The notes under the pieces were generated by a model that was given only the letters and a program-made list of their open reading frames with translations, was not told the origin of the DNA and searched no databases. Below, piece after piece: positions 1-64,000 of a stretch of 64,000 nucleotides of DNA. Numbering within the stretch: position 1 is the stretch's first letter; every line of letters starts with the position of its first letter. Source of the DNA: Actinacidiphila paucisporea (GTDB lineage: Bacteria; Actinomycetota; Actinomycetes; Streptomycetales; Streptomycetaceae); contig NZ_FRBI01000018.1 in assembly GCF_900142575.1 (NCBI RefSeq), positions 62,001-126,000 on the forward strand, in the 5' to 3' direction. Position numbers and translations under genes: made by a program.

Positions 1-333
1 GCCGACGACGAGCCGGTCGCCCCGCTGCGCCACCCCGACGACGTCGCCCGCGGCCCGGTCAGCGAGGTCACCCTCGTTCTCGACGGCCGCACCTCCACCG
101 CGGCCCTGCCGACCGGCGCGACGATCCTGGACGGCGCCCAGCGGGTCCGCCCCGACCTGCCCTTCGCCTGCAAGGGCGGCGTCTGCGGCACCTGCCGCGC
201 GAGGATCACCGACGGCCGCGCCGACATGCGCCGCAATTTCGCCCTGGAAGCGGCCGAGGTCGAGGCCGGCTACGTGCTGACCTGCCAGTCCTTCCCGGCC
301 TCGCAGACCCTGACGGTCGACTACGACGCGTAG
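1..333 (+). CDS. paaE: Phenylacetyl-CoA 1,2-epoxidase reductase subunit PaaE, C-terminal part
   Basis: The gene enters from the left edge, so only the last 110 residues are visible. They form a plant-type [2Fe-2S] ferredoxin domain: C-K-G-G-V-C-G-T-C near residues 57-65 supplies three cluster ligands and the Cys in LTCQSFP the fourth. The segment MRRNFALE followed by a conserved Glu-rich stretch and GYVLTCQ is typical of PaaE (also called PaaK), the FNR/ferredoxin electron-transfer subunit that feeds the PaaABCD di-iron epoxidase in aerobic phenylacetate breakdown. The FAD/NADPH part and the other paa genes should lie to the left. Another class IA oxygenase reductase is possible, since only the ferredoxin domain is seen. 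Confidence 0.8.
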   Translation, partial: ADDEPVAPLRHPDDVARGPVSEVTLVLDGRTSTAALPTGATILDGAQRVRPDLPFACKGGVCGTCRARITDGRADMRRNFALEAAEVEAGYVLTCQSFPASQTLTVDYDA

Positions 334-400
334 GGCCTGCCGGGTGGATCTCCGCCGCGTCGCGGCGCCCGGCACGCACGTCCGCCGCGGCCGAGAGCCG

Positions 401-814
401 TCACGGCATCGGCTGGCCGCGGTCGTCGTAGTCGACCCGGGCCGCGGCCACCTCGGGCAGGTGTGCCTGCGACCACTCGGCGAGCGTGTGGAAGAGCGGC
501 GCCAGGCTCAGCCCCAGCTCGCTGATCTCGTACTCCACCCGGGGCGGCACCTCGGGGTGATACGTCCGGATGACCAGCCCGTCCCGCTCCATCTGCCGCA
601 GCCGCTGCGTCAGCACCTTCGGCGTGATGGTCCCGATCCGCCGCTCCAGCTCCACGAAGCGCTGCCGGCCGAACTCGTTGAGCACCCACAGGATCGGCGT
701 CGTCCACCGGCTGAACACCAGGTCGACGACGGGGCCGATCGGGCAGGGGTCGGCATGGGCCTTCCCCGCGGAGCGGCCGGCGGGGCGGGTGAGCGGGGGA
801 GCGGTGTCGGCCAT
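401..814 (-). CDS. HxlR-family winged-helix regulator
   Basis: A 137-residue protein with the HxlR core: an N-terminal D-P-C-P-I segment carrying the Cys (about residue 24) that is conserved in the family and in some members senses thiol or aldehyde stress, then the winged helix with WTTPILWVLNEFGRQRFVELE and LTQRLRQMERDGLV (recognition helix) and the wing E-V-P-P-R-V-E-Y-E. It is divergent from a DHA2 exporter whose start is 71 bases away, and a perfect 10-base palindrome lies between them. Inference: it represses the exporter and perhaps itself. The inducer cannot be read from sequence. Confidence 0.9.
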   Translation of the reverse strand: MADTAPPLTRPAGRSAGKAHADPCPIGPVVDLVFSRWTTPILWVLNEFGRQRFVELERRIGTITPKVLTQRLRQMERDGLVIRTYHPEVPPRVEYEISELGLSLAPLFHTLAEWSQAHLPEVAAARVDYDDRGQPMP

Positions 815-849
815 GCAGGGTGCCTCCGGAACGGGTAGTCACTATCCTC

Positions 850-859
850 TAGGTACCTA
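850..859. promoter_or_regulatory. Candidate HxlR operator between regulator and exporter
   Basis: The perfect palindrome TAGGTACCTA sits in an AT-richer patch of the 71-base divergent intergenic region, immediately 5' of a TATATT hexamer (861-866) that could be the -10 of the exporter promoter. HxlR regulators bind such short dyads between divergent genes. The site is inferred from position and symmetry only. Confidence 0.5.
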
Positions 860-885
860 CTATATTCGCGCGCTAGCGTCATCCC

Positions 886-2337
886 ATGACACTCGCCGCC
901 GCTTCCCAGCGCCGCCGTCCCTCCCGCGCCCCGGTCACCGAACGACCGGGCCTCATCCTGGCCTTCCTCTGCGTGGTGCAGTCGATGGTCTACCTGGACG
1001 TCACTATCGTCAACGTGGCTCTGCCCTCGATCCAGGGCAGCCTCGGCATGGCCGACGGCGACCTGCAGTACGTCGTCACCGCCTACGGCACTGTTCTCGG
1101 CGGCTTCCTGCTGCTCGGTGGCCGTCTCGCCGACATCCTCGGGCGGCGCAGGCTGCTGCGTATCGGCGTGGCACTCTTCGGGGCGGGCTCGCTGGTCGCC
1201 GGTATCGCCCACGACCCCGGCGTCCTGGTCACCGCACGCGCCGTGCAGGGACTCGGCGCCGCCCTGACCGCGCCCGCCGCCCTGTCCACCCTGACCACCG
1301 TCTACGGCGAGGGCGCCGCCCGCAACAAGGCCCTGGGCATCTGGGGCGCCCTGGCCGGCGTCGCCTCCGTCCTCGGAGTGCTCTTCGGCGGGCTGCTCAC
1401 CCAGGGGCCCGGCTGGCGCTGGGTGTTCTTCATCAACGTGCCCATCGCGGTCGCCGCGGTCGTGCTCGCGCCCTATGTGGTGCCCGAGAGCCGGCTTCCC
1501 CAGACGAGGCGGCGCTTCGACACGGCGGGCGCGGTGAGCCTCACGGCCGGACTGCTGCTGCTCATCTACACCCTCGACCAGGCCGTCAACGTCGGCTGGT
1601 CCGCCGCCAGGACCATCAGCGGGCTCACCGGTGCCGCGGTGCTGCTCGCGGCGTTCGTGACCGTCGAGCTGCGCGCGGAGGCGCCGCTGCTGCCGCTGCG
1701 GATCTTCCGGCTGCCGACGCTGCGCGCCGCGAACCTCGCCATGGCGCTGATGCTCGGCGCGATGCTGACGCTCTTCTTCTTCGCCAGCCTGTTCATGCAG
1801 CAGGTGCTCGGCTACGACGCGTTGCGGACCGGGCTCGCCTACGTCCCGCTGGCCCTCGCGGTGGTCGTCGGCGCCGGGTTGGCGTCCGGTCTGGTCGCCA
1901 AGTTCCCGGCCAAGCCGGTCCTGATAACCGGCCTCGCCCTCAGCGCGGCGGGCCTGCTCGTCCTGGCCCGCCTGCCGGTCTCCGCGGCCTACGCGCCGGA
2001 CGTCCTGCCGCCCTTCCTGCTGGTCGGCGTCGGCCTCGGCATGTCGCTGGTCCCGGTGCAGATCGCCGCGGCCACCGGGGTGCCCGAGCAGGAGGCCGGT
2101 ACGGCGGCGGGCCTGATCAACACCAGCCAGGAAGCGGGGGGTTCGGTGGGGGTGGCGATCGTCTCGACCGTGGCCTACACCCGCATCGGCCACGCGATGT
2201 CCGGCCCCGGCCACCCCGCCCTGCGGTCCGCCAGGGCGACCGGCTTCCACGAGGCCTTCCTCCTCGGGTCCGGCTTCGCGCTGGCCGCACTCGTGGTGGC
2301 GGTGCTCCTGCTGCCGCGCGTGCGACCGTCCGTGTGA
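886..2337 (+). CDS. DHA2-family MFS drug exporter (EmrB/QacA type)
   Basis: A 483-residue membrane protein of the 14-helix DHA2 family, which exports hydrophobic drugs in exchange for protons. Visible features: MVYLDVTIVNVALPSIQ in helix 1 (motif D1 with the conserved Asp), LLLGGRLADILGRRRLL (motif A, loop 2-3), RAVQGLGAALTAPAALS (motif B) and the motif C-like stretch GALAGVASVLGVLFGGLL. The divergent HxlR regulator suggests induction by a toxic compound. The substrate is unknown. The ATG at 886 was chosen because it opens directly onto the helix-1 leader and lies just downstream of the putative -10. Confidence 0.92.
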   Translation: MTLAAASQRRRPSRAPVTERPGLILAFLCVVQSMVYLDVTIVNVALPSIQGSLGMADGDLQYVVTAYGTVLGGFLLLGGRLADILGRRRLLRIGVALFGAGSLVAGIAHDPGVLVTARAVQGLGAALTAPAALSTLTTVYGEGAARNKALGIWGALAGVASVLGVLFGGLLTQGPGWRWVFFINVPIAVAAVVLAPYVVPESRLPQTRRRFDTAGAVSLTAGLLLLIYTLDQAVNVGWSAARTISGLTGAAVLLAAFVTVELRAEAPLLPLRIFRLPTLRAANLAMALMLGAMLTLFFFASLFMQQVLGYDALRTGLAYVPLALAVVVGAGLASGLVAKFPAKPVLITGLALSAAGLLVLARLPVSAAYAPDVLPPFLLVGVGLGMSLVPVQIAAATGVPEQEAGTAAGLINTSQEAGGSVGVAIVSTVAYTRIGHAMSGPGHPALRSARATGFHEAFLLGSGFALAALVVAVLLLPRVRPSV

Positions 2338-2343
2338 CCTCCG

Positions 2344-2389
2344 CCCTGCCGTGCCGGTCCGGGGGCCGTCCCCGCGTCCGGCGGCAGGG
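2344..2389. terminator. Stem-loop between convergent genes
   Basis: CCCTGCCG (2344-2351) pairs with CGGCAGGG (2382-2389), and further GC pairing is possible inside. It fills the 52-base gap between the stop codons of the convergent exporter and LysR genes, so it probably terminates both transcripts. No U-tract is present, as is common in high-GC actinomycetes. Confidence 0.5.
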
Positions 2390-3283
2390 TCAGGAGCGCA
2401 GGCCGGTGGCGGCGGTGAGCAGCACGTTTTGCAGGACGCGGGCCGCTCGCGGCGGCGCCACGTCGCTGCGGTGCGCCAGCGCCACCGTCCGCCGCAGTCC
2501 CGGCCGCGCCAGCGGTGTCACGCGCAGGTCGTGGCCCGCGCGGGTGGCGACCATCCGCGGGACCACCCCGATTCCCAGCCCCGCACGGACGAAGCCGAGC
2601 ACCGCGTCCATCTCGCCGCCCTCGACGGTGAGGTACGGCTCGAAGCCGGCCGCCCGGCACGCCGCGAGCGTCAGGTCCCGCAGGTCGTAGCCGTGGCGGA
2701 ACATCACCATCGGCCGACCTTCGAGGTCGGCGATCCGCAGCGGCGAGGCCGGCGCCTCGTCGCCGGCGGAGGAGACGACGACCAGGTCCTCCTGGAAGAG
2801 CTCCACCGTGGTCAGCGCCGGCGACGGGCTCGGCAGCGGCAGGACCACGAGCGCGAGGTCGAGCGCCCCGCGGGCCAGGTGGCGCACCAGGTCGTGGGAA
2901 CCGCCCTCCTCGATGATCAGCCGGATGCCCGGGTGCCGGTCGTGGAAGGTGCGCAACACGTCGGGCAGCAGGCCGGTGGCCAGGCTCGGGGTGGCGCCGA
3001 GCCGGACCCGGCCCCGGCGCAGCTGCGCCAGTTCCAGCACCTCGTGCCGGGCGGTGTCCGCGTCGGCGAGGATCCGCCGGGCCAGCGGCAGCAGCGCCGC
3101 ACCGGCGTCGGTGAGCGTGATGTTGCCGCGCGCCCGGCTGAAGAGCGCGGCGCCCAACTCCTTCTCCAGCGCCTTGATCTGCTGGGACAGCGAGGGCTGC
3201 GAGACGTGCACCGCCTCGGCGGCCCGGGTGAAGTGCCGGGCGTCGGCGACGGCCACGAAATAGGCCAGCTGCTGGAACTGCAT
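2390..3283 (-). CDS. LysR-family transcriptional regulator divergent from sdhCAB
   Basis: 297 residues with the standard LTTR layout: N-terminal winged helix (QLAYFVAVADARHFTRAAEAVHVSQPSLS; the recognition helix is around residues 27-36), a linker helix, then a periplasmic-binding-like effector domain from about residue 90. It is transcribed away from sdhC across 94 bases that contain a perfect 10+10 inverted repeat with a T-N11-A core, the classic LTTR autoregulatory site. Inference: it controls the alternative succinate dehydrogenase/fumarate reductase operon, perhaps in response to a C4 acid. The effector is not deducible. Confidence 0.93.
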   Translation of the reverse strand: MQFQQLAYFVAVADARHFTRAAEAVHVSQPSLSQQIKALEKELGAALFSRARGNITLTDAGAALLPLARRILADADTARHEVLELAQLRRGRVRLGATPSLATGLLPDVLRTFHDRHPGIRLIIEEGGSHDLVRHLARGALDLALVVLPLPSPSPALTTVELFQEDLVVVSSAGDEAPASPLRIADLEGRPMVMFRHGYDLRDLTLAACRAAGFEPYLTVEGGEMDAVLGFVRAGLGIGVVPRMVATRAGHDLRVTPLARPGLRRTVALAHRSDVAPPRAARVLQNVLLTAATGLRS

Positions 3284-3299
3284 GCCCTCACGATAACCC

Positions 3300-3322
3300 G
3301 TCGATAGGTATCACCTATCGAC
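3300..3322. promoter_or_regulatory. LysR-type operator (perfect inverted repeat)
   Basis: Two 10-base arms, GTCGATAGGT (3300-3309) and ACCTATCGAC (3313-3322), are separated by ATC. The centre ATAGGTATCACCTAT (3304-3318) fits the LTTR consensus T-N11-A embedded in a dyad. It lies 16 bases upstream of the LysR start and 55 bases upstream of the sdhC ATG, which suits both autorepression and activation of sdhCAB. Confidence 0.75.
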
Positions 3323-3339
3323 TCCAGCTCAATCATGTC

Positions 3340-3370
3340 TTGGACCACTGGACATTCCCCGCCGTAGCGT
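3340..3370 (+). promoter_or_regulatory. Possible sdhC promoter giving a leaderless mRNA
   Basis: TTGGAC (3340-3345) and TAGCGT (3365-3370) are separated by 19 bases. A start 7-8 bases after the -10 would fall at or next to the sdhC ATG at 3378, and no Shine-Dalgarno sequence precedes that ATG. This is the usual arrangement of leaderless actinobacterial transcripts. The spacing is longer than ideal, so this is tentative. Confidence 0.35.
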
Positions 3371-3377
3371 CGTGTCC

Positions 3378-4082
3378 ATGGCACTGGCAACGCGGACGGA
3401 CCGGCGGCCGTCGATGGCCCGTACGGTCTGGGGATCGACCGTCGGCAAGAAGGCGGTCATGGCGGTGAGCGGCCTGGTGATGCTGCTCTACCTGGTCGTC
3501 CACATGTTCGGCAACCTCAAGATCTTCTTCGGTCCCGGCACCTTCGACAGCTACGCCCACTGGCTGCGCACCCTCGGCGAACCCTTCCTGCACTACGAGT
3601 GGGCCCTGTGGATCATCAGGGTCGGCCTGGTCGTCGCGGTCGTGGCGCACGGCGTCGCCGCCTACCAGCTCAGCCGGCGCGATCTGCGCTCCCGGCCGGT
3701 CGGCTACGTCCACACCAAGGCCCGCAGCAGCTACGCGACCCGGACCATGCGCTGGGGTGGGGTGATCCTCGCCCTGTTCATCGTGTGGCACCTGCTCGAC
3801 CTGACCACCGGCACCGTCCAGCGCGGCTTCGTGCCCGGCCACCCGTACCACAACGTCGTCGCGGCCTTCCACGACTGGTGGAACAACGCCATCTACATCG
3901 TCGCGATGCTCGCCCTCGGCCTGCACGTCCGGCACGGCTTCTGGTCCGCCGCCCAGACCCTCGGCGCCGGCAGCGCCACCCGGAACCGGGTGCTGAAAGG
4001 CACCGCCAACGCCCTCGCCCTGGTGCTGACAGCCGGCTTCGTCGCCGTCCCCGTCGGCGTCATGACCGGACTCGTGAGCTGA
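3378..4082 (+). CDS. sdhC: Succinate dehydrogenase/fumarate reductase cytochrome b subunit
   Basis: A 234-residue integral membrane protein of the b558-type SdhC/FrdC family with about five hydrophobic helices, which anchors SdhAB and passes electrons to quinone through haem b. Histidines suited to haem binding occur within or near helices (VVHMFGN, VWHLLDL, LHVRHGFW). It is the first gene of sdhCAB; sdhA begins 9 bases after its stop. An in-frame GTG at 3372 is the alternative start. I prefer the ATG because neither has a Shine-Dalgarno sequence and the -10 position suggests a leaderless transcript. Confidence 0.9.
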   Translation: MALATRTDRRPSMARTVWGSTVGKKAVMAVSGLVMLLYLVVHMFGNLKIFFGPGTFDSYAHWLRTLGEPFLHYEWALWIIRVGLVVAVVAHGVAAYQLSRRDLRSRPVGYVHTKARSSYATRTMRWGGVILALFIVWHLLDLTTGTVQRGFVPGHPYHNVVAAFHDWWNNAIYIVAMLALGLHVRHGFWSAAQTLGAGSATRNRVLKGTANALALVLTAGFVAVPVGVMTGLVS

Positions 4083-4091
4083 AGTGATGAC

Positions 4092-6037
<1,946 letters not shown>

Positions 6038-6041
<4 letters not shown>

Positions 6042-6787
6042 AGCTCACCCTGCGCATCTGGCGCCAGCACGACACCGAGGCGCCCGGCGGCATGGCCACC
6101 TACGACGTCGACGGCATCTCGCCCGGCATGTCCTTCCTGGAGATGCTCGACACCCTCAACGAGCGCCTCACCGTCGAGGGCGAGGAGCCGGTCGCCTTCG
6201 ACCACGACTGCCGCGAGGGCATCTGCGGCGCGTGCAGCCTGGTCATCAACGGCGAGGCGCACGGCCCGGAGCGCACCACCGCCTGCCAGCTGCACATGCG
6301 GTCCTTCCGCGACGGCGACACCATCGACGTCGAGCCCTGGCGGGCCGCCGCCTTCCCCGTGGTGCGCGACCTGGTCGTGGACCGGGCCGCCTTCGACCGG
6401 ATCATCCAGTCCGGCGGCTACGTCAGCGTCCCCACCGGCTCCGCGCCCGAGGCGCACGCCACCCCGGTGCCCAAGGCGGCCGCTGACAGCGCCTTCGAGC
6501 ACGCCGAGTGCATCGGCTGCGGCGCCTGCGTGGCCGCCTGCCCCAACGGCTCCGCGATGCTCTTCACGTCCGCGAAGGTCAACCACCTGGGCGCCCTGCC
6601 GCAAGGGGCGCCGGAGCGCGAGACCCGGGTGCTCGACATGGTCGCGCAGATGGACGCCGAGGGCTTCGGCGGCTGCACCCTGGCCGGCGAGTGCGCCACC
6701 GCCTGCCCCAAGGGCATTCCGCTCACCTCGATCACCGCCATGAACAGGGAGTGGCTGCGCGCGTCGCGCAAGGTGCCCAGAAGCTGA
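6038..6787 (+). CDS. sdhB: Succinate dehydrogenase/fumarate reductase iron-sulfur subunit
   Basis: 249 residues carrying electrons from FAD to the membrane subunit. The N-terminal ferredoxin domain has C-R-E-G-I-C-G-A-C and a later C-Q-L for the [2Fe-2S] cluster. The C-terminal helical domain has C-I-G-C-G-A-C followed by AACPNG ([4Fe-4S]) and [12 protein letters not shown] ([3Fe-4S] with the second cluster's last ligands). All cluster residues are present, so the enzyme should be intact. The start overlaps the sdhA stop by four bases. It is the last gene of the operon. Confidence 0.96.
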
Positions 6788-6908
6788 GTGCCCCGGCTGC
6801 GGAAACACCGGTCCGCCGCGGCTGCCGCCACGAAATACGGTTGCCGCCCGCGCGAGCGCTCTGCTGTAGTCGGAAGGTCAGCCGCAGCCGACCCGAGGAG
6901 CAGTGATC

Positions 6909-7019
6909 ATGCGCGGTCCCGTCATGCCACCCCAGACAGGAATGACTCCCTATCTTGAGGACATGACCGGCTGTGCCTTCGCTCAACCTCGGCATTCTCG
7001 CGCACATCGACGCAGGTAA
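6909..7019 (+). CDS. Short upstream ORF overlapping the ribosome-protection GTPase start
   Basis: A 36-codon ORF (begins MRGPVMPPQTG, ends SRAHRRR) preceded by the strongest Shine-Dalgarno sequence here, GAGGAG (6895-6900), 8 bases before the ATG (an in-frame GTG lies at 6903). It runs 47 bases into the start of the TetM/Otr-like gene in another frame and ends at a TAA at 7017. Leader peptides that couple translation to antibiotic stress are known upstream of tet(M)-type genes, so a regulatory role is plausible. It has no recognisable domain and may be chance. Confidence 0.35.
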   Translation: MRGPVMPPQTGMTPYLEDMTGCAFAQPRHSRAHRRR

Positions 7020-9009
7020 GACCAGCCTCACCGAACGGCTGCTGTACTCCGCAGGAGTGATCGACACGATCGGCAGCGTCGACCGGGGCAGCACGCTGAC
7101 CGACTCCCTCGCGCTGGAGAGGCAGCGCGGCATCACCATCAAGTCCGCCGTCGTCTCCTTCACGCTCGGCGGCACCACCGTCAACCTCATCGACACCCCC
7201 GGCCACCCCGACTTCATCGCCGAGGTCGAGCGGGTGCTCGGCGTCCTCGACGGAGCGGTGCTCGTGGTCTCCGCGGTGGAGGGCGTCCAGCCGCAGACCG
7301 CGGTCCTGATGCGGACGCTGCGCCGGCTGCGCATCCCGACGCTGGTCTTCGTCAACAAGCTGGACCGCCGCGGCGCCGACCTGGACCGTACGCTGGCCGG
7401 CATCGCCGCCCGGCTGACCCCCGACGTCGTCCCGCTGGCCGCCGCCGAGGCGCAGGGCACCAAGGACGCGGCGGCGGCGCTCTACGACGGCGCCGACACC
7501 GGCTTCACCGCCCGGCTCACCGAGCTGCTGGCCGGCCACGACGACGACCTGCTCGCCGCCTGGGTGCGCGACGGCACCCTGCCGTACCCGCGGCTGCGGC
7601 GGGCGCTCGCCGCGCAGACCGGCCGGGCACTGGTGCACCCCGTCTACGCCGGCTCCGCCGTCACCGGCGCCGGTGTGGACGCGCTGATCGACGGTATCGC
7701 GGAACTGCTGCCGGGCTCCGGCGGCGACCCCCGCGGCCCGCTCGGCGGCAGCGTGTTCAAGATGGAGCGCGGCCCCGCCGGCGAGCGCATCGCGTACGTC
7801 CGGCTGACCTCGGGCACCCTGGCCGTCAGGGACCGGGTGCCGGTGTACCGGGACGGCGCGGGCGTGGGGGAGGGCAGGATCACCGCGCTCAGCGTCTTCG
7901 ACCGGGGCGGCGACGTGCCCGCCGCGTCGGCCGCGGCCGGCCGGATCGCCCGGGTGTGGGGCCTGGGCGAGGTGCGGATCGGCGACATCGTCGGCGAAGC
8001 GGCCGGCACGCCGGGGGCGGCGCACCACTTCGCCCCGCCCAGCCTGGAGACCGTGGTCGTCGCCCGCAGGCCCGCCGACCGCGCCGCCCTGCACACCGCG
8101 CTCGGGCAGCTCGCCGAGCAGGACCCGCTGATCAACCTGCGGCGGGACGAGGACCGCGGGGAGATCGCCGTCTCCCTCTACGGCGAGGTGCAGAAGGAGG
8201 TCATCCAGGCGACGCTGGCCGACGACCACGGGGTGGACGTCGACTTCCGGGAGACGACCACGATCCACATCGAGCGGGTCACCGGCAGCGGTTCCGCCGT
8301 CGAGTTCATCAAGAAGGACCCCAACCCCTTCCTGGCGACCGTGGGCCTGCGGATCGACCCGGCGCCGCCCGGCAGCGGCGTCGCGTGGCGCCGCGAGGTC
8401 GAACTGGGCTCGCTGCCCTACTCCTTCTTCGTCGCCGTCGAGGAGACGGTGATGTCCACCCTGGCCCAGGGCCTGTACGGGTGGCAGGTCACGGACTGCA
8501 CGGTCACCATGACGCACTCGGGCTACTCGGCCCGGCAGAGCCATGCGCACGCCGTCTTCGACAAGAGCATGTCGAGCACCTCGGGCGACTTCCGCAACGT
8601 CACCCCGCTGGTGCTGATGGAGGCACTGCGGCAGGCCGGCACCCGGGTGCACGAGCCGATGCACCGCTTCACCGTCGAGTTGCCGTCCGACGCGCTCGGC
8701 GCGGTGCTGCCCGCACTGTCCCGGCTGCGGGCGGTGCCGCGCGCCCCCGCCCCCACGCGGTCCGGGGGCTGGCTGCTGGAAGGCGACATCCCGGCCGCCC
8801 GGGTGCACGACCTGGAGCAGCAACTGCCCACCCTCACCAGCGGCGAAGGCGCCCTGGAGACGGTCTTCGACCACTGGGCACCGGTCCACGGCGAGATTCC
8901 GCTACGCCCCCGCAGCGGCCCCGACCCGCTCGACCGCAAGGAGTACCTGCTGCGGGTGCAGCGCCGACTGGGAGCCGCACCGTCCCGTCCCACGGCGGGC
9001 CGTGCTTGA
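6973..9009 (+). CDS. TetM/Otr-like tetracycline-resistance ribosomal protection GTPase
   Basis: 678 residues resembling elongation factor G. G1 is AHIDAGKTS (about residues 10-18), G2 RGIT, G3 DTPGHPDF, G4 NKLDRRGAD and G5 near YAGSAVTGAGVD. Beta-barrel domain II and the EF-G domain III-V-like C-terminus follow, with YSARQSHAHAVFDK and the domain IV region. The family displaces tetracyclines from the 30S A site by GTP hydrolysis; intrinsic Streptomyces members include OtrA. The GTG start is chosen because it opens directly on the G-domain strand and has TTGAGG 12 bases upstream. Chromosomal base composition suggests a resident gene, not a recent import. Whether it confers resistance cannot be told. 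Confidence 0.88.
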   Translation: MPSLNLGILAHIDAGKTSLTERLLYSAGVIDTIGSVDRGSTLTDSLALERQRGITIKSAVVSFTLGGTTVNLIDTPGHPDFIAEVERVLGVLDGAVLVVSAVEGVQPQTAVLMRTLRRLRIPTLVFVNKLDRRGADLDRTLAGIAARLTPDVVPLAAAEAQGTKDAAAALYDGADTGFTARLTELLAGHDDDLLAAWVRDGTLPYPRLRRALAAQTGRALVHPVYAGSAVTGAGVDALIDGIAELLPGSGGDPRGPLGGSVFKMERGPAGERIAYVRLTSGTLAVRDRVPVYRDGAGVGEGRITALSVFDRGGDVPAASAAAGRIARVWGLGEVRIGDIVGEAAGTPGAAHHFAPPSLETVVVARRPADRAALHTALGQLAEQDPLINLRRDEDRGEIAVSLYGEVQKEVIQATLADDHGVDVDFRETTTIHIERVTGSGSAVEFIKKDPNPFLATVGLRIDPAPPGSGVAWRREVELGSLPYSFFVAVEETVMSTLAQGLYGWQVTDCTVTMTHSGYSARQSHAHAVFDKSMSSTSGDFRNVTPLVLMEALRQAGTRVHEPMHRFTVELPSDALGAVLPALSRLRAVPRAPAPTRSGGWLLEGDIPAARVHDLEQQLPTLTSGEGALETVFDHWAPVHGEIPLRPRSGPDPLDRKEYLLRVQRRLGAAPSRPTAGRA

Positions 9010-9085
9010 CGCTGCTCGGACGACCTGCCTACCGTCGACAGCGTCGCACCATGGACGGAACCGCCCACCCACATACGGAGATGTC

Positions 9086-9454
9086 ATGGAACGCACCGTC
9101 AAGATCCCCGGCCCCGACCACCCCATCACCGTCGAGCCCCACCCGTCGCGGGTCGTCGTCCGGGCCGGCGGGCAGGTCGTCGCCGACACCACGCGGGCGC
9201 TGACCCTGCGTGAGGGGTCCTACCCGCCGGTGCACTACATCCCGCTGGACGACGTCCAGCCCACCGCCCTGGTGCCCAGCGACACCGTGACGTACTGCTC
9301 CTACAAGGGCGACGCGTCGTACTTCTCGCTGGTCACCACGGACGGCACCGTCGCCGACGCGGTGTGGACGTACGACAAGCCCTACGACGCCGTCGCCGCC
9401 ATCGCCGGGCACGTCGCCTTCTACCCGCAGCACGTGGAGCTGGCCGGGTCCTGA
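9086..9454 (+). CDS. DUF427 domain protein
   Basis: A 122-residue protein that is a single DUF427 domain: ERTVKIPGPDHPITVEP at the N-terminus, then RVVVRAGGQVVADTTRALTL, YIPLDDV, TYCSYKGDASYFSL and AVWTYDKPYDAVAAIAGHVAFYP. The family is common in actinobacteria; no biochemical role is established. The ATG at 9086 has CGGAG five bases upstream, which favours it over upstream in-frame codons. It follows the GTPase by 76 bases and may share or have its own promoter. Confidence 0.9.
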   Translation: MERTVKIPGPDHPITVEPHPSRVVVRAGGQVVADTTRALTLREGSYPPVHYIPLDDVQPTALVPSDTVTYCSYKGDASYFSLVTTDGTVADAVWTYDKPYDAVAAIAGHVAFYPQHVELAGS

Positions 9455-9541
9455 CCGACGGGCCCGCGCGGGTCCGCGATGAATTCCCTCGGACGCCGGT
9501 GTCTTTACTGACGAGGCATTTCCGGCAACCGAGGAGAGAAC

Positions 9542-10291
9542 ATGTCCGTCAACGAGCCGGCGGGAACCACCGTCGTCGTCACCGGCGCGGGGCGCGGCTT
9601 CGGCCGGGGCATCGCGACCGCGTTCGTCCGGGCGGGGGCCAGGGTCGTCGGCCTCGCCCGGGACGCGGACGCCCTGGAGAAGCTGCGGGCCGAGCTGGGC
9701 GAGGCCTTCGTGCCCGTACGGGGCGACGCCACCGACCCGGTGCTGGCCGAGGAACTGCTGCTGCGCCACACCCCCGGGACCGTGGTGCTCAACGCCGGGG
9801 CCGCGCCGGTCCTGCGGCCGATCCAGGACCACACCTGGGAGACCTTCCGCACCACCTGGGATGTCGACGTCCAGCAGGCCTTCCACTGGGTGCGCGCCGC
9901 CCTGCGGCTGCCGCTGCCGCCCGGCAGCACGGTGGTGTCCCTCTCCAGCGGCGCCGCCCTGCGCGGCTCCCCGCTCAGCGGCGCTTACGCGGGCGCCAAG
10001 GCCACCGTCCGCTTCGTGTCCGAATACGCCGCCGCCGAGTCGCGGCGGCAGGCGCTGGGCATCCGCTTCCGCGCTGTCCTGCCCGGGCTGACCCCGACCA
10101 CCGACCTCGGCCGCGAGGCCGCGGCGGCCTACGCCGCCTACCAGGGGGTCGACACGGACGCCTTCGTGCGGGCGATGGGCCCGCTGCTCACCCCGGAGAA
10201 GGCCGGCGCGGCCATCGTGTCGCTGGTCGATGGGGGCGACGGGGACGCGCTGGCGTACGCGCTGTCCGCCGAGGGTCTGCAGCCGCTGTGA
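9542..10291 (+). CDS. Short-chain dehydrogenase/reductase
   Basis: 249 residues with the classical SDR Rossmann fold: TGAGRGFGRGIA (TGxxxGxG cofactor motif, about residues 13-24), LNAGA (NAG motif), S-S-G-A-A with the catalytic Ser region, and the Y-x-x-x-K pair as AYAGAKAT. The cofactor is probably NAD(P)(H); the substrate is unknown. GAGGAGA lies 5-6 bases before the ATG. Neighbours do not indicate a pathway. Confidence 0.9.
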   Translation: MSVNEPAGTTVVVTGAGRGFGRGIATAFVRAGARVVGLARDADALEKLRAELGEAFVPVRGDATDPVLAEELLLRHTPGTVVLNAGAAPVLRPIQDHTWETFRTTWDVDVQQAFHWVRAALRLPLPPGSTVVSLSSGAALRGSPLSGAYAGAKATVRFVSEYAAAESRRQALGIRFRAVLPGLTPTTDLGREAAAAYAAYQGVDTDAFVRAMGPLLTPEKAGAAIVSLVDGGDGDALAYALSAEGLQPL

Positions 10292-10331
10292 GCGGGCCGC
10301 GCCGTCACCGGCGATGACTTTCGGGTCCGGG

Positions 10332-10368
10332 GGGTGTCTGTATTCACGGAGGGATCCCCCAGACACCC
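10332..10368 (+). promoter_or_regulatory. Inverted repeat in the leader of the SigG-like gene
   Basis: GGGTGTCTG (10332-10340) and CAGACACCC (10360-10368) are perfect 9-base inverted repeats around a 19-base loop. They end just before the Shine-Dalgarno GGAG (10369-10372) of the sigma-factor gene. The element could be an operator dyad or an mRNA hairpin that limits ribosome access. Confidence 0.45.
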
Positions 10369-10379
10369 GGAGACATCAC

Positions 10380-11408
10380 GTGAATGCGCTGAGCGGGCAG
10401 GCCGCCGCCGGGGAGGCGTCGCAGGACAGCGACGCCTTCCTCAGGAAGGCAGCCGAATACCGTCCTGAGCTGCTGGCCCACTGCTACCGGATGCTCGGCT
10501 CCGTGCAGGACGCCGAGGACCTCGTCCAGGAGACGTATCTGCGGGCCTGGCGCGGCTACGGCGGCTTCGAGGGCCGCTCGTCGCTGCGCTTCTGGCTCTA
10601 CCGGATCGCCACCAGCGCCTGCCTGACCGCGCTCCAGCACAGCAGCCGCCGCTTCGTGCCCGCGGGGCTCGGGACCGCGAGCGACGACGTCACCACGCCG
10701 CTGCATCCCGCCGGTGCCACCGAGATCCCCTGGGTCCAGCCGATGCCCGACCTGGCGCCCGACCCCGCCGCGGTGGTCGCCGAGCGCGGCAGCGTGCGGC
10801 TCGCGCTGGTCGTCGCGCTCCAGGAGCTGCCGCCCAGGCAGCGGGCCGTGCTGATCCTGCGCGACGTCATGGCGTGGCGTGCCGCCGAGGTGGCCGACCT
10901 GCTCGGCACCAGCCCCGCCGCCGTCAACAGCGCGCTGCAACGCGCCCGCGCCCAGCTGCGGCAGGCCGCCGTCACCGAGGACGAGGTCACCGACTCGCTG
11001 GACGACAGCGGCCGGGCGCTGGTCGACCGCTACGCCAAGGCCTTCGAGGACGCCGACGTCGACGCCCTGGCCCGGCTGCTGAGCGACGACGTGCGGCTGG
11101 AGATGCCGCCCGAGCCGCAGTGGTTCGCCGGCCGCGAGGTCGTCCTGCGCTTCCTGGCGGCGCGGGTCTTCCCGATCGCCGGCGAGCAGCGCCTGCGGGG
11201 GCTCACCGTCAACGACGGCCAGTCGGCCCTGGCGACGTACTGGCGTGCGAACGACGGCCGCTTCCACTCGCACGCGATCCAGGTCCTGACCCTGCGCGGG
11301 CACCGGGTGGCCGGAATCCTCGTCTTCCGCGAGGCGCACTTCCCGGCGTTCGGGCTGCCCGCGACGCTGGACGCCGACGCCCCACCGGCCCCGTCGTGGC
11401 CGAGGTGA
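10380..11408 (+). CDS. ECF RNA polymerase sigma factor with C-terminal SnoaL-like domain (SigG type)
   Basis: 342 residues. Sigma region 2 (HCYRMLGSVQDAEDLVQETYLRAWRGY, about residues 33-60) and region 4 (LQELPPRQRAVLILRDVMAWRAAEVADLLGTS, about 145-180) are followed by a long C-terminal NTF2/SnoaL-like extension (LVDRYAKAFEDADVDALARLLSDD...). This layout marks the SigG/ECF56-like class, where the fused domain replaces or adds to an anti-sigma factor. GTG start with GGAG seven bases upstream. Its stop overlaps the next gene's GTG (GTGA), so the two proteins probably work together. Confidence 0.9.
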   Translation: MNALSGQAAAGEASQDSDAFLRKAAEYRPELLAHCYRMLGSVQDAEDLVQETYLRAWRGYGGFEGRSSLRFWLYRIATSACLTALQHSSRRFVPAGLGTASDDVTTPLHPAGATEIPWVQPMPDLAPDPAAVVAERGSVRLALVVALQELPPRQRAVLILRDVMAWRAAEVADLLGTSPAAVNSALQRARAQLRQAAVTEDEVTDSLDDSGRALVDRYAKAFEDADVDALARLLSDDVRLEMPPEPQWFAGREVVLRFLAARVFPIAGEQRLRGLTVNDGQSALATYWRANDGRFHSHAIQVLTLRGHRVAGILVFREAHFPAFGLPATLDADAPPAPSWPR

Positions 11409-11977
11409 CCGGGCCGGACACCGCGCCGCCGCTGCTGCGGCAGGCCGTCGACTACGCGCTGGGCTGCGTCGACCAGGTGCCGCCCGACGGGCTGCGGCGG
11501 CCGACGCCCTGCCGGGGCTGGGATCTCGACGCGCTGCTGTGCCACCTGTACGAGTCGGTGTGCGCGCTGCGGGAGGCGGCGCAGGACGGCGAGGTGGCCC
11601 TGCTGCCCGCGGCGCCGCCGCCCGCCGACCCGGTCGCCGCCGTGCGCCGCGGCGCGCGGGAGCTGCTGGACAGCCGGCGCGAACGGTCCTGCGGGGCCGC
11701 CGGGGAGCCCCCGCAGACGTACATCGGCGGCATGCCGGTGGCGAGCGGGACGGTGGCCTTCATCGGCGCGGTCGAACTCGCCGTGCACGGCTGGGACATC
11801 GCCCAGGCCTGCGGCACCCCGCGGCCCATACCGGTGCCGCTGGCGCTGGCGCTCCTGCGCAGGTCACCGATGCTCACCGGCGGCGCGGACCTCTTCGCCG
11901 CGCCCGTCCCCGTGTCACCACTGGCCTGCCCCGGCGACCGGCTGGTCGCGCTGCTCGGCCGCGCACCCGGCGGCTGA
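11405..11977 (+). CDS. TIGR03086-type DinB/mycothiol-dependent maleylpyruvate isomerase-like protein
   Basis: 190 residues. The N-terminal four-helix DinB-like region (PPLLRQAVDYALGCVDQVPPDGLRRPTPCRGWDLDALLCHLYESV) has the PTPC-x-x-W-D/H-LLxHL pattern of the mycothiol-dependent maleylpyruvate isomerase superfamily, and VELAVHGWDIAQACG carries the metal-binding His region. These proteins bind a metal and often use mycothiol. The GTGA overlap with the sigma-factor gene makes a redox or regulatory partnership plausible, but no anti-sigma activity can be claimed. GTG 11396 is an alternative start. Confidence 0.8.
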   Translation: MTGPDTAPPLLRQAVDYALGCVDQVPPDGLRRPTPCRGWDLDALLCHLYESVCALREAAQDGEVALLPAAPPPADPVAAVRRGARELLDSRRERSCGAAGEPPQTYIGGMPVASGTVAFIGAVELAVHGWDIAQACGTPRPIPVPLALALLRRSPMLTGGADLFAAPVPVSPLACPGDRLVALLGRAPGG

Positions 11978-12026
11978 CGGCCGGAGCAGCGGCCGGTACG
12001 TGGCGCGGCCCGTTCTCGCGGCACGC

Positions 12027-12071
12027 AGGAGGCCGCCGCGGCACCCGGAGGAGGTGCTGCGGCGGCCTCCT
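12027..12071. terminator. Strong bidirectional terminator hairpin
   Basis: The 18-base arms 12027-12044 and 12054-12071 pair with a single mismatch around a 9-base loop. The hairpin sits between the convergent DinB-like gene (stop 11977) and the DHA2 exporter (stop 12095) and should terminate both. Confidence 0.85.
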
Positions 12072-12094
12072 TCACGCTGCCGCCGGGCCGGCCG

Positions 12095-13540
12095 TCAGAC
12101 CTTCTCGGGCTGCGGGAGCGCGCCGGCCACCGGAGCGGCGTTCGGGTTCGCGGCGTCCGCCTGCCGCTTGCTCGGCGCCAGCACCGCGACCGCGGCGCCG
12201 ACGGCCGCGGCCACCGCCGCGACCACCTCGGCGGCCTGGAAGCCGTTCATGAAGGAGGCCTGCGACCCGTAGCCGCCGTGCGCGGAGAAGACCGCCACCA
12301 GCACCGCGACCCCGAAGACGCCGCCCGCCTCGCGCACGGTGTTGTTCGTGCCCGCCGCCACCCCCGAGTCCTCGACCGGCACCGCGCCGACGACCGCGTT
12401 CGCCACGGTCGGGAAGGTCATCGAGATGCCGATACCGGCCACGATGAGCGGCGTCACCAGCTCGCCGTAACCGGCGTGGGCCGAGGAGACCAGGGCGAGC
12501 CACAGCAGCCCCGCAGCCTGGAGCAGCAGTCCGAGCACCATGAAGGGACGGTTGCCGAACCGGTCCGACAGCGCGCCCGCCAGCGGCGCCACCAGCATCG
12601 GCATGCCCGTCCACACCAGCAGCCGCAGACCTGTCTGCAACGGGTCGTATCCCAAGCCCAGTTGGAACATCTGGGCGATCATGAACAGCGAGCCGATCAG
12701 CGAGAACATCATGAAGAAGACGACCGCGTTGGCGGTGGAGAAGCCGCGGCTGCGGAAGTAGCGCAGCGGCAGCATCGGGTAGCGCGCCCTGCGCTGCCAG
12801 GCCACGAAGGCCGCCGTCAGGGCCGCGCCGACGACCAGCGCGCCGATCACCTGCGGGTCGCCCCAGCCGATGGACGGCGCCCGCACCGGCGCCCACACCA
12901 GGGCGAAGAGCCCGGCACTCACCAGTGCCACACCGACCAGGTCGAGGTGCGGGCGCGTACCGCGGCTGTCGCGCAGCTTCAGCATGCACAGCGCCATGAC
13001 GGCGACGCCGACCGGTACGTTGATCCAGAAGATCCACTGCCAGGCGATGTCCTGGATGATCAGCCCGCCGAGCACCGGCCCCGCCGCCACCCCCAGGCCC
13101 GTGACGGCCCCCCAGATGCCGATCGCCGCGCCCCGCTTCTCCAGCGGGAAGGCGTTGCTGATCAAGGTGAGCGTCAGCGGCAGTACGACTGCCGCGCCCG
13201 CGCCCTGCACCACCCGGGCGGCGATCAGCGCGGATGACGAGCCCGCGGTCGCGCAGGCGATGGACGACAGGGTGAAGACGCCCACCCCGAGCACGTACAT
13301 GTTGCGCCGCCCGAAGCGGTCGCCGAGGGCCGCGCCGGTCAGCATCAGGCACGCGAAGGCCAGGTTGTAGCCGTTGATCGTCCATTCCAGGTCGGCCGGG
13401 CTCGCGTGCAGATGGCTCCGCAGCGTCGGCAGGGCAGTCGAGACGACCACCACGTCGAGCGAGGTGAGGAAGGCCCCGAGCGAGGCGAGGATCAGTGTCC
13501 ACCCCGTCCGCGACGCGGGCGGTTCCGTGCGTGTTGTCAC
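12095..13540 (-). CDS. DHA2-family MFS drug exporter
   Basis: 481 residues and 14 predicted helices. TSLDVVVVSTALPTLR has the helix-1 Asp (motif D1), TGAALGDRFGRRNMYVLG is motif A, and RVVQGAGAAVVLPLTLT is motif B. The motif C-like antiporter signature is GAVTGLGVAAGPVLGGLI. It is a proton-driven exporter of unknown substrate, most similar within this window to the protein at 18089-19552, so the two are likely paralogues of one subfamily. A LacI-type gene lies upstream on the same strand but 185 bases separate them, with no sign of an operon. Confidence 0.92.
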   Translation of the reverse strand: MTTRTEPPASRTGWTLILASLGAFLTSLDVVVVSTALPTLRSHLHASPADLEWTINGYNLAFACLMLTGAALGDRFGRRNMYVLGVGVFTLSSIACATAGSSSALIAARVVQGAGAAVVLPLTLTLISNAFPLEKRGAAIGIWGAVTGLGVAAGPVLGGLIIQDIAWQWIFWINVPVGVAVMALCMLKLRDSRGTRPHLDLVGVALVSAGLFALVWAPVRAPSIGWGDPQVIGALVVGAALTAAFVAWQRRARYPMLPLRYFRSRGFSTANAVVFFMMFSLIGSLFMIAQMFQLGLGYDPLQTGLRLLVWTGMPMLVAPLAGALSDRFGNRPFMVLGLLLQAAGLLWLALVSSAHAGYGELVTPLIVAGIGISMTFPTVANAVVGAVPVEDSGVAAGTNNTVREAGGVFGVAVLVAVFSAHGGYGSQASFMNGFQAAEVVAAVAAAVGAAVAVLAPSKRQADAANPNAAPVAGALPQPEKV

Positions 13541-13725
13541 CTGAAAAACCTCCAGTCCGGCCCCGGCCGACAGCCGGCGGCACCCGCGGGCGGCCCGTCT
13601 GCGCCGTCTCCACCGGACGCCGGCGAGCCGGTTGTCGCGGGGGGACGGAGGCGGGCGCGGCCCTCAGGAATAAAGACCAGGGCGTTGCTGGAAAGTCATC
13701 GCGGCGGGGAGCCGGCCGGGACCCG

Positions 13726-14754
13726 TCAGGAGGCCGGTTCGCGGGCGGGGACGGGGCCGGTGGAGCCGCGCAGCACCAGCTGGGTGGCCAGCTCGACGTG
13801 CAGCGCGTCGACCGTGTGCCGGTCGAGCAGCCGCATCAGCAGCGAGACCGCCATCCGCCCCATCTCCTCCAGCGGTTGGCGGACCGTGGTCAGCCGGGGC
13901 ACGGTGCTGCGGCTCAGGTCGATGTCGTCGAAGCCGGTGATCGACAGGTCCTCCGGGACCCGCAGGCCCCGCTCGTACGCGGCACGCAGCGCGCCGACCG
14001 CGGCCTTGTCGTTGAAGGCCACCAGCGCGGTCGGGCGCTCCGGCAGGTCGAGGAGCTGGCAGGCGGCGTCGTAGCCCCAGTCGGCGGTGGGCTCGATGCT
14101 GCGCAGCAGCTCGGGGGAGGGCAGCACCCCGGCGTCGGCCAGCGCGGAGGTGTGGCCGGCCAGCCGGGACTGGCTGGCGAGCCAGTCGCCGGGGCCGCCG
14201 ATCACCCCGATCCGCCGGTGGCCGAGGTCCACCAGGTGGGCGCTGACGGTACGCGCGGCGGTGAGGTTGGCGGCCGAGACCGACGCGATGTCCTGCGGCA
14301 GCGGGGTACGCGGGTCGACCACCACGAAGGGGAAGTCGGCGGCGCGCAGCGCCTCCAGATCCCGCTCCGGCTCGGGCGGCACGACCAGGATCGCGCCCGC
14401 GACCGCCGGGTCGTCCGGCAGGTCGGCGAGCACCTGCAGCTCGCGGGCCGCGTCGCCGGCGCTCAGCACCAGCCGCCTGCCGTACAGGTCGAGCGTCTCG
14501 GCGATCGAGGAGACGATCACCCCGAAGTAGTCGGTGAGGACGTAGGGGCAGCGCACGTAGATCGCGCCGCTCGCCGTACCGCGCCTGGCCGGGGCGGGCG
14601 CGCCGAGCCTGGCCACCGCGCGGCGCACCAGCTCGCGGGTGTCGGGGGCGACGTTGGCCTGGCCGTTCATCACCCGCGAGACGGTCGCGATCGACACGCC
14701 CGCCTCCGCCGCGATGGCCCGGACCGTGGCCCTGGAACCCGGCTGCCTAGCCAT
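13726..14754 (-). CDS. LacI-family transcriptional regulator
   Basis: 342 residues. The N-terminal helix-turn-helix/hinge (VRAIAAEAGVSIATVSRVMNGQANVAPDTRELV, about residues 11-43) is followed by a periplasmic-binding-protein-like sugar domain (YFGVIVSSIAETL, GHRRIGVIGGPGDW, TALVAFNDKAAVGALRAAYERGLRVPEDLSITGFDDIDLS). LacI proteins usually repress sugar-uptake or glycosidase genes. None is adjacent (neighbours are an exporter and BenE), so its targets may be distant. It is one candidate for binding the LacI-type boxes found elsewhere in the window, though CebR-type specificity cannot be judged by eye. Confidence 0.93.
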   Translation of the reverse strand: MARQPGSRATVRAIAAEAGVSIATVSRVMNGQANVAPDTRELVRRAVARLGAPAPARRGTASGAIYVRCPYVLTDYFGVIVSSIAETLDLYGRRLVLSAGDAARELQVLADLPDDPAVAGAILVVPPEPERDLEALRAADFPFVVVDPRTPLPQDIASVSAANLTAARTVSAHLVDLGHRRIGVIGGPGDWLASQSRLAGHTSALADAGVLPSPELLRSIEPTADWGYDAACQLLDLPERPTALVAFNDKAAVGALRAAYERGLRVPEDLSITGFDDIDLSRSTVPRLTTVRQPLEEMGRMAVSLLMRLLDRHTVDALHVELATQLVLRGSTGPVPAREPAS

Positions 14755-14943
14755 CCGTTACACCGCGCCGTTTCATGCGCACAGCCTAGCGCCGCGCAGG
14801 CGGGTGTTGACATGGCCGGGTCGCAAGCGGTGTCCTGGATTCGCACCGGATGCCGCCGGGAAACGTTACATCCTGTTCCAGGCGTCCGCCGGGTGGCCGG
14901 ACGCCCCGCGTCCCGGACCGGGCCGACCGCAGCTGCCGAGGGA

Positions 14944-16248
14944 TCAGCTGCGGTCCGGCTCAGGAAGCGCCTGATCCGCCGCGGGTCCCTGCGCCGCCAC
15001 GCCGCCGGGTGCGCCGGCCGCCGCCCGCCGCGACTGCCAGTGGCGTACGCCGTAGAGGGCGCCGCCCGCCAGCAGGCCCCAGAAGGCGCCGCTGACACCG
15101 AAGAAGGTCACGCCGGAGACCGTCACCACCGCGGTGACCACCGCGGCCTCCCGCTGCCCGGGGTCGGCCATCGCCGCGGTGAGGGAGTTCGCGAGGGCGC
15201 CGAGCAGCGCCAGGCCCGCCACCGCCTCGATGACGTGCGGCGGCGCCGCGTCGACCAGTGCGACGGCAGCGCTCGCGACCAGCCCGAGCAGGATGTAGAC
15301 CCCGCCCGCGGTGGCCGCCGCGCGGTAGCGCCTGCTCCGGTCGGGGCCCGCCTCGTCGCCCGCGCACAGGGCCGCGGTGATCGCCGCCAGGTTGACCGCG
15401 TGGCCGCCGAAGGGCGCCGAGAACAGCGAGAAGATTCCGGTCCAGCCGAACAGCGGGCCGGGCCGCGGGTGGTAGCCGTTGGCGCCGAGCACCGCGATGC
15501 CCGGGATGTTCTGCGAGGCCATGGTCACCACGTACAGCGGCAGCGCGATACCGATCGCGGCGGCGGCGGTGAAGTGCGGTGCCACCGCCACCGGGTGCGG
15601 CCACATCGGGCCGAGCGTGTCGGCCTTGATGTGGGTGGTGGTGGCGATCAGCACCACCGCCACCACGACGGCGGCCGGCACCGCGTAGAGCTTGCGCACA
15701 CTGCCGACGACCGCCCAGGTCACCACCACGGCGAGCCCGATGGCCGGGTCGGAGCGCACGGCCTGGGCCGGTGCCAGGCACAGCGGCAGCAGGATGCCCG
15801 CCAGCATGGCGTTGGCCAGCGGCACCGGGATCGCCGCCACCCAGCGGCCCAGCGGCCGCCACAGCCCGGAGACCACGATCAGCGCACCGGCGATCAGGAA
15901 CGCCCCCACCGCGGCCGGGAATCCGCCGTGCGGCACCGCCGAGCCCGCGAGCAGGGCGCCACCCGGCGTCGACCACGCGATGCTGATCGGCAGCCGCGAG
16001 CGCAGGCTCAGGAAGATCGCGCAGACGCCCATCGCGACCGACAGCGCCATCAGCCCGGACGCCGCCTGGGCATGCGAGGCGCCGACCTTGGTCAGGCCTT
16101 CGAGGACGACGGCGAAGGAACTGGCGAAGCCGACGAAGGCGGCGATGACGCCGGCCGTCGCCGGCCGCCACATCCCGCCCATGCCCTGGCCCCCGCCCTG
16201 GCCCCCGTCCGCGCTCTCGGCCGTCCTTCCCGGTGCGGCAGTGGCCAC
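14944..16248 (-). CDS. benE: BenE-family benzoate/H+ symporter
   Basis: 434 residues with 11-12 hydrophobic helices and BenE signatures: AGVIAAFVGFASSFAVVLEGL at the N-terminus, LSLRSRLPISIAWSTPGGALL, PVPLANAMLAGILLPLCLAP, and NIPGIAVLGANGYHPRPGPLFGWTGIFSLFSAPFGGHAVNLAAITAAL. The family takes up benzoate. The GTG at 16248 is preferred to the longer ATG at 16284 because GGAGGGG lies five bases before it. No benzoate catabolic genes are near, although a phenylacetate-pathway gene lies at the left edge of the window. Confidence 0.85.
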   Translation of the reverse strand: MATAAPGRTAESADGGQGGGQGMGGMWRPATAGVIAAFVGFASSFAVVLEGLTKVGASHAQAASGLMALSVAMGVCAIFLSLRSRLPISIAWSTPGGALLAGSAVPHGGFPAAVGAFLIAGALIVVSGLWRPLGRWVAAIPVPLANAMLAGILLPLCLAPAQAVRSDPAIGLAVVVTWAVVGSVRKLYAVPAAVVVAVVLIATTTHIKADTLGPMWPHPVAVAPHFTAAAAIGIALPLYVVTMASQNIPGIAVLGANGYHPRPGPLFGWTGIFSLFSAPFGGHAVNLAAITAALCAGDEAGPDRSRRYRAAATAGGVYILLGLVASAAVALVDAAPPHVIEAVAGLALLGALANSLTAAMADPGQREAAVVTAVVTVSGVTFFGVSGAFWGLLAGGALYGVRHWQSRRAAAGAPGGVAAQGPAADQALPEPDRS

Positions 16249-16338
16249 CGGAACCCCTCCGATCCGCCCCCGGAAGACGTCCACCGGGGCAACCGCCGCA
16301 TCCTAGTGCGCCACCGCGCTCCGGGGCGCGCGGATTAT

Positions 16339-16368
16339 CGGGCGCCCGGGCATCAGGCCCGGCGCCCG
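16339..16368 (-). terminator. Hairpin terminator after the secreted propeller gene
   Basis: A 12-13 base GC-rich stem with one bulged C (arms 16339-16351 and 16357-16368, loop 5 bases) lies 18 bases beyond the stop of the upstream minus-strand gene and before benE. Confidence 0.6.
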
Positions 16369-16386
16369 GCGGTCGCGGCGGGTGCT

Positions 16387-17940
16387 CTACGGCGCGGTGC
16401 CGTGGGTGGTGACGGTCGTCGCGGCCGACCGCGCGCTGGTGTTGCCGGCCCCGTCGGTGACGGCGACCTGGTAGTGATACGTCGTGCCCGGCTTGATCTT
16501 GCTGTCGGTGAGGACGAGCGTCGGGCGGATCCAGAAGGTCGAACTGGCGTTGACCGTGGCGAATTTGGCGCCGTTGCGGTAGATCGTGTACGTCAGCGCG
16601 GAGTCGTCGAGGTCGAGCGAGGCCCGCCACCCGAGTCGTATGCCGCCGCCCAGCAGCAGCCGCGCGTGCACCGGCTGCGGTACGGACGGGGCGCCGACGT
16701 CCGGGGTGTTCGCGAACCGGATCAGGCCCTGCTGCGGCCGATTGCCGTCGCTGGCGATCCGGGTGAACTCGCCGCCCACCCACAGGTAGTCGGTGCCGCC
16801 CGCGGACGCGGTGGTCAGCGCGCGCGGGCCGATCTGCTCGGTGCCGGCCGGGCCGTCGTCGGTGTCGGGGAACCATCCGAGCAGCGGGCTCGGGTTGTCG
16901 ACCGACTCGGCGAGCAGATGCTGCCGGGCGTCCATCTGGGGGAACTGCCCCATGCTGGAGCAGTCGTGGGCGTGCGAGGCGCTGTAGAGCACGCCCTTGT
17001 AGACCAGCACCGCCTGCGTCGCACCCAGGCAGGTGTCGCGCCAGCGCTGGTCCAGCGTGCTGAAGGCCACCGCGATCCGGCCGTCGAAGACCCCGTGGCC
17101 GGTGCCCTCGTTGCCGGTGTAGAAGCTGGTGGCGTCGGCCGTCAGGGTCTGCACGGTCGAGGTCGGCGGGATGAAGCCCGGATACGTCCGGACGTTCGCA
17201 CCGGTCGTGGCGCTCACCACGGCGAGGGCGTGCGAGTCGGCGCCGTTGACGGTGTTGAAGTCGCCGCCGAGCACCACCTTCGAGCCGTCCGGGGTGGGCA
17301 GCACCGCCTTGCCGGCGTCGTCGGCGTCGGGCGCGAAGGGCTTGAGCGCGCCGGTGGTGTCGACCGCGGCGAAATGCCGCCGGGTCTGCCCGTCCACCGA
17401 GGTGAAGTCCCCGGCGAAGTAGACGGTGTCGGCGGTCACCGCGATCCCTCGCACCCTGGCGGGCACCGCCACCTTGAAGTCGGTCTTCACCGTACAGGTG
17501 GCGATGTCGATGGCCGCCAGACTGCTGACCGGCGTGCCGTTGACCTTCCCGAACGTACCGCCCGCATACAGCGTCGACTTGTCCGGCGACACCGCCAGCG
17601 CCCGCACGGTCGCGGCGCCGCTGCCGACGGTGAACGACAGCCGGCACGAGGTCGGAGCGCCGGAAGCGGCGTCGAAGGCCTGGAAGTTGAGGGCCGGCTG
17701 CTCGCTGGTCCCCGCCGCGGCACCCGGCGGCCTGACCGAGGAGAAGGTGCCTCCGGCGAAGACCACGCCGTTCGCCTGCGCCAGCGCCCACACGACCCCG
17801 TTGACCTGCCAGGTAGGCAGGTCGTCGGCGGTCATCCCCAGCGGAGCCGTCAGCGCCCCCGCCGGACCCGCCGACGAGAACCCGACCATCGAGGCCGCCG
17901 CCATCCCCGCCGCGACGACTCCCGCACTTCTTCTTCTCAT
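16387..17940 (-). CDS. Secreted beta-propeller-like protein with C-terminal fibronectin type III domain
   Basis: 517 residues. The N-terminus MRRRSAGVVAAG then a hydrophobic stretch ending near AGPAGA is a signal peptide. The body has recurring strand motifs VVFAGGTF, LYAGGTFGKVNG, VYFAGDFTSVDG, VVLGGDFNTVNG and LWVGGEFTRI, each about 50-80 residues apart, as in DUF5122/propeller-type proteins. A fibronectin type III domain follows (about residues 425-515: LGWRASLDLDDSALTYTIYRNG... TTYHYQVAVTDGAGN). Probably an extracellular binding protein; no catalytic motif was recognised. An upstream in-frame GTG at 17958 is an alternative start. Confidence 0.8.
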   Translation of the reverse strand: MRRRSAGVVAAGMAAASMVGFSSAGPAGALTAPLGMTADDLPTWQVNGVVWALAQANGVVFAGGTFSSVRPPGAAAGTSEQPALNFQAFDAASGAPTSCRLSFTVGSGAATVRALAVSPDKSTLYAGGTFGKVNGTPVSSLAAIDIATCTVKTDFKVAVPARVRGIAVTADTVYFAGDFTSVDGQTRRHFAAVDTTGALKPFAPDADDAGKAVLPTPDGSKVVLGGDFNTVNGADSHALAVVSATTGANVRTYPGFIPPTSTVQTLTADATSFYTGNEGTGHGVFDGRIAVAFSTLDQRWRDTCLGATQAVLVYKGVLYSASHAHDCSSMGQFPQMDARQHLLAESVDNPSPLLGWFPDTDDGPAGTEQIGPRALTTASAGGTDYLWVGGEFTRIASDGNRPQQGLIRFANTPDVGAPSVPQPVHARLLLGGGIRLGWRASLDLDDSALTYTIYRNGAKFATVNASSTFWIRPTLVLTDSKIKPGTTYHYQVAVTDGAGNTSARSAATTVTTHGTAP

Positions 17941-18088
17941 ACGCCACCCTGCCCCCACCAGGCACGCGCCGGTCGAACGCGTGCAACATGTGGCAAGGCT
18001 AGCGTTTGCACCCCTATCGGGTACCGGGATCTCCGCTTCCCGGCCCCCAGTCGAACGGCGGCGGGCCGGGATGGCGCAGGCCGGCGGG

Positions 18089-19552
18089 TCAGTCGCTGCC
18101 GCGATGTGCGGCGGCCACCTGTGCGTCCGTCGCGCCCGGCGCGTCCTGAACGGCCGGCGCCGCGGCCGGGGTTCGGCGGCTGCCCGGGATGCCGAGGGCG
18201 ATGAGCGCCCCGAGGAAGGCGTATCCGGTCACCGCGGTCATCGCCGCCCTGAAGCCCCGGGTGAACTGCTCGGGGGACGCGTAGCCGCCGCGGCCGGAGA
18301 AGACCGCGACGGTGACCGCGACCCCGAGGACCCCGCCGAAGATCCGCAGCATCATGAACACCCCGGACGCCTGGCCGATCTCCTGCGGCCGCACCGCGCC
18401 GACGACCGCGCGCTGCGCCGCCGGCATCGCCATGGTCAGGCCGATGCCGCTGGTGATCAGCGCGGGCAGCAGCGTCGGATAGCTCGTGCCGGTGCCGGCG
18501 ACCAGCGCGATCCAGCCCATGCTGGCGGCCTGCAGCAACAGGCCGCCGACAACGAAGGCCCGCTCGCCGAGGGTGTCGGCGAGCCGTCCGACGATCGGCG
18601 CGCACACCATCAGCGTCGCCGACCACGGCATCAGCCGCAGCCCCGCGCCCAGCGGTCCGGTGCCGAGCACCGTCTGGAAGTACTGCGCCAGGAAGAACAG
18701 CGTGCCGTACAGCGACGCGAAGACCATGAAATTGGCCGGGTTGGCCGTGGCGAAGGCCCGTGCGCGGAAGAAGCGCATCGGCAGCATCGGCGCCTTCGTC
18801 CGCTGCTCCCAGCGCACGAAGGCGGCCAGCAGCGCGGCCCCCAGCGCCCAGGACCCCAGCACCTCGACGCTGTTCCAGCCCGCCGCGTTGCCCCGGACCA
18901 GCCCCCACACCAGGCCGAAGGCGGACAGCGTCACCAGCACCACCCCGGCCAGGTCGAAGCGGTTGTTCGGGCCGACGCTCTCGACGACGCGCCGGGTGGT
19001 GAACGCGATCGTGACCAGCCCGACCGGCAGGTTCAGCCAGAAGATCCACTGCCAGGCCAGGCCCTCGGCGACGACGCCGCCGATGAAGGGGCCGCTGAAG
19101 GTCGCGAGCCCGGTGAAGCCCAGGTAGAGCCCCATTGCCCTGCCCCGCTGCCGCGGCGGGAAGATCGCGCTGATCATGGTCAGCGACAGCGGCAGCACCA
19201 TCGCGGCGCCCGCACCCTGCAAGGCGCGGAAGGCGATCAGCGCGCCGATGCCGGGCGACAGCGCGCACGCCGCCGACGCGACGGTGAAGAGCGCGAGCCC
19301 GCCGGTGAACATCCGCCGGCGGCCGAAGCGGTCGCCCAGCGCCGCCCCGGTCAGCAGCAGTACCGCGAACGCCAGGTTGTACGCGTTGACGACCCACTCG
19401 AGTGATGCGGTCGAGGCCGTCAGATCCCGCCGTATCGTGGTCAGCGCCGTCGAGACGACGACGCTGTCCATCGCCATCATGAACGACGCCAGTGACGCAA
19501 GTCCCAGCACCCATGCCTGTTCGGACGTCATCCGTCCCGTGTCGCCGGCCAC
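18089..19552 (-). CDS. DHA2-family MFS drug exporter
   Basis: 487 residues, 14-helix DHA2 exporter. Motif D1: FMMAMDSVVVSTALTTIRRDL. Motif A: TGAALGDRFGRRRMFTGG. Motif B: RALQGAGAAMVLPLSLT. Motif C-like: LGFTGLATFSGPFIGGVV. The GTG start at 19552 is chosen because AGGGAG lies about 5 bases upstream; the open frame extends 84 bases further with no better start. It shares layout and many segments with the exporter at 12095-13540 (for example W-T/V-I/V-N-x-Y-N-L-A-F-A). The substrate is unknown. Confidence 0.9.
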   Translation of the reverse strand: MAGDTGRMTSEQAWVLGLASLASFMMAMDSVVVSTALTTIRRDLTASTASLEWVVNAYNLAFAVLLLTGAALGDRFGRRRMFTGGLALFTVASAACALSPGIGALIAFRALQGAGAAMVLPLSLTMISAIFPPRQRGRAMGLYLGFTGLATFSGPFIGGVVAEGLAWQWIFWLNLPVGLVTIAFTTRRVVESVGPNNRFDLAGVVLVTLSAFGLVWGLVRGNAAGWNSVEVLGSWALGAALLAAFVRWEQRTKAPMLPMRFFRARAFATANPANFMVFASLYGTLFFLAQYFQTVLGTGPLGAGLRLMPWSATLMVCAPIVGRLADTLGERAFVVGGLLLQAASMGWIALVAGTGTSYPTLLPALITSGIGLTMAMPAAQRAVVGAVRPQEIGQASGVFMMLRIFGGVLGVAVTVAVFSGRGGYASPEQFTRGFRAAMTAVTGYAFLGALIALGIPGSRRTPAAAPAVQDAPGATDAQVAAAHRGSD

Positions 19553-19616
19553 CGTTCTCCCTCTGCTCACCTCGCCCGGGGCACGCGGTACGCGCCGTTC
19601 GCGTCCGAGCCCTGAG

Positions 19617-19675
19617 CTGCTCTCCCGGGTAGACACCGGCGCCGCGGGAAACTGGTCGGGACCCCGGGAGAGCAG
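19617..19675 (-). terminator. Long-loop hairpin downstream of the SGNH gene
   Basis: CTGCTCTCCCGGG (19617-19629) and CCCGGGAGAGCAG (19663-19675) are perfect 13-base inverted repeats around a 33-base loop. The hairpin lies between the SGNH-hydrolase stop and the exporter start on the minus strand. It may terminate the former or act in the 5' region of the latter. Confidence 0.55.
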
Positions 19676-19702
19676 GGCGACCCGGCGGGGCCGCCGGGTG
19701 GC

Positions 19703-21400
19703 TCAGGAGGTGACGAGGTCGAATTCCTCCCACGGTCCGACGGCGTCCCGGTTGGCGATCAGCGACGCGGCGCCCCCGTTCTCGGCGGTCACGTACTTCC
19801 CGTTGACCTGGGCCTTGAGGCTGACGCTGTGGTCGGGGTTCTGGATCAGCTGGAAGGTCTCCCAGGAGCCGACCGCCGTCCGGTTGGCGATCAGCGGCGC
19901 CGCGCCCGCGTTCTCCGCGGTCACGATCATCCCGTTGGCGTGCGCCCGCAGCGCGACGAGGCCGTTGCCCTGGTTCAGCTCGTCGAACTGCGAGGCCGTG
20001 CCCGCCGAGTCCGCCGACGCGATCAGCGCGGAGGCGCCGCCGTTCGGCGCGGTCACGTACTTGCCGTTGGCGTGCGCGCGCAGCGCGATCCCGCTGCCCC
20101 CGGGCTGGGTGGCAGGGGCGAAGTACGACAGGTTCACCGCGTCGGCGATGGCCTGCAACCCGGCCTCGTTCGGGTGCAGATGGTCGCCCGCGTCGTAAGC
20201 GGGCAGATAGCGGGTGGGGTTGGCCGGGTCGTGGGTCGCGGTGTCCTGGTCGATGAGGCCGTCGCATCCGCTGCCCGAGCCGCGGACGAAGGCGTTGATC
20301 GCCGCGCGGGCGTTCTCCCCGGCCTGGGTCCAGCCGCCGGAGCCCTGGTAGGGCGTCAGCGTCGAGCACAGGAAGGACAGCCCCGCCTGGTGCGCCCGGG
20401 AAATCAACTGCTGTATGCCGGATATCAGTTGGGCGCCGCTCGGCGGATTGCCCGAGCCGAGGTCGTTGATCGGGTCGTCGGACAGCACCACCCAGCGCAC
20501 CCCGGGCTGGCCGATGACGTCCCGGTCGAAGCGGGTCAGTGCGCTCTGCCCGGCGCCGTCGCTGAGCAGCTTGTTGCCGCTGATGCCCTGGTTGAGCACG
20601 CCGACCGTGCGGCCGCTGTCGGCCAGCCGCCTGGCCAGGTCGTTGGGCCAGCGCCGGTTGGAGTCCTGGGCCGAGGCGACCCCGTCGGTGATCGACGCGC
20701 CCAGTGTGACGACCGCGCCCTGCGCGGCCGCGTTCTGCACGTCCAGATTGGTCAGGAAGGAGTAACTGCCACTGGTCGAAGCTCCGTTCAGCGTGCCGCT
20801 CGCGCTGACGTCGCCGCCCGCCAGGAAGTTGGTCTGGGTGCCCTGCTGGTGGTAGGTCGCCGAGCCGGTGGGCTGCGGCAGGTAGAGGCTGACCGCGACG
20901 TCGGACAGGGCGGGCACGGTGAAGGCCGCCGAGTCGCTGACCGCGGAGCCGCCGGCCGGCACGGTCACCGTGGTCTGCCCGCCGAAGGTCACCGCCCGGT
21001 CGGTGCCGGTGTTCACCGACGAGCCCGAGGTGCGCTGGGCGAGGTGCACGTCGGCCACGGTCAGCGGGGCGGAGCCGAAGGCGTTGGAGATCCGGACCCG
21101 CGCCGCGGTGCCGCCGATGCCCGTACGGACGATCTGCCGCAGCGTCTGCTGGTTGTAGGAGGGCCCGCCGCTCTGCGGCGACACCGACCACGTACCGGTC
21201 CAGCCGTCGGCGACGGCGGGCGCGACAGGAGCGGGGGCGGGAACGGCGGCCGGTGCGGCACCGGAGGCGCGGGCGGGAGCCGGTGCGACCGGGGTGGCGG
21301 CGGTCGCACCGGTGGCGGGGGCCGAGACGGACAAGCCGACGGCCAGGACTGCTGCCGCCAGGACGGCGGCGCGGCGCACGGAGCGCGTATGACGTTGCAC
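19703..21400 (-). CDS. Secreted SGNH/GDSL-type hydrolase with C-terminal fascin-like repeats
   Basis: 565 residues. A signal peptide (RRAAVLAAAVLAVGLSVSAPATG) and an Ala/Pro linker lead to a carbohydrate-esterase-like SGNH domain: block I G-A-S-I-T-D-G (about residue 231, nucleophile Ser), block II around LNQGISGNK, block III-like PINDLGSG, and block V D-A-G-D-H-L-H-P-N (about residue 403, catalytic Asp and His). From about residue 437 three related repeats (ALRAHANGKYVTA.., ALRAHANGMIVTA.., LKAQVNGKYVTA..) match fascin/actin-crosslinking-type trefoil folds, presumably glycan-binding. The GTG start has AGGAGG five bases upstream. Likely an extracellular esterase or lipase. Confidence 0.88.
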   Translation of the reverse strand: MQRHTRSVRRAAVLAAAVLAVGLSVSAPATGATAATPVAPAPARASGAAPAAVPAPAPVAPAVADGWTGTWSVSPQSGGPSYNQQTLRQIVRTGIGGTAARVRISNAFGSAPLTVADVHLAQRTSGSSVNTGTDRAVTFGGQTTVTVPAGGSAVSDSAAFTVPALSDVAVSLYLPQPTGSATYHQQGTQTNFLAGGDVSASGTLNGASTSGSYSFLTNLDVQNAAAQGAVVTLGASITDGVASAQDSNRRWPNDLARRLADSGRTVGVLNQGISGNKLLSDGAGQSALTRFDRDVIGQPGVRWVVLSDDPINDLGSGNPPSGAQLISGIQQLISRAHQAGLSFLCSTLTPYQGSGGWTQAGENARAAINAFVRGSGSGCDGLIDQDTATHDPANPTRYLPAYDAGDHLHPNEAGLQAIADAVNLSYFAPATQPGGSGIALRAHANGKYVTAPNGGASALIASADSAGTASQFDELNQGNGLVALRAHANGMIVTAENAGAAPLIANRTAVGSWETFQLIQNPDHSVSLKAQVNGKYVTAENGGAASLIANRDAVGPWEEFDLVTS

Positions 21401-21613
21401 AGGGGCCTCCTGTGGTGTGGGGGAGTGGAACTGTAATCCCCCCGCTGGTCCACGCCAATCCCCTTGCGGCGCCGGAGAGTTCGGATGACTTATCCGGTCC
21501 GGAAGCTGTTCGTGCGTGATTCGACTCCTCCGGCGCCCTGACATCGGATCTCTCGCGGGGTGATGATCGTCAACGCTTGGGCGTAATGCCGGAATTTGCT
21601 ATCGTGAGGGGAA

Positions 21614-21654
21614 CCCGACGAGCGCGTCGTACCGGGACCATGCAAAGACGGCGC
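21614..21654 (+). ncRNA. Guanidine-III riboswitch (ykkC-III class)
   Basis: The segment carries the class III hallmarks in order: CCCG (21614-21617), the conserved ACGAG (21618-21622), GCGTCGT (21624-21630), ACCGGG (21631-21636, whose CGGG closes P1 with CCCG), then GCAAAG and ACGGCGC (21648-21654). ACGGCGC pairs with GCGTCGT over 7 bases including one G-U, forming the pseudoknot helix. The element lies 36 bases upstream of a SugE/Gdx guanidinium exporter, the standard gene for this riboswitch in Actinobacteria. The match was made by eye against the known class. Confidence 0.85.
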
Positions 21655-21677
21655 ACCCCCGTAAGTCCACATCCCAC

Positions 21678-21684
21678 GGAGGTG
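21678..21684 (+). promoter_or_regulatory. Shine-Dalgarno of the guanidinium exporter, candidate for sequestration
   Basis: GGAGGTG (21678-21684) lies six bases before the ATG at 21691. Its GGTGC can pair with GCACC (21653-21657). The first two bases of GCACC also belong to the 3' strand of the riboswitch pseudoknot. Ligand-stabilised folding and sequestration would therefore compete. This is an inference from base pairing. Confidence 0.5.
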
Positions 21685-21690
21685 CCTCTC

Positions 21691-22011
21691 ATGGCATGGG
21701 TCCTGATCGTCATCGCCGGGCTGCTGGAAGTCGCCTGGTCGATCGGCATGAAGTACACCGACGGCTTCACGCGCCTGTGGCCGAGCGTCCTCACCGGCGC
21801 CGGCATCGTCGCCAGCATGCTGCTGCTCTCGCGGGCCGCCCGATCGCTCCCGATCGGCACGGCCTACGGCGTGTGGGTGGGAATCGGTGCGGCCGGCGCC
21901 GCCGTCGTGGGCATGCTGGCCCTCGGCGAGCCCGCCACCGCCGCCCGGATCTCGTTCGTGACGCTGCTGCTCGTCGCGGTGGTCGGCCTCAAGGCGACCT
22001 CGGGCCACTGA
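21691..22011 (+). CDS. sugE: SMR-family guanidinium exporter (SugE/Gdx type)
   Basis: 106 residues with four transmembrane helices. AGLLEVAWSIGMKYTDGFTRLWPS contains the essential helix-1 Glu and the W-x-x-G-x-K pattern of SugE/Gdx, as distinct from polyaromatic-exporting EmrE. GTAYGVWVGIGAAGAAVVGMLALGE is the family's helix-3 signature. Gdx proteins form dual-topology dimers that export guanidinium against protons. The guanidine-III element upstream fixes the likely substrate. The single gene, without a paired SMR partner, suggests a homodimer. The ATG at 21691 was chosen by the Shine-Dalgarno sequence and family length; the frame is open further upstream through the riboswitch. Confidence 0.95.
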   Translation: MAWVLIVIAGLLEVAWSIGMKYTDGFTRLWPSVLTGAGIVASMLLLSRAARSLPIGTAYGVWVGIGAAGAAVVGMLALGEPATAARISFVTLLLVAVVGLKATSGH

Positions 22012-22024
22012 GGCGTCTTCGCCA

Positions 22025-22079
22025 CGTCGCCGGCTCGACGTGTCCTTCGCGGGCCGGGCGGCCCGGCCCGCCGGCGACG
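22025..22079 (+). terminator. Nested GC-rich hairpins after the guanidinium exporter
   Basis: Inner arms 22049-22058 and 22062-22071 pair perfectly (10 bases, 3-base loop). Outer arms CGTCGCCGGC (22025-22034) and GCCGGCGACG (22070-22079) also pair perfectly, overlapping the inner stem by two bases. The hairpins start 14 bases after the stop codon. Confidence 0.6.
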
Positions 22080-22344
22080 CGGCGGCCGTCGTGGCGTTGT
22101 CGCGCCGCGACCCGGTCCACGCCGACAATGTGAACAGTGCCAGGACCGGGTCCGTCCGCCCGGGACGACCCCGCCGGCGCCGGCGGGCGAACACATGAGA
22201 TCACCGGCAGCGGGCACAACGGGAAGCGACGGCCGGGAGCGGCGTACGGGCGTGAGAGGTGTCCCCGGACGCGGCCGCTGTGCTGTACGGGCTGTATCGA
22301 TAATTCCGCAGTTCCACTGACGGGCCGGCGGGGAAAGGCGAAAC
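22080..22344. other. Non-coding stretch before ppk2
   Basis: The 333-base gap 22012-22344 holds the hairpins above and otherwise no ORF with a credible ribosome-binding site or recognisable protein. The frames open here are shadows of high GC. The ppk2 promoter presumably lies in its right part, which is relatively AT-rich around 22280-22320. Confidence 0.5.
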
Positions 22345-23286
22345 ATGGTGGGTACGGACACCGGAGCGGCGCTCCTGGCGGGAATGCGGGTCGACTACAC
22401 CGACCAGGACGACCCGGTCCTGGTGCGGCCCGACGGCAGCGTCGTGGACACCTGGCGGGAGAACTACCCGTACGACGCCAGGATGGAGCGCCCCGAATAC
22501 GAGGTGCACAAGCGGCTGCAGCAGATCGAGCTGCTCAAGCTGCAGAGCTGGGTCAAGGAGACCGGGCAGCGCATCGTCATACTCTTCGAGGGCCGGGACG
22601 CCGCGGGCAAGGGCGGCACCATCAAGCGCTTCATCGAGCACCTCAACCCGCGCGGCGCCCGGGTGGTCGCGCTGGAGAAGCCCAGCGAGCGGGAGAGCGG
22701 GCAGTGGTACTTCCAGCGCTACGTCGCCCATCTGCCCACCGCCGGTGAGATCGTCCTGTTCGACCGGTCCTGGTACAACCGGGCGGGCGTCGAGCGCGTC
22801 ATGGGCTTTTGCACCGACGACGAATACCGCCGCTTCATGCGGCAGGCGCCCGGCTTCGAGCGGATGCTGGTCGACGACGGCATCGCCCTGATCAAGTTCT
22901 GGTTCTCCGTCTCGCGCGACGAGCAGCGCACCCGCTTCACCATCCGGCAGGTCGACCCGGTGCGGCAGTGGAAACTCAGCCCGATGGACCTCGCCTCGCT
23001 CGACCGGTGGGAGGACTACACCCGGGCGAAGGTCGCGATGTTCCAGGACACCGACACCGAGTACGCGCCCTGGACGGTGGTCAAGAGCAACGACAAGAAG
23101 CGCGCCAGGGTCGAGGCGATGCGCAGCGTCCTGGCCCGTTTCGACTACGCCGACCGCGACGACGAAGTGGTCGGCGCCCCCGACCCGCTGATCATCGGCG
23201 CGGCCGCCAACCTGTTGGAGGCCGGTGAGGACGCGGCCGCCGACTCGCGGCTGCCGGGCACCGACGGGGAGCCGGCGCATGGGTGA
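22345..23286 (+). CDS. ppk2: Polyphosphate kinase 2
   Basis: 313 residues. It has the Walker A-like G-R-D-A-A-G-K-G-G (about residues 84-92), the Walker B-like DRSWYNRAGVERVMGF, the lid region TRFTIRQVDPVRQWKLSPMD, and the C-terminal APWTVVKSNDKKRARVEAMR typical of class I PPK2. The class transfers phosphate between polyphosphate and nucleoside diphosphates, mostly toward NDP to NTP synthesis. The stop lies inside the start of the next gene (8-base overlap), implying coupled translation with a P1 peptidase, a pairing with no obvious biochemical logic. Confidence 0.95.
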   Translation: MVGTDTGAALLAGMRVDYTDQDDPVLVRPDGSVVDTWRENYPYDARMERPEYEVHKRLQQIELLKLQSWVKETGQRIVILFEGRDAAGKGGTIKRFIEHLNPRGARVVALEKPSERESGQWYFQRYVAHLPTAGEIVLFDRSWYNRAGVERVMGFCTDDEYRRFMRQAPGFERMLVDDGIALIKFWFSVSRDEQRTRFTIRQVDPVRQWKLSPMDLASLDRWEDYTRAKVAMFQDTDTEYAPWTVVKSNDKKRARVEAMRSVLARFDYADRDDEVVGAPDPLIIGAAANLLEAGEDAAADSRLPGTDGEPAHG

Positions 23287-24406
23287 CGAGGTGCACGCCG
23301 GCGCCGCCGACGCGCTCACCGATGTGGCCGGCCTGAGGGTCGGGCACGCCGGCCGGACCGGCGACGGCTGGCTGACCGGGGTCACCGTCGTGCTGGCCCC
23401 AGCGGGCGGCGCGGTGACCGCGGTCGACGTGCGCGGCGGCGGCCCCGGCACCCGGGAGACCGACGCGCTCGACCCGCGCAACCTCGTGCCCGCCGTCGAG
23501 GCGGTGGTACTGGCCGGCGGCAGCGCCTTCGGCCTGGACGCGGCCTCCGGGGCGGTGGCCTGGCTGGAGGAGCGGGGCCGCGGCTTCCGGGTCGGCGGTC
23601 CCGGGCAGGTGGTGCCGGTGGTGCCGGCCGCCGCGCTGTTCGACCTCGGCCGCGGCGGCGACTGGGGCGCCCGCCCGGGACCGGACCTCGGCCGCGCGGC
23701 CGCCGAGGCCGCGGCGGCGACCGCGGAGGGCGCACCGGTCCCGCAGGGCAACGTCGGCGCCGGTACGGGCGCGGTCGCCGGCGCCCTCAAGGGCGGCGTC
23801 GGCACCGCGAGCCTCGTCCTGCCCTCGGGTACGACGGTGGCCGCGCTCGCGGTGGTCAACGCGGCCGGTTCGGTCGTGGACCCGGACACCGGCGCGCTGT
23901 GGGCGGGGCCCGGGCATGCGGCGGATACCTGGGGCGCAACGGCTCCCGTCGGCGGCCCCGTGCCGGCCGAGGTCCGGGAAAGGGCGCGGCAGCGGCTCGC
24001 CGAGGCCGCCGCGGCGACCGCGGACCCGAAGGCGGCACGGCCGCTCAACACCACGCTGGCCGTGGTCGCCACCGACGCCGTACTGACCCGCGCTCAGGCG
24101 CACAAGCTCGCAGGCACCGCGCACGACGGGCTGGCCCGCGCGGTCCGCCCGGCGCATCTGCTGTCCGACGGCGACACCGTCTTCGCCATGGCGACCGGCC
24201 GCCGCCCGCTCGTACCGCCGGACGAGAGCGCCGCAGCCGATCCCCCCTTCGGCCTGCACATCGAGGCGGGCGTGCTGGACGCGGTGCTGGCCGCGGGCGC
24301 CGACGCGCTCACCCGCGCGATCCGGCACGCCGTCCTGGTCGCCGAGACCGTCGAGGGACCCGGCGGCGTCTTCCCCGGCTACCGGGACCTCTACCGGGCC
24401 GCCTGA
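23279..24406 (+). CDS. P1 (S58/DmpA) family Ntn-hydrolase peptidase
   Basis: 375 residues. Family features: LTDVAGLRVGHA at the N-terminus, LVPAVEAVVLAGGSAFGLDAASG, PQGNVGAGTGAVAGALKGGVGTAS, and the autoprocessing site in RPLNTTLAVVATDA (about residue 258), where cleavage before the Thr frees the catalytic N-terminal nucleophile of the beta chain. Related enzymes are D-aminopeptidase DmpA, beta-peptidyl aminopeptidases and nylon-oligomer hydrolase NylC. Cytoplasmic, with no signal peptide. The substrate is unknown. It overlaps ppk2 by eight bases. Confidence 0.9.
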   Translation: MGDEVHAGAADALTDVAGLRVGHAGRTGDGWLTGVTVVLAPAGGAVTAVDVRGGGPGTRETDALDPRNLVPAVEAVVLAGGSAFGLDAASGAVAWLEERGRGFRVGGPGQVVPVVPAAALFDLGRGGDWGARPGPDLGRAAAEAAAATAEGAPVPQGNVGAGTGAVAGALKGGVGTASLVLPSGTTVAALAVVNAAGSVVDPDTGALWAGPGHAADTWGATAPVGGPVPAEVRERARQRLAEAAAATADPKAARPLNTTLAVVATDAVLTRAQAHKLAGTAHDGLARAVRPAHLLSDGDTVFAMATGRRPLVPPDESAAADPPFGLHIEAGVLDAVLAAGADALTRAIRHAVLVAETVEGPGGVFPGYRDLYRAA

Positions 24407-24482
24407 AGGCTGTCCGGCGATCCCCGGCGCGTCAAGCGGGCGGTTGCCGTGCGGGACGCGCCGCAGCGGGAAGGCTCGTTCC

Positions 24483-25193
24483 ATGCACTCCATCACCAAC
24501 TGGCTCGCGAACTCCTCCGGCATCGCGGTGTACGCGGTCGTGGCCGCCCTGGTCTTCTGCGAGGACGCGCTCTTCTTCGGCTTCGTGCTGCCCGGCGAGA
24601 CGGCGGCGGTGCTCGGCGGGGTGGTCGCGGGACAGGGGCGGGTGTCGATCTACTGGCTGTGCGTCGTGGTCGTGCTGGCCGCGATCGCCGGTGACTCGGT
24701 CGGCTACGAGGTCGGCCGGCGCTTCGGCCCGCGCATCCTGGAGACCAAGGCGCTGCGCGGGCACCAGGCGCGGATCGAGCAGGCCAGGGACTTCATCCGC
24801 CGCCGCGGCCCCGCCGCGGTCTTCCTCGGCCGCTTCATCGCCTTCTTCCGTGCCCTGATGCCGGCGCTCGCCGGCATGTCGCGGATGCCGTATCCGACGT
24901 TCCTGCTCTTCAACGCGCTCGGCGGGCTGGTCTGGGGCGTCGGCTTCACCCTGCTGGGTTACTTCGCCGGCTCGGCGTACAAGCAGGTCGAGAAGACGGC
25001 CGGCACGGCGGTGGCCGTCGTCGTGGCGGTGGTCGTGGTGGCCGCCGCGGTGGTCTGGGAGGTCCGCCGCCACCGCGCCGGGCGCGTCAGCGACGACGAC
25101 GGCGACAAGGACGACGACGACACTAACGCCAACGGAGGCGACCAGGACGGCACCGACGACGACGGCACTGACGACGGCACCAACCACCACTGA
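24483..25193 (+). CDS. DedA-family membrane protein with acidic C-terminal tail
   Basis: 236 residues. The DedA core is FCEDALFFGFVLPGETAAVLGG, GDSVGYEVGRRFGPRI, FIRRRGPAAVFLGRFIAFFRALMPALAGMSRM and VWGVGFTLLGYFAG. The family includes undecaprenyl-phosphate and phospholipid translocases important for envelope recycling. After the last helix there is a basic patch and an unusual tail of about 35 residues made mostly of Asp, Gly, Thr and Asn. The ATG at 24483 has GGGAAGG upstream. The tail is low-complexity and may bind cations or partners; this is speculation. Confidence 0.92.
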   Translation: MHSITNWLANSSGIAVYAVVAALVFCEDALFFGFVLPGETAAVLGGVVAGQGRVSIYWLCVVVVLAAIAGDSVGYEVGRRFGPRILETKALRGHQARIEQARDFIRRRGPAAVFLGRFIAFFRALMPALAGMSRMPYPTFLLFNALGGLVWGVGFTLLGYFAGSAYKQVEKTAGTAVAVVVAVVVVAAAVVWEVRRHRAGRVSDDDGDKDDDDTNANGGDQDGTDDDGTDDGTNHH

Positions 25194-25323
25194 GGCGTAC
25201 GGATGTTCGTGCGCCGCGTGTGCGTGCTGTTTCCGGTGTTTCCCTGTGGTGACAATGTGCCGAGACGGCAACAATTCGGGCTCCAGGGGTTGAAACGGGC
25301 CCGCTGCGAGCAAATCGAGCAGT

Positions 25324-26052
25324 ATGCCTACTTCGTCTCCCCGTCCCGCGGCCGCCGACCCGAAGCGGTCGCGCCGCCGCGGCACCCTCCTCGTGGCTGC
25401 CACCGTCACGCTGCTGGCCGCTGCCGCCGCGGGCTGCGGCGACGAGAACGCGTCCGGCTCGCCCGCGGCCTCCACCGGAGCACTCCCGTCCTCGTCCTCC
25501 GCCGCGGCTGCGGCGCCCGGCACCCCGGGCGACCCGGCGTCCGGCACTGCCGGCGACCCCGCCGCGACCGGCTCGCCGGTCGACCCGCAGCCGGCCGCGC
25601 CCACCGCCGGCAGACCGCCCGCCGACACGTCCAAGGACGCCAAACCCCAGGCCCGTAGCGCCCGCTGCACCGTCACCGGGCTGAAGATGACCCTGGGCCG
25701 CGGCGACCCGGGCGCGGGCAGCATCTACTTCCCGCTGAACTTCACCAACACCACCTCGCACCCCTGTACCCTCGACGGGTTCCCCGGTGTGTCACTACTG
25801 CGCGGCGACGGCAGCGTCATCGGCAGGCCGGCCGTCCGCCGAGGCGGCAGGCCGGCCGCCGTACGCATCGCGCCGGGACGGACCGTCGAGGCCGATCTGC
25901 ACACGCTCAACCAGGGCGTGAAGGGCAACAGTTGCTGGCGCAAGCCCACCCTGATCATGGTCTATCCGCCGGGATCGACCGACTCCATGACCCTTGCCAC
26001 GTCGAACCCGGTCGTCTGCGGCGACACCTTCGACGTCGGCCCCGTGCACTGA
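25324..26052 (+). CDS. DUF4232 lipoprotein
   Basis: 242 residues. A basic N-terminus and hydrophobic segment end in the lipobox L-A-A-A-A-A-G-C-G, so the mature protein is probably lipid-anchored outside the membrane. A Ser/Ala/Pro-rich linker of about 75 residues precedes a DUF4232 domain (ARCTVTGLKMTLGRGDPGAGSIYF.., N-T-T-S-H-P-C-T-L-D-G-F-P-G-V-S, Y-P-P-G-S), with Cys pairs typical of the extracellular fold. Function unknown. It is the most divergent of three DUF4232 proteins in the window. Confidence 0.88.
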   Translation: MPTSSPRPAAADPKRSRRRGTLLVAATVTLLAAAAAGCGDENASGSPAASTGALPSSSSAAAAAPGTPGDPASGTAGDPAATGSPVDPQPAAPTAGRPPADTSKDAKPQARSARCTVTGLKMTLGRGDPGAGSIYFPLNFTNTTSHPCTLDGFPGVSLLRGDGSVIGRPAVRRGGRPAAVRIAPGRTVEADLHTLNQGVKGNSCWRKPTLIMVYPPGSTDSMTLATSNPVVCGDTFDVGPVH

Positions 26053-26062
26053 GAGGACCGCC

Positions 26063-26893
26063 GTGACGGTCAACGGAATCGATATCGCCTCTTACCAGAG
26101 CACCGACTACAGCACCAGCGGCCTGGACTTCGTGCTGGTCAAGGCCACCGAGGGGTCCAGCTACGTCAATCCCAAGCACGCGGCGCAGGTCGCCACCGGG
26201 CGCGCGCACGGCCTGGTCGTCGGCCACTACCACTTCGCCCGGCCCGGCTCGATGACCGCGCAGGCCGACTACTTCCTGGCGCACTGCGGCGCCCAGGCCG
26301 GCGACGTGCTGGCCTTCGACTGGGAGGACACCGGGGTACCGGGCGCCGACAAGGACGCCTGGCTGCGGCACGTGCAGGCCAAGGCGCCCGAGCACCGGGT
26401 GATCCTCTACTGCAACCGGGACTTCTGGCTGCACCGCGACAGCACGTCCTTCTGCGCCGACGGCCTGTGGATCGCCGACCCGTCGGCGCCCGAGGGCCAT
26501 CCGAGGGTCGAGCACCCCTGGCTGTTCCACCAGTACAGCTCGGCCGGCGGCCTGGACCGCAACGTGGGGAATTTCGCCAGCCCCGGCGCCCTGCGCGCAT
26601 GGGCGGGCAAGGGCCCCGCACCGCGCTACGAGCCCTTCCCCGGCGCCGGCTGGTTCACCCTCGGGCGCCGCTCGCCGATCGTGGCCGCCATGCACGACCG
26701 GCTGGTCGCGGCCGGCTGCGACCACTACACCAGCACCGCTGACAAGGACGTCATCGGCTCCGGCGACGTGGCCTCCTACGAGGCGTGGCAGCGCAAGTAC
26801 AACGCCGCCCACCACAAGGGCTGGACCGGCTCCGCCCTGAAGTGGCCGCCCGGCAAGGAGACCTGGGACGCGCTGCACGTGCCGAACGTGTGA
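26063..26893 (+). CDS. Glycoside hydrolase family 25 (lysozyme-like) protein without a signal peptide
   Basis: 276 residues. An N-terminal GH25 domain has GIDIASYQ (first acidic residue), FVLVKATEGSSYVNPKHA, VVGHYHFARP, AFDWED (catalytic Asp/Glu pair, about residue 85) and VILYCNRDFW, matching the Chalaropsis-type lysozyme barrel. A C-terminal segment from about residue 195 (FTLGRRSPIVAAMHDRLVAAGCDHY.. YEAWQRKYNAAHHKG) looks like a peptidoglycan-binding module as in phage endolysins. No signal peptide is visible, so export is unclear; the GTG at 26063 has GAGAGG six bases upstream. It is 10 bases after the lipoprotein stop and may be co-transcribed. Confidence 0.88.
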   Translation: MTVNGIDIASYQSTDYSTSGLDFVLVKATEGSSYVNPKHAAQVATGRAHGLVVGHYHFARPGSMTAQADYFLAHCGAQAGDVLAFDWEDTGVPGADKDAWLRHVQAKAPEHRVILYCNRDFWLHRDSTSFCADGLWIADPSAPEGHPRVEHPWLFHQYSSAGGLDRNVGNFASPGALRAWAGKGPAPRYEPFPGAGWFTLGRRSPIVAAMHDRLVAAGCDHYTSTADKDVIGSGDVASYEAWQRKYNAAHHKGWTGSALKWPPGKETWDALHVPNV

Positions 26894-26896
26894 CCC

Positions 26897-26943
26897 CGCG
26901 AAGGGGTGACCGCCGCGAAGGGGTGACCGCCGCGAACGTGTGA
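26897..26943. repeat. 17-bp tandem repeats after the GH25 gene
   Basis: The unit CGCGAAGGGGTGACCGC begins at 26897 and 26914, and a third degenerate unit begins at 26931. The third unit ends in GAACGTGTGA, a copy of the last bases of the GH25 gene itself. This looks like local slippage or duplication of the gene's 3' end. Confidence 0.7.
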
Positions 26944-26994
26944 TCCGGGCGGCGTCGCCGTTACGCGGCACGCCGGACCGGGAAACGGGTCTGC

Positions 26995-28032
26995 ATGGAG
27001 CCGATCGAGGCACTGGAGCGGATCGCGTTCCTGCTGGAACGCGCCGACGCGCCCGTCTACCGCGTCAGGGCCTTCAGGAACGCCGCCGCGGCGCTGTCCG
27101 AGCTGCCGCCCGCCGAGCTCGCACGGCGGGCGGCGACCGGCCGCTTCACCGACCTCAAGGGCATCGGCTCCACCACGGGCAAGGTGCTCACCGAGGTCGC
27201 CGCCGGCCGCACCCCCGGCTATCTGGCGGACCTGGAAAGGGACAGCGGCGGCCCGCTCACCGAGGGCGGCGCCACCCTGCGCGCGGCCCTGCGCGGCGAC
27301 TGCCACCTGCACTCCGACTGGTCCGACGGCGGCAGCCCGATCGAGGCGATGGCTCGCGCGGCGCGGGACGTCGGGCACCAGTGGGCGGTGCTCACCGACC
27401 ACTCGCCGCGGCTGCGGATCGCCAACGGCCTGACCGCCGGCCGGCTGCGCCGCCAGCTGGACGTCGTCGCCGAGCTGAACACCCGCCTCGCCCCCTTCCG
27501 GCTGCTCACCGGCATCGAGTGCGACATCCTGTCGGACGGCGCGCTGGACCAGGAGGACGAGCTGCTCGACCGGCTGGACCTCGTCGTCGCCTCGGCCCAC
27601 TCGGAACTGCGGATGCCCGCCCCGGCCTTCACCCGGCGGCTGCTCGCCGCCGTCGGCAACCCGCTGGTCGACGTGCTCGGCCACTGCACGGGACGGCTCA
27701 TCGGCGACCGCGAGCGACCCGAGTCGACCTTCGACGCCGAGGCCGTCTTCGCCGCGTGCGCCGCCGCGGGCACCGCCGTGGAGATCAACAGCAGCCCCAA
27801 GCGCCTCGACCCGCCGCGCCGGCTGCTGGCGCTGGCAAGGGACGCCGGCACCCTCTTCGCGATCGACAGCGACGCCCACGCGCCCGGCCAGCTGGACTGG
27901 CAGGTCTACGGCTGCGCGCGCGCCGAGGAGGCCGGGATCCCGGCCGGGCGGATCGTCAACACCTACAGCGCCGAGGGCCTGCTCGGCTGGACCGCGACGC
28001 GGCAGGTCCCGCCCGGCGCGGAGCAGGGCTGA
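26995..28032 (+). CDS. PHP-domain phosphoesterase with N-terminal HhH region (PolX-like without polymerase core)
   Basis: 345 residues. The N-terminal ~80 residues contain a PolX-like helical and helix-hairpin-helix segment (LERIAFLLERADAPVYRVRAFRNAAAAL; DLKGIGSTTGKVL). The PHP domain follows: D-C-H-L-H-S-D-W-S-D-G (about residue 103), LTDHS, GIECDI, ASAHSE, LGHCTGR, EINSSPKRLD and D-S-D-A-H (about residue 292), which supply the metal ligands. The family X nucleotidyltransferase domain of full PolX is absent. It may be a DNA 3' phosphoesterase or histidinol-phosphatase-like enzyme. Confidence 0.85.
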   Translation: MEPIEALERIAFLLERADAPVYRVRAFRNAAAALSELPPAELARRAATGRFTDLKGIGSTTGKVLTEVAAGRTPGYLADLERDSGGPLTEGGATLRAALRGDCHLHSDWSDGGSPIEAMARAARDVGHQWAVLTDHSPRLRIANGLTAGRLRRQLDVVAELNTRLAPFRLLTGIECDILSDGALDQEDELLDRLDLVVASAHSELRMPAPAFTRRLLAAVGNPLVDVLGHCTGRLIGDRERPESTFDAEAVFAACAAAGTAVEINSSPKRLDPPRRLLALARDAGTLFAIDSDAHAPGQLDWQVYGCARAEEAGIPAGRIVNTYSAEGLLGWTATRQVPPGAEQG

Positions 28033-28038
28033 ACTGGA

Positions 28039-28081
28039 CCTGCCGCGCCCGGCGCCCCTGACAGGCACCGGGTGCGGCAGG
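28039..28081 (+). terminator. Hairpin terminator after the PHP gene
   Basis: Arms 28039-28052 and 28068-28081 pair over 14 bases with one G-U; the loop is 15 bases. The hairpin begins seven bases after the stop codon. Confidence 0.7.
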
Positions 28082-28091
28082 CGGTTCTGGG

Positions 28092-28146
28092 GGTGCGGTC
28101 ACCAGGTGGTGCGGTCACCCAGGGGGTGCGGTCACAAGGTGGTGCA
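28092..28146. repeat. Short tandem repeats overlapping the 3' end of the GH51-like gene
   Basis: GGTGCGGTCAC occurs at 28092, 28108 and 28125 (spacing 16 and 17), and a decayed copy starts at 28141. The last copies overlap the stop codon of the minus-strand glycosidase. The repeats follow the PHP-gene terminator and have no assigned role. Confidence 0.65.
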
Positions 28147-30222
28147 GACCGCGCCGTTGAGGGTGAAGACCGTCGGGTCCTGATAGGCGCCGTTGTTGGC
28201 GCCGGTGAAGCCGAAGGTCGCCGAATTGCCGCCGTTCGCGGCCAGCGTGCCGTTCCAGTCCACCGGGGTCGCCACCACATGGGTGCCGTCGGTGCGCAGG
28301 TTGGCGTTCCAGAAGCCGCTCACCGACTCGCCGCTGCTGGGGAAGGAGAAGGCCAGCGTCCAGCCGGTGATCGGGTTGGGGCTGGTGTTGGTGACCGTCA
28401 CGTTGGCGTTGAAGCCGTTGCCCCAGCCGCCCGTCAGGTCGTAGGAGACCGTGCAGGGCGCGTTCTTCGGAGTCCCGGTGCGTACGGTCACCGGGTCGGA
28501 GGGGCGGGAGAGCTTGCCGGTGGAGTCCCTGGCCAGCACGTTCCAGGTGAAGGTGCTGCCCGGGGTGAGGTTGGGCACGGTCGCCGAGGTGCCGGTGCTG
28601 GTGGCCAGCAGCTCGCTGACCCCGCCGAGCTGCCGGTAGACCTCGTAGCGGTCGACCTTGCCGCCGCTGGACGGCGTCCAGCTGACGGTGGCGCTGGTGG
28701 CGCCGGCGGCGGTGACCTTGGGCGCACCGGGAGCGGTGAGCGCCGAGGCCGTGCCGGTCTTCGGGTGCACGGTCACGGTGGTGATCGAGTACGGCGGTAC
28801 GGTCCAGGTCCCGGTGTTCGCCGCGGTCGTGCTGTCGATCGAGGTGGCCCGGTCGCGGAAGGTGGCCACGGTCGCCGCCGAGCCGTCGGGGGTGAAGCCG
28901 GCGTAGTGCAGCGCGACGGTCTGGGAGTTGGCCGGGTCCTTGTTGATCAGCATGACGCTCAGGTCGCCGTTCGCCCGGTGCACCGCGTGCGCGGCCACCA
29001 GCCGGCTGCCGCTGGCCGCCGCGATCAACTGGTCGCCGGGGGTGCCGAGACGGCTGAGCATCGAGATCGCGTGGTAAGGCGCGAACGGGGTGTTCAGCGG
29101 CGGCTCGCACACCGTGCCGACGCAGGTGCCGCTGGACAGGATGCCGTAGTCGTTGTAGTCGGTGGCGCCGTCCGGGGCGGTGCTGATGCTGCCGGGGCCG
29201 TTGTGGGTGTCCCACCAGTCGACGGTGAAGACGCCGTTCTGCAGCGCGGTCAGGTACGCGTCGGCGCCGAAGAGCGCGTTGGGCTGGGTGTCCTCGAAGA
29301 CGTTGGAGTTCAGCTCGGTCAGCGCGATCGGCAGGGCGCCCACCCCGGCCGCGTCCAACTGGTCGTGCAGCTGGTCCAGTTCGCCGGCCAGCTGGTCAGG
29401 GGTGCCCAGCATGCCCGCCGCGTCGGAGCCGCCCGGGTACCAGTGCACGATGACGAAGTCGGCCTTGCCGGCGATCAGCGGGATGACCGTGTGGTTCCAG
29501 TCGGCGGTCTCCCCGGCGCCCATCACCCCGTCCGGCCAGTTGCCGGGCAGCGTCAGGACCGCGCCGACCTTCACGGAGGGGTCGACGGCCTTCATGGCGG
29601 CGGCGTAGTCGGCGACGTTGTGCGCGTAGGCGGTGGGGGAGGTGTCGGCGTGGTTGTCGGTCTCCCAACCGCTGCCGTAATGGCCGTTGCCGTACAGCTC
29701 GTTGCCGACCTCCCAGAACTTGGCGCCGTAGTGCTGGGTGACGTTGGAGTAGCGCACCCAGTCGGCGGCCTCCTGGGGGGTGCCCGAGCCGTAGTTGGCG
29801 ATCAGGATCGGCTGGGCGCCGATCTTCTTGACGGTGCCCATGAAGGCGTCGAAGTCGGTGCCGGGTGCCACGTAGCCGCCCGGTGCGGTGTTGTCCTTCC
29901 AGTGGTAGATGTCGCCGTAGGAGCCGCCGGGGTAGCGCATCATGCCGATGTTCGCCGCCGAGAGCAGGTTCTGCACCTCGGGGACGTTCATCTGCGAGTC
30001 CCAGACCGCGCTGTTGAGGCCGTAGGCGGTACCGGGGATGGTGCCCTGCCCCTCGTTCGCGTTCACCGTGACGTCCACCGCGGAGGGCGTCGGCGCGCCG
30101 GGGTCGTCGGCCAGGGCGGTCCCGCCGCCGGCCAGCAGCGCGGCGCCGAGCGCCACGACGGAGGCGCAGGCGGCAAGCCGTCTGCGCAGAGGGGCCGAGC
30201 TGATCGAAGTGCCTGGGCGCAC
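28132..30222 (-). CDS. Secreted GH51-like glycoside hydrolase with Fn3 and CBM2 domains
   Basis: 696 residues. A signal peptide (RRRLAACASVVALGAALLAGGGTALA) precedes a clan GH-A barrel resembling alpha-L-arabinofuranosidase/GH51: IGMMRYPGGSYGDIYHWKDN, QPILIANYGSGTPQEAADWV, W-E-V-G-N-E (acid/base Glu about residue 176) and A-L-T-E-L-N (candidate nucleophile Glu about residue 301). A fibronectin type III domain (about 495-580) links to a C-terminal family 2 cellulose/xylan-binding module (about 589-696, starting C-T-V and ending near V-C-T-T-L). The start is GTG 30222 behind AAGGTGAG; GTG 30234 is the alternative. A CebR-type box over the promoter points to control by cello-oligosaccharides. 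Confidence 0.85.
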   Translation of the reverse strand: MRPGTSISSAPLRRRLAACASVVALGAALLAGGGTALADDPGAPTPSAVDVTVNANEGQGTIPGTAYGLNSAVWDSQMNVPEVQNLLSAANIGMMRYPGGSYGDIYHWKDNTAPGGYVAPGTDFDAFMGTVKKIGAQPILIANYGSGTPQEAADWVRYSNVTQHYGAKFWEVGNELYGNGHYGSGWETDNHADTSPTAYAHNVADYAAAMKAVDPSVKVGAVLTLPGNWPDGVMGAGETADWNHTVIPLIAGKADFVIVHWYPGGSDAAGMLGTPDQLAGELDQLHDQLDAAGVGALPIALTELNSNVFEDTQPNALFGADAYLTALQNGVFTVDWWDTHNGPGSISTAPDGATDYNDYGILSSGTCVGTVCEPPLNTPFAPYHAISMLSRLGTPGDQLIAAASGSRLVAAHAVHRANGDLSVMLINKDPANSQTVALHYAGFTPDGSAATVATFRDRATSIDSTTAANTGTWTVPPYSITTVTVHPKTGTASALTAPGAPKVTAAGATSATVSWTPSSGGKVDRYEVYRQLGGVSELLATSTGTSATVPNLTPGSTFTWNVLARDSTGKLSRPSDPVTVRTGTPKNAPCTVSYDLTGGWGNGFNANVTVTNTSPNPITGWTLAFSFPSSGESVSGFWNANLRTDGTHVVATPVDWNGTLAANGGNSATFGFTGANNGAYQDPTVFTLNGAVCTTL

Positions 30223-30270
30223 GGGAGTTCTCACCTTCGCGAGGCGGGACGTGGGGGGTGTGCGACTGCT

Positions 30271-30284
30271 TGGGAGCGCTCCCA
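30271..30284. promoter_or_regulatory. CebR-type operator
   Basis: TGGGAGCGCTCCCA is a perfect 14-base palindrome identical to the binding consensus of CebR, the LacI-family cellobiose/cellotriose-responsive repressor of Streptomyces cellulolytic genes. It sits just downstream of the predicted -10 of the glycosidase promoter, 49 bases from the GTG start, where bound repressor would block transcription. Confidence 0.88.
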
Positions 30285-30312
30285 TATTTGGCACGGCGAC
30301 GCTTCTTGTCAA
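30284..30312 (-). promoter_or_regulatory. Promoter of the GH51-like gene
   Basis: On the minus strand TTGACA (30312-30307) and AAATAT (30289-30284) are separated by exactly 17 bases. The -35 is consensus. The -10 abuts the CebR box, so initiation would fall inside the operator. Confidence 0.65.
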
Positions 30313-30359
30313 TGCCCCGGTCAGGAACCGGAGTCCGGTGTCCGCCGCGGCCCCGCGGG

Positions 30360-31763
30360 TCAGTCGCCGAGCCGGTCGATCTGCCGGATCCGGTTCGTCA
30401 CGTCCAGCGCCGCGACCTTGTACGACTCCGCCAGCGTCGGGTAGTTGAAGACCGCGTCCACCAGGTAGTCCACGGTGCCGCCGCAGCCCATCACCGCGTG
30501 TCCGATGTGGATCAGCTCGGTCGCCCCGGTGCCGAAGCAGTGCACGCCGAGCAGCTTGCGGTCCTCGGGCGAGACCAGCAGCTTGAGCATGCCGTGCGCG
30601 TCGCCGATGATCTGGCCGCGGGCCAGCTCCCGGTAGCGGGAGACGCCCACCTCGAAGGGCACCGACGCCTCGGTGAGCTGGTCCTCGGTGCGCCCGATGA
30701 AGCTGATCTCCGGGATGGTGTAGATGCCGATCGGCTGCAGGTCCTGCAGGCCGCGCGCCGGCTCGCCGAAGGCGTGGTAGGCCGCGCACCTGCCCTGCTC
30801 CATCGAGGTCGCCGCCAGCGCGGGGAATCCTATGACGTCGCCGACCGCGTAGATGTGCGGCACGGCCGTACGGTAGCTGCCGTCCACCGCGATACGGCCG
30901 CGCTTGTCCGCGCTCAGGCCCGCCCTGTCCAGGTCGAGCCCGTCGGTGAGGCCCTGCCGGCCCGCCGAGTACATCACCGCTTCGGCCGCGATCTTCTTGC
31001 CGCTGGCCAGCACGGTCAGGGTGCCGCGCTCGTGCCGCTCGACGGCCGACACCGTCTCACCGAAGCGGAAGGTCACCGCCAGGTCCCGCAGGTGGTACTT
31101 CAGCGCCTCGACGATCTCCGCGTCGCAGAAGTCCAGCATCGCGTCGCGCTGTTCGACCACCGTGATCCTGCTGCCCAGGGCGGCGAACATCGAGGCGTAC
31201 TCCATGCCGATCACCCCGGCACCGACGATCACCATCGAGCGAGGCACCCGCTCCATGTCGAGCACGCTGTCGGAGTCCATCACCGTGCGGTCGTCGAACT
31301 CGACGCTCGCCGGGCGGGCCGGCCTGGTGCCGGTGGCGATCACGATGTGGTCGGCGGTCAGCACCCGCTCGTGTCCGCCGGCGCCGGTGACGGCCACGGT
31401 GTGCTCATCGAGGAAGCGCCCGGTGCCGTCGAGCACCGTGATCCGGTTGCGGGACAGCTGGTTGCGGATCACGTCCACCTCGCGGCCGACCACGTGCTGG
31501 GTCCTGGCCGTCAGGTCGGCGACGGTGATGTCCTCCTTCAGGCGGTAGCTCTGGCCGTACAGATCACGCTGGTTGAGCCCGGTGAGGTAGAGCACCGCCT
31601 CGCGCAGGGTCTTGGAGGGGATGGTGCCGGTGTGCAGCGACACCCCGCCGAGCCGGTCGGCGCGGTCCACCAGGGCCGCCCGCCGCCCGAGTTTGGCCGC
31701 CGCGATGGCAGCCTTCTGCCCACCGGGGCCGGAACCGATCACCAGGATGTCGAAGTCGCGCAC
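30360..31763 (-). CDS. sthA: Soluble pyridine nucleotide transhydrogenase (Si-specific)
   Basis: 467 residues of the flavoprotein disulfide reductase fold. It has FAD-binding I-G-S-G-P-G-G (about residues 9-15), [19 protein letters not shown] (the position of the redox Cys pair in lipoamide dehydrogenase is occupied by non-Cys residues, as in SthA), NAD(P)-binding [20 protein letters not shown], and the second FAD motif [14 protein letters not shown]. The C-terminal dimer domain has [16 protein letters not shown]. It equilibrates NADPH and NADH. Monocistronic on the minus strand. Confidence 0.93.
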
Positions 31764-31784
31764 CGGGCCAGTCTGTCAGCCCCG

Positions 31785-31815
31785 TCCACCCCGCGTCCCG
31801 GCTTCGCGGGGTGGA
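31785..31815 (-). terminator. Terminator after the GH65 gene
   Basis: TCCACCCCGCG (31785-31795) and CGCGGGGTGGA (31805-31815) pair perfectly with a 9-base loop. The hairpin lies between the GH65 stop (31825) and the sthA start (31763). Confidence 0.75.
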
Positions 31816-31824
31816 GGGCCCCGG

Positions 31825-34185
31825 CTACGTCAGGTGCTGCGGGCGGCGCAGCGGAGCGCGGCCGGGCGGCTGGGGCGGCGAGGGCTGGTGGGCGACATGG
31901 GGCAGTTGGTGGACCACCGGACGGTCGGCGGTCAGGGTGAACGGCTCGTCGTAGTGCAGGATCTCCAGCGGCTCGCCGGCGGCCAGGGTGTAGGTCGCGG
32001 TCTTCCTGTCGACCTCCACCCGCAGCCGTCGGCCGCGGAAGAGCAGCCGGAAGGCGATCCGGCTGAGCGCGTCGGGCAGCCGGGGCGCGAAGCGGATCCC
32101 GTCGCCGTCGATGAGCCGCATCCCGCCGAAGCCCGCCACCAGCGCGGTCCAGGTGCCGGCCAGCGCGGCGATGTGCAGCCCGTCCCGGGCGTTGTTCTCC
32201 AGGTCCTCCAGGTCGATCATCGCGGTCTCGCCGAGGTAGTCGTAGGCCAGTTGCAGATGCCCGACCTCGGCGGCGATCACCGACTGGCAGTAGGCGGACA
32301 GCGACGAGTCGCGTACCGTCAGCGGCTCGTAGTAAGCGAAGTTGCGGGCCTTCTGCTCGTGCGTGAAGGCGTCGCCGCGCAGGTACATCGCCAGCACCAG
32401 GTCGGCCTGCTTGACCACCTGTTTGCGGTAGAGGTCGAAGTACGGGTAGTACAGCATCAGCGGGTAGTGGTCGGGGTCGGTGCCCTCGAAGTCCCAGATC
32501 TGGCGCCGGCAGTAGCCCTTGGACTGCTCGTGCACCCCGAAGTCCTCGTCGAAGGGCAGCGCCATCGCCGCCGCCGCGTCCCGCCACGCGGCCGTCTCCT
32601 CGTCGCTGACGCCGAGCGCCGCCGCGTGCCGCGGGTGCCTTTCCGCCGCGTCCGCCGCGGCGGTCAGGTTCGCCTGCGCCATCAGGTTGGTGAAGGCGTT
32701 GTCGTCGCTGACCGCGCTGTATTCGTCGGGCCCGGTGACGCCGTCGATGTGGAAGGCGCCCGCGTGGTCGTGGTGCCCCAGCGAGCGCCACAACCTGGCG
32801 GTCTCCACCAGCAGTTCGAGGCCGGTGTCGCGCTCGAAGACCTGGTCGCCGGTGATGGCGACGTAGCGGACCACGGCGTCGGCGATGTCGGCGTTGATGT
32901 GGAAGGCGGCGGTGCCGGCCGGCCAGTAGCCCGACGCCTCGTCGCCGTTGATGGTCCGCCACGGGAAAGTGGCACCCGCCAGGCCCAGTTGGCGTGCCCG
33001 CTCCTGCGCGACCGGCAGCATGTTGTACCGCCAGCGCAGCACCTCCGCGGCGGCGTGCGGCGAGGTGAAGCCCAGCAGCGGCAGCACGAAGGTCTCGGCG
33101 TCCCAGAAGGAGTGCCCGTCGTAGCCGGAACCGGTCAGGCCCTTGGCGGGAATGGCCCGCTCCTCGGCCCGGGCACCGACCTGGAGGACGTGGAAGAGCG
33201 CGAAGCGCACCGCCTGCTGGATCTCGGTGTCGCCGTCGACCTCGACGTCGGCCCGCTCCCAGAAGTCGTCCAGGTAGGCCCGCTGCTGGTCGAGCAGGCC
33301 CTGCCAGCCGGTGTCCCTGGCACCCACCAGCGCCGCGTCCGCCTGGTCGCGCAGCGCGGGCAGCGAGCGGGCCGCCGACCAGCCGTAGGCGACGAATTTC
33401 TCCAGCCGCAGCCGCTGGCCTGCCTCGACCACCGACGTCACGGTCAGCCGGCTCACGTCGTCGTCGGACTCCGCCGACACCTGGGTGCTGTCCGGGCCGT
33501 CGATCCGGTGGTCGGCGGCCACCGCGACCCGCAGCCGGCTGCGGGTGGTGGAGTGCACCAGCCGCAGCCTGGTGCCCGACGCGTAGTGCTCCTCGGCCAG
33601 CAGCGGCGAGTCCAGCGCGGCCGACACCCGCGGGTCGCCGGCCGCGTGCGGCACGTCCTCGTTGGCGGCCAGCTCCGACTGCACCACCACCCGGACCTCA
33701 CCGTCCAGCGGCTCGATCTCGTAGGCGATGGCGGCGACCGCCCGCTGCTGGAAGGACACCATCCGAGTCGAGGTCACCCGTACCGCCCGCCCGGCCGGCG
33801 ACACCCACTCGCACACCCGGTGCAGCACCCCGGCCCGCAGGTCCAGCTCCCGCTCGTGCCGGCGGATCGTGCCGTAGCGCAGGTCGAACGGCTCGTCGTC
33901 CACCAGCAGCCTGATGAGCTTGCCGTTGGTGACGTTGATGACGGTCTGCCCGGACTCCGGGTAGCCGAAGCCGGCCTCCGCGTACGGCAGCGGGTGCAGC
34001 TCGTACAGCCCGTTGAGATACGTGCCAGGCAGGCCGTTGGGCTCGCCCTCGTCGAGGTTGCCGCGCCAGCCGATGTGCCCGTTGGACAGTGCGAAGACCG
34101 ACTCGCTCTGCGGTAGCAGATCCAGGTTCAGCTCGCACTCGCGCAGCGACCAGGGCGAGACCTCGAAGGCCGGATCGGTGATCAC
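31825..34185 (-). CDS. Glycoside hydrolase family 65 (disaccharide phosphorylase type)
   Basis: 786 residues, the usual GH65 length. An N-terminal beta-sandwich has ESVFALSNGHIGWRGNLDEG; the helical barrel includes GYDGHSFWDAETFVLPLL, YRYNML-like WRYNMLPVAQERARQLGLAGATFPW, and the general-acid motif G-P-D-E-Y (about residue 485). KQADLVLAMYL and H-E-Q-K lie in the phosphate/sugar-binding region. GH65 members phosphorolyse maltose, trehalose, kojibiose or nigerose to beta-glucose 1-phosphate, and the coupled beta-phosphoglucomutase gene fits that product. GTG start, with a 4-base GTGA overlap. The exact disaccharide is not decided. The C-terminal ~30 residues are Pro/His-rich. Confidence 0.93.
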   Translation of the reverse strand: MITDPAFEVSPWSLRECELNLDLLPQSESVFALSNGHIGWRGNLDEGEPNGLPGTYLNGLYELHPLPYAEAGFGYPESGQTVINVTNGKLIRLLVDDEPFDLRYGTIRRHERELDLRAGVLHRVCEWVSPAGRAVRVTSTRMVSFQQRAVAAIAYEIEPLDGEVRVVVQSELAANEDVPHAAGDPRVSAALDSPLLAEEHYASGTRLRLVHSTTRSRLRVAVAADHRIDGPDSTQVSAESDDDVSRLTVTSVVEAGQRLRLEKFVAYGWSAARSLPALRDQADAALVGARDTGWQGLLDQQRAYLDDFWERADVEVDGDTEIQQAVRFALFHVLQVGARAEERAIPAKGLTGSGYDGHSFWDAETFVLPLLGFTSPHAAAEVLRWRYNMLPVAQERARQLGLAGATFPWRTINGDEASGYWPAGTAAFHINADIADAVVRYVAITGDQVFERDTGLELLVETARLWRSLGHHDHAGAFHIDGVTGPDEYSAVSDDNAFTNLMAQANLTAAADAAERHPRHAAALGVSDEETAAWRDAAAAMALPFDEDFGVHEQSKGYCRRQIWDFEGTDPDHYPLMLYYPYFDLYRKQVVKQADLVLAMYLRGDAFTHEQKARNFAYYEPLTVRDSSLSAYCQSVIAAEVGHLQLAYDYLGETAMIDLEDLENNARDGLHIAALAGTWTALVAGFGGMRLIDGDGIRFAPRLPDALSRIAFRLLFRGRRLRVEVDRKTATYTLAAGEPLEILHYDEPFTLTADRPVVHQLPHVAHQPSPPQPPGRAPLRRPQHLT

Positions 34186-34925
34186 GCGGTGGCCCCCAGC
34201 AGCTCGGCCAGGTCGGAGACCACGGTGTCGGCGCCGTGCCGCCGCAGTTCCTCGGCCTGCCCGGTGCGGTCCACGCCCACCACGTAGCCGAACCGCCCGG
34301 CCCGCCCGGCGTCCATGCCGACCAGCGCGTCTTCAAAGACCGCTGCCTCACCGGGGCCGAAGCCCAGGTCGCTCGCTGCCTCCAGGTACGTGTCCGGTTT
34401 CGGCTTGCCGCGCAGGCCCCGCTCGCGCGCGACGACCCCGTCGATCCGCACGTCGAGCAGGTGCTCGATCCCCGCGGAGACCAGGACGTCGCGGCAGTTG
34501 GCGCTGGAGGAGACCACGGCGGTGCGCAGCCCCGCGGCCCGCACCGCCTCCAGGTAGCGCACCGAGCCGGGGTAGGGCTTGACGCCGTCCTGGCGGATCT
34601 TCTCCAGCACCACGATGTTCTTGCGGTTGCCCAGGCCGTGGACCGTGTCGTGGTCCGGCGGGTCGTCCTCGTCGCCCTCGGGCAGCTCGATACCGCGCGA
34701 GGCCAGGAAGGTGCGCACCCCGTCGGCGCGCGGCCGGCCGTCCACGTACTCGTCGTAGTCGGTGGTCGCGTCGAAGGGCTGGAATTCAGGGCCTTCGAGG
34801 TGGCGCAGAAAGCCGTCGAAGGTCTCCTTCCACGCGGCGGCGTGCACCAGCGCCGTCGGAGTGAGGACCCCGTCGAGGTCGAAGAGGCAGGCGCGGATAC
34901 CACTGGGCAGGCCGATCTCGCTCAT
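34182..34925 (-). CDS. pgmB: Beta-phosphoglucomutase (HAD family)
   Basis: 247 residues, HAD subfamily I. Motif 1 D-L-D-G-V-L-T (catalytic Asp pair near residue 16), cap region with TTDYDEYVDGRPRADGVRTFL and GLGNRKN, motif 2 VVSSSANC, motif 3 Lys in RGKPKPDTYLEAA, motif 4 VFEDALVGMDAGRAGRFGYVVGVDR. It converts beta-glucose 1-phosphate to glucose 6-phosphate. The stop overlaps the GH65 start, so it is the first gene of a two-gene disaccharide phosphorolysis operon. The ATG at 34925 lacks a strong Shine-Dalgarno sequence. Confidence 0.9.
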   Translation of the reverse strand: MSEIGLPSGIRACLFDLDGVLTPTALVHAAAWKETFDGFLRHLEGPEFQPFDATTDYDEYVDGRPRADGVRTFLASRGIELPEGDEDDPPDHDTVHGLGNRKNIVVLEKIRQDGVKPYPGSVRYLEAVRAAGLRTAVVSSSANCRDVLVSAGIEHLLDVRIDGVVARERGLRGKPKPDTYLEAASDLGFGPGEAAVFEDALVGMDAGRAGRFGYVVGVDRTGQAEELRRHGADTVVSDLAELLGATA

Positions 34926-34998
34926 GACGCAGCTTGTGCCCCCATCACCCCCGGGGTATGTCCGCTCGCCGTGAAGTCCGCCCGACTCGCCGAACGGG

Positions 34999-35676
34999 TC
35001 AGGACGCGTCCGGGGCGCCGAGCCGGTTGATGTCGGCCGCGGACAGGATGTGCGGCCCGCGGCCTTGCAGGCGTACGACACCGAGCATGGAGCGGCCGAG
35101 CAGCTCGGTGGTGGTGACCTGGTCCGGTGCGAGCCGGTGCACCAGCGGGTAGAGCCAGGACGTCAGCCGGTAGATGATCCGGTACGTCCGCGTGCGGGAG
35201 ACCGCGCCGTGCATCGGCCGGATCCAGCCGGGACGGAACATGTACGCCCGCATGTCCATCGCCAGCAGCGCGTTCTCGGTGCGGCCCTTGACCCTGGCCC
35301 AGGCCACCCGGCCCTGCTCGGTGCTGTCGGTGCCGGCGCCCGAGACGTAGGTGAAGGTCAGCTCGGGATTGCCGGGTGCCAGCAGCCGGGCGGCGGCCAG
35401 CGGGAAGTCGTGGCTGACCCGCTCGTAGACCTCGGCGGTGTGGCCGGCGGTGGAGACGCCCAGGCAGTAGAAGCAGGCGTCAGCGCCGGCCAGCTCGCCG
35501 GCGATCGGGGACAGGTCGGTGAAGTCGGCGTGGGCGACCTCGCGCAGCTTGGGGTGCGCGACACCCAGCGGGCCGCGCCCGACCGTGACCACCTCGGTCA
35601 CCTCGTCGTCCAGCAGGCACGCGCGCAGCACACCGTGCCCGACCATGCCGGAGGCACCGAAGACCACCACCTTCAT
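34999..35676 (-). CDS. NAD(P)-binding atypical SDR/epimerase-like protein
   Basis: 225 residues. It has the N-terminal dinucleotide motif V-F-G-A-S-G-M-V-G, YVSGAGTDS and a W-A-R-V-K-G-R-T-E-N-A-L segment that replaces the classical YxxxK region (Lys present), then RPGWIRPMHG. Such small atypical SDRs (NmrA/TIGR-type oxidoreductases) bind NAD(P) and serve as oxidoreductases or redox sensors. It has no metabolic neighbours that fix its role. Confidence 0.82.
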   Translation of the reverse strand: MKVVVFGASGMVGHGVLRACLLDDEVTEVVTVGRGPLGVAHPKLREVAHADFTDLSPIAGELAGADACFYCLGVSTAGHTAEVYERVSHDFPLAAARLLAPGNPELTFTYVSGAGTDSTEQGRVAWARVKGRTENALLAMDMRAYMFRPGWIRPMHGAVSRTRTYRIIYRLTSWLYPLVHRLAPDQVTTTELLGRSMLGVVRLQGRGPHILSAADINRLGAPDAS

Positions 35677-35761
35677 CGCGGGTCGCCGCCGCCTTCCTGC
35701 TGTTTCGCGGATGCGGACGCACCCACCGGCGGGGACGATGGTAACGCCCGCCGCGGGCGGC

Positions 35762-36397
35762 TCAGTCGGCGATCACCGCGATCTTGCGCAGGTAGTCGCC
35801 CGCGGTGACCCGGCCGAGGACGAAGTCGGCGACGTCGGCGCGGGAGACCGTCGGCACGCCGCGCAGCTCCAGGCGCTCGCCGTGCCGGTAGCGGCCGGTG
35901 CGGGCGCCGTTGGTGAGCATCACCGGGTAGACCAGTGTCCAGTCCAGCGAGCTGCGGCGCAGCAGCTGCTCACCGGCCGCCTTGTCGGCGTAGACCCGCC
36001 CCAGCACGCGGTAGGCCAGCCGCGGCAGGGCGGGCACCTGCGCCATGGTGTCGCCGACGCCGAGGCCCGACAGCCACACCAGCCTGCCGACCTCCGCCTC
36101 TTCCATGGCGCGGACGATCCGCGGGGTCGCCTGTGCCATCACGGTGGGCGAGCGCAGGCCCTGCAGGTTGCGCTCGGTGCCCAGCGCGCTGACGACCGCG
36201 TCGGCGCCGGACACGGCCGCTGTCACCGCGGCCTGATCGGATGTCACCTGCCCGACCGCGATCCGCAGGCCGTCCCTGGCGGGCGGCGCCTTGGCCGGAT
36301 CGCGCACGAAGGCCGTCACCTCGTGGCCCGCGGCCAGCGCCTGCGCGACGACCTGGCGTCCGGTGGCGCCGGTGCTGCCGAAGACCGCGATCCGCAT
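35762..36397 (-). CDS. NAD(P)H-binding oxidoreductase (NmrA/SDR-a5-like)
   Basis: 211 residues. It has a G-S-T-G-A-T-G-R nucleotide-binding loop at residues 7-14, FVRDPAKAP, GADAVVSALG, VWLSGLGVGD and a C-terminal VSRADVADFVLGRV, the standard layout of YwnB/BVR-B-like NAD(P)H-binding proteins. AGGAGGG lies five bases before the ATG. It is similar in size to the neighbour at 34999-35676 but clearly of another subfamily. Divergent from a secreted hydrolase. Confidence 0.88.
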   Translation of the reverse strand: MRIAVFGSTGATGRQVVAQALAAGHEVTAFVRDPAKAPPARDGLRIAVGQVTSDQAAVTAAVSGADAVVSALGTERNLQGLRSPTVMAQATPRIVRAMEEAEVGRLVWLSGLGVGDTMAQVPALPRLAYRVLGRVYADKAAGEQLLRRSSLDWTLVYPVMLTNGARTGRYRHGERLELRGVPTVSRADVADFVLGRVTAGDYLRKIAVIAD

Positions 36398-36559
36398 GGT
36401 GTCCCTCCTGGTGCGTGCCGCTCGCCGCGGCGCGGCCTGCCGCGCGCGCGGCAGTCGGGTTTCCCCCCGGGCGACCGACCGGCCAGCCGGATGGGGAAGG
36501 CGGCGCCCGGCGGCCAGGATGAAGCGGTCGTCACCTTCGCACGGACCACAGGAGCCACC

Positions 36560-37810
36560 TTGCAGACACGCCGCGCCGCCGTCCTGTCGGCAGCCGTCGC
36601 AGCCCTGTCCGCCGTCCCGCTGCCGGCCGTCGCCTCGTCGCCCGCCCCGCCGCGCCCGCGCGGCCTCGGCCGGCTGCGGCTGCCGCCCCCGAGCGGTCCG
36701 TACGCGGTGGGCACCGTCGCGTTGCGGCTGGTCGACACCGTACGCCCCGATCCGTGGGTGCCGCAGCCCTACCGCGAGTTGATGGTGAGCCTGCGCTACC
36801 CGGCCCAGGGCGTCCGCCCCGGTCCAGGCGCCCCGCAGATGCTGCCGGGGGAGGCGGCCGGCTTCGCCGAACTGGCCGGCTACACCGGGGTGCCCGCCGC
36901 CCGGGTGGACTGGGCGGCCACCCGTACCCACGCGCACCAGGGTGCGCCCGCGGCCGCGGGACCCTTCCCGCTGGTGCTCTACTCGCCCGGCGCCGGCGAT
37001 CCGCGCTCGCTGAACAGCACCTTGTGCGACGACCTCGCCTCACGCGGCTACGCGGTCCTGACGGTCGACCACACCTATGACGCGGCCGCCGTGGAATTCC
37101 CCGGCGGCCGCGTCGAGTCCACCGTGCTGCCCGCCGAGCTGGCGAAGGTCGTACCCGATCCCGAGCACCCCGACCCGGCACGGGTGGCGCCGCTGCTGCG
37201 CAAGGTCCTTGACGTGAGGGTCGCCGACATCGGCTTCGTCCTCGACCGCCTGCCCGACGCGCTGCCCCGGCCGCTGCGCGGCCTGCCCGACTTCGCGCGG
37301 GTCGGGATGTTCGGCCAGTCGGCGGGCGGTTTCACCGCGCTTCAGGCGATGTACGGCGACCCGCGGATCGCGGCCGGTGCGAACTTCGACGGCGTCACCG
37401 CCTACGTCGAGGACGACGCCGACCGCGGCTACCTCCCGCCGGTGGCCGCCGGCGGCCTCGACCGCCCGTTCCTGCTGGTCGGCAAGGACGGCAACACCCG
37501 TCGTACGGTGCCCTCCTGGGATGCGCTGTGGCGTCACAGCCGCGGCTGGCACCGCGGTCTGAGCCTGGCCGGGTCCGAGCACGCGACCTTCACTGACGCC
37601 GAGACGCTGATCCCGCAGATCGCCCGCCGCCTGCACCTTCCCGCCGGCACCGTGCCGGCGAACCTCGGCGCCCTCGACCCCGGGCGCGCGGTCCGCGCCC
37701 AGCGCGCCTACCTGGTGGCCTTCTTCGACCGCTGGCTGCGCGACCGCGACGACCACGGCCTGCTCGACGGCCCGTCCCCGTGCCACCGGGAGGTGCGCTT
37801 CTTCTCCTGA
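36560..37810 (+). CDS. Secreted alpha/beta hydrolase (PAF-acetylhydrolase/lipase-like), TTG start
   Basis: 416 residues. The N-terminus (LQTRRAAVLSAAVAALSAVPLPAVASS) is an export signal with an R-R pair, possibly Tat-dependent. The alpha/beta hydrolase core has FPLVLYSPGAGD (oxyanion strand), G-Q-S-A-G-G (nucleophile Ser about residue 254), an Asp around VGKDGN, and GSEHATFTD with a candidate catalytic His. The overall design resembles platelet-activating-factor acetylhydrolase or polyester-type lipases. The TTG at 36560 was chosen because AGGAG stands five bases upstream and no ATG/GTG fits the signal peptide. Confidence 0.85.
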   Translation: MQTRRAAVLSAAVAALSAVPLPAVASSPAPPRPRGLGRLRLPPPSGPYAVGTVALRLVDTVRPDPWVPQPYRELMVSLRYPAQGVRPGPGAPQMLPGEAAGFAELAGYTGVPAARVDWAATRTHAHQGAPAAAGPFPLVLYSPGAGDPRSLNSTLCDDLASRGYAVLTVDHTYDAAAVEFPGGRVESTVLPAELAKVVPDPEHPDPARVAPLLRKVLDVRVADIGFVLDRLPDALPRPLRGLPDFARVGMFGQSAGGFTALQAMYGDPRIAAGANFDGVTAYVEDDADRGYLPPVAAGGLDRPFLLVGKDGNTRRTVPSWDALWRHSRGWHRGLSLAGSEHATFTDAETLIPQIARRLHLPAGTVPANLGALDPGRAVRAQRAYLVAFFDRWLRDRDDHGLLDGPSPCHREVRFFS

Positions 37811-37862
37811 CCGGAACCTCGTACGGCCCGGACGCGCGGCGCTCTCGCGACCGCGACACCGT

Positions 37863-37895
37863 CCGTCCCGGTGCCGGTTGCCGGTGCCGGGACGG
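37863..37895. terminator. Bidirectional terminator hairpin
   Basis: A 15-base stem (37863-37877 with 37881-37895, two G-U pairs) with a TTG loop lies between the convergent hydrolase (stop 37810) and MarR genes (stop 37902). Confidence 0.8.
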
Positions 37896-37901
37896 TGCGG
37901 C

Positions 37902-38366
37902 TCAGGCCGGGACCGGGCCGCGGATCTGCTCGACGGCGGTGACCAGCGGCGCCAGGTGCGGGTCGCCGGCTGCCTGGTCCAGGGCCTCGCGCAGGGCCGC
38001 GTTGTTGGTCGGGCGGGCCGCGGCGAGCAGGTCGGCGCCCGCGGGGGTGACGTCGGTGTAGATGCCGCGGCGGTCGGTCGGGCAGAGATAGCGGGCCAGC
38101 AGGCCGCGTTCCTCCAGGCGGGTGACCAGGCGGGTGGTCGCGGACTGGCTGAGGACCACGGCGTCGGCGACCTGCTTCATCTGCAGGCGCCCGCCGACGC
38201 CGTCGTGCTGCCTGCTGAGCACGTCGAGCAGCGAGAACTCGCGGACGCTCAGCCCGTGGCCGCCCTGCAGCGCCCGCTCGATGTGCGCCTCGATGCGGCC
38301 GTGCAGCAGGGACAGCGCGCACCAGCCGTCGGCGAGTGCGGTCAGTGCCGGATCGGTGGCGGTCAT
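37902..38366 (-). CDS. MarR-family transcriptional regulator
   Basis: 154 residues. The winged helix comprises LSVREFSLLDVLSRQ, MKQVADAVVLSQSATTRLVTRLEERGLLAR (recognition helix around SQSATTRLV) and the wing P-T-D-R-R-G-I-Y-T-D-V-T-P-A-G. GGAGGACCG precedes the ATG. It is divergent from an MFS exporter, and the 155-base gap between them contains TGCAATTA repeats, so repression of the exporter relieved by a small phenolic or drug ligand is the expected role. Confidence 0.92.
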   Translation of the reverse strand: MTATDPALTALADGWCALSLLHGRIEAHIERALQGGHGLSVREFSLLDVLSRQHDGVGGRLQMKQVADAVVLSQSATTRLVTRLEERGLLARYLCPTDRRGIYTDVTPAGADLLAAARPTNNAALREALDQAAGDPHLAPLVTAVEQIRGPVPA

Positions 38367-38445
38367 CGGTCCTCCAGGCCCTCGGCGGGCGGTCCCGCGC
38401 CCGGCCCCGGTGCCGTTTTGGGCGCATGCACCACTCTAACGCGCT

Positions 38446-38487
38446 TGCAATTAACCCGCGTATGCAATTATTGTCCACGCTTGTAAG
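38446..38487. promoter_or_regulatory. Candidate MarR operator with 17-bp-spaced repeats
   Basis: TGCAATTA occurs at 38446-38453 and 38463-38470, and the related CTTGTAAG at 38480-38487, each 17 bases after the previous one. CGCTTGCAA and CGCTTGTAA contexts recur. This AT-rich island in otherwise ~73% GC sequence lies between the divergent MarR and exporter genes. Confidence 0.6.
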
Positions 38488-38521
38488 ACGCTCCTGCACT
38501 CACTCGGGAAGGGTGCCCCTC

Positions 38522-39775
38522 ATGCCTCTCGCGCTGCTGGCCCTGGCCATCGGGGCCTTCGGGATCGGCACCACGGAATTCGTCATCATCGGGCTGCTGC
38601 CCCAGGTCGCCGGCGACTTCGGCGTCTCGGTGCCGACCGCGGGGCTGCTGGTCACCGGCTACGCGCTCGGCGTGGTCGCCGGCGCCCCGCTGATGACCGC
38701 GCTGGGCACCAAGGTGACCCGCAAGCGGATGCTGATGCTGCTGATGGGCCTCTTCGTGGTCGGCAACCTCATATCGGCCGCTGCCCCGGTCTTCGCCGTC
38801 ATGCTGATCGGCCGGGTGGTCACCTCGCTCGCGCACGGCGCCTTCTTCGGCATCGGCTCGGTCGTCGCCGCCGAGGTGGTGCCGCCGGCCAAGCGGGCCG
38901 GCGCCATCGCCACGATGTTCACCGGACTGACCGTCGCCAACGTCGTCGGCGTGCCGCTGGGCACCCTCGTCGGGCAGGGCGCCGGCTGGCGGATCACCTT
39001 CGTCCTCGTCGCCGCGCTCGGCGTACTCGGGCTGCTCGGCGTCGCCCGCCTGGTGCCCGACCTGCCCCGCCCTCCGGGCGTCAGCCTGCGCCACGAACTC
39101 GCGGTCCTGCGCAACGTCCAGGTGCTGCTCGCGATGGGCATGACCGTGCTCGGCTTCGGCGGGGTCTTCGCGGCCGTCACCTACCTGGTGCCGATGATGA
39201 CCGACGTCACCGGATACGCCGACGGCTCGGTGACCTGGCTGCTGGTGCTGCTCGGGCTGGGCATGGTGGTGGGCAACCTGGTCGGCGGCCGGCTCGCCGA
39301 CCGCCGGCTGATGCCCATGCTGATGACCGCGCTCGGCGGCCTCGCGGTGGTGCTCGCGCTCTTCACGGTGACCGCGCACCACAAGGCCGCGGCCGCGGCC
39401 ACCGTCTTCGCGATCGGCGCCCTCGGCTTCGCGACCACGCCACCGCTGCAGAAGCGGGTGCTCGACCAGGCCGCGGGCGCCCCGACCCTCGCCTCGGCGC
39501 TCAACATCGGCGCCTTCAATCTCGGCAACGCGCTCGCGGCCTGGATCGGCGGCCTGGTCATCTCGGCCGGCCACGCCTACACCGCGGCGAACTGGGTCGG
39601 CGTGGCCCTGGCCGGCGGGGCGCTGCTGCTCGCCGTGCTGTCGATGTCGCTGGAGCGCGGCGGCGCCCGCCGCCGCGGCCGCCTCGTCGCCCGCTCCGCC
39701 GCCGGTGGACCCGGTGCGGAGGACGGCGGCAGCACGGCGGGCGCCGCCGGCGCCGGGCTCAGCTCCCGGAACTGA
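38522..39775 (+). CDS. MFS exporter of the DHA1/AraJ type
   Basis: 417 residues with 12 helices. GTTEFVIIGLLPQVAGDFGVSVPTAGLLVTGYALGV is the AraJ/Cmx-type helix-1/2 signature. A motif A-like segment is GTKVTRKRMLML, then SLAHGAFFGIGSVVAAEV and GLTVANVVGVPLGTLVGQ (motif C). Members export arabinose-like sugars, chloramphenicol or purines. Divergent MarR control favours drug efflux. The ATG at 38522 is preceded by GGGAAGGG. Its last 17 bases overlap the convergent gene at 39759-40280. Confidence 0.92.
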   Translation: MPLALLALAIGAFGIGTTEFVIIGLLPQVAGDFGVSVPTAGLLVTGYALGVVAGAPLMTALGTKVTRKRMLMLLMGLFVVGNLISAAAPVFAVMLIGRVVTSLAHGAFFGIGSVVAAEVVPPAKRAGAIATMFTGLTVANVVGVPLGTLVGQGAGWRITFVLVAALGVLGLLGVARLVPDLPRPPGVSLRHELAVLRNVQVLLAMGMTVLGFGGVFAAVTYLVPMMTDVTGYADGSVTWLLVLLGLGMVVGNLVGGRLADRRLMPMLMTALGGLAVVLALFTVTAHHKAAAAATVFAIGALGFATTPPLQKRVLDQAAGAPTLASALNIGAFNLGNALAAWIGGLVISAGHAYTAANWVGVALAGGALLLAVLSMSLERGGARRRGRLVARSAAGGPGAEDGGSTAGAAGAGLSSRN

Positions 39776-40280
39776 CGCCGATGCTGACGTAGCTGACGCC
39801 GACGGTGGCGGTCTGCGCGCCGGGGCTGGTCGGCGCGGGGACGAAGGAGACCGTGCCGGTGCCGAAGCAGGGCAGGTTCAGCGTCGCCGGGATGGCCGCG
39901 CCGATCCCGTACGCCTTGATGTCGGTGACGGGCGTGACCGAGGTGGCGTTACCGAAGCCGACCAGGTCGTGCGTGGCGGACGCGCCGGTGTAGCCGACGG
40001 TGGCCTGGGCCGGCGCGGTGCCCGCGATGAGCTGCACGGACACGGTCTGGCCGGTGAGCGGGTGCCCGGTCGAGGTGGGGGTGACGGGACCGAAGCAGGC
40101 GACCTTGATCACCGCGCCGATCGTCACGCCGTTGACCTGCCCGACGAAGGTCTGGCCGGGGCCGATCGGTACCGGTGAGAGCGGGGCGGCGCCGGCCGAC
40201 GCCATGCCGGCCGTACCGCCGAGTGCGGCGAGGGCCGCGACCGTGCCCAGGGAACGTAACCGAGAGTGCCGCTTGCGCAT
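39759..40280 (-). CDS. Secreted protein of unknown function
   Basis: 173 residues. A signal peptide (RLRSLGTVAALAALGGTAGMASAGA) is followed by an all-beta, Gly/Thr/Val-rich body with two well separated Cys residues (KVACFGP and NLPCFGTG) that could form a disulfide. The segments GPGQTFVGQVNGV, GQTVSVQLIAG and ATVGYTGASATHDL suggest an Ig-like sandwich of a kind common among streptomycete secreted proteins. No enzyme motif is present. The 3' end overlaps the convergent exporter gene by 17 bases. Confidence 0.8.
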   Translation of the reverse strand: MRKRHSRLRSLGTVAALAALGGTAGMASAGAAPLSPVPIGPGQTFVGQVNGVTIGAVIKVACFGPVTPTSTGHPLTGQTVSVQLIAGTAPAQATVGYTGASATHDLVGFGNATSVTPVTDIKAYGIGAAIPATLNLPCFGTGTVSFVPAPTSPGAQTATVGVSYVSIGVSSGS

Positions 40281-40303
40281 GTCTACCTCCGGATGCGGGG
40301 GGA

Positions 40304-40325
40304 CCGGGGCCGTTCGCGGCCCCGG
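40304..40325. repeat. Perfect GC hairpin with TTCG loop
   Basis: CCGGGGCCG and CGGCCCCGG flank a TTCG tetraloop in the gap between the divergent secreted-protein and NDH-2 genes. It would be very stable as RNA in either transcript leader. Its role is unknown. Confidence 0.5.
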
Positions 40326-40506
40326 GGAAGCGAGGGCGAACCGTGCGGGAGCACCAGCATGTTAGCGAGCCGCCGGGCAAACCGACCCCGGCCGTACCAC
40401 CCCGCTGGCGGGGCGGGGGAGGGCGCGGTAGGACAGGAGGTGCGAAGCCGCCGCAGGCGGGCAGACGTCACCCCGACCGACGGTGGCCCCAGAAGGGACG
40501 GACAGC

Positions 40507-41871
40507 GTGGCACGACCGAAGATCCTCGTGGTGGGCGCGGGATTCGCCGGGGTGGGGTGCGTGCGCCGGCTCGAGCGCAGCCTCGGCCACGACGAGGCGG
40601 ACATCTGCCTGGTGACCCCGTTCTCCTACCAGCTCTACCTGCCGCTGCTGCCGCAGGTGGCCTCCGGCATCCTGACGCCGCAGTCGATCGCGGTGTCGCT
40701 GCGCCGCAGCAAGAAGTACCGCACCCGGATCGTCCCCGGCGGCGCGATCGGCGTGGACACCAAGGCCAAGGTCTGCGTGGTGCGCACGATAACGGACGAG
40801 ATCGTCAACGAGTCCTACGACCACATCGTGCTCGCCCCCGGCAGCGTCACCCGCACCTTCGACATCCCCGGCCTGGTCGACAACGCGCGCGGGATGAAGA
40901 CCCTCGCCGAGGCCGCCTACGTCCGCGACCACGTGATCTCGCAGCTCGACCTCGCCGACGCCTCGCACGACGAGGCCGAGCGGGCCTCCCGGCTGCAGTT
41001 CGTGGTCGTCGGCGGCGGCTACGCGGGCACCGAAACCGCGGCCTGCCTGCAACGGCTGACCGCCGAGGCGGTGCACCGCTACCCGCGGCTCGACCCGAAG
41101 CTGATCAAGTGGCACCTCATCGACATCGCGCCCCGGCTGATGCCGGAGCTGGGCGAGAAGCTGGGTACGAGCGCGCAGAAGATCCTCACCGACCGCGGAG
41201 TGGAGATCTCGCTGGGTGTCTCCATCGCCAAGGCCGGCCCCGAGGAGGTCACCTTCACCGACGGCCGGGCGGTGCCCTGCCGCACCCTGATCTGGACCGC
41301 GGGGGTCGTCGCGAGCCCGCTGATCGCGACCCTCGGCGCGGAGACCGTACGCGGCCGGCTCGCCGTCACCCCGGAGATGACGCTGCCCGGCGCCGACGGG
41401 GTCTACGCGCTCGGCGACGCCGCGGCCGTACCGGACCTGGCCAAGGGCGAGGAGGGCGCCGTCTGCCCGCCCACCGCGCAGCACGCGATGCGGCAGGGCG
41501 CCGTGGTCGCGGACAACGTCATCGCCGCGATCAGGAACCAGCCCATGCGGCCGTACCGGCACAAGGACCTCGGCCTGGTGGTCGACCTCGGGGGCCGGGA
41601 CGCGGTCTCCAAGCCGCTGGGCATCGAGCTGCGCGGCCTGCCCGCGCAGGCCGTCGCCCGCGGCTACCACTGGTCGGCGCTGCGCACCAACGTCGCCAAG
41701 ACCCGGGTGATGACCAACTGGCTGCTCAACGCGGTGGCCGGCTTCGACTACGTCCGCACCGGCTTCCAGTCCCGCCAGCCCGCCACCCTGCGGGACTTCG
41801 AGTACACCGACGCGTACCTGTCGCCGGAGGAGCTGCGCGAGCAGGTCGCGGACGCGATGCCGCGCGCCTGA
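40507..41871 (+). CDS. ndh: Type II NADH dehydrogenase (NDH-2-like FAD oxidoreductase)
   Basis: 454 residues. It has two Rossmann folds: V-V-G-A-G-F-A-G-V-G (FAD, about residues 8-17) and VVVGGGYAGTETAACL (NADH, about 163-178). The quinone-site region LVTPFSYQLYLPLLPQVASG, ALGDAAAVPDL (second FAD motif) and CPPTAQHAMRQG are typical of NDH-2. It would pass electrons from NADH to menaquinone without pumping protons; the C-terminal ~60 residues should form the membrane-associating helices. The GTG at 40507 has AGAAGGGA upstream. Confidence 0.88.
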   Translation: MARPKILVVGAGFAGVGCVRRLERSLGHDEADICLVTPFSYQLYLPLLPQVASGILTPQSIAVSLRRSKKYRTRIVPGGAIGVDTKAKVCVVRTITDEIVNESYDHIVLAPGSVTRTFDIPGLVDNARGMKTLAEAAYVRDHVISQLDLADASHDEAERASRLQFVVVGGGYAGTETAACLQRLTAEAVHRYPRLDPKLIKWHLIDIAPRLMPELGEKLGTSAQKILTDRGVEISLGVSIAKAGPEEVTFTDGRAVPCRTLIWTAGVVASPLIATLGAETVRGRLAVTPEMTLPGADGVYALGDAAAVPDLAKGEEGAVCPPTAQHAMRQGAVVADNVIAAIRNQPMRPYRHKDLGLVVDLGGRDAVSKPLGIELRGLPAQAVARGYHWSALRTNVAKTRVMTNWLLNAVAGFDYVRTGFQSRQPATLRDFEYTDAYLSPEELREQVADAMPRA

Positions 41872-41932
41872 CGGCGTAAGGCCGCGGTGCCCGGGGGCGC
41901 CCGCCGTCCGGGAAGCCGGGCGCCGGGCGCCC

Positions 41933-43882
41933 TCAGTCCGCGAAACCGGACAGCGGATCGGAACCGGCCGGCTCCTCGTGGGTCGGCTCCTCGTCCTCCC
42001 ACAGCGAGAACCACACCGTCTTGCCCTCCGATTCCGGCCGGACGCTCCACTGGCCCGACAGGATGTCGAGCAGCATCAGGCCGCGGCCCGAGGACGCCAT
42101 CTCGCCCGGCGTCCGCTGGTGCGGCAGCTCGTCGCCGCCGTCGGAGACCTCCACCCGCAGCACGCGCCGCCCCGGCTCGCCGGTCACCGACGCGCTGAGC
42201 GCCGCCGACTGGTCGGTGTGCACCAGGACGTTGCCGACCAGCTCCGAGGTCAGCAGCACCGCGGTGTCCACCTGGTCGGGCTGCGCCCAGTCGTGCAGCA
42301 GCGCCTGCAGCTCGGCCCGCGCCTCCGCCAGGCCCTCGGCCTGGTCCTGGTCGATGGTCAGCACCAGCCGGCGCTCGGGCACCGCCCGATGGTGCACCCC
42401 GGCATCGCGGCGCAGCAGCAGCAGCGCGATGTCGTCCTCGTTGCGCGGCGCCAGGTCCGCGCGTACGCCCGCCGCGTCCGGCTCGCGCCGCCCGACCTCC
42501 TCGTCCGCCGCCTGCCCGGCCTGTTGGACGGGGTTGTGGACGGCGTTGATCAGGCGGTCGGCGATGCCTTCCAGGTCCTCGGTCGGGCCGGGGGACAGCG
42601 CGTCCCTGACCCGGATCCAGCCGCTGTACATGTCGTGGCCGCCGGTCTCGATCAGGCCGTCCGTGCACAGCATCAGGATCTCGTCGGGCCGCAGCTCCAG
42701 GTCGGTGACCGGGTAGTCCTCGGCGCCCGGCATCAGGCCGAGCGGCAGGCCGCCTCCGACGTGCTTGAGCATGCAGGTGCCGTCCGGCAGCCGCAGCACC
42801 GGGTGCGGATGGCCGGCCCTGGCGATGTGCAGCATTCCGGTGGCGGGCTCCGCCTCGATGTAGATGCAGGTGGCGAAGCGGTCCTCGTCGACCGCGGCCA
42901 GGAAGCGCGACGACCTGGCCAGCACCGCGTCAGGGCCGTGGCCCTCGGCGGCGTAGGCGTGCACGGCGGTCCGCAGCTGGGCCATCAGCCCGGCCGCGTG
43001 CACGTCGTGGCCCTGCACGTCGCCGATCACCACGGCCAGCCGGCCGTCCGGCAGGTTGATCACGTCGTACCAGTCGCCGCCGACCACCAGACCGCCGCCG
43101 GTCGGCACGTAGCGGGTGGCCACCGTCAGTCCGGGCGCCGCCGGAGCCGTCGCGCCCATGCTGCGCCGCAGCCCCCGGGACAGGGCCAGCTCCGCGCTGC
43201 TGGTCCTGGTCCGCTCCAGCGCCTGGGCGACCAGCCGGGCGGTCAGCACCAGCAGGGCCCGCTCGTCGGCGGTGAAGGCCATCGGCCGGTCGAAGGCCAG
43301 CAGGCACACCGCGCTGATCCGCCCCGAGGTCACCAGCGGCAGGAAGGCCCACGACTGCCGGCCGAACCGGGCGGCGATCGGCCAGGTGGCGGGGTAGCGC
43401 TCGCTGTACTCGTCGGGCGAGGACAGGTAGACCGGCCGTCCCGACTTGACCACCTCGGTGGCCGGGAAGTCGGTCGTCACCGGCATCCGGAAGACCCGCT
43501 GGGCCTCGCTGCTGCGGTATCCGTACTGGCCGAGCACGTTGATGAACTTGTCGGTGACGCCGAAGACCACTATGCCGTCGAGGGCGAAATCCGGGGCGGA
43601 GAGCCTGCTCACCGTCCTGAGGGCGGTGGACAGGGATTCGGCCTCCGCCAGGTCGTGGCCGGCTTCGAGCACCAGCGCGTCGCGCAGCCGCGGCCGCGCG
43701 GGACCGGTACCGGCCCCGGTTGCGGAATCCGCCGCGGGCACGGTGCCGGGTTCGGCCGCCGCCCCGGCGTCGTCCTCGTTCGGCCGCGACCCGAACCGGT
43801 TCATGGCCTCGATCTGCCGCAGTTCCGCTGTGTCGGCCTCCGGCCGCTCGTGCCGCGCCGGGCCTTCGGCTCCCTTGCCCAT
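41933..43882 (-). CDS. SpoIIE-family PP2C phosphatase with GAF-like and HATPase (anti-sigma kinase-like) domains
   Basis: 649 residues. An N-terminal GAF-like domain (about 60-250: DGIVVFGVTDKFINVLG.. SWAFLPLVTSGRISAVCLLAF) precedes a PP2C/SpoIIE phosphatase domain (GGDWYDVINLPDGRLAVVIGDVQGHDVHAAGLMAQLRTA, with D-x-x-D metal ligands; MLCTDGLIE) and a C-terminal RsbW-like HATPase (LTSELVGNVLVHTD, RGLMLLDILSGQW). Such proteins dephosphorylate anti-anti-sigma factors and may also bind them, tuning SigB/SigF-like stress sigma factors in Streptomyces. The ATG at 43882 was chosen for its GAGAGGG Shine-Dalgarno sequence; 43951 or 43924 are alternatives. Confidence 0.9.
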   Translation of the reverse strand: MGKGAEGPARHERPEADTAELRQIEAMNRFGSRPNEDDAGAAAEPGTVPAADSATGAGTGPARPRLRDALVLEAGHDLAEAESLSTALRTVSRLSAPDFALDGIVVFGVTDKFINVLGQYGYRSSEAQRVFRMPVTTDFPATEVVKSGRPVYLSSPDEYSERYPATWPIAARFGRQSWAFLPLVTSGRISAVCLLAFDRPMAFTADERALLVLTARLVAQALERTRTSSAELALSRGLRRSMGATAPAAPGLTVATRYVPTGGGLVVGGDWYDVINLPDGRLAVVIGDVQGHDVHAAGLMAQLRTAVHAYAAEGHGPDAVLARSSRFLAAVDEDRFATCIYIEAEPATGMLHIARAGHPHPVLRLPDGTCMLKHVGGGLPLGLMPGAEDYPVTDLELRPDEILMLCTDGLIETGGHDMYSGWIRVRDALSPGPTEDLEGIADRLINAVHNPVQQAGQAADEEVGRREPDAAGVRADLAPRNEDDIALLLLRRDAGVHHRAVPERRLVLTIDQDQAEGLAEARAELQALLHDWAQPDQVDTAVLLTSELVGNVLVHTDQSAALSASVTGEPGRRVLRVEVSDGGDELPHQRTPGEMASSGRGLMLLDILSGQWSVRPESEGKTVWFSLWEDEEPTHEEPAGSDPLSGFAD

Positions 43883-44010
43883 CCGGCGCCCTCTCGCCAC
43901 GGGGGTGGTCCTGTCGGTACCCATGCTCGGCGACGTCCGTGCCGCCCGCATGCGGAGCGCCCGGGCGCGGCGCCGGGGGGGCGATGTGCTTTCCCCGGTG
44001 GTCGCCTGGC

Positions 44011-44706
44011 ATGCTCGGTGTCGTGGGTGAACGCATCATCGCCGCGTGTGACGGGGCATCGAAGGGCAATCCGGGGCCTGCGGCATGGGCCTGGGTCATC
44101 GCCGACGACCGGGGAGAACCGGTTCGCTGGGAGGCCGGTCCGCTGGGCACCGCGACCAACAACGTCGCGGAACTGACCGCGCTGGAACGGCTGCTGACCG
44201 CGGTCGACGCCGACGTCGCGCTGGAGGTCAGGATGGACTCGCAGTACGCGATGAAGGCCGTCACGACCTGGCTGCCCGGCTGGAAGCGCAAGGGCTGGAA
44301 GACCTCCGCCGGCAAGCCGGTGGCCAACCAGGAGCTGGTCGTACGGATCGACGCGCTGCTGACCGGCCGCTCGGTGGACTTCCGCTACGTGCCCGCCCAT
44401 CAGGTGGACGGCGACCGGCTCAACGACTTCGCGGACCGCGCCGCCAGCCACGCCGCCATCGTCCAGGAGCCCGCCGGCAGCGACCTCGGCTCGCCGCTCC
44501 CGCCGCGTACGCCCGACACCGTTCGCAAGGCCCCCCGCGCGGGGGGCTCCGCCCCCGCCGGGGGACCGGCCGGGGCCGGGAGCGGCGGCGCCGCGCGCAC
44601 CCTCAAGGCCAAATACCCCGGCCGCTGCCGCTGCGGCCGCGCCTATGCCGCGGGCGAGCCGATCACCAAGAACGCCGACGGCTGGGGCCACCCCGACTGC
44701 CGCTGA
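44011..44706 (+). CDS. rnhA: Ribonuclease HI with C-terminal zinc-ribbon-like tail
   Basis: 231 residues. The RNase H fold has all the acidic positions: AACDGASKGNPGP (first Asp), NNVAELTALE (Glu), RMDSQYA (second Asp), and the handle region KRKGWKTSAGKPVANQELV, then FRYVPAHQVDGDRLNDFADRAA. It cleaves RNA in RNA-DNA hybrids. An Ala/Gly/Pro linker leads to a tail of about 35 residues with C-R-C-G, later H and C, a probable small metal-binding module. GTG 44023 is an alternative start; neither start has a clear Shine-Dalgarno sequence. Confidence 0.9.
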   Translation: MLGVVGERIIAACDGASKGNPGPAAWAWVIADDRGEPVRWEAGPLGTATNNVAELTALERLLTAVDADVALEVRMDSQYAMKAVTTWLPGWKRKGWKTSAGKPVANQELVVRIDALLTGRSVDFRYVPAHQVDGDRLNDFADRAASHAAIVQEPAGSDLGSPLPPRTPDTVRKAPRAGGSAPAGGPAGAGSGGAARTLKAKYPGRCRCGRAYAAGEPITKNADGWGHPDCR

Positions 44707-44731
44707 CCTGCCGCGACACGCCGGCACCCGA

Positions 44732-44776
44732 CCGCCGCCCCCGTCACCCGCGCTCCCGCGGTGACGGGGGCGGCGG
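44732..44776 (+). terminator. Strong terminator after rnhA
   Basis: A perfect 17-base stem (44732-44748 with 44760-44776) with an 11-base loop begins 25 bases after the rnhA stop and is followed by TT. Confidence 0.85.
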
Positions 44777-44821
44777 CGTTCCGCGCCGCCCGCGGCCCGC
44801 GAAGGGATCCCGCGCAGGGCA

Positions 44822-44850
44822 TTGACGCCCGCCGCGGGCGGCCCTACTTT
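44822..44850 (+). promoter_or_regulatory. Promoter of the GntR-led sugar-acid operon
   Basis: TTGACG (44822-44827) and TACTTT (44845-44850) are separated by 17 bases. Transcription would start about 44857, directly before the dyad/direct-repeat region at 44869-44890, which suits repression by the adjacent GntR protein. Confidence 0.55.
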
Positions 44851-44868
44851 CATCGCGTCGTACTTCGT

Positions 44869-44890
44869 ACGTCATATATGAGACGTCATA
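44869..44890. promoter_or_regulatory. Candidate GntR (FCD) operator
   Basis: ACGTCATA is repeated directly at 44869-44876 and 44883-44890, and TCATATATGA (44872-44881) is a perfect 10-base palindrome between. The preceding bases (TCGTACTTCGTACG, from 44858) add more partial symmetry. This AT-rich block follows the promoter and lies 20 bases before the regulator's own ATG, so autorepression is likely. Confidence 0.55.
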
Positions 44891-44909
44891 CGCGAGAATC
44901 CGAGAGCCC

Positions 44910-45557
44910 ATGACCTTCGCTCCCACCCCGATCCCCTCCCGGACGCAGTACGTCCTCGAAGCGATCAAGCACCGCATCCTCACCGGGCAGCTCAGCCCGG
45001 GACAGGCCCTGGTCGAGGCGGACCTGGCGGCACAGTTCGGGGTGTCCAAGACCCCGGTCCGCGAGGCGCTGAAGACGCTGGCCGGGACCGGGCTCGTGGT
45101 CATGAGCCAGTACAAGGGCGTGACCGTGCGGACGGTGGACGCCGCGATGGCGCGCGAGGTCTACGACGTACGCCTGCTGCTCGAACCCGAGGCGCTGCGC
45201 AGGACCATCACCCGCGAGGCGTCGCTGGCCGAGGCGCAGGAGGCGCTGGTCAGGGCCGAGCAGGCGCAGGACCGGGCCGACCGGAGCCTCGCGAACCGGG
45301 ACTTCCACCGCGCGCTCTACCTGCCGTGCGGCAACCCGCTGCTGGCCAGCATGCTCGACGAGGTCCGCGACCAGGCCGCGCTGGTCTCCACCGTCGCCTG
45401 GGCCGCCGACCCGTCGTGGGAGCGGGAGGCGCACGAGCACCAGGAGATCCTGCGGGTCGCGCTGGCCGGGGACGCGCCGGAGGCCGGCCGGCTGCTGCAC
45501 GCGCACATCGCGCACTTCGTCCGCCGCGCCTTCCCCGACGACCAGGAGGGTCTGTGA
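44910..45557 (+). CDS. GntR-family (FCD/FadR subfamily) regulator
   Basis: 215 residues. The winged helix is YVLEAIKHRILTGQLSPGQALVEADLAAQFGVSKTPVREALKTLAGTGLVVM. An all-helical FCD ligand domain follows (VYDVRLLLEPEALRRTI, D-x-x-F-H-R as NRDFHRAL, EHQEILRVALAGDAPEAGRLLHAHI, with the His residues that bind a metal and an organic acid). It heads the operon and overlaps the next gene (TGATG). FCD regulators usually sense a pathway sugar acid, so the inducer is probably a substrate or intermediate of the enzymes downstream. Confidence 0.93.
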   Translation: MTFAPTPIPSRTQYVLEAIKHRILTGQLSPGQALVEADLAAQFGVSKTPVREALKTLAGTGLVVMSQYKGVTVRTVDAAMAREVYDVRLLLEPEALRRTITREASLAEAQEALVRAEQAQDRADRSLANRDFHRALYLPCGNPLLASMLDEVRDQAALVSTVAWAADPSWEREAHEHQEILRVALAGDAPEAGRLLHAHIAHFVRRAFPDDQEGL

Positions 45558-46462
45558 TGGACCGGTCCGCGCTCACGGCCGCGCTCGCCGGCGTGGTGGC
45601 GATCCCGGTGATCCCCTTCGGCGCCGGCGGCGGCATCGACAGGCCCGCCTACCGGCTGCTGCTGCGCCGGCTGCTGGACGGCGGCATCGGCACCGTCACC
45701 CCGAACGGGAACACCGGCGAGTTCTACGCCCTCACCCCGCAGGAGCGGCAGGTCGTCGTCCAGGACACCCTCGCCGAGACCGCGCACCGCGAGGCCACCG
45801 TGATCGTCGGCGTCGGCCACGACCTGCCGTCCGCGATCGGCGCGGCCGAGCACGCCCGCGACTGCGGCGCGCGGATGGTGATGGTGCACCAGCCCGTGCA
45901 CCCGTACGTCTCGCAGGACGGCTGGGTGGCCTACCACCGCGCGATCGCCGAGGCCGTGCCCGAGCTGGGCGTGGTGCCCTACATCCGCAACCCGCTGCTC
46001 GACGGCAGCTGGATGGCGGACCTGGGGGAGGCCTGCCCCAACGTGATCGGCGTGAAGTACGCGGTGCCCGACGCCGCCCGCTTCGCCGCCTTCGCCCGCG
46101 ACGCGGGCCTGGAGCGCTACGTGTGGCTCGCGGGCCTGGCCGAGCTGTACGCGCCCGCCTACTTCGCGGCCGGCGCGACCGGTTTCACCTCGGGACTGGC
46201 CAATGTGGCGCCCCGGATCTCGCTGGACATGCTCGCCGCGCTGCGGGCCGGCGACTACCCGGCCGCGATGAAGGTCTGGGAGCAGATCCGGGCGTTCGAG
46301 GACCTGCGGGCGGCACGGCAGTCCGCCGACAACGTGACGGTCGTCAAGGAGGCGCTGGCCGCCCTCGGCCTGTGCCGCCGCGAGGTGCGGCCGCCCAGCA
46401 GCGCGCTGCCCCCGGCCCGCCGGGCCGAGGTCGCCGCCGCGGTGGAGGGCTGGGGACTGTGA
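45557..46462 (+). CDS. DHDPS/NAL-family aldolase or dehydratase
   Basis: 301 residues of the dihydrodipicolinate synthase/N-acetylneuraminate lyase barrel. G-N-T-G-E-F-Y-A-L matches the GxxGE pyruvate-binding loop (about residues 54-58), VVPYIRNPLLD carries the Tyr region, and V-I-G-V-K-Y (about residue 164) holds the Schiff-base Lys. Because the next gene is an IlvD/Edd sugar-acid dehydratase, it most likely splits or dehydrates a 2-keto-3-deoxy sugar acid rather than making lysine. Coupled by overlaps at both ends (TGATG upstream, GTGA downstream). Confidence 0.9.
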   Translation: MDRSALTAALAGVVAIPVIPFGAGGGIDRPAYRLLLRRLLDGGIGTVTPNGNTGEFYALTPQERQVVVQDTLAETAHREATVIVGVGHDLPSAIGAAEHARDCGARMVMVHQPVHPYVSQDGWVAYHRAIAEAVPELGVVPYIRNPLLDGSWMADLGEACPNVIGVKYAVPDAARFAAFARDAGLERYVWLAGLAELYAPAYFAAGATGFTSGLANVAPRISLDMLAALRAGDYPAAMKVWEQIRAFEDLRAARQSADNVTVVKEALAALGLCRREVRPPSSALPPARRAEVAAAVEGWGL

Positions 46463-48192
46463 CCGGGGACGGAGCGGCCGGCCGGCCGCCGCTGCGCAGC
46501 AGCCGCTGGTACGAGGGAGAGGGCCTGCGGGCGTTCAGCCACCGGGCCAGGACCAGGCAGCTGGGCTACCTGGCCGAGGAGCACCTCGGCAAACCGGTGA
46601 TCGCGGTGCTGAACACCTGGTCCGACATCAACCCCTGCCACAGCCACCTGCGCGACCGCGCCCAGGCCGTCAAGCGCGGGGTGTGGCAGGCCGGCGGCTT
46701 CCCGCTGGAATTCCCGGTGGCCACCCTCTCCGAGACCTTCCAGAAGCCCACCCCGATGCTCTACCGCAACCTGCTGGCGATGGAGACCGAGGAGCTGCTG
46801 CGCTCCTACCCGGTGGACGGGGCGGTGCTGCTCGGCGGCTGCGACAAGACCACCCCGGCGCTGCTGATGGGCGCCGCGAGCGCCGACCTGCCCGCGCTGT
46901 TCGTCCCCGCGGGGCCGATGCTGCCAGGCCACTGGCGCGACCGGGTGCTGGGCTCGGGCACCGACATGTGGAAGTACTGGGACGACAAGCGCGCCGGCCT
47001 GATCGGCGACTGCGAGATGGTCGAACTGGAGAGCGGTCTGGCCCGCTCCGCCGGCCACTGCATGACGATGGGCACCGCCTCCACGCTGACCGCCGCGGCC
47101 GAGGTGCTGGGCATGACGATGCCCTGCGCGTCCTCGATCCCCGCGGTCGACTCCGGCCACGAGCGGATGGCGGCGGCCGGCGGCGCGCGGATCGTGGATC
47201 TGGTGCTGTGCGACCTGAAGCCGTCCGCGATCCTCACCCGCGAGGCGTACGAGGACGCCGTCACCACCGTGCTGGCGCTGGGCGGCTCCACCAACGCCGT
47301 CATCCACCTGATCGCGATGGCCGGCCGCTCCGGAGTCCGCCTCACCCTGGACGACTTCGACCGGCTGGCCCGTACGGTCCCGGTGCTCGCCAACGTACGC
47401 CCCGGCGGCCGGTACCTGATGGAGGACTTCCACTTCGCCGGCGGCCTGCCGGGACTGCTGTCCCGGATCACCGGCCTGCTGCACCTGGACCGGCCCACCG
47501 TCGCGCACGCCAGCCTGCGCGACCAGCTCGCCGGCGCCGCCGTCCATGACGACGACGTCATCCGCGGCACCGAGCGGCCGCTCGCCGGCGAGGGCGGGAT
47601 CGCCGTGCTCCGCGGCAACCTGTGCCCGGACGGCGCCGTCATCAAGCACATCGCCGCCGAGCCGCGGCTGCTCACCCACACCGGTCCGGCCGTCGTCTTC
47701 GACGACTACCGGACCCTGCAGGCCACCATCAACGACCCGGGCCTCGGCATCACCGCGGACAGCGTGCTGGTGCTGCGCAACTCGGGCCCGCTCGGCGGCC
47801 CCGGCATGCCCGAGTACGGCATGCTCCCGATCCCCGACCACCTGCTCGAACTGGGGGTCCGTGACATGGTCAGGATCTCCGACGCCCGGATGAGCGGCAC
47901 CAGTTACGGGGCCTGCGTCCTGCACGTCGCACCCGAGTCCTACGTCGGCGGCCCGCTTGCGCTGGTCCGCACCGGCGACCCGATCACCCTCGACGTGCCG
48001 GCCCGCACCCTGCGCCTGGACGTCCCCGACGCCGAACTCGACCGCCGCAGAGCCGGATTGCAGGCACCGCCGGCGCGTTACGGCCGCGGCTACGGCGCGC
48101 TCTACCAGGAACAGATCACCCAGGCCGACACCGGCTGCGACTTCCGCTTCCTGGCCGCACCCGGCCACGTCCCGGAACCCTACGCGGGCTGA
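46459..48192 (+). CDS. IlvD/Edd-family sugar-acid dehydratase (arabinonate/xylonate dehydratase-like)
   Basis: 577 residues. Opening SSRWYEGEGLRAFSHRAR is characteristic of the [2Fe-2S] aldonate dehydratases (L-arabinonate/D-xylonate group) rather than biosynthetic IlvD. Cluster-ligand Cys are in D-I-N-P-C-H-S-H, G-G-C-D-K and G-D-C-E; the C-terminal domain has SDARMSGTSYGACVLHVAPES. It removes water from an aldonic acid to give the 2-keto-3-deoxy acid used by the upstream DHDPS-family enzyme. GTG start overlapping the preceding stop. Confidence 0.92.
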   Translation: MTGDGAAGRPPLRSSRWYEGEGLRAFSHRARTRQLGYLAEEHLGKPVIAVLNTWSDINPCHSHLRDRAQAVKRGVWQAGGFPLEFPVATLSETFQKPTPMLYRNLLAMETEELLRSYPVDGAVLLGGCDKTTPALLMGAASADLPALFVPAGPMLPGHWRDRVLGSGTDMWKYWDDKRAGLIGDCEMVELESGLARSAGHCMTMGTASTLTAAAEVLGMTMPCASSIPAVDSGHERMAAAGGARIVDLVLCDLKPSAILTREAYEDAVTTVLALGGSTNAVIHLIAMAGRSGVRLTLDDFDRLARTVPVLANVRPGGRYLMEDFHFAGGLPGLLSRITGLLHLDRPTVAHASLRDQLAGAAVHDDDVIRGTERPLAGEGGIAVLRGNLCPDGAVIKHIAAEPRLLTHTGPAVVFDDYRTLQATINDPGLGITADSVLVLRNSGPLGGPGMPEYGMLPIPDHLLELGVRDMVRISDARMSGTSYGACVLHVAPESYVGGPLALVRTGDPITLDVPARTLRLDVPDAELDRRRAGLQAPPARYGRGYGALYQEQITQADTGCDFRFLAAPGHVPEPYAG

Positions 48193-48267
48193 CCCGGGCC
48201 GCCCCACTCGTCCGTCCGGGCGACCGAGAACCCCCACACGCCCTCCATAGCGAAGGAGCCCCCGGTC

Positions 48268-49185
48268 ATGGCCATCGCCGTGGCGAAGCACCCGGTCACG
48301 AACCGCAGGCGGCGCACCCGGCGCCTGCCGTATCTGCTGATAGCCCCGGCAGCTCTGCTGATGCTCGCCTTCATCGCCTACCCGATGATCAGCGTCCTCT
48401 ACTACAGCCTGCAGGACTACAACGTCACCAAGCCCTGGCGCAACGGCTTCGCGGGGATGTCCAACTTCACCAGGATCTTCACCGGCGACCCGCGGTTCTG
48501 GCACAGCCTCGACTTCAGCGTGCGGTGGGTCGTGGTGGAGATCGCGCTGCAACTCGTCATCGGCCTGGCCCTCGCGCTGCTGGTCAACCAGACCTTCGTC
48601 GGCCGCGGGCTGTCCCGCGCCCTGGTCTTCTCCCCGTGGGCGGTCTCCGGCGTGCTGACCACCACCATCTGGATGCTGCTCTACAACCCCTCGACGGGCA
48701 TGAGCCGCTACCTGGCGGACGCCGGCATCGGCTCCTACGGCCACTCGGTGCTGTCCGACCCGCACACCGTCTTCTGGGCGGCGGTGCTCGCCGAACTGTG
48801 GCGCGGCGTCCCCTTCTTCGCGATCCTGCTGCTCGCCGACCTCCAGTCGATCCCCGGCGAGCTGTACGAGGCCGCGTCCGTCGACGGCGCGAGCCGGCTG
48901 CGGCAGCTGTTCCACATCACCCTGCCGCATCTGAAGGACGCGATCGTGCTGTCCACCCTGCTGCGGGCGGTCTGGGAGTTCAACAACGTCGACCTGCTCT
49001 ACACGCTGACGGGCGGCGGCCCCGCGGGCCAGACCACCACGCTGCCGCTCTACGTCGCCAACACCGGCCTGGACGGGCACGACTTCGGCTACGCCTCGGC
49101 CCTGACCACCGTCGCCTTCGTGATCCTGCTGTTCTTCTCCGTCCTCTACCTGCGCCTGAGCAAATTCGGAGGCGACCGCACATGA
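48268..49185 (+). CDS. Sugar ABC transporter permease (MalF type)
   Basis: 305 residues, six transmembrane helices. The EAA loop is E-A-A-S-V-D-G-A-S-R-L-R-Q-L-F-H-I-T-L-P (about residues 204-223), which docks on the ATPase. The basic N-terminus RRRRTRRLPYLLIAPAALLM is typical of CUT1 permeases. It overlaps the second permease (ATGA). No ATP-binding subunit is in the locus; streptomycetes commonly use the shared ATPase MsiK for CUT1 systems. Confidence 0.94.
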   Translation: MAIAVAKHPVTNRRRRTRRLPYLLIAPAALLMLAFIAYPMISVLYYSLQDYNVTKPWRNGFAGMSNFTRIFTGDPRFWHSLDFSVRWVVVEIALQLVIGLALALLVNQTFVGRGLSRALVFSPWAVSGVLTTTIWMLLYNPSTGMSRYLADAGIGSYGHSVLSDPHTVFWAAVLAELWRGVPFFAILLLADLQSIPGELYEAASVDGASRLRQLFHITLPHLKDAIVLSTLLRAVWEFNNVDLLYTLTGGGPAGQTTTLPLYVANTGLDGHDFGYASALTTVAFVILLFFSVLYLRLSKFGGDRT

Positions 49186-50081
49186 CCGCCGCACTCGTCG
49201 AGGAGGGCGCCCTCGTACCGTCCGCCGCCGTCCCCCGCTCCGGCCGGAGCGGGCGCCGCGGGCGCGGGCCCACCGACGGCCCGCCGCACTGGCAGATCTA
49301 CCTGCCGCTGGGCCTGTACCTGCTGTTCACCCTGGTCCCCTTCTACTGGATGCTGCTGTTCGCGGTACGCCCCGACGGCTCCACGTCGCTGCTGCCGTGG
49401 CCGGCCACCGGCGCGCACTTCGACAAGGTCTGGAACGACCGGTCGTTCGGGATCTTCTTCCAGAACAGCATGCTGGTCGGCGTCGCCACCCTGGTCCTCA
49501 CCACCGTGGTCGCCCTCAGCGGCGGATACGCGCTGGCCCGCTTCCGCTTCAAGGGCAGGACCGCCTTCCTGATCGCCCTGCTGTGCTCGCAGTTCGTCCC
49601 CGGCGCGCTGATGCTCGTCCCGCTCTTCCAGATCTTCCGCCACCTGCAGCTGATCAACTCGCTGTGGAGCGTGGTCATCTCGGAGACCGTCTTCCAGCTG
49701 CCGCTGTCCGTCATCCTGCTCAGCGGCTTCATCCGGGGGATACCCGAGGCGCTGGAGGAGGCCGCCTGGGTCGACGGCTGCACCCGGCTGCGGGCCTTCT
49801 TCGCCGTCGTGCTGCCGATGCTGCGGCCCGGCCTGGTCGCCGTGGGCTCCTTCGCCTTCGTGCACAGCTGGAACCACTTCCTTTTCGCGCTGATGTTCCT
49901 CAGCGAGCAGGACAAGCAGACGATCCCGGTCGGCCTGAACACCCTGATCGGCGCCGACAGCGTCGACCTGGGCGCGCTGGCCGCGGGCGGCGTCATCGCG
50001 GCGGTGCCCGTGGTGATCGTCTTCGCCTTCATCCAGAAGTGGCTCATCACCGGTTTCAGCGCCGGCGCGGTGAAGGGGTGA
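49182..50081 (+). CDS. Sugar ABC transporter permease (MalG type)
   Basis: 299 residues. After a basic, Ser/Gly-rich cytoplasmic N-terminus there are six helices with YWMLLFAVRP, GYALARFRFKGR, the EAA loop E-E-A-A-W-V-D-G-C-T-R-L-R-A-F-F-A-V-V-L-P, and FVHSWNHFLFALMFL. It is the partner of the MalF-type permease. Its end overlaps or abuts the oxidoreductase gene. Confidence 0.94.
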   Translation: MTAALVEEGALVPSAAVPRSGRSGRRGRGPTDGPPHWQIYLPLGLYLLFTLVPFYWMLLFAVRPDGSTSLLPWPATGAHFDKVWNDRSFGIFFQNSMLVGVATLVLTTVVALSGGYALARFRFKGRTAFLIALLCSQFVPGALMLVPLFQIFRHLQLINSLWSVVISETVFQLPLSVILLSGFIRGIPEALEEAAWVDGCTRLRAFFAVVLPMLRPGLVAVGSFAFVHSWNHFLFALMFLSEQDKQTIPVGLNTLIGADSVDLGALAAGGVIAAVPVVIVFAFIQKWLITGFSAGAVKG

Positions 50082-50086
50082 GCGGC

Positions 50087-51268
50087 ATGAGCGGCGCCCC
50101 CGCGGCCGGCCGCGAACCGGTGCGTGTCGTCCTGGCCGGCGGGCGCGGACACGGCCACTGGCACCTGGACAACCTGCGCCGTCTCGCCGCCCGCGGCATC
50201 GTCCGGCTGGCCGGGGTGTGCGACGTCCAGCCGCTGGAGGCCGCCGCGCTGACCCGGCTCGGCCGGCCCGAGCAGGGCGCCGACCTCGGCGAGCTGATTG
50301 AGCGGACCGGCGCCGGCGTGGTGGTCGTCTGCACCCCGATCCACACCCACACCGACCTGGCGCTGACCGCCGCGTCACGCGGCGCCGACGTCCTGCTGGA
50401 GAAGCCGCCCGCCCCCTCGCTGGCCGAATACCGGCGGCTCGCCGCCGGGTTGGCCGGCACCGGCCGGGCCTGCCAGATCGGCTTCCAGTCGCTCGGCTCG
50501 CACGCGGTCACCGCGGTGCGCGCGCTCATCGAGGACGGCGCCGTCGGCGAGCTGCGCGGTATCGGCGCGGCCGGCAACTGGGTGCGCGAGGAGCACTACT
50601 TCACCCGCGCCGCCTGGTCCGGGCGGCGCCGCCTCGCCGGCCGTGACGTGGTCGACGGCGTGCTGACCAACCCGCTCGCGCACGCGGTCGCCACCGCCCT
50701 GCGGCTGGACGGCAGCAGCCGCGAGCAGGACGTCGACTCGATCCGCACCGAGCTCTTCCGCGCCCACGACATCGAGTCCGACGACACCTCATGCGTCCGC
50801 GTCCGCACCGCACGCGGCACCCGGATCGTGGTGGCCGCCACCTTGTGCGCGGCGGCGGCGGCGGAACCCTACGTCGTGGTGCACGGCAGCAGGGGGCGGA
50901 TCACGCTGTGGTACAAGCAGGACCGGGTGCTGCTCCAGCGGGCCGGGCACGGCCCCGAGGAGCGCGTCCACTGCCGCACCGACCTGCTGGAGAACCTGCT
51001 CGCGCACCGCGCCGGCGGCGCCGGCCTGCTGGTGCCGCCGCAGGAGACCGGCGCCTTGATGCGGGTCGTCGAGGCGGTACGCACCGCGGGAGACCCCCGG
51101 CCGGTCCCCGGGTCCCTTTGGCACACCGTTGCGGGGGAGCGCTCCCACCGCCGGGTGGTGGACGGCGTGGACGGCCTGGTCGACGCCGCGGCCGAGCGCC
51201 TGGCGACGTTCGCCGAACTGGGCGCCCCCTGGGCCGGTGCCGCACGGCGGAAGGCGGCACACCGGTGA
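50087..51268 (+). CDS. Gfo/Idh/MocA-family sugar oxidoreductase
   Basis: 393 residues. The N-terminal NAD(P)-binding fold has VVLAGGRGHGHWHLDNL (a variant of GxGxxG), V-C-D-V-Q, VVCTPIHTHTDLALTAASRGADVLLEKPPAPS with the E-K-P motif, then the C-terminal alpha/beta domain. It probably oxidises a sugar or sugar derivative in this pathway. ATG 50087 has AAGGGG upstream; a GTG at 50078 overlapping the permease stop is an equally possible start. A near-CebR box lies inside the coding sequence (51134-51147). Confidence 0.88.
   Translation: MSGAPAAGREPVRVVLAGGRGHGHWHLDNLRRLAARGIVRLAGVCDVQPLEAAALTRLGRPEQGADLGELIERTGAGVVVVCTPIHTHTDLALTAASRGADVLLEKPPAPSLAEYRRLAAGLAGTGRACQIGFQSLGSHAVTAVRALIEDGAVGELRGIGAAGNWVREEHYFTRAAWSGRRRLAGRDVVDGVLTNPLAHAVATALRLDGSSREQDVDSIRTELFRAHDIESDDTSCVRVRTARGTRIVVAATLCAAAAAEPYVVVHGSRGRITLWYKQDRVLLQRAGHGPEERVHCRTDLLENLLAHRAGGAGLLVPPQETGALMRVVEAVRTAGDPRPVPGSLWHTVAGERSHRRVVDGVDGLVDAAAERLATFAELGAPWAGAARRKAAHR
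51134..51147. promoter_or_regulatory. Near-perfect CebR-type box inside the oxidoreductase gene
   Basis: GGGGAGCGCTCCCA differs from the CebR consensus TGGGAGCGCTCCCA only in the first base. It lies in coding sequence about 120 bases before the gene's end. It could act as an intragenic roadblock or be a chance match in GC-rich DNA. Confidence 0.4.
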
Positions 51269-52083
51269 CCGCCGGCCTGCCGCTGCGCTGCGGCGACCGG
51301 ACGGTGGCCACGTACGTCCACCGGCCCGACGTGCGGGGGCGGTTGTCGCCGCGCCCGTATCTGCACCCCGTGACCACCCTGGGCGGCGCCACCGTCACCG
51401 AGCTGATGCCCGCCGACCACCTCCACCACCTCGGCGCGGGCATCGCGGTGCCCGACGTGGCCGGGCGGAACTTCTGGGGCGGCCGCACCTACGTGCGCGA
51501 CCAGGGGCCGACCGAACTGGACAACCACGGCGAGCAGCGCCACCTGCGCTGGGCCCGGCGGGACGACGACGGCTTCGCCGAGGAGCTGTCCTGGACCGCG
51601 GGCGGCGACCAGCTGCTGCACGAGCAACGCACCGTCCGCACCCGCCGGCTGTCGCCCACCGCGTGGGAGCTGGACCTCGCCTTCACGCTGACCAACACCA
51701 CCGCGGAGCCGCTGCGTATCGGCAGCCCCGCCACCAACGGCCGCCCCGGCGCCGGATACGGCGGCTTCTTCTGGCGGGCGCCGCGTACCGGCACGCCACC
51801 GCTGGTCTTCACGCCGGACGCCGCGGGCGAGGACGCCGTGCACGGCCGCCGGGCCGACTGGCTCGCGCTGGCCGGCGAGCGGTGGACGCTCGTGCTGCGC
51901 GCGACCGACCCCTGGTTCGTCAGGACCCGCGAATACCCCGGCGTCGGGCCCGCACTCGCCTGGCGCACCCCGCTGACCGTACCCGCGGGCGGCACGCTCA
52001 CCCGGCGGGTCGTCACCGCCGTAGCCGACGGCCGGCTCGCGCCCGACGAGGCCGCCGCGCTCGCCGCCCGCACCATCCGATGA
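51265..52083 (+). CDS. DUF6807 (PmoA-like) protein
   Basis: 272 residues. Typical segments are PYLHPVTTLGGATVTELMPADHLHHLGAGIAVPDVAGRNFWGGRTYVRDQG, NHGEQRHLRW, and TNGRPGAGYGGFFWR, as in the family annotated PmoA/DUF6807, which often sits beside Gfo/Idh oxidoreductases and sugar transporters. Conserved His residues (D-H-L-H-H-L-G) suggest a metal or sugar-binding beta-sandwich. Function unknown. GTG start with a 4-base overlap (GTGA) with the oxidoreductase gene. Confidence 0.85.
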   Translation: MTAGLPLRCGDRTVATYVHRPDVRGRLSPRPYLHPVTTLGGATVTELMPADHLHHLGAGIAVPDVAGRNFWGGRTYVRDQGPTELDNHGEQRHLRWARRDDDGFAEELSWTAGGDQLLHEQRTVRTRRLSPTAWELDLAFTLTNTTAEPLRIGSPATNGRPGAGYGGFFWRAPRTGTPPLVFTPDAAGEDAVHGRRADWLALAGERWTLVLRATDPWFVRTREYPGVGPALAWRTPLTVPAGGTLTRRVVTAVADGRLAPDEAAALAARTIR

Positions 52084-52106
52084 TCCCGACAACCGAAAGA
52101 GCCGCC

Positions 52107-53450
52107 ATGCCACGACCGCAGCACAGACCGCGCACAGCCCGGCCGGCCGCCGGCGTCGCCCTCGCCGCAGCACTCGCCCTGACCGCCACCGCCTGCGGTG
52201 ACTCCGGCAGCGGCAAGTCCGGCGGCGAGGGCAGCGGCAAGGGGAAGATCGTCTTCTGGGACAACAACGGCGGTGTGCGCACCGACGCCTGGAAGCAGAT
52301 CATCGCCGCGTTCGAGAAGAAGTACCCCGACATCCAGGTCGAGTACGTCGGCATCCCGATCGCCGACGTGCAGAAGAAGTACGACACCGCCATCGCCGGC
52401 GGCGGACTGCCCGACGTCGGCGGCGTCGGCACGGCGTACCTGGCCAACATGGTCGCGCAGAACGCGCTGGAGCCGCTGTCCGACCGGATCGGCAAGAGCG
52501 GCCTGAAGGGCAGGCTCGTCACCGGCATGGTCACCGGCGTCCAGGCGGCCGGCGGCCGGGGCAAGGAGATGTACGAACTCCCCACCTCCGCCAACCAGGG
52601 CACCCTCTGGTACCGCACCGACCTCTTCGGCGCCGCGGGACTCCAGCCGCCCACCACCTGGTCGGCCTTCTACCAGGCGGCGTCCACCCTCACCGACGCC
52701 TCGAAGAACAAGTTCGGCTTCACCATCCGCGGCGGCAAGGGGTCGATCGCCCAGGCCCTGGAGATGATGTACGCCCAGTCCGGCATCGACGACTTCTGGA
52801 ACGGCGACAAGACCACCGTCAACGACCCCAGGAACGTGGCGGCGCTGGAGAAATACGTCGGCCTGTACAAGAAGTCGACCCCCGAGGCCGACCTGAACAA
52901 CGACTTCGTCAACATGGTCGCCGAGTTCGACCACGGCGACGTCGGCATGCTCCAGCACAACCTCGGCTCGTACAACGACCACGTCAAGGCCTTCGGCAAG
53001 GACAAGGTCGACGGCATACCGCTGCCGCCCTCGCAGGACGGCGGGGTGCGGACCATCGTCTCCAACCCGGTCGACGGCCTGGGGCTGTTCAAGTCCGGCA
53101 AGAACAAGGCCGCCGCCTGGAAGTTCATCGAGTTCGCCGCCTCCGAACCGATGAACAGCCTGTGGAGCCAGGCCGCGGGCGCCGTCCCCGCCAACACCGG
53201 TGCGGAGCAGGAGCAGTGGATCAACGACGCCAGGCCCACCAAGGCGGCGATGGAGTCGCTGAACGACCCCAAGACCAAGATCGTGCAGTTCCCGTACTAC
53301 CTGCCGGACTGGAACACCATCACCAAGGCCGACACGGAGCCCGACTTCCAGAAGGTCCTGCTCGGCAAGATGACCGCCAAGGACTTCGCGGACGAACTCG
53401 CCGGCAAGCTCAACGACGCCCAGGCGGACTTCGCCGGGCACGCCAAGTGA
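52107..53450 (+). CDS. Sugar ABC transporter substrate-binding lipoprotein
   Basis: 447 residues. The signal peptide ends in the lipobox L-T-A-T-A-C-G, then a Gly/Ser linker. The mature protein is a family 1 solute-binding protein: IVFWDNNGGVRTDAWKQIIAAFEKKYPDIQVEYV, GGGLPDVGGVG, ELPTSANQGTLWYRTDLFGAAGLQPPTTW, and GVRTIVSNPVDGLGLFKSGKNKAAAWKFIEF. It delivers sugars to the two permeases. ATG 52107 is chosen for its spacing behind GAAAGAG; an upstream ATG at 52080 overlaps the DUF6807 stop and is the alternative. Confidence 0.93.
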   Translation: MPRPQHRPRTARPAAGVALAAALALTATACGDSGSGKSGGEGSGKGKIVFWDNNGGVRTDAWKQIIAAFEKKYPDIQVEYVGIPIADVQKKYDTAIAGGGLPDVGGVGTAYLANMVAQNALEPLSDRIGKSGLKGRLVTGMVTGVQAAGGRGKEMYELPTSANQGTLWYRTDLFGAAGLQPPTTWSAFYQAASTLTDASKNKFGFTIRGGKGSIAQALEMMYAQSGIDDFWNGDKTTVNDPRNVAALEKYVGLYKKSTPEADLNNDFVNMVAEFDHGDVGMLQHNLGSYNDHVKAFGKDKVDGIPLPPSQDGGVRTIVSNPVDGLGLFKSGKNKAAAWKFIEFAASEPMNSLWSQAAGAVPANTGAEQEQWINDARPTKAAMESLNDPKTKIVQFPYYLPDWNTITKADTEPDFQKVLLGKMTAKDFADELAGKLNDAQADFAGHAK

Positions 53451-53453
53451 GCC

Positions 53454-53496
53454 CCGCGGCGGTGGCCGGCCCGCTGAGCGCCGGCTACCGCCGCGG
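53454..53496 (+). terminator. Operon terminator after the binding-protein gene
   Basis: A 17-base stem (53454-53470 with 53480-53496, one G-U) with a 9-base loop begins three bases after the stop codon. It separates the transport/catabolic operon from the pectate lyase gene. Confidence 0.8.
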
Positions 53497-53529
53497 CCAC
53501 CGCCCCCACCGTCTCCTGCACGCCGTCAT

Positions 53530-53558
53530 CCCCCACCCCCCACCCCCCACCCCCCACC
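53530..53558. repeat. C-tract (C5-6 A)4: potential G-quadruplex/i-motif
   Basis: Runs of 5, 6, 6 and 6 C separated by single A residues (53530-53555), then ACC. On the minus strand this is four G5-6 runs with one-base loops, an ideal parallel G-quadruplex. It lies 11 bases before the pectate lyase start codon, just upstream of its Shine-Dalgarno region (GGGAG, 53559-53563). Confidence 0.9.
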
Positions 53559-53568
53559 GGGAGCCGCA

Positions 53569-54882
53569 GTGCGTAAGAGCCATGTCCCGATGATCGCCAT
53601 GCTCGTCTCCGCCGCCCCGCTGATGCTCGCCGCCGCGCCCGCGCACTGCGGGACCGGCGCCGAACCGCCGCGCTACGCCCGTCAGGCGCTGCCCGCCGGT
53701 GACGGCTGGGCGTCGCAGGGCGCGGGCACCACCGGCGGCGCGGCCGCCGACGCCGCGCACGTCTTCACCGTCACCGATCGCGCCCAGCTGGCCGCGGCCC
53801 TGGACAAGGGCAGCAGCACCCCCAAGATCATCCAGGTCTCCGGCACCGTCGACGGCAATGCCGACGACACCGGCGCACCGCTGTCCTGCGACGACTACGC
53901 CACCGACGGCTACCGCCTGGACGCCTACCTCGCCGCCTACGACCCGGACGTGTGGGGCAGGACCGAGGTGCCCGCCGGAGCGCTGGAGGACGCCCGCGCC
54001 GCCTCCGCCGCGAAGCAGGCCGCCCAGGTGGAACTCAAGGTCGGCTCCAACACCACCATCGTCGGCATCGGCCGGCAGCCTCGGCTGCTGGGCCTGGACC
54101 TGCAGGTGTCCGGCTCCGACAACGTCATCGTCCGCAACCTCACCTTCGAGGACGCCTTCGACTGCTTCCCGCAGTGGGACCCGACCGACACCGCGGTCGG
54201 CAACTGGAACTCCGAGTACGACAACCTCGTCGTGACCGCCTCCACCCACGTCTGGGTGGACCACGACACCTTCACCGACGGCCGCCGCCCCGACGCCGAC
54301 CAGCCCCTCTACTTCGGGCGCATCTACCAGCAGCACGACGGCGAACTCGACATCGTCAAGGGCGCCGACCTGGTGACCGCCTCCTGGAACGCCTTCACCG
54401 ACCACGACAAGACCCTGCTGTTCGGCAACAGCGACGGCGCCGCCGCCACCGACGCCGGCCACCTGCGCATCACCTTGCACCACAACCTCTTCAAGGACAT
54501 CGCCGAGCGCGCCCCGCGGGTCCGCTTCGGCCAGGTCGACGCGTACAACAACCACTACGTGGTCACCGACGGGCCGTCCTACGTCTACAGCCTCGGCGTC
54601 GGCGTGCACTCCCAACTGGTCGCCGAGAACAACGCCTTCACCCTGCCGGCCGGGGTCACCGCGGACCGGACCATCGCGTACTGGAAGGGCACCGCGATGA
54701 CGGAGGACCACAACTACGTCAACGGCCGCCCGGCCGACCTGCTCGCCGCCTTCAACGCCGCCCACCCCGCCACCCCGATCGCCCAGGGCGCCGGCTGGAC
54801 GCCGGCCCTGCGCACCCGGGTCGACGACCCCCGGTCCGTGCCGCACATCGTCGACGGCGGGTCCGGCGCGGGCCGGCTGTGA
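53569..54882 (+). CDS. Secreted pectate lyase, polysaccharide lyase family 1
   Basis: 437 residues. The signal peptide (PMIAMLVSAAPLMLAAAPAHC) precedes a parallel beta-helix with the PL1 motifs V-W-V-D-H-D-T-F (WIDH equivalent, about residue 225), DIVKGADLVTASWNAFTDHDKTLLFGNSD, and E-R-A-P-R-V-R-F-G with the catalytic Arg, then YNNHYV. Ca-binding acidic residues are present (YDNLVV, GRRPDADQPLYFGRIY). It cleaves polygalacturonate by beta-elimination. GTG start. Its position after the sugar-acid operon suggests a pectin-degradation role for the locus. Confidence 0.92.
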   Translation: MRKSHVPMIAMLVSAAPLMLAAAPAHCGTGAEPPRYARQALPAGDGWASQGAGTTGGAAADAAHVFTVTDRAQLAAALDKGSSTPKIIQVSGTVDGNADDTGAPLSCDDYATDGYRLDAYLAAYDPDVWGRTEVPAGALEDARAASAAKQAAQVELKVGSNTTIVGIGRQPRLLGLDLQVSGSDNVIVRNLTFEDAFDCFPQWDPTDTAVGNWNSEYDNLVVTASTHVWVDHDTFTDGRRPDADQPLYFGRIYQQHDGELDIVKGADLVTASWNAFTDHDKTLLFGNSDGAAATDAGHLRITLHHNLFKDIAERAPRVRFGQVDAYNNHYVVTDGPSYVYSLGVGVHSQLVAENNAFTLPAGVTADRTIAYWKGTAMTEDHNYVNGRPADLLAAFNAAHPATPIAQGAGWTPALRTRVDDPRSVPHIVDGGSGAGRL

Positions 54883-54905
54883 CGCCGCCCAGGGCCTGAA
54901 CAGCG

Positions 54906-54944
54906 GCGCTCCGGCGGATCCCCGGTGGGGATCCGCCGGAGCGC
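54906..54944. terminator. Perfect bidirectional terminator
   Basis: An 18-base perfect stem (54906-54923 with 54927-54944) with a 3-base loop lies between the convergent pectate lyase (stop 54882) and DUF4232 membrane protein (stop 55035). Confidence 0.9.
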
Positions 54945-55034
54945 GGCGGGCACATGGGCGGGCGGGTCAGGGGCGGTTCGGCTCCCAGACCGGCAGCCAA
55001 TCGGTGACACTCCGCAGTGTCGATCGTCACCGCC

Positions 55035-55901
55035 TCAGGACGGCGGATTACCGGTGCTGCCCGCGGTGAAGGGGGTGACGGTGAAGAGGTTGTCGCAGTT
55101 GGTCACGCTGCCCGGGAAGTCCAGCCATGCGGTGTTGCCCGGCGGGTAGATGCGCAGCTTCACCGACGCGGGCAGGCAGGTGCCCTGCTGGTTGACGGTG
55201 TGGATGGTGTCGCTCACCGCCCCGCCCGGCCGCAGCACCACAGGGCGGTAGCTCATCGGCTGCCGGTCGGCCGGCGCACCGATCTGCGCGCCCTTCGCGT
55301 CCAGCATCGACAGGCCCGGGTAGCCGGTGAGGTGGCAGGCCGTGGAGCTGTGGTTGGTGAGCACCAGATAGCGGAAGAGGCTGCCCGCGCCCGCGTCGCC
55401 GCCGCCCAGCGCCGCGGACAGTTGCGAGGTCGCGCACATCGGGGTCGCCCCCGCCGTCTGCGTGCCGGCGTCCCTGGTCGGCGTCGGGCCGGGGGGCGTG
55501 GTGGCCGTGCCGGTGGCGCCCCGGGTGCCGCGGCCGCCCGTGGTCGCGGTCGTGGTCGGGGCGGGGTTCACGGTCGGCGCCGTGTCCGGGCTCGGCCCCG
55601 GGGTCGAAGGGGCTGTGCTGGTCAGCGAGTCGCTGACCGGCGGGCTCACCACCTCGTCCGAGTCGTGCGAGGTCAGCGCGCCCACCAGATAGACGGAACC
55701 GGTCAGCACCACGGCCGCCGCGAGGCCGCCGCCGGCCGCCCGCATCCTGCGCCGCCGCGCCGCCCGCCGCCGGATCCGCCCGAAAGAGCCGGGCGGCGCG
55801 TCCAGATACCCGGGCGGCTGCCGCAGCAGCGGCTCCACCGGGTCGCCGCCGGCGCCTTCGCCGTCCAGGCCGCCCCCCTGGTGGTCAGGAAATCCGGTCA
55901 T
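55035..55901 (-). CDS. Single-pass membrane protein with extracellular DUF4232 domain
   Basis: 288 residues. The N-terminal ~55 residues are cytoplasmic-type (PPGSFGRIRRRAARRRRMRAAG), followed by one transmembrane helix (LAAAVVLTGSVYLVGAL), a Ser/Thr/Pro-rich stalk of about 80 residues, and a DUF4232 domain (M-C-A-T-S-Q-L.., LTNHSSTACHLTGYPGLSML, YPPGN) that closely resembles the LAATG protein at 57298-58017. It overlaps the ECF sigma gene by 17 bases, the place usually held by an anti-sigma factor. No zinc anti-sigma motif is visible, so a sensor/anti-sigma role is an inference. Confidence 0.85.
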   Translation of the reverse strand: MTGFPDHQGGGLDGEGAGGDPVEPLLRQPPGYLDAPPGSFGRIRRRAARRRRMRAAGGGLAAAVVLTGSVYLVGALTSHDSDEVVSPPVSDSLTSTAPSTPGPSPDTAPTVNPAPTTTATTGGRGTRGATGTATTPPGPTPTRDAGTQTAGATPMCATSQLSAALGGGDAGAGSLFRYLVLTNHSSTACHLTGYPGLSMLDAKGAQIGAPADRQPMSYRPVVLRPGGAVSDTIHTVNQQGTCLPASVKLRIYPPGNTAWLDFPGSVTNCDNLFTVTPFTAGSTGNPPS

Positions 55902-56430
55902 GGTGCCCCTCGAGTCGGGCGCGGAGCAGTTCGCGTGCCGCGTGCAGGTCGGCCTTCACGGTTCCCTCGTTCCGGCCAAGCAGCGCGGCCACCTCACGGA
56001 CCGGCAAGTCGGCGTAGTAGTACAGGAGGACGGGATTGCGCAGCCGCTCGGGGAGCGACTGCACCAGCAGGCGTACGGACGGGTCGGCCGCCTCCGCCTG
56101 CGGGCGTAGGGACTGCTCGGTCGTCACCCGGCGCAGCGCGCGGCGCTCGCGCTCCATTTTGCGCCAGTGGTCGCGGACCAGGTTGGCCGCGGTCACGTAG
56201 AGGAAGCCGCCCGGCTCCTCGACCCTGGTCCAGCGCGCCCACAGCCGGGTGAAGGCCTCCGCGGCGATCTCGTGCGCCGTGCCGTCGTCGTCGACCAGCC
56301 GGCGGCACCAGCCCGCGAGCCGCGGGTAGACGGCTTCGAACAGTTCGGAGGCAGCGCGCTCGTCTCGCCGGATGACCGCTCCCCTCACTCCTGTCGCCGA
56401 GGTGCTGACCGCCGCCGGCCAGTCGTTCAC
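55885..56430 (-). CDS. ECF-family RNA polymerase sigma factor
   Basis: 181 residues. Region 2 (ELFEAVYPRLAGWCRRLVDDDGTAHEIAAEAFTRLWARW, about residues 28-68; YVTAANLVRDHWRK as 2.4) and region 4 (LPERLRNPVLLYYYADLPVREVAALLGRNEGTVKADLHAARELLRARL, about 125-172) are present. GTG start overlapping the sortase stop (GTGA), and the 3' end overlaps the DUF4232 membrane-protein gene. It is therefore translated with both and probably transcribes a surface or envelope regulon under control of that membrane protein. Confidence 0.9.
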   Translation of the reverse strand: MNDWPAAVSTSATGVRGAVIRRDERAASELFEAVYPRLAGWCRRLVDDDGTAHEIAAEAFTRLWARWTRVEEPGGFLYVTAANLVRDHWRKMERERRALRRVTTEQSLRPQAEAADPSVRLLVQSLPERLRNPVLLYYYADLPVREVAALLGRNEGTVKADLHAARELLRARLEGHHDRIS

Positions 56431-57221
56431 GGGCCGCCGACCAGCGAGGCGTAGACGATCACGTTGTCCGGGTAGCCGCCGCCGTCCGAGATCCTCGTGC
56501 CGCCGCACGTGATGAGACGCAGCGCGGGGTGGTCGACGTTCCCGTACACCGCGTCCGTCGGGAACCGCGGCTTCGCCACGATCTGCACCTTGTCGACGGC
56601 GAAGACCGCGTCGCTGCCGTCGGCCCGGGTGACCGTCACCCTGTCGCCCGGCCGCATGCGGTCCAGGTGCCGGAAGACGCCGTCGCCGTACTCCCCGACC
56701 GTCACATGCCCCAGCAGCACGGACGGCCCGATCTGCCCGGGCGTCGGCGAGCCGTCGTACCACCCGGCGGGCGCGTGCGCCTCGATCGGCGGTACGCGCA
56801 CCGCGCCGTCCGCTGCCAGGCCGAGCGACATGACGGCGGTGTCCACCCCGATGCCGGGGATCCGCAGCCTTTCCGGCGCCGACCTCGCCATCGCCCTGGC
56901 GGACGGTGTGGCAGTGGTGGTGGTCGGCGCGGCCGACGCGGCGCTCGTGCCCGGCCGGGTCGGGGCGGGCCCGTCGTCCCCCTTTCCCCCGGTCGCACCC
57001 GTACACGCGGTGAGCACCGCGACCGCGGCGGTGGCGGCCACCAGCCACCGCCCGGCGGCCGCCTGCCCGCGCCCCTTCCGGGCACCGGCCGGCGGCCACC
57101 AGCCACCGCCCGGCGGCCGCCTGCCCGCGCCCCTTCCGGGCACCGGCCGGCGTACGGGCGGCGATGCCACGCCGTGGTCGCGCGCGCCCCCGGGGTGGCT
57201 GATCACCGCGCGACAGGCCAC
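56427..57221 (-). CDS. Sortase (class E/F-like) with rewritten N-terminus
   Basis: 264 residues as drawn. The catalytic domain has RLRIPGIGVDTAVMSLGLAADGAVRVPP, GQIGPSVLLGHVTV (catalytic His) and LRLITCGGTR (catalytic Cys), then YPDNVIVYASLV. A hydrophobic segment LVAATAAVAVLTAC just before it is a membrane anchor, perhaps a lipobox (L-T-A-C). Adjacent upstream is a protein ending in an LAATG sorting signal, its probable substrate. The N-terminal coding part contains a 58-bp tandem duplication that changes frame, so the true start is uncertain. GTG 57221 is the best in the present frame. Confidence 0.85.
   Translation of the reverse strand: MACRAVISHPGGARDHGVASPPVRRPVPGRGAGRRPPGGGWWPPAGARKGRGQAAAGRWLVAATAAVAVLTACTGATGGKGDDGPAPTRPGTSAASAAPTTTTATPSARAMARSAPERLRIPGIGVDTAVMSLGLAADGAVRVPPIEAHAPAGWYDGSPTPGQIGPSVLLGHVTVGEYGDGVFRHLDRMRPGDRVTVTRADGSDAVFAVDKVQIVAKPRFPTDAVYGNVDHPALRLITCGGTRISDGGGYPDNVIVYASLVGGP
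57033..57152. repeat. 58-bp perfect tandem duplication within the sortase gene
   Basis: Bases 57033-57090 recur exactly at 57091-57148, and four more bases of a third copy follow. The unit length is 58, so the two copies are read in different frames by the sortase gene (as PVPGRGAGRRPPGG.. and then as GARKGRGQAAAGRWLV..). Without one copy, the frame opening with TTG at 57294 right after the preceding gene's stop would run straight into the sortase. Confidence 0.9.
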
Positions 57222-57297
57222 CTCTCGGTGGCGCGAGGGACCGCGGCCGTGACGCGGTCGCCCCGCGCGGGGAGGGCTCAGGGGTGGCGGCCAACGC

Positions 57298-58017
57298 TCA
57301 GTCCCTGGCGCCGCGGCGGCGACGTGCGGCGGTGGCGACGGCCAGGCCGCCGAGGAGGGCGCTACCGGCGGCCGCGCCCGCGGTCATGGCGGGGGAGTGG
57401 CCGCCACCGGTCGCGGCGAGGCCGGTGTCGGGCGCGCCCGAGGGGACCTGCGGCACCTGGCGGCCGGCGGCCGAGGTGGACGTAGGGGTCGGGGCCGGTG
57501 CCGTCACCGGGTCACTGCCGTTGCGCCCGGCAGCCATCGGCGTGACCGTGAGGGTGTGGTAGCAGTTCGTGATGGTGCCGGGGATGACCATCGCCGCGGT
57601 GTTGCCGGGCGGGTATATCCGCACCTTGGCCGACGGCGGCAGGCACGTCCCCTGGTGGTTGACGGTGTGGATCGTGTCGCTCGCCGACCCCCCGGGTTTC
57701 AGCACCACCGCCGCGTAACGGCTGCTCTGCCGGTCGGCCGGCGGTCCGATCTGCCTGCCGGCCGAGTCGAGCAGCGACACCCCGGGGTAGCCGGTGAGGT
57801 GGCAGGTCGTCGAGCTGTGGTTGGTGAGGACCAGATAGCGGTAGAGGTGGCCCGCGCCCGCGTCCCCGCCGCCCAGCGCGCCGGTCAGCTGCGAGGTCGT
57901 GCACATCGGGGTCCTGGGGGCCCGGCCGACGGGGGCCGAGGCGGCGGCGGGGACGGCTCCCGCGACCGCCACCGCCAGGACCACCGCCGCGCCGGCGGCG
58001 AGTGAAGTGCTGCGCAT
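57298..58017 (-). CDS. LAATG-anchored surface protein with DUF4232 domain
   Basis: 239 residues. Signal peptide (LAAGAAVVLAVAVAGAVPAAASA), DUF4232 domain from about residue 38 (M-C-T-T-S-Q-L.., LTNHSSTTCHLTGYPGVSLL, DTIHTVNHQGTCLPP, YPPGN), Pro/Thr/Ser linker, then the sorting signal D-T-G-L-A-A-T-G-G-G, a hydrophobic span and the basic tail R-R-R-R-G-A-R-D. The LAxTG signal is the kind used by class E sortases in streptomycetes, and the sortase gene follows directly. The DUF4232 domain shares long identical stretches with the membrane protein at 55035-55901. Function unknown. Confidence 0.9.
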   Translation of the reverse strand: MRSTSLAAGAAVVLAVAVAGAVPAAASAPVGRAPRTPMCTTSQLTGALGGGDAGAGHLYRYLVLTNHSSTTCHLTGYPGVSLLDSAGRQIGPPADRQSSRYAAVVLKPGGSASDTIHTVNHQGTCLPPSAKVRIYPPGNTAAMVIPGTITNCYHTLTVTPMAAGRNGSDPVTAPAPTPTSTSAAGRQVPQVPSGAPDTGLAATGGGHSPAMTAGAAAGSALLGGLAVATAARRRRGARD

Positions 58018-58128
58018 GTCCCGTTCCTCGTTTCTCCCGCGGGGCCCGCCGCGCCCGGAAGCGGACGCGGACCCGGGCCGTACCGGGATCGGGAGCAGAG
58101 ACGACGCGGCGCCCGCCCGGGTTGTAAA

Positions 58129-58142
58129 GACTTGGCCAAGTC
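58129..58142. promoter_or_regulatory. 14-bp perfect palindrome between the sortase and VWA operons
   Basis: GACTTGGCCAAGTC is perfectly self-complementary and stands about 110 bases upstream of the LAATG gene and about 100 bases upstream of the divergent VWA gene, next to the AT-rich TTGTAAA. It is a candidate operator for either or both operons; the regulator is unknown. Confidence 0.45.
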
Positions 58143-58238
58143 CGCCCGGACGGAACGGAGTCCGGCATTCCGGGTGCCAGGTCCTCGCGCTGACCAGCCG
58201 ACTTCATGATTGGGCCGGACCTTCACTACGATCCTGCG

Positions 58239-59501
58239 ATGATCATGAGAAGACTCGTGGCCACGGGAATGGCCGGTGGCCTGCTGGCCACCCTCGCCTG
58301 CGGGCTGCTGCCCGCGAGCGCCGCCGCGGACGAACCCGCGGCGCAACCCGCACCGAAGGTCGAACTCGTCCTCGACGTCAGCGGCTCCATGCGGGCCAAG
58401 GACATCGACGGGCAGAGCCGGATGTCCGCCGCCAAGCAGGCCTTCGACGACGTCCTGGACTCGACGCCGCCGGAGGTCAACCTCGGGATACGCACCCTCG
58501 GCGCGGACTACCCGGGCAACGACCGCAAGACCGGCTGCAAGGACACCAGGCAGCTCTACCCGGTCGGCCCGCTGAACCGCACCGAGGCCAAGACCGCGGT
58601 GGCCACCCTCGCCCCCACCGGCTGGACCCCGATCGGCCCCGCCCTGCTCGCGGCGGCCGCCGACCTCAAGGCGGGCGGTGACGGCACCGCCAGGATGGTG
58701 CTGATCACCGACGGCCAGGACACCTGCAACGCCAACCCCTGCGATGTCGCCCGCGACATCGCCGCCCAGGGCATCCACCTGGTCATCGACACGCTCGGCC
58801 TGATCCCCGACTCCACCACCCGCAACCAGCTCAGCTGCATCGCCGAGGCGACCGGCGGCACGTACACCACCGTGCAGCACCGCGCGCAGCTCACCACGAA
58901 GGTGAAGCAGCTGGTCAACCGCAGCACCGCCCCGGTGATCACCCCGGTGGCCACCGACGGCGCCGCGAACTGCGCGGACGCGCCCGTGCTCAAGGCGGGG
59001 CTCTACTCCGACCGGGAGACCTTCTCCGAGAACCGCTGGTACCGCGTCGACGTACGCCCCGGCCAGGAGCTGCGCGCCTCGGTGAGCATCAGCGACGACC
59101 GGGCCGTCAACGCCGGCTACGGCGTCCTGCTGCGCGGCGTCACCCTGCACGGGCGGGAGATCGTGCGCGACGACGAGGGCGGCACCGGGCGTACCGACGC
59201 AGTCTCGGCCGGCATCCGCTACCCCAAGCCGAAGGCCGACTCGGACACGCCCGCGGAGACCGTGTGCCTCCAGGTCGGCAACTCCTTCTCCGCGCCGGCC
59301 TCCGTCAAGACCATCCCCGGCCTGCCCGTCGAGCTGTCCATCGACCTGGTGCACAGCCCCGACCAGCCGTCCGACGTGGCCTTCTACGGGCTCGGGCGCG
59401 GCTGGTGGCTGCTGGGACTGCTGGCCGTCACCGGCGCGGTGGCCGGACTGCTGACCGGCTGGGCCGCCCGCTGGCGGATGAACTCGGGGAGGACCTCCTG
59501 A
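58239..59501 (+). CDS. Secreted/membrane-anchored von Willebrand factor A domain protein
   Basis: 420 residues. The signal peptide (MRRLVATGMAGGLLATLACGLLPASAAA) precedes a VWA domain with a complete-looking MIDAS: D-V-S-G-S-M (about residue 46), a Thr in the TGWTPIG loop, and ITDGQD. A second beta-rich domain (about residues 245-385) and one C-terminal transmembrane helix (WWLLGLLAVTGAVAGLLTGWAA) follow. TACGAT at 58227-58232 just before the ATG suggests a leaderless transcript. It is coupled to the next gene (TGATG). Confidence 0.87.
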   Translation: MIMRRLVATGMAGGLLATLACGLLPASAAADEPAAQPAPKVELVLDVSGSMRAKDIDGQSRMSAAKQAFDDVLDSTPPEVNLGIRTLGADYPGNDRKTGCKDTRQLYPVGPLNRTEAKTAVATLAPTGWTPIGPALLAAAADLKAGGDGTARMVLITDGQDTCNANPCDVARDIAAQGIHLVIDTLGLIPDSTTRNQLSCIAEATGGTYTTVQHRAQLTTKVKQLVNRSTAPVITPVATDGAANCADAPVLKAGLYSDRETFSENRWYRVDVRPGQELRASVSISDDRAVNAGYGVLLRGVTLHGREIVRDDEGGTGRTDAVSAGIRYPKPKADSDTPAETVCLQVGNSFSAPASVKTIPGLPVELSIDLVHSPDQPSDVAFYGLGRGWWLLGLLAVTGAVAGLLTGWAARWRMNSGRTS

Positions 59502-60346
59502 TGCGCACCGCACGACGTTTGGCCGCGGTGGGACTGCTCGCCGCGACCGCGCTGACCGTACTGACCGGCCGGGCCGCGGCCGACGCCACCCCGAGCGCCA
59601 CGCCCAGCGCGAGCGCGACCTCGGGCGAACAGGGGCCGCCCACCGAGGCGGGCACCAACTTCCGTACCGCCACCGTGATCAAGCAGGGCCAGCAGGCCAC
59701 CGCCGGCGCGTCGGCGGGCGACTACCTGTACTGGGTGGTGCCCGCTGACACCGGGCAGAAGGTCACGGTCAAGGCGACCGTGACCTTCGGCTCGGGCTCA
59801 GGGGCCGCCGCCACGCACGGCGCCTCGACCTGGCAGCTCGACGTCTACGACGGACTGCGCCGCCGCCAGCCGTGCCGTTACGGCGCCCAGACCCGTACGG
59901 CCGCCGCCGGCGCGGCGACCGTGGAACTGGCCTGCACCCTGCGCCCGGTGCGCGCCTACGCCGACACCTGGTCCAACGACCCGCTGCGCGGCGCCTACTA
60001 CCTGCGGCTGACCGCGCTGGACGTGCCGGAGGCCGACCTCGGCCAGCCGGTGCGCGCGGCGATCACGGTCACCTCGCACGGCACCGCCGGCCGCGACGCG
60101 GTCGACGGCTCGGTGGCCCCGGTGGTCTCCGCGAACGCGCCCGACGTCGCACCCGCCGGCGGTTGGGCGGGCACCTGGTGGTCGCCGCGCTGGCTGTGGA
60201 CCGGTGGCGGCGGCCTGCTCGCCGTCCTCGCCGCGCTCGGCGCCCACCGGCTGGCCCGGGGCCCGCTGCGGACGGCCCACCGCCCCCGTCCGCACGACGC
60301 GGACCGGCCCCCCTACCCGCGCGAAGGCGCGGGCTACTCCGGCTGA
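59501..60346 (+). CDS. Membrane-anchored secreted protein, partner of the VWA protein
   Basis: 281 residues. A signal peptide (RLAAVGLLAATALTVLTGRAAA), a Ser/Thr/Ala linker, a beta-rich extracellular domain (GDYLYWVVPADTGQKVTVKATVTF.., two Cys: RRQPCRY and VELACTL), and a C-terminal transmembrane helix (GGGLLAVLAALGAHRL) with a basic, Pro-rich tail. The extracellular part resembles the second domain of the VWA protein in style (D-Y/W-Y-W/R-V-x-x-G-Q). GGGGAGGA precedes the ATG, which overlaps the VWA stop by one base. Function unknown; a complex with the VWA protein is likely. Confidence 0.82.
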   Translation: MRTARRLAAVGLLAATALTVLTGRAAADATPSATPSASATSGEQGPPTEAGTNFRTATVIKQGQQATAGASAGDYLYWVVPADTGQKVTVKATVTFGSGSGAAATHGASTWQLDVYDGLRRRQPCRYGAQTRTAAAGAATVELACTLRPVRAYADTWSNDPLRGAYYLRLTALDVPEADLGQPVRAAITVTSHGTAGRDAVDGSVAPVVSANAPDVAPAGGWAGTWWSPRWLWTGGGGLLAVLAALGAHRLARGPLRTAHRPRPHDADRPPYPREGAGYSG

Positions 60347-60352
60347 CCGCCC

Positions 60353-60389
60353 TCCGGCCGGGCGCGGCAGATCGCCGCGCCCGGCCGGA
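60353..60389. terminator. Perfect bidirectional terminator
   Basis: A 16-base perfect stem (60353-60368 with 60374-60389) and 5-base loop lie between the convergent VWA-partner gene (stop 60346) and the small gene ending at 60404. Confidence 0.88.
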
Positions 60390-60403
60390 CAACCGCGGTC
60401 CGG

Positions 60404-60577
60404 CTACTCGTCGCGGACGAAGTTCGCCTCCCACAGCTCCTTGTCCACCGCACGCTGCGCCGCGAAGTACAGCTCGTGGACGAAGAAACGGGCCTGCTCG
60501 GGCGCCAGATCGGGCGCCTCGACCAGCAGCCGCTCGGTCCAGGCGGTGATGTTGTCGTCGTTCGTGGTGGTGGTCAT
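60404..60577 (-). CDS. Small acidic protein of 57 residues
   Basis: Reads M-T-T-T-T-N-D-D-N-I-T-A-W-T-E-R-L-L-V-E, then APDLAPEQARFFVHELYFAA and ends E-A-N-F-V-R-D-E. It is predicted to be helical, acidic and amphipathic. GGAGG stands nine bases before the ATG. Codon use fits a real gene (G/C third positions throughout). No domain was recognised. It is next to another small gene on the same strand (28-base gap), so they may form an operon. Confidence 0.7.
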   Translation of the reverse strand: MTTTTNDDNITAWTERLLVEAPDLAPEQARFFVHELYFAAQRAVDKELWEANFVRDE

Positions 60578-60605
60578 CGTCGTTCACCTCCGGCCGGGCG
60601 GTCGT

Positions 60606-60794
60606 CTACGGATTCTCCCGGTCCGCGCCGGCGGCCGGGCCCGGCGGCTCCGGCGGCAGACCCACCTCCTCGCGGTCCTCCTCCGCGCGTTCCCGCAGCT
60701 CCTCGTCGTCCGGGCGCTCCGGCATGCCGCGGCTGTGCCCCGAGTAGGGGTCGCCCTCGACGGCCTTGTTGGACTTGTGGTGGTGATGCGCCAT
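60606..60794 (-). CDS. Small hydrophilic protein of 62 residues
   Basis: Begins M-A-H-H-H-H-K-S-N-K-A-V-E-G-D-P-Y-S-G-H and has a highly charged Glu/Asp/Arg middle (RPDDEELRERAEEDREEVGL), then a Pro/Gly-rich end. It is probably disordered or a single helix. The ATG follows GAGGGGAAG. The natural run of four His is unusual. Similar short hypothetical proteins are frequent in streptomycetes; function unknown. Confidence 0.72.
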   Translation of the reverse strand: MAHHHHKSNKAVEGDPYSGHSRGMPERPDDEELRERAEEDREEVGLPPEPPGPAAGADRENP

Positions 60795-61033
60795 GGCTGC
60801 TTCCCCTCGTCGTGGGAGTCGGCGCCGCGGACCGCGCGGGGCGGCGGTCGTCCCGCACGCCGGCGACGGTGGCGTCTCCCGCCTCCGCGCCTCGTGCCGG
60901 CCCGGTCGCCCCGGCCTGCTCGGCCCGGGTGGCAACACCTGGCGAAGGAGGGACACTCCCACTCAAACGCCTCGCTTCCCGGCCCGCAAGCGGGGGCGCC
61001 CGCGCCGCACACCGCGTGGCGCCACCCGCCCGC

Positions 61034-61507
61034 TCAGGCCGCGTCGCCGATGGCGACCACCTGCGCGGACGCCGGCCCCTGCGGCGTCTCGTAGTCCACC
61101 GCGTCGCCGGCGCGGCGGCCGAGCAGCCCGCGGCCGAGCGGACTGTCGGCGGTCACCAGGGCCTGGTCCTGCTCGTCGGCGACCTCGCCGACGTGCAGCG
61201 TGTCGGTGGTGCCGTCGGCGAACCGTACGGTGACGGTGCTGCCGACGCCCACCACGTCGGTGCTGGGCGGGCCGCTCACGACGGCGTCGTGCAGCCGCTC
61301 GGTGACCTCGTCGATCCGGTTGTCCAGGCGCGTGACGTCCGAGGCGCGCTGCAGTTCGTCGGCCTGGTCGGCACTGTCGCCCGCCGCGTCGGAGTCACCG
61401 CCCCGCAAGGTGACGGCGACCGCGCTGCGCTCCTCGCGCAGATCGGACAGCTCCTTTTCGAGCGCCTTGCGGGCGGCGGGGCTGAGGGGCTCGGGGTCAC
61501 CGGTCAT
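61034..61507 (-). CDS. GreA/GreB-family transcription elongation factor-like protein
   Basis: 157 residues. The N-terminal coiled-coil is LSPAARKALEKELSDLREERSAVAV.. ADQADELQRASDVTRLDNRIDEVTERLHDAVV, with acidic residues near its tip (GGDSDAAGDSADQ). The C-terminal FKBP-like domain is VGVGSTVTVRFADGTTDTLHVGEV.. ALVTADSPLGRGLLGRRAGDAVDYETPQGP. This is a second-type Gre factor, smaller and more acidic than housekeeping GreA, perhaps acting on stalled RNA polymerase. It lies alone, 239 bases from the small gene pair. Confidence 0.88.
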   Translation of the reverse strand: MTGDPEPLSPAARKALEKELSDLREERSAVAVTLRGGDSDAAGDSADQADELQRASDVTRLDNRIDEVTERLHDAVVSGPPSTDVVGVGSTVTVRFADGTTDTLHVGEVADEQDQALVTADSPLGRGLLGRRAGDAVDYETPQGPASAQVVAIGDAA

Positions 61508-61719
61508 TCCTGCTCCCGTGGTGGTGGAGGGACGAACCGAATACGCGGCCGACCGGCCGTCAGGGAAAGTCGGGCACTCGTCGATATTTTAGTCGACCGG
61601 CCGGCCGAGGGCGCGGTCGCAGCCGCCGCGGGTACGGCGTAGCGTGAATCGTACGAACGGGCGGCCCCGAATGGGGCTTTCCGTACGCGGGGGAAGCCGA
61701 TCGAGGGGAGCTGAAAGGC

Positions 61720-61899
61720 ATGAGCAACAAGAACTCCCCGGCCAGGGGCCAACACGGTCTGGGCGCGCGGGGACAGGGAAAGCCGCTTTATTACCACACG
61801 CAGATTCCGCATGCGGAGCGGCAGTCGAAGGACCCCCTGCTCGCCAAGCGGCAGCAGCCGCACGACCACCGCCGGCAGAACGGCCACTGGGTTCCGTGA
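61720..61899 (+). CDS. Small basic protein of 59 residues
   Basis: Starts M-S-N-K-N-S-P-A-R-G-Q-H-G-L-G and ends H-D-H-R-R-Q-N-G-H-W-V-P. It is rich in Gln, His, Arg and Gly without hydrophobic core, so probably disordered or nucleic-acid binding. GGAGCTGAAAGG lies before the ATG at 61720. Its base composition is slightly lower in GC than its neighbours. It stands just upstream of the release-factor-like gene (115-base gap); a functional link to translation is only a guess. Confidence 0.65.
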   Translation: MSNKNSPARGQHGLGARGQGKPLYYHTQIPHAERQSKDPLLAKRQQPHDHRRQNGHWVP

Positions 61900-62014
61900 C
61901 GTTCCCCGACCGCCGGTACCGCGGGGTCGCCCGACCGACGCGCCCGGTGACCGCTCCCCGCCCGGACCCGCACGTCTTTCACCTGCCCGCAGCCGCAACC
62001 ACAGTGAGGGTGGC

Positions 62015-63193
62015 ATGGCCGACACGTACGATCTGACACCCGAAGTCCTGGCCGACCTGCGCACACCGCGGCCGTATCCCGCGATCACGCTCGCCATGCC
62101 GACCGATCCCGATCTGCCGTTCGGCGACAAGGAACGGATCCTGCTGCGCGATCTCGTGACCCAGGCCAAGCGCCAACTGGCCGCGGACACCGACGTCCCG
62201 CGGGACGCGAAGCTGGAACTGCGGGACCGCCTGCTGGATCCGGACGCCATCGAGGAGGCGGGCTTTCCCCTGCACCCCGCCGGCGCGCTGGTGGTCCATA
62301 TCGCCGCCGGGGAGCCCATTCGCGTCTGGCAGTTGACATCGCCGCCCGTCCAGCCGCGGGTGGAATTCGCCACGGTTTTCCTGACGCGCTATGCGGTCGC
62401 CGCCGAGCAGCGCTCCCATCCGTATCTGGTTCTCGTGCTCGACCGGGAAATGTGCCGGCTCTACAACGGTTCGGTACAGGAACTGGCCGAGGTGACGCGC
62501 TACGGATTCCCCGCCGCGCCGCAGATTCCCTCCCCCGAGGACTCGATTCCCGGACCGATACCCCGCGCCGCCCCTTACGAGTCGCACCAGGAGCGGGTCA
62601 AGCAGTATCTGCGGACCGTCGACAGCCACCTCGGCAGGGCGCTCAAGGAGCACAACGGGGCGCCGCTGTTCGTCGTCGGCGGCGAGAAGGCGCTCTCGAT
62701 CTTCAACGGCGTCACCGTCCACCGGGACCGCGTCGCCGGCACGTTGCCGCTGGTCGGTATGGACAAGGACCCGAAGCCCGACCTGGCGAAGCGCCTCACG
62801 CCCCTGCTGGACGAATTCCGCGTCGGGCAGATCGCCGAGGCCGTCGAGGAGGCGGAAGAGGCACGCTCCCAGCAGAGGTACGCCGGCGGCGCACCGGAGG
62901 TGTGGACCGCGGTCGCCGACAAGCGGGTGCGCCGGCTGCTGGTGGAGGAGGGCCTGCTGGTGGCGGGCCGGATCAGCGAGGATGCTCGGATCCTTGACGT
63001 CGTCCCCTACCCGGAGCCGGTGACGCTGCCCGACCCGTGGCCGGACGTCGAAGGGCTTGTCCACGCCGATGTGGCCACCGACGTCGTCGAGCAGATGGTC
63101 GAGAGGGCCGTACAGGCCGACTCCCAGGTGCTCTTCGTGCCCGACGGCTCCCTCCTCGCCGCCGACGGCGTGGCAGCAGTGCTGCGGTACTGA
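62015..63193 (+). CDS. Bacterial archaeo-eukaryotic release-factor-like protein (baeRF family 3-like)
   Basis: 392 residues. The N-terminal domain (YDLTPEVLADLRTPRPYPAITLAMPT.. RILLRDLVTQAKRQL) is followed by an RNase H-like middle domain (YLVLVLDREMCRLYNGSVQELAEV) and a C-terminal domain (PLFVVGGEKALSIFNGVT.., EEGLLVAGRISED, SQVLFVPDGSLLAADGVAAVLRY) in the order seen in baeRF/Host_attach-type proteins, bacterial relatives of aRF1/eRF1 proposed to act on stalled ribosomes. No GGQ loop is visible. GAGGG precedes the ATG. Confidence 0.8.
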   Translation: MADTYDLTPEVLADLRTPRPYPAITLAMPTDPDLPFGDKERILLRDLVTQAKRQLAADTDVPRDAKLELRDRLLDPDAIEEAGFPLHPAGALVVHIAAGEPIRVWQLTSPPVQPRVEFATVFLTRYAVAAEQRSHPYLVLVLDREMCRLYNGSVQELAEVTRYGFPAAPQIPSPEDSIPGPIPRAAPYESHQERVKQYLRTVDSHLGRALKEHNGAPLFVVGGEKALSIFNGVTVHRDRVAGTLPLVGMDKDPKPDLAKRLTPLLDEFRVGQIAEAVEEAEEARSQQRYAGGAPEVWTAVADKRVRRLLVEEGLLVAGRISEDARILDVVPYPEPVTLPDPWPDVEGLVHADVATDVVEQMVERAVQADSQVLFVPDGSLLAADGVAAVLRY

Positions 63194-63231
63194 CCGCGCA
63201 GGCTGATCCGCCAAGATCCGCCGGACAGGCC

Positions 63232-64000
63232 CTAGCTGACCGCTCCGGAGCGCGTGAGCGCCGCTGCCAACTCCGCGGCGTCGGGCGGGTTCGCCCCCGC
63301 CCTCGACACCGTCAGCGCGGCAGCGGTACCCGCCCGGTGCAGCGTCCGGGCGAGCGCGGGACCGTCGAGCCCGGCTGCCAGGCCGGGCCGGGCCGCCGCG
63401 CCGATCAGGCCGAGCGAGGCCAATGCGTCCAGCGCGGCGGCCATGAAGGCGTCGCCCGCCCCCACCGTGTCGGCGACCTCGGCGGGCACCGGCGCCGCCG
63501 TCACCCGCCCGGCCCGGGTGAAGGCCAGCGCGCCCTCCGCGCCGAGCGTCACGAAGACGGCGGCCGGGCCGAGTTCGAGCCAGCGCAGCGCCACGGTGCC
63601 GGGCTGCTCGCCCGGATACAGCCACGCAAGGTCCTCGTCGCTGGCCTTGACCACGTCGCTCAGCGCCACACACCGCTCCACCCGGCCCGCCGCCTCCTCG
63701 CGCGCGCCCAGCAGCGCCGGGCGTACGTTCGGGTCGTAGCTGACCGTCGCCGACCCCCGCAGCCGCGCCACCACGTCGAGGGCGGCAGCCGCGCCCGGCG
63801 GCTGCACCGCGCCGATCGACCCGAGATGCACATGCCGCACACCCGCCGGTAGCTCCACCGGCCGCAGCGTCCAGCCGATGTCGAAGTCGTACCAGGCCGC
63901 GCCGTGCCCGTCCAGCGTCACCACCGCGGTCGGGGTGGCCACGCCCGGCTGCCCGTCGGTCAGCACCTCCACCCCGGCGGACGCCAGGTGCGCGCCGATC
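63232..64000 (-). CDS. PfkB-family carbohydrate kinase (fructokinase-like), C-terminal part
   Basis: About 256 residues are visible; the N-terminus lies beyond the right edge. It has HVHLGSIGAVQPPG, YDPNVRPALLG (PfkB signature 1 region), VKASDEDLAWLYPGE, VFVTLGAEGALAF and the C-terminal signature D-T-V-G-A-G-D-A-F with the catalytic Asp. The D-P-N-V-R-P and K-A-S-x-E-D-L motifs favour fructokinase or a related hexose kinase. It phosphorylates a sugar with ATP. No other sugar genes are visible on this side. Confidence 0.9.
   Translation of the reverse strand, partial: IGAHLASAGVEVLTDGQPGVATPTAVVTLDGHGAAWYDFDIGWTLRPVELPAGVRHVHLGSIGAVQPPGAAAALDVVARLRGSATVSYDPNVRPALLGAREEAAGRVERCVALSDVVKASDEDLAWLYPGEQPGTVALRWLELGPAAVFVTLGAEGALAFTRAGRVTAAPVPAEVADTVGAGDAFMAAALDALASLGLIGAAARPGLAAGLDGPALARTLHRAGTAAALTVSRAGANPPDAAELAAALTRSGAVS

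Follow-up and report, generated by a model that had tools for sequence, protein, structure and literature searches.

A conserved four-gene locus joins a class F sortase and its likely wall-protein substrate to an ECF sigma factor and a putative membrane anti-sigma factor

The window analysed here is a stretch of 64,000 nucleotides from Actinacidiphila paucisporea (GCF_900142575.1, contig NZ_FRBI01000018.1, positions 62,001 to 126,000). It contains four genes, all on the minus strand, in the order DUF4232 wall protein, class F sortase, ECF sigma factor and DUF4232 membrane protein. All four lie where the first-pass annotation had placed a compact operon, and their domains were confirmed by Pfam and NCBIfam. 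The spacing it had described also held, with 76 bases between the wall and sortase genes, a GTGA overlap between sortase and sigma factor, and 17 bases common to the sigma factor and membrane protein genes. The features are as follows.

58097..58130 (contig 120097-120130), minus strand: predicted self-regulated ECF promoter, TCTTTACAACC-N16-CGTCTCT, ahead of the wall gene (pattern search)
57298..58017, minus strand: wall protein, 239 aa (PF14016, 110.3 bits; motif and segment analysis)
56427..57221, minus strand: class F sortase, start codon uncertain (NF033748; Pfam Sortase)
55885..56430, minus strand: ECF sigma factor, GTG start, 4-nt overlap with the sortase stop (Pfam regions 2 and 4)
55035..55901, minus strand: membrane protein in the anti-sigma position, 288 aa, 17-nt overlap with the sigma factor gene (PF14016, 96.5 bits)
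54906..54944, no strand assigned: inverted repeat with an 18-bp perfect stem and a 3-base loop (sequence, stem checked)

The inverted repeat sits where the operon and a pectate lyase gene converge and, to judge from its sequence, is a possible two-way terminator; a terminator scan that required a T run did not report it. None of the four proteins matched PADLOC at E ≤ 0.01, and identity as a defence system was therefore dropped.

Synteny, on which the first-pass annotation had staked its reading, was conserved: of the 35 genomes examined in the genus, 25 carry both DUF4232 proteins, 23 of them with a full-length match to the membrane protein. In G015 the membrane protein is divided between contigs, and in G034 its frame looks broken; G032 has the wall copy and the membrane copy on separate contigs. 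For the locus counts, L105 and L106 were removed beforehand (sigma factor below 200 bits). Domain start positions in the locus tables may be inexact, which does not affect the calls of gene presence. The 4-nt overlap of sortase and sigma factor occurs in 49 of 101 loci. The downstream overlap is nearly invariable: among the 90 loci with 300 nt after the sigma stop, tested with no preference for this position, 89 have a start codon exactly at −17 relative to that stop, against about one locus for the average other offset. In 88 of the 90, the −17 frame is the only one that stays open and encodes both a basic run and a hydrophobic stretch. Five loci have the sigma factor together with a membrane protein of this type but neither sortase nor wall protein, and DUF4232 was confirmed in the membrane protein in all four tested.

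The sortase scored 81.4 bits against Pfam Sortase and 190.3 bits against the NCBIfam class F model NF033748 (cut-off 166), and 191.4 bits, again as class F, in a genome-wide search. The first-pass annotation was right to place a sortase beside the wall protein, and to this we add the class F assignment and a lipobox-like motif, LTAC, after the N-terminal hydrophobic stretch. Its catalytic His and Cys motifs are LGHV and LITCG, and both patterns were present in 87 of the 101 sortases scored; it also has TCGGTR, although a crude pattern for the conserved catalytic Arg matched only 40 of the 101. Across loci, a loose lipobox pattern matched 86 of 91 scorable sortases (no control set) and a strict one 79 of 95. 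The lipobox is not peculiar to the sortase of this operon: L202, a further class F sortase in this genome, also has one, whereas none was found in L199 and L200. What sets the module's sortase apart from other class F sortases is that it adjoins a sigma factor and one likely substrate; its lipobox-like N-terminus recurs in at least one of the genome's other class F sortases. According to PMC13251363, class F sortases have unknown physiological roles, and an Actinoplanes missouriensis mutant lacking all four had an unchanged phenotype.

The neighbouring wall protein is likely to be the substrate of this sortase. It consists of a signal peptide, DUF4232, a P/T-rich stalk, GAPDTG, a TM segment and a basic tail. 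The first-pass annotation had taken LAATG (residues 200–204) for the sorting signal, yet of 109 homologous wall proteins no more than 15 carry L[AP]xTG within their C-terminal 70 residues. In 108 of 117 loci, counting redundant ones, the sortase is preceded by a wall protein with GA[PA][DN]TG; in the window this is GAPDTG at residues 194–199, directly before LAATG. The wall proteins do not fit a class E-type LAxTG substrate, and, as judged from its conservation, the sorting motif is GAPDTG and not LAATG. Together P, T, S and A make up 64–68% of the residues of the ectodomains and stalks, a figure with no comparison set of other secreted proteins.

Regions 2 and 4 of the sigma factor both exceed the Pfam Sigma70 cut-offs, while its score against the SigE-family model TIGR02983 (85 bits) is below the curated cut-off of 141.55. 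The protein that follows it has a short cytoplasmic tail, one TM helix, a P/T-rich linker and a DUF4232 ectodomain. The annotated anti-sigma position of this protein held up, and its short basic cytoplasmic tail proved to be the conserved part. In a 93-row alignment made with no anchor, the tail block (L, PxG, RR.A.RRR) is conserved although the ectodomains differ between forms; this alignment repeats a separate tail table anchored on the arginine pattern, in which the arginine values are inflated by construction. A structural model of the protein had a mean pLDDT of 60.9 and a pTM of 0.39, with low confidence for tail residues 1–40 (pLDDT 43–63).

Pairs of ECF sigma factors and membrane anti-sigma factors have been described as class I and class II (PMC7406223). 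As in those pairs, the sigma gene here is overlapped by the gene for a protein that spans the membrane once and has its N-terminus in the cytoplasm. Unlike the anti-sigma factors described there, this protein has no recognised anti-sigma domain and its ectodomain is DUF4232 or P/T-rich. In size, the short tail is nearer to class II anti-sigmas (two short helices; PMC7406223), which is a resemblance and not a test. Up to E = 1 the protein matched none of the anti-sigma families of Pfam, an absence that does not exclude class I (ASDI). That missing match would also fit a membrane protein that is no anti-sigma factor at all and aids the sortase or its substrate, with the sigma factor controlled at transcription only. 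A PP motif next to the membrane on its outer side, present in 82 of the 90 membrane proteins that could be scored and in 126 of 385 control windows, could, on such a reading, be a protein contact. We consider this reading quite improbable, given the near-invariable 17-nt overlap with the sigma gene, the conserved cytoplasmic tail, and the five loci that have sigma factor and membrane protein but lack the other two genes.

A predicted self-regulated promoter is a further feature in common with the described ECF/anti-sigma pairs (PMC7406223). The core TACAACC-N16-CGTC precedes 70 of 96 wall genes, with a spacer of 16 in 69 and 17 in one, compared with 1 of 3552 control windows. At the remaining 26 loci the exact core is absent; a list of near matches for these took the best of many places and had no control. 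The long form of the promoter occurred in 43 of 150 genomes of the family, once in each, and the reversed control gave 0. Thirty of these loci, with the window and further loci of its genus among them, were opened, and 29 had the sorting motif 240–724 nt downstream. L228 has the long promoter without the module. Within this genome, 12 matches to the short promoter pattern stood against 13 to its reversed control, so no regulon wider than the operon can be named.

DUF4232 (PF14016, gathering score 27) was found at 110.3 bits in the wall protein and 96.5 bits in the membrane protein. The two are related copies, as the first-pass annotation had said; its wording, near-identical, went too far, as their identity in the window is 72%. 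Three of the six other DUF4232 copies of the genome could be aligned and were 29–40% identical. A model of the fold was a beta-sandwich with a mean pLDDT of 90.1. Foldseek gave no match at E ≤ 0.001 and a sequence search of the PDB none up to E = 1. The best VIA match was an archaellum stator protein (Z 5.8) with unrelated sandwiches tied below it, so no function can be assigned to the domain. Our search of the open-licence literature found no paper on DUF4232, alone or with a sortase.

What might such twins do? The suggestion of the first-pass annotation is that the wall and membrane copies bind each other or compete for one ligand, so that the anchored wall protein or sortase activity gates the sigma factor. 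Among 88 complete loci, DUF4232 is in both proteins in 25 and in neither in 63, never in only one, and twins of the same locus are more alike than copies from different loci (0.706 vs 0.650; 0 of 5000 permutations). Both observations fit such competition. However, presence in both proteins is a single event on the tree. Silent sites also show an excess within loci (0.740 vs 0.691, of which codon usage accounts for 0.005), and as this excess is equal in kind to that of the protein, it points to gene conversion, which probably maintains at least part of the twins' similarity. L091 and L117 were excluded from the identity counts, and L179 also from the silent-site comparison. On the DUF4232 tree, wall and membrane copies are intermixed with few firm branches; the copy T_L091, from a contig that is cut, is apparently a wall copy that was misassigned, and L090 has a broken frame, left as found. 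Competition as the core mechanism is further opposed by the 63 complete loci that have neither copy, and by the membrane DUF4232 protein of the sortase-less loci. We therefore regard it as improbable and, if real, as an add-on in one clade.

The first-pass annotation knew of no described system of this form. A version without DUF4232 is present in many Streptomyces (75 of 103 loci lack the domain, mostly in this genus), and a likely relative in S. coelicolor was described in 2018 (PMC5882110). There SCO3738, SCO3737, SCO3736 and, beyond the stated operon SCO3736-SCO3738, SCO3735 run, as here, in the order membrane protein, lipoprotein/sortase, ECF sigma factor and secreted protein. The match to SCO3738-3735 rests on described gene order and not on sequence, and the genes flanking Streptomyces loci did not help to confirm it. 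In a mutant of ppm1 (polyprenol-phosphate-mannose synthase), sco3736, sco3737 and sco3738 were the most significantly up-regulated genes, by 13-fold (ECF), 37-fold (lipoprotein/sortase) and 32-fold (membrane protein), respectively; for SCO3735, presumed here to encode the anti-sigma factor, that account (PMC5882110) lists no induction. It terms the sco3737 sortase a lipoprotein with cd05829 homology and already suggests sco3738 as its substrate, whereas the promoter, the GAPDTG motif and sco3735 as an anti-sigma are not described in it. As the RNA-seq of PMC5882110 was on ppm1 and not on pmt, glycosylation cannot be separated from general envelope stress. The main text of the glycoproteome paper does not contain SCO3735-3738, and SCO3736 decreased after acid shock (PMC2631018). 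The genome studied here has one match to the PMT family.

The induction in the ppm1 mutant would also be expected of a plain envelope-stress ECF system, with wall protein and sortase as pure outputs without feedback, and DUF4232 as a spacer or wall-binding domain copied by recombination. The single long-form promoter in each genome that has one, and the gene conversion between twins, are in keeping with this. Two weak arguments stand against it: a sigma factor devoted to its own operon goes unexplained, and the form without DUF4232 keeps P/T-rich ectodomains of similar composition in both proteins. We hold this simpler account to be possible, though rather unlikely.

From the gene order, motifs, promoter and twins read in the sequence, we consider it somewhat more probable than otherwise that the four linked genes form a self-regulated, envelope-sensing ECF/anti-sigma module that builds one wall protein. 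The membrane protein would be the anti-sigma factor, its short cytoplasmic tail holding the sigma factor at the membrane and its P/T-rich, DUF4232-tipped ectodomain extending into the wall. An envelope disturbance, such as loss of polyprenol-phosphate-mannose supply in S. coelicolor, would make the anti-sigma release the sigma factor, which would then use the one promoter dedicated to it to transcribe the operon that encodes it. This would raise the wall protein and the lipoprotein sortase, which would anchor the wall protein at GAPDTG. Binding of the tail to the sigma factor, the sigma factor's promoter specificity, and sorting by the operon's own sortase are what we infer here. More speculatively, since the wall protein of this clade carries a copy of the sensor's DUF4232, it would probably bind the same wall partner and damp the signal; that O-mannosylation of the P/T stretches is the signal sensed is equally speculative. 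Several observations weigh against the module reading as a whole: the membrane protein matches no Pfam anti-sigma family and its tail is modelled with low confidence, the Actinoplanes mutant was unchanged, SCO3736 fell after acid shock, 26 of 96 loci lack the exact core promoter, and L228 has the long promoter alone.

Cell-surface signalling by FecA-FecR-FecI is known from Gram-negative bacteria, where it uses an outer-membrane receptor and no sortase. The likeness is one of arrangement: a surface protein could interact with the ectodomain of an ECF sigma factor's membrane regulator. A Gram-positive counterpart, in which a wall protein anchored by its own class F sortase reports to the anti-sigma ectodomain via the common domain, and the sigma factor gauges its own anchored product (perhaps its mannosylation) and adjusts a single operon, is a doubtful proposition at present.

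New in this module are the 17-nt internal start, the dedicated promoter found once per genome having the long form, the paired presence of DUF4232 as one event, twins kept alike partly, it appears, by gene conversion, and a sortase-less form with a membrane DUF4232 protein. In this conserved module a single likely substrate, a single sigma factor and a single promoter accompany a class F sortase. As its likely relative is strongly induced when polyprenol-phosphate-mannose fails, it offers a testable role for class F sortases, namely to repair or decorate the wall when the envelope is stressed. Should the wall protein also feed back on the sensor, this would be a new kind of Gram-positive surface signalling.

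The operon, in a source genome of 8.16 Mb, is transcribed from the minus strand in the order wall protein, sortase, ECF sigma factor, membrane protein:

58017-57298, minus strand: wall protein with a DUF4232 domain (Pfam)
57221-56427, minus strand: class F sortase (NCBIfam score above cut-off)
56430-55885, minus strand: ECF sigma factor (Pfam sigma regions 2 and 4)
55901-55035, minus strand: membrane protein with a DUF4232 domain (Pfam)

The sortase leader region contains a perfect 58-bp tandem duplication (57033-57152, 2.1 copies). Because a 58-bp unit cannot be divided into whole codons, the duplication alters the frame upstream of it, and the sortase start codon is therefore uncertain. At 58206-60346, divergent from the operon, one gene codes for a protein with a VWA domain and another for a second protein, secreted or in the membrane. 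Of the 23 regions fetched from the genus (L069-L091), 19 have a labelled VWA homologue, in some with intervening genes.

The synteny search suggested in the first-pass annotation showed that the four-gene module is conserved. Each DUF4232 protein was matched in 30 of 35 genus genomes (E ≤ 0.001), and row-by-row reading found both in 25 of the 35, about 2-3 kb apart where they shared a contig. Regions were fetched from these 25 genomes and for weaker matches, and the 80 best of 331 relatives were taken from named genomes searched with the sigma alignment. This gave 119 loci (the window, L069-L106 and L107-L186), 117 after exclusion of L105 and L106 (sigma factor <200 bits), and 103 that were non-redundant. 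L105 and L106 have a different ECF sigma factor, and the membrane protein encoded after it resembles that of the module in its basic tail and carries another ectodomain, so this type of tail may extend beyond the module. Across the order, 49 of 119 genomes had one sigma match apiece at E ≤ 1e-40; the match reached 1e-80 or lower in 43 and lay near 1e-55 to 1e-58 in six. Fifteen regions were opened. The nine from the 1e-80 group all had a sortase and the core promoter, and eight each had the wall motif and the membrane protein; no sortase was found in any of the six regions from the weaker group.

An upstream wall gene encoding a sorting-type C-terminus was present in 109 of 117 loci, several of the other eight being cut contigs. 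The first-pass observation of the operon holds, although its choice of LAATG as sorting motif needs correction: L[AP]xTG occurs in the last 70 residues of 15 of the 109 wall proteins, whereas GAPDTG is found in 96 (GAPNTG in 10, GAADTG in two, GGSDTG in one). The motif lies 44-51 residues from the C-terminus in all but one. In the window LAATG directly follows GAPDTG, which explains the earlier choice.

The loci take three forms. Form III, that of the window, has DUF4232 in both the wall and membrane proteins. Form II, found in many Streptomyces, some Actinacidiphila and a second family of the order (L263-L267), has it in neither, both ectodomains being rich in P, T, S and A (64% for the membrane protein, 68% for the wall stalk). 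Form I (L268-L272) pairs the sigma factor with a membrane DUF4232 protein (above the Pfam cut-off in 4/4 tested); no sortase, wall motif or promoter was found within the 8.5 kb fetched. Among 88 complete loci, DUF4232 was in both proteins in 25, in neither in 63 and in one alone in none; the membrane copy stood alone in two of the 103 loci (L091 and L115), both on cut contigs. On the sigma tree DUF4232 presence amounts to one change; with form I as outgroup, forms II and III each fell on one side of a branch, with modest support for form III (83/73). The concordance in the two proteins therefore reflects a single event and not co-gain on several occasions. Forms II and III occur together in some Actinacidiphila genomes, one of which has both L081 and L095.

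The membrane protein begins within the sigma gene. Ninety non-redundant loci extended at least 300 nt past the sigma stop; in 89 of them a start codon lay at exactly -17, compared with about one locus on average at any other offset, the next best being -4 with 36 loci. The frame from -17 was open, with a basic run and a hydrophobic stretch, in 88 of the 90; other frames gave none. An earlier count, with a start choice favouring -17, had placed 93 of 103 there and L179 at +246; eight of the rest lacked sequence after the sigma gene and L090 gave no result. In an unanchored alignment of 93 rows the tail was highly conserved (L 0.98, P 0.99, G 0.98, arginine block 0.95-1.0). A structure predicted with low overall confidence has a single long helix (residues 40-76) that would run from the basic block through the membrane. 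Just outside the membrane, a PP motif occurred in 82 of 90 scorable loci versus 126 of 385 control windows.

Of 96 wall genes, 70 have TACAACC-N16-CGTC 66-139 nt upstream (the spacer is 16 in 69 and 17 in one); of 3552 control windows, one contained it exactly. Among the remaining 26 genes, a best-of search with no control turned up near matches for 22: 9 or 10 of 11 letters agree, the spacer is 16 and the distance at most 150 nt. From the promoter's position and form, we infer that the sigma factor reads it. The longer TCTTTACAACC-N16-CGTCTCT occurred once apiece in 43 of 150 family genomes, and its reversed pattern in none. Of 30 such loci opened, mostly genus loci known before, 29 led into a wall gene (28 GAPDTG, one GAPATG), the exception being L228. 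Immediately 5' of the -35 element, forms II and III share a conserved block, GACTTTGCC or similar; at its place the window has the palindrome GACTTGGCCAAGTC (58129-58142), perhaps an operator or a second promoter element.

The two DUF4232 domains of one locus were more alike than those of permuted pairs (mean identity 70.6% versus 65.0%, sd 0.6; 0/5000 permutations reached it; 26 loci). Silent codons showed the same pattern (0.740 versus 0.690 for permuted pairs); in a control run the values were 0.740 and 0.691, where codon usage predicts 0.611 within loci and 0.605 for permuted pairs. Gene conversion between the copies explains this most simply, and their likeness is therefore no proof in itself of an interaction. 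A third DUF4232 protein of the window (25666-26049, plus strand; G000:C21:87666-88049; 110.4 bits) is 36-40% identical to the two. The first-pass interpretation stands in part: sensing probably runs through a membrane regulator, and the two domains might compete.

The source genome has three further class F sortases (L199, L200, L202). Close to those of L200 and L202 are small proteins that end in a hydrophobic stretch and a basic tail, and the sortase of L202 has a lipobox; no gene like the module's sigma factor was labelled in these short loci. In some form II sortases (L171, L175, L092) the lipobox is preceded by a twin-arginine-like stretch, SRRAF, which suggests Tat-exported lipoproteins.

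A relative of form II may have been observed in S. coelicolor, where SCO3738-SCO3735 have the same order, as matched by the described gene order alone (PMC5882110). In the portion of that paper available, the three most significant changes in a ppm1 mutant fell in one operon, SCO3736-SCO3738 (ECF sigma factor, lipoprotein/sortase and membrane protein, in turn 13-, 37- and 32-fold up); for SCO3735, a putative secreted protein downstream, it gives no induction. SCO3736 is reported as down after acid shock (PMC2631018, in part) and is listed among germination sigma factors (PMC3902916, in part); the main text of PMC6593405, as far as available, does not name the SCO3735-SCO3738 proteins. The source genome has one PMT-family match. 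We hypothesize that mannosylation of P/T-rich stretches is what the module senses. The most useful outcome is a role for a class F sortase that can be put to the test.
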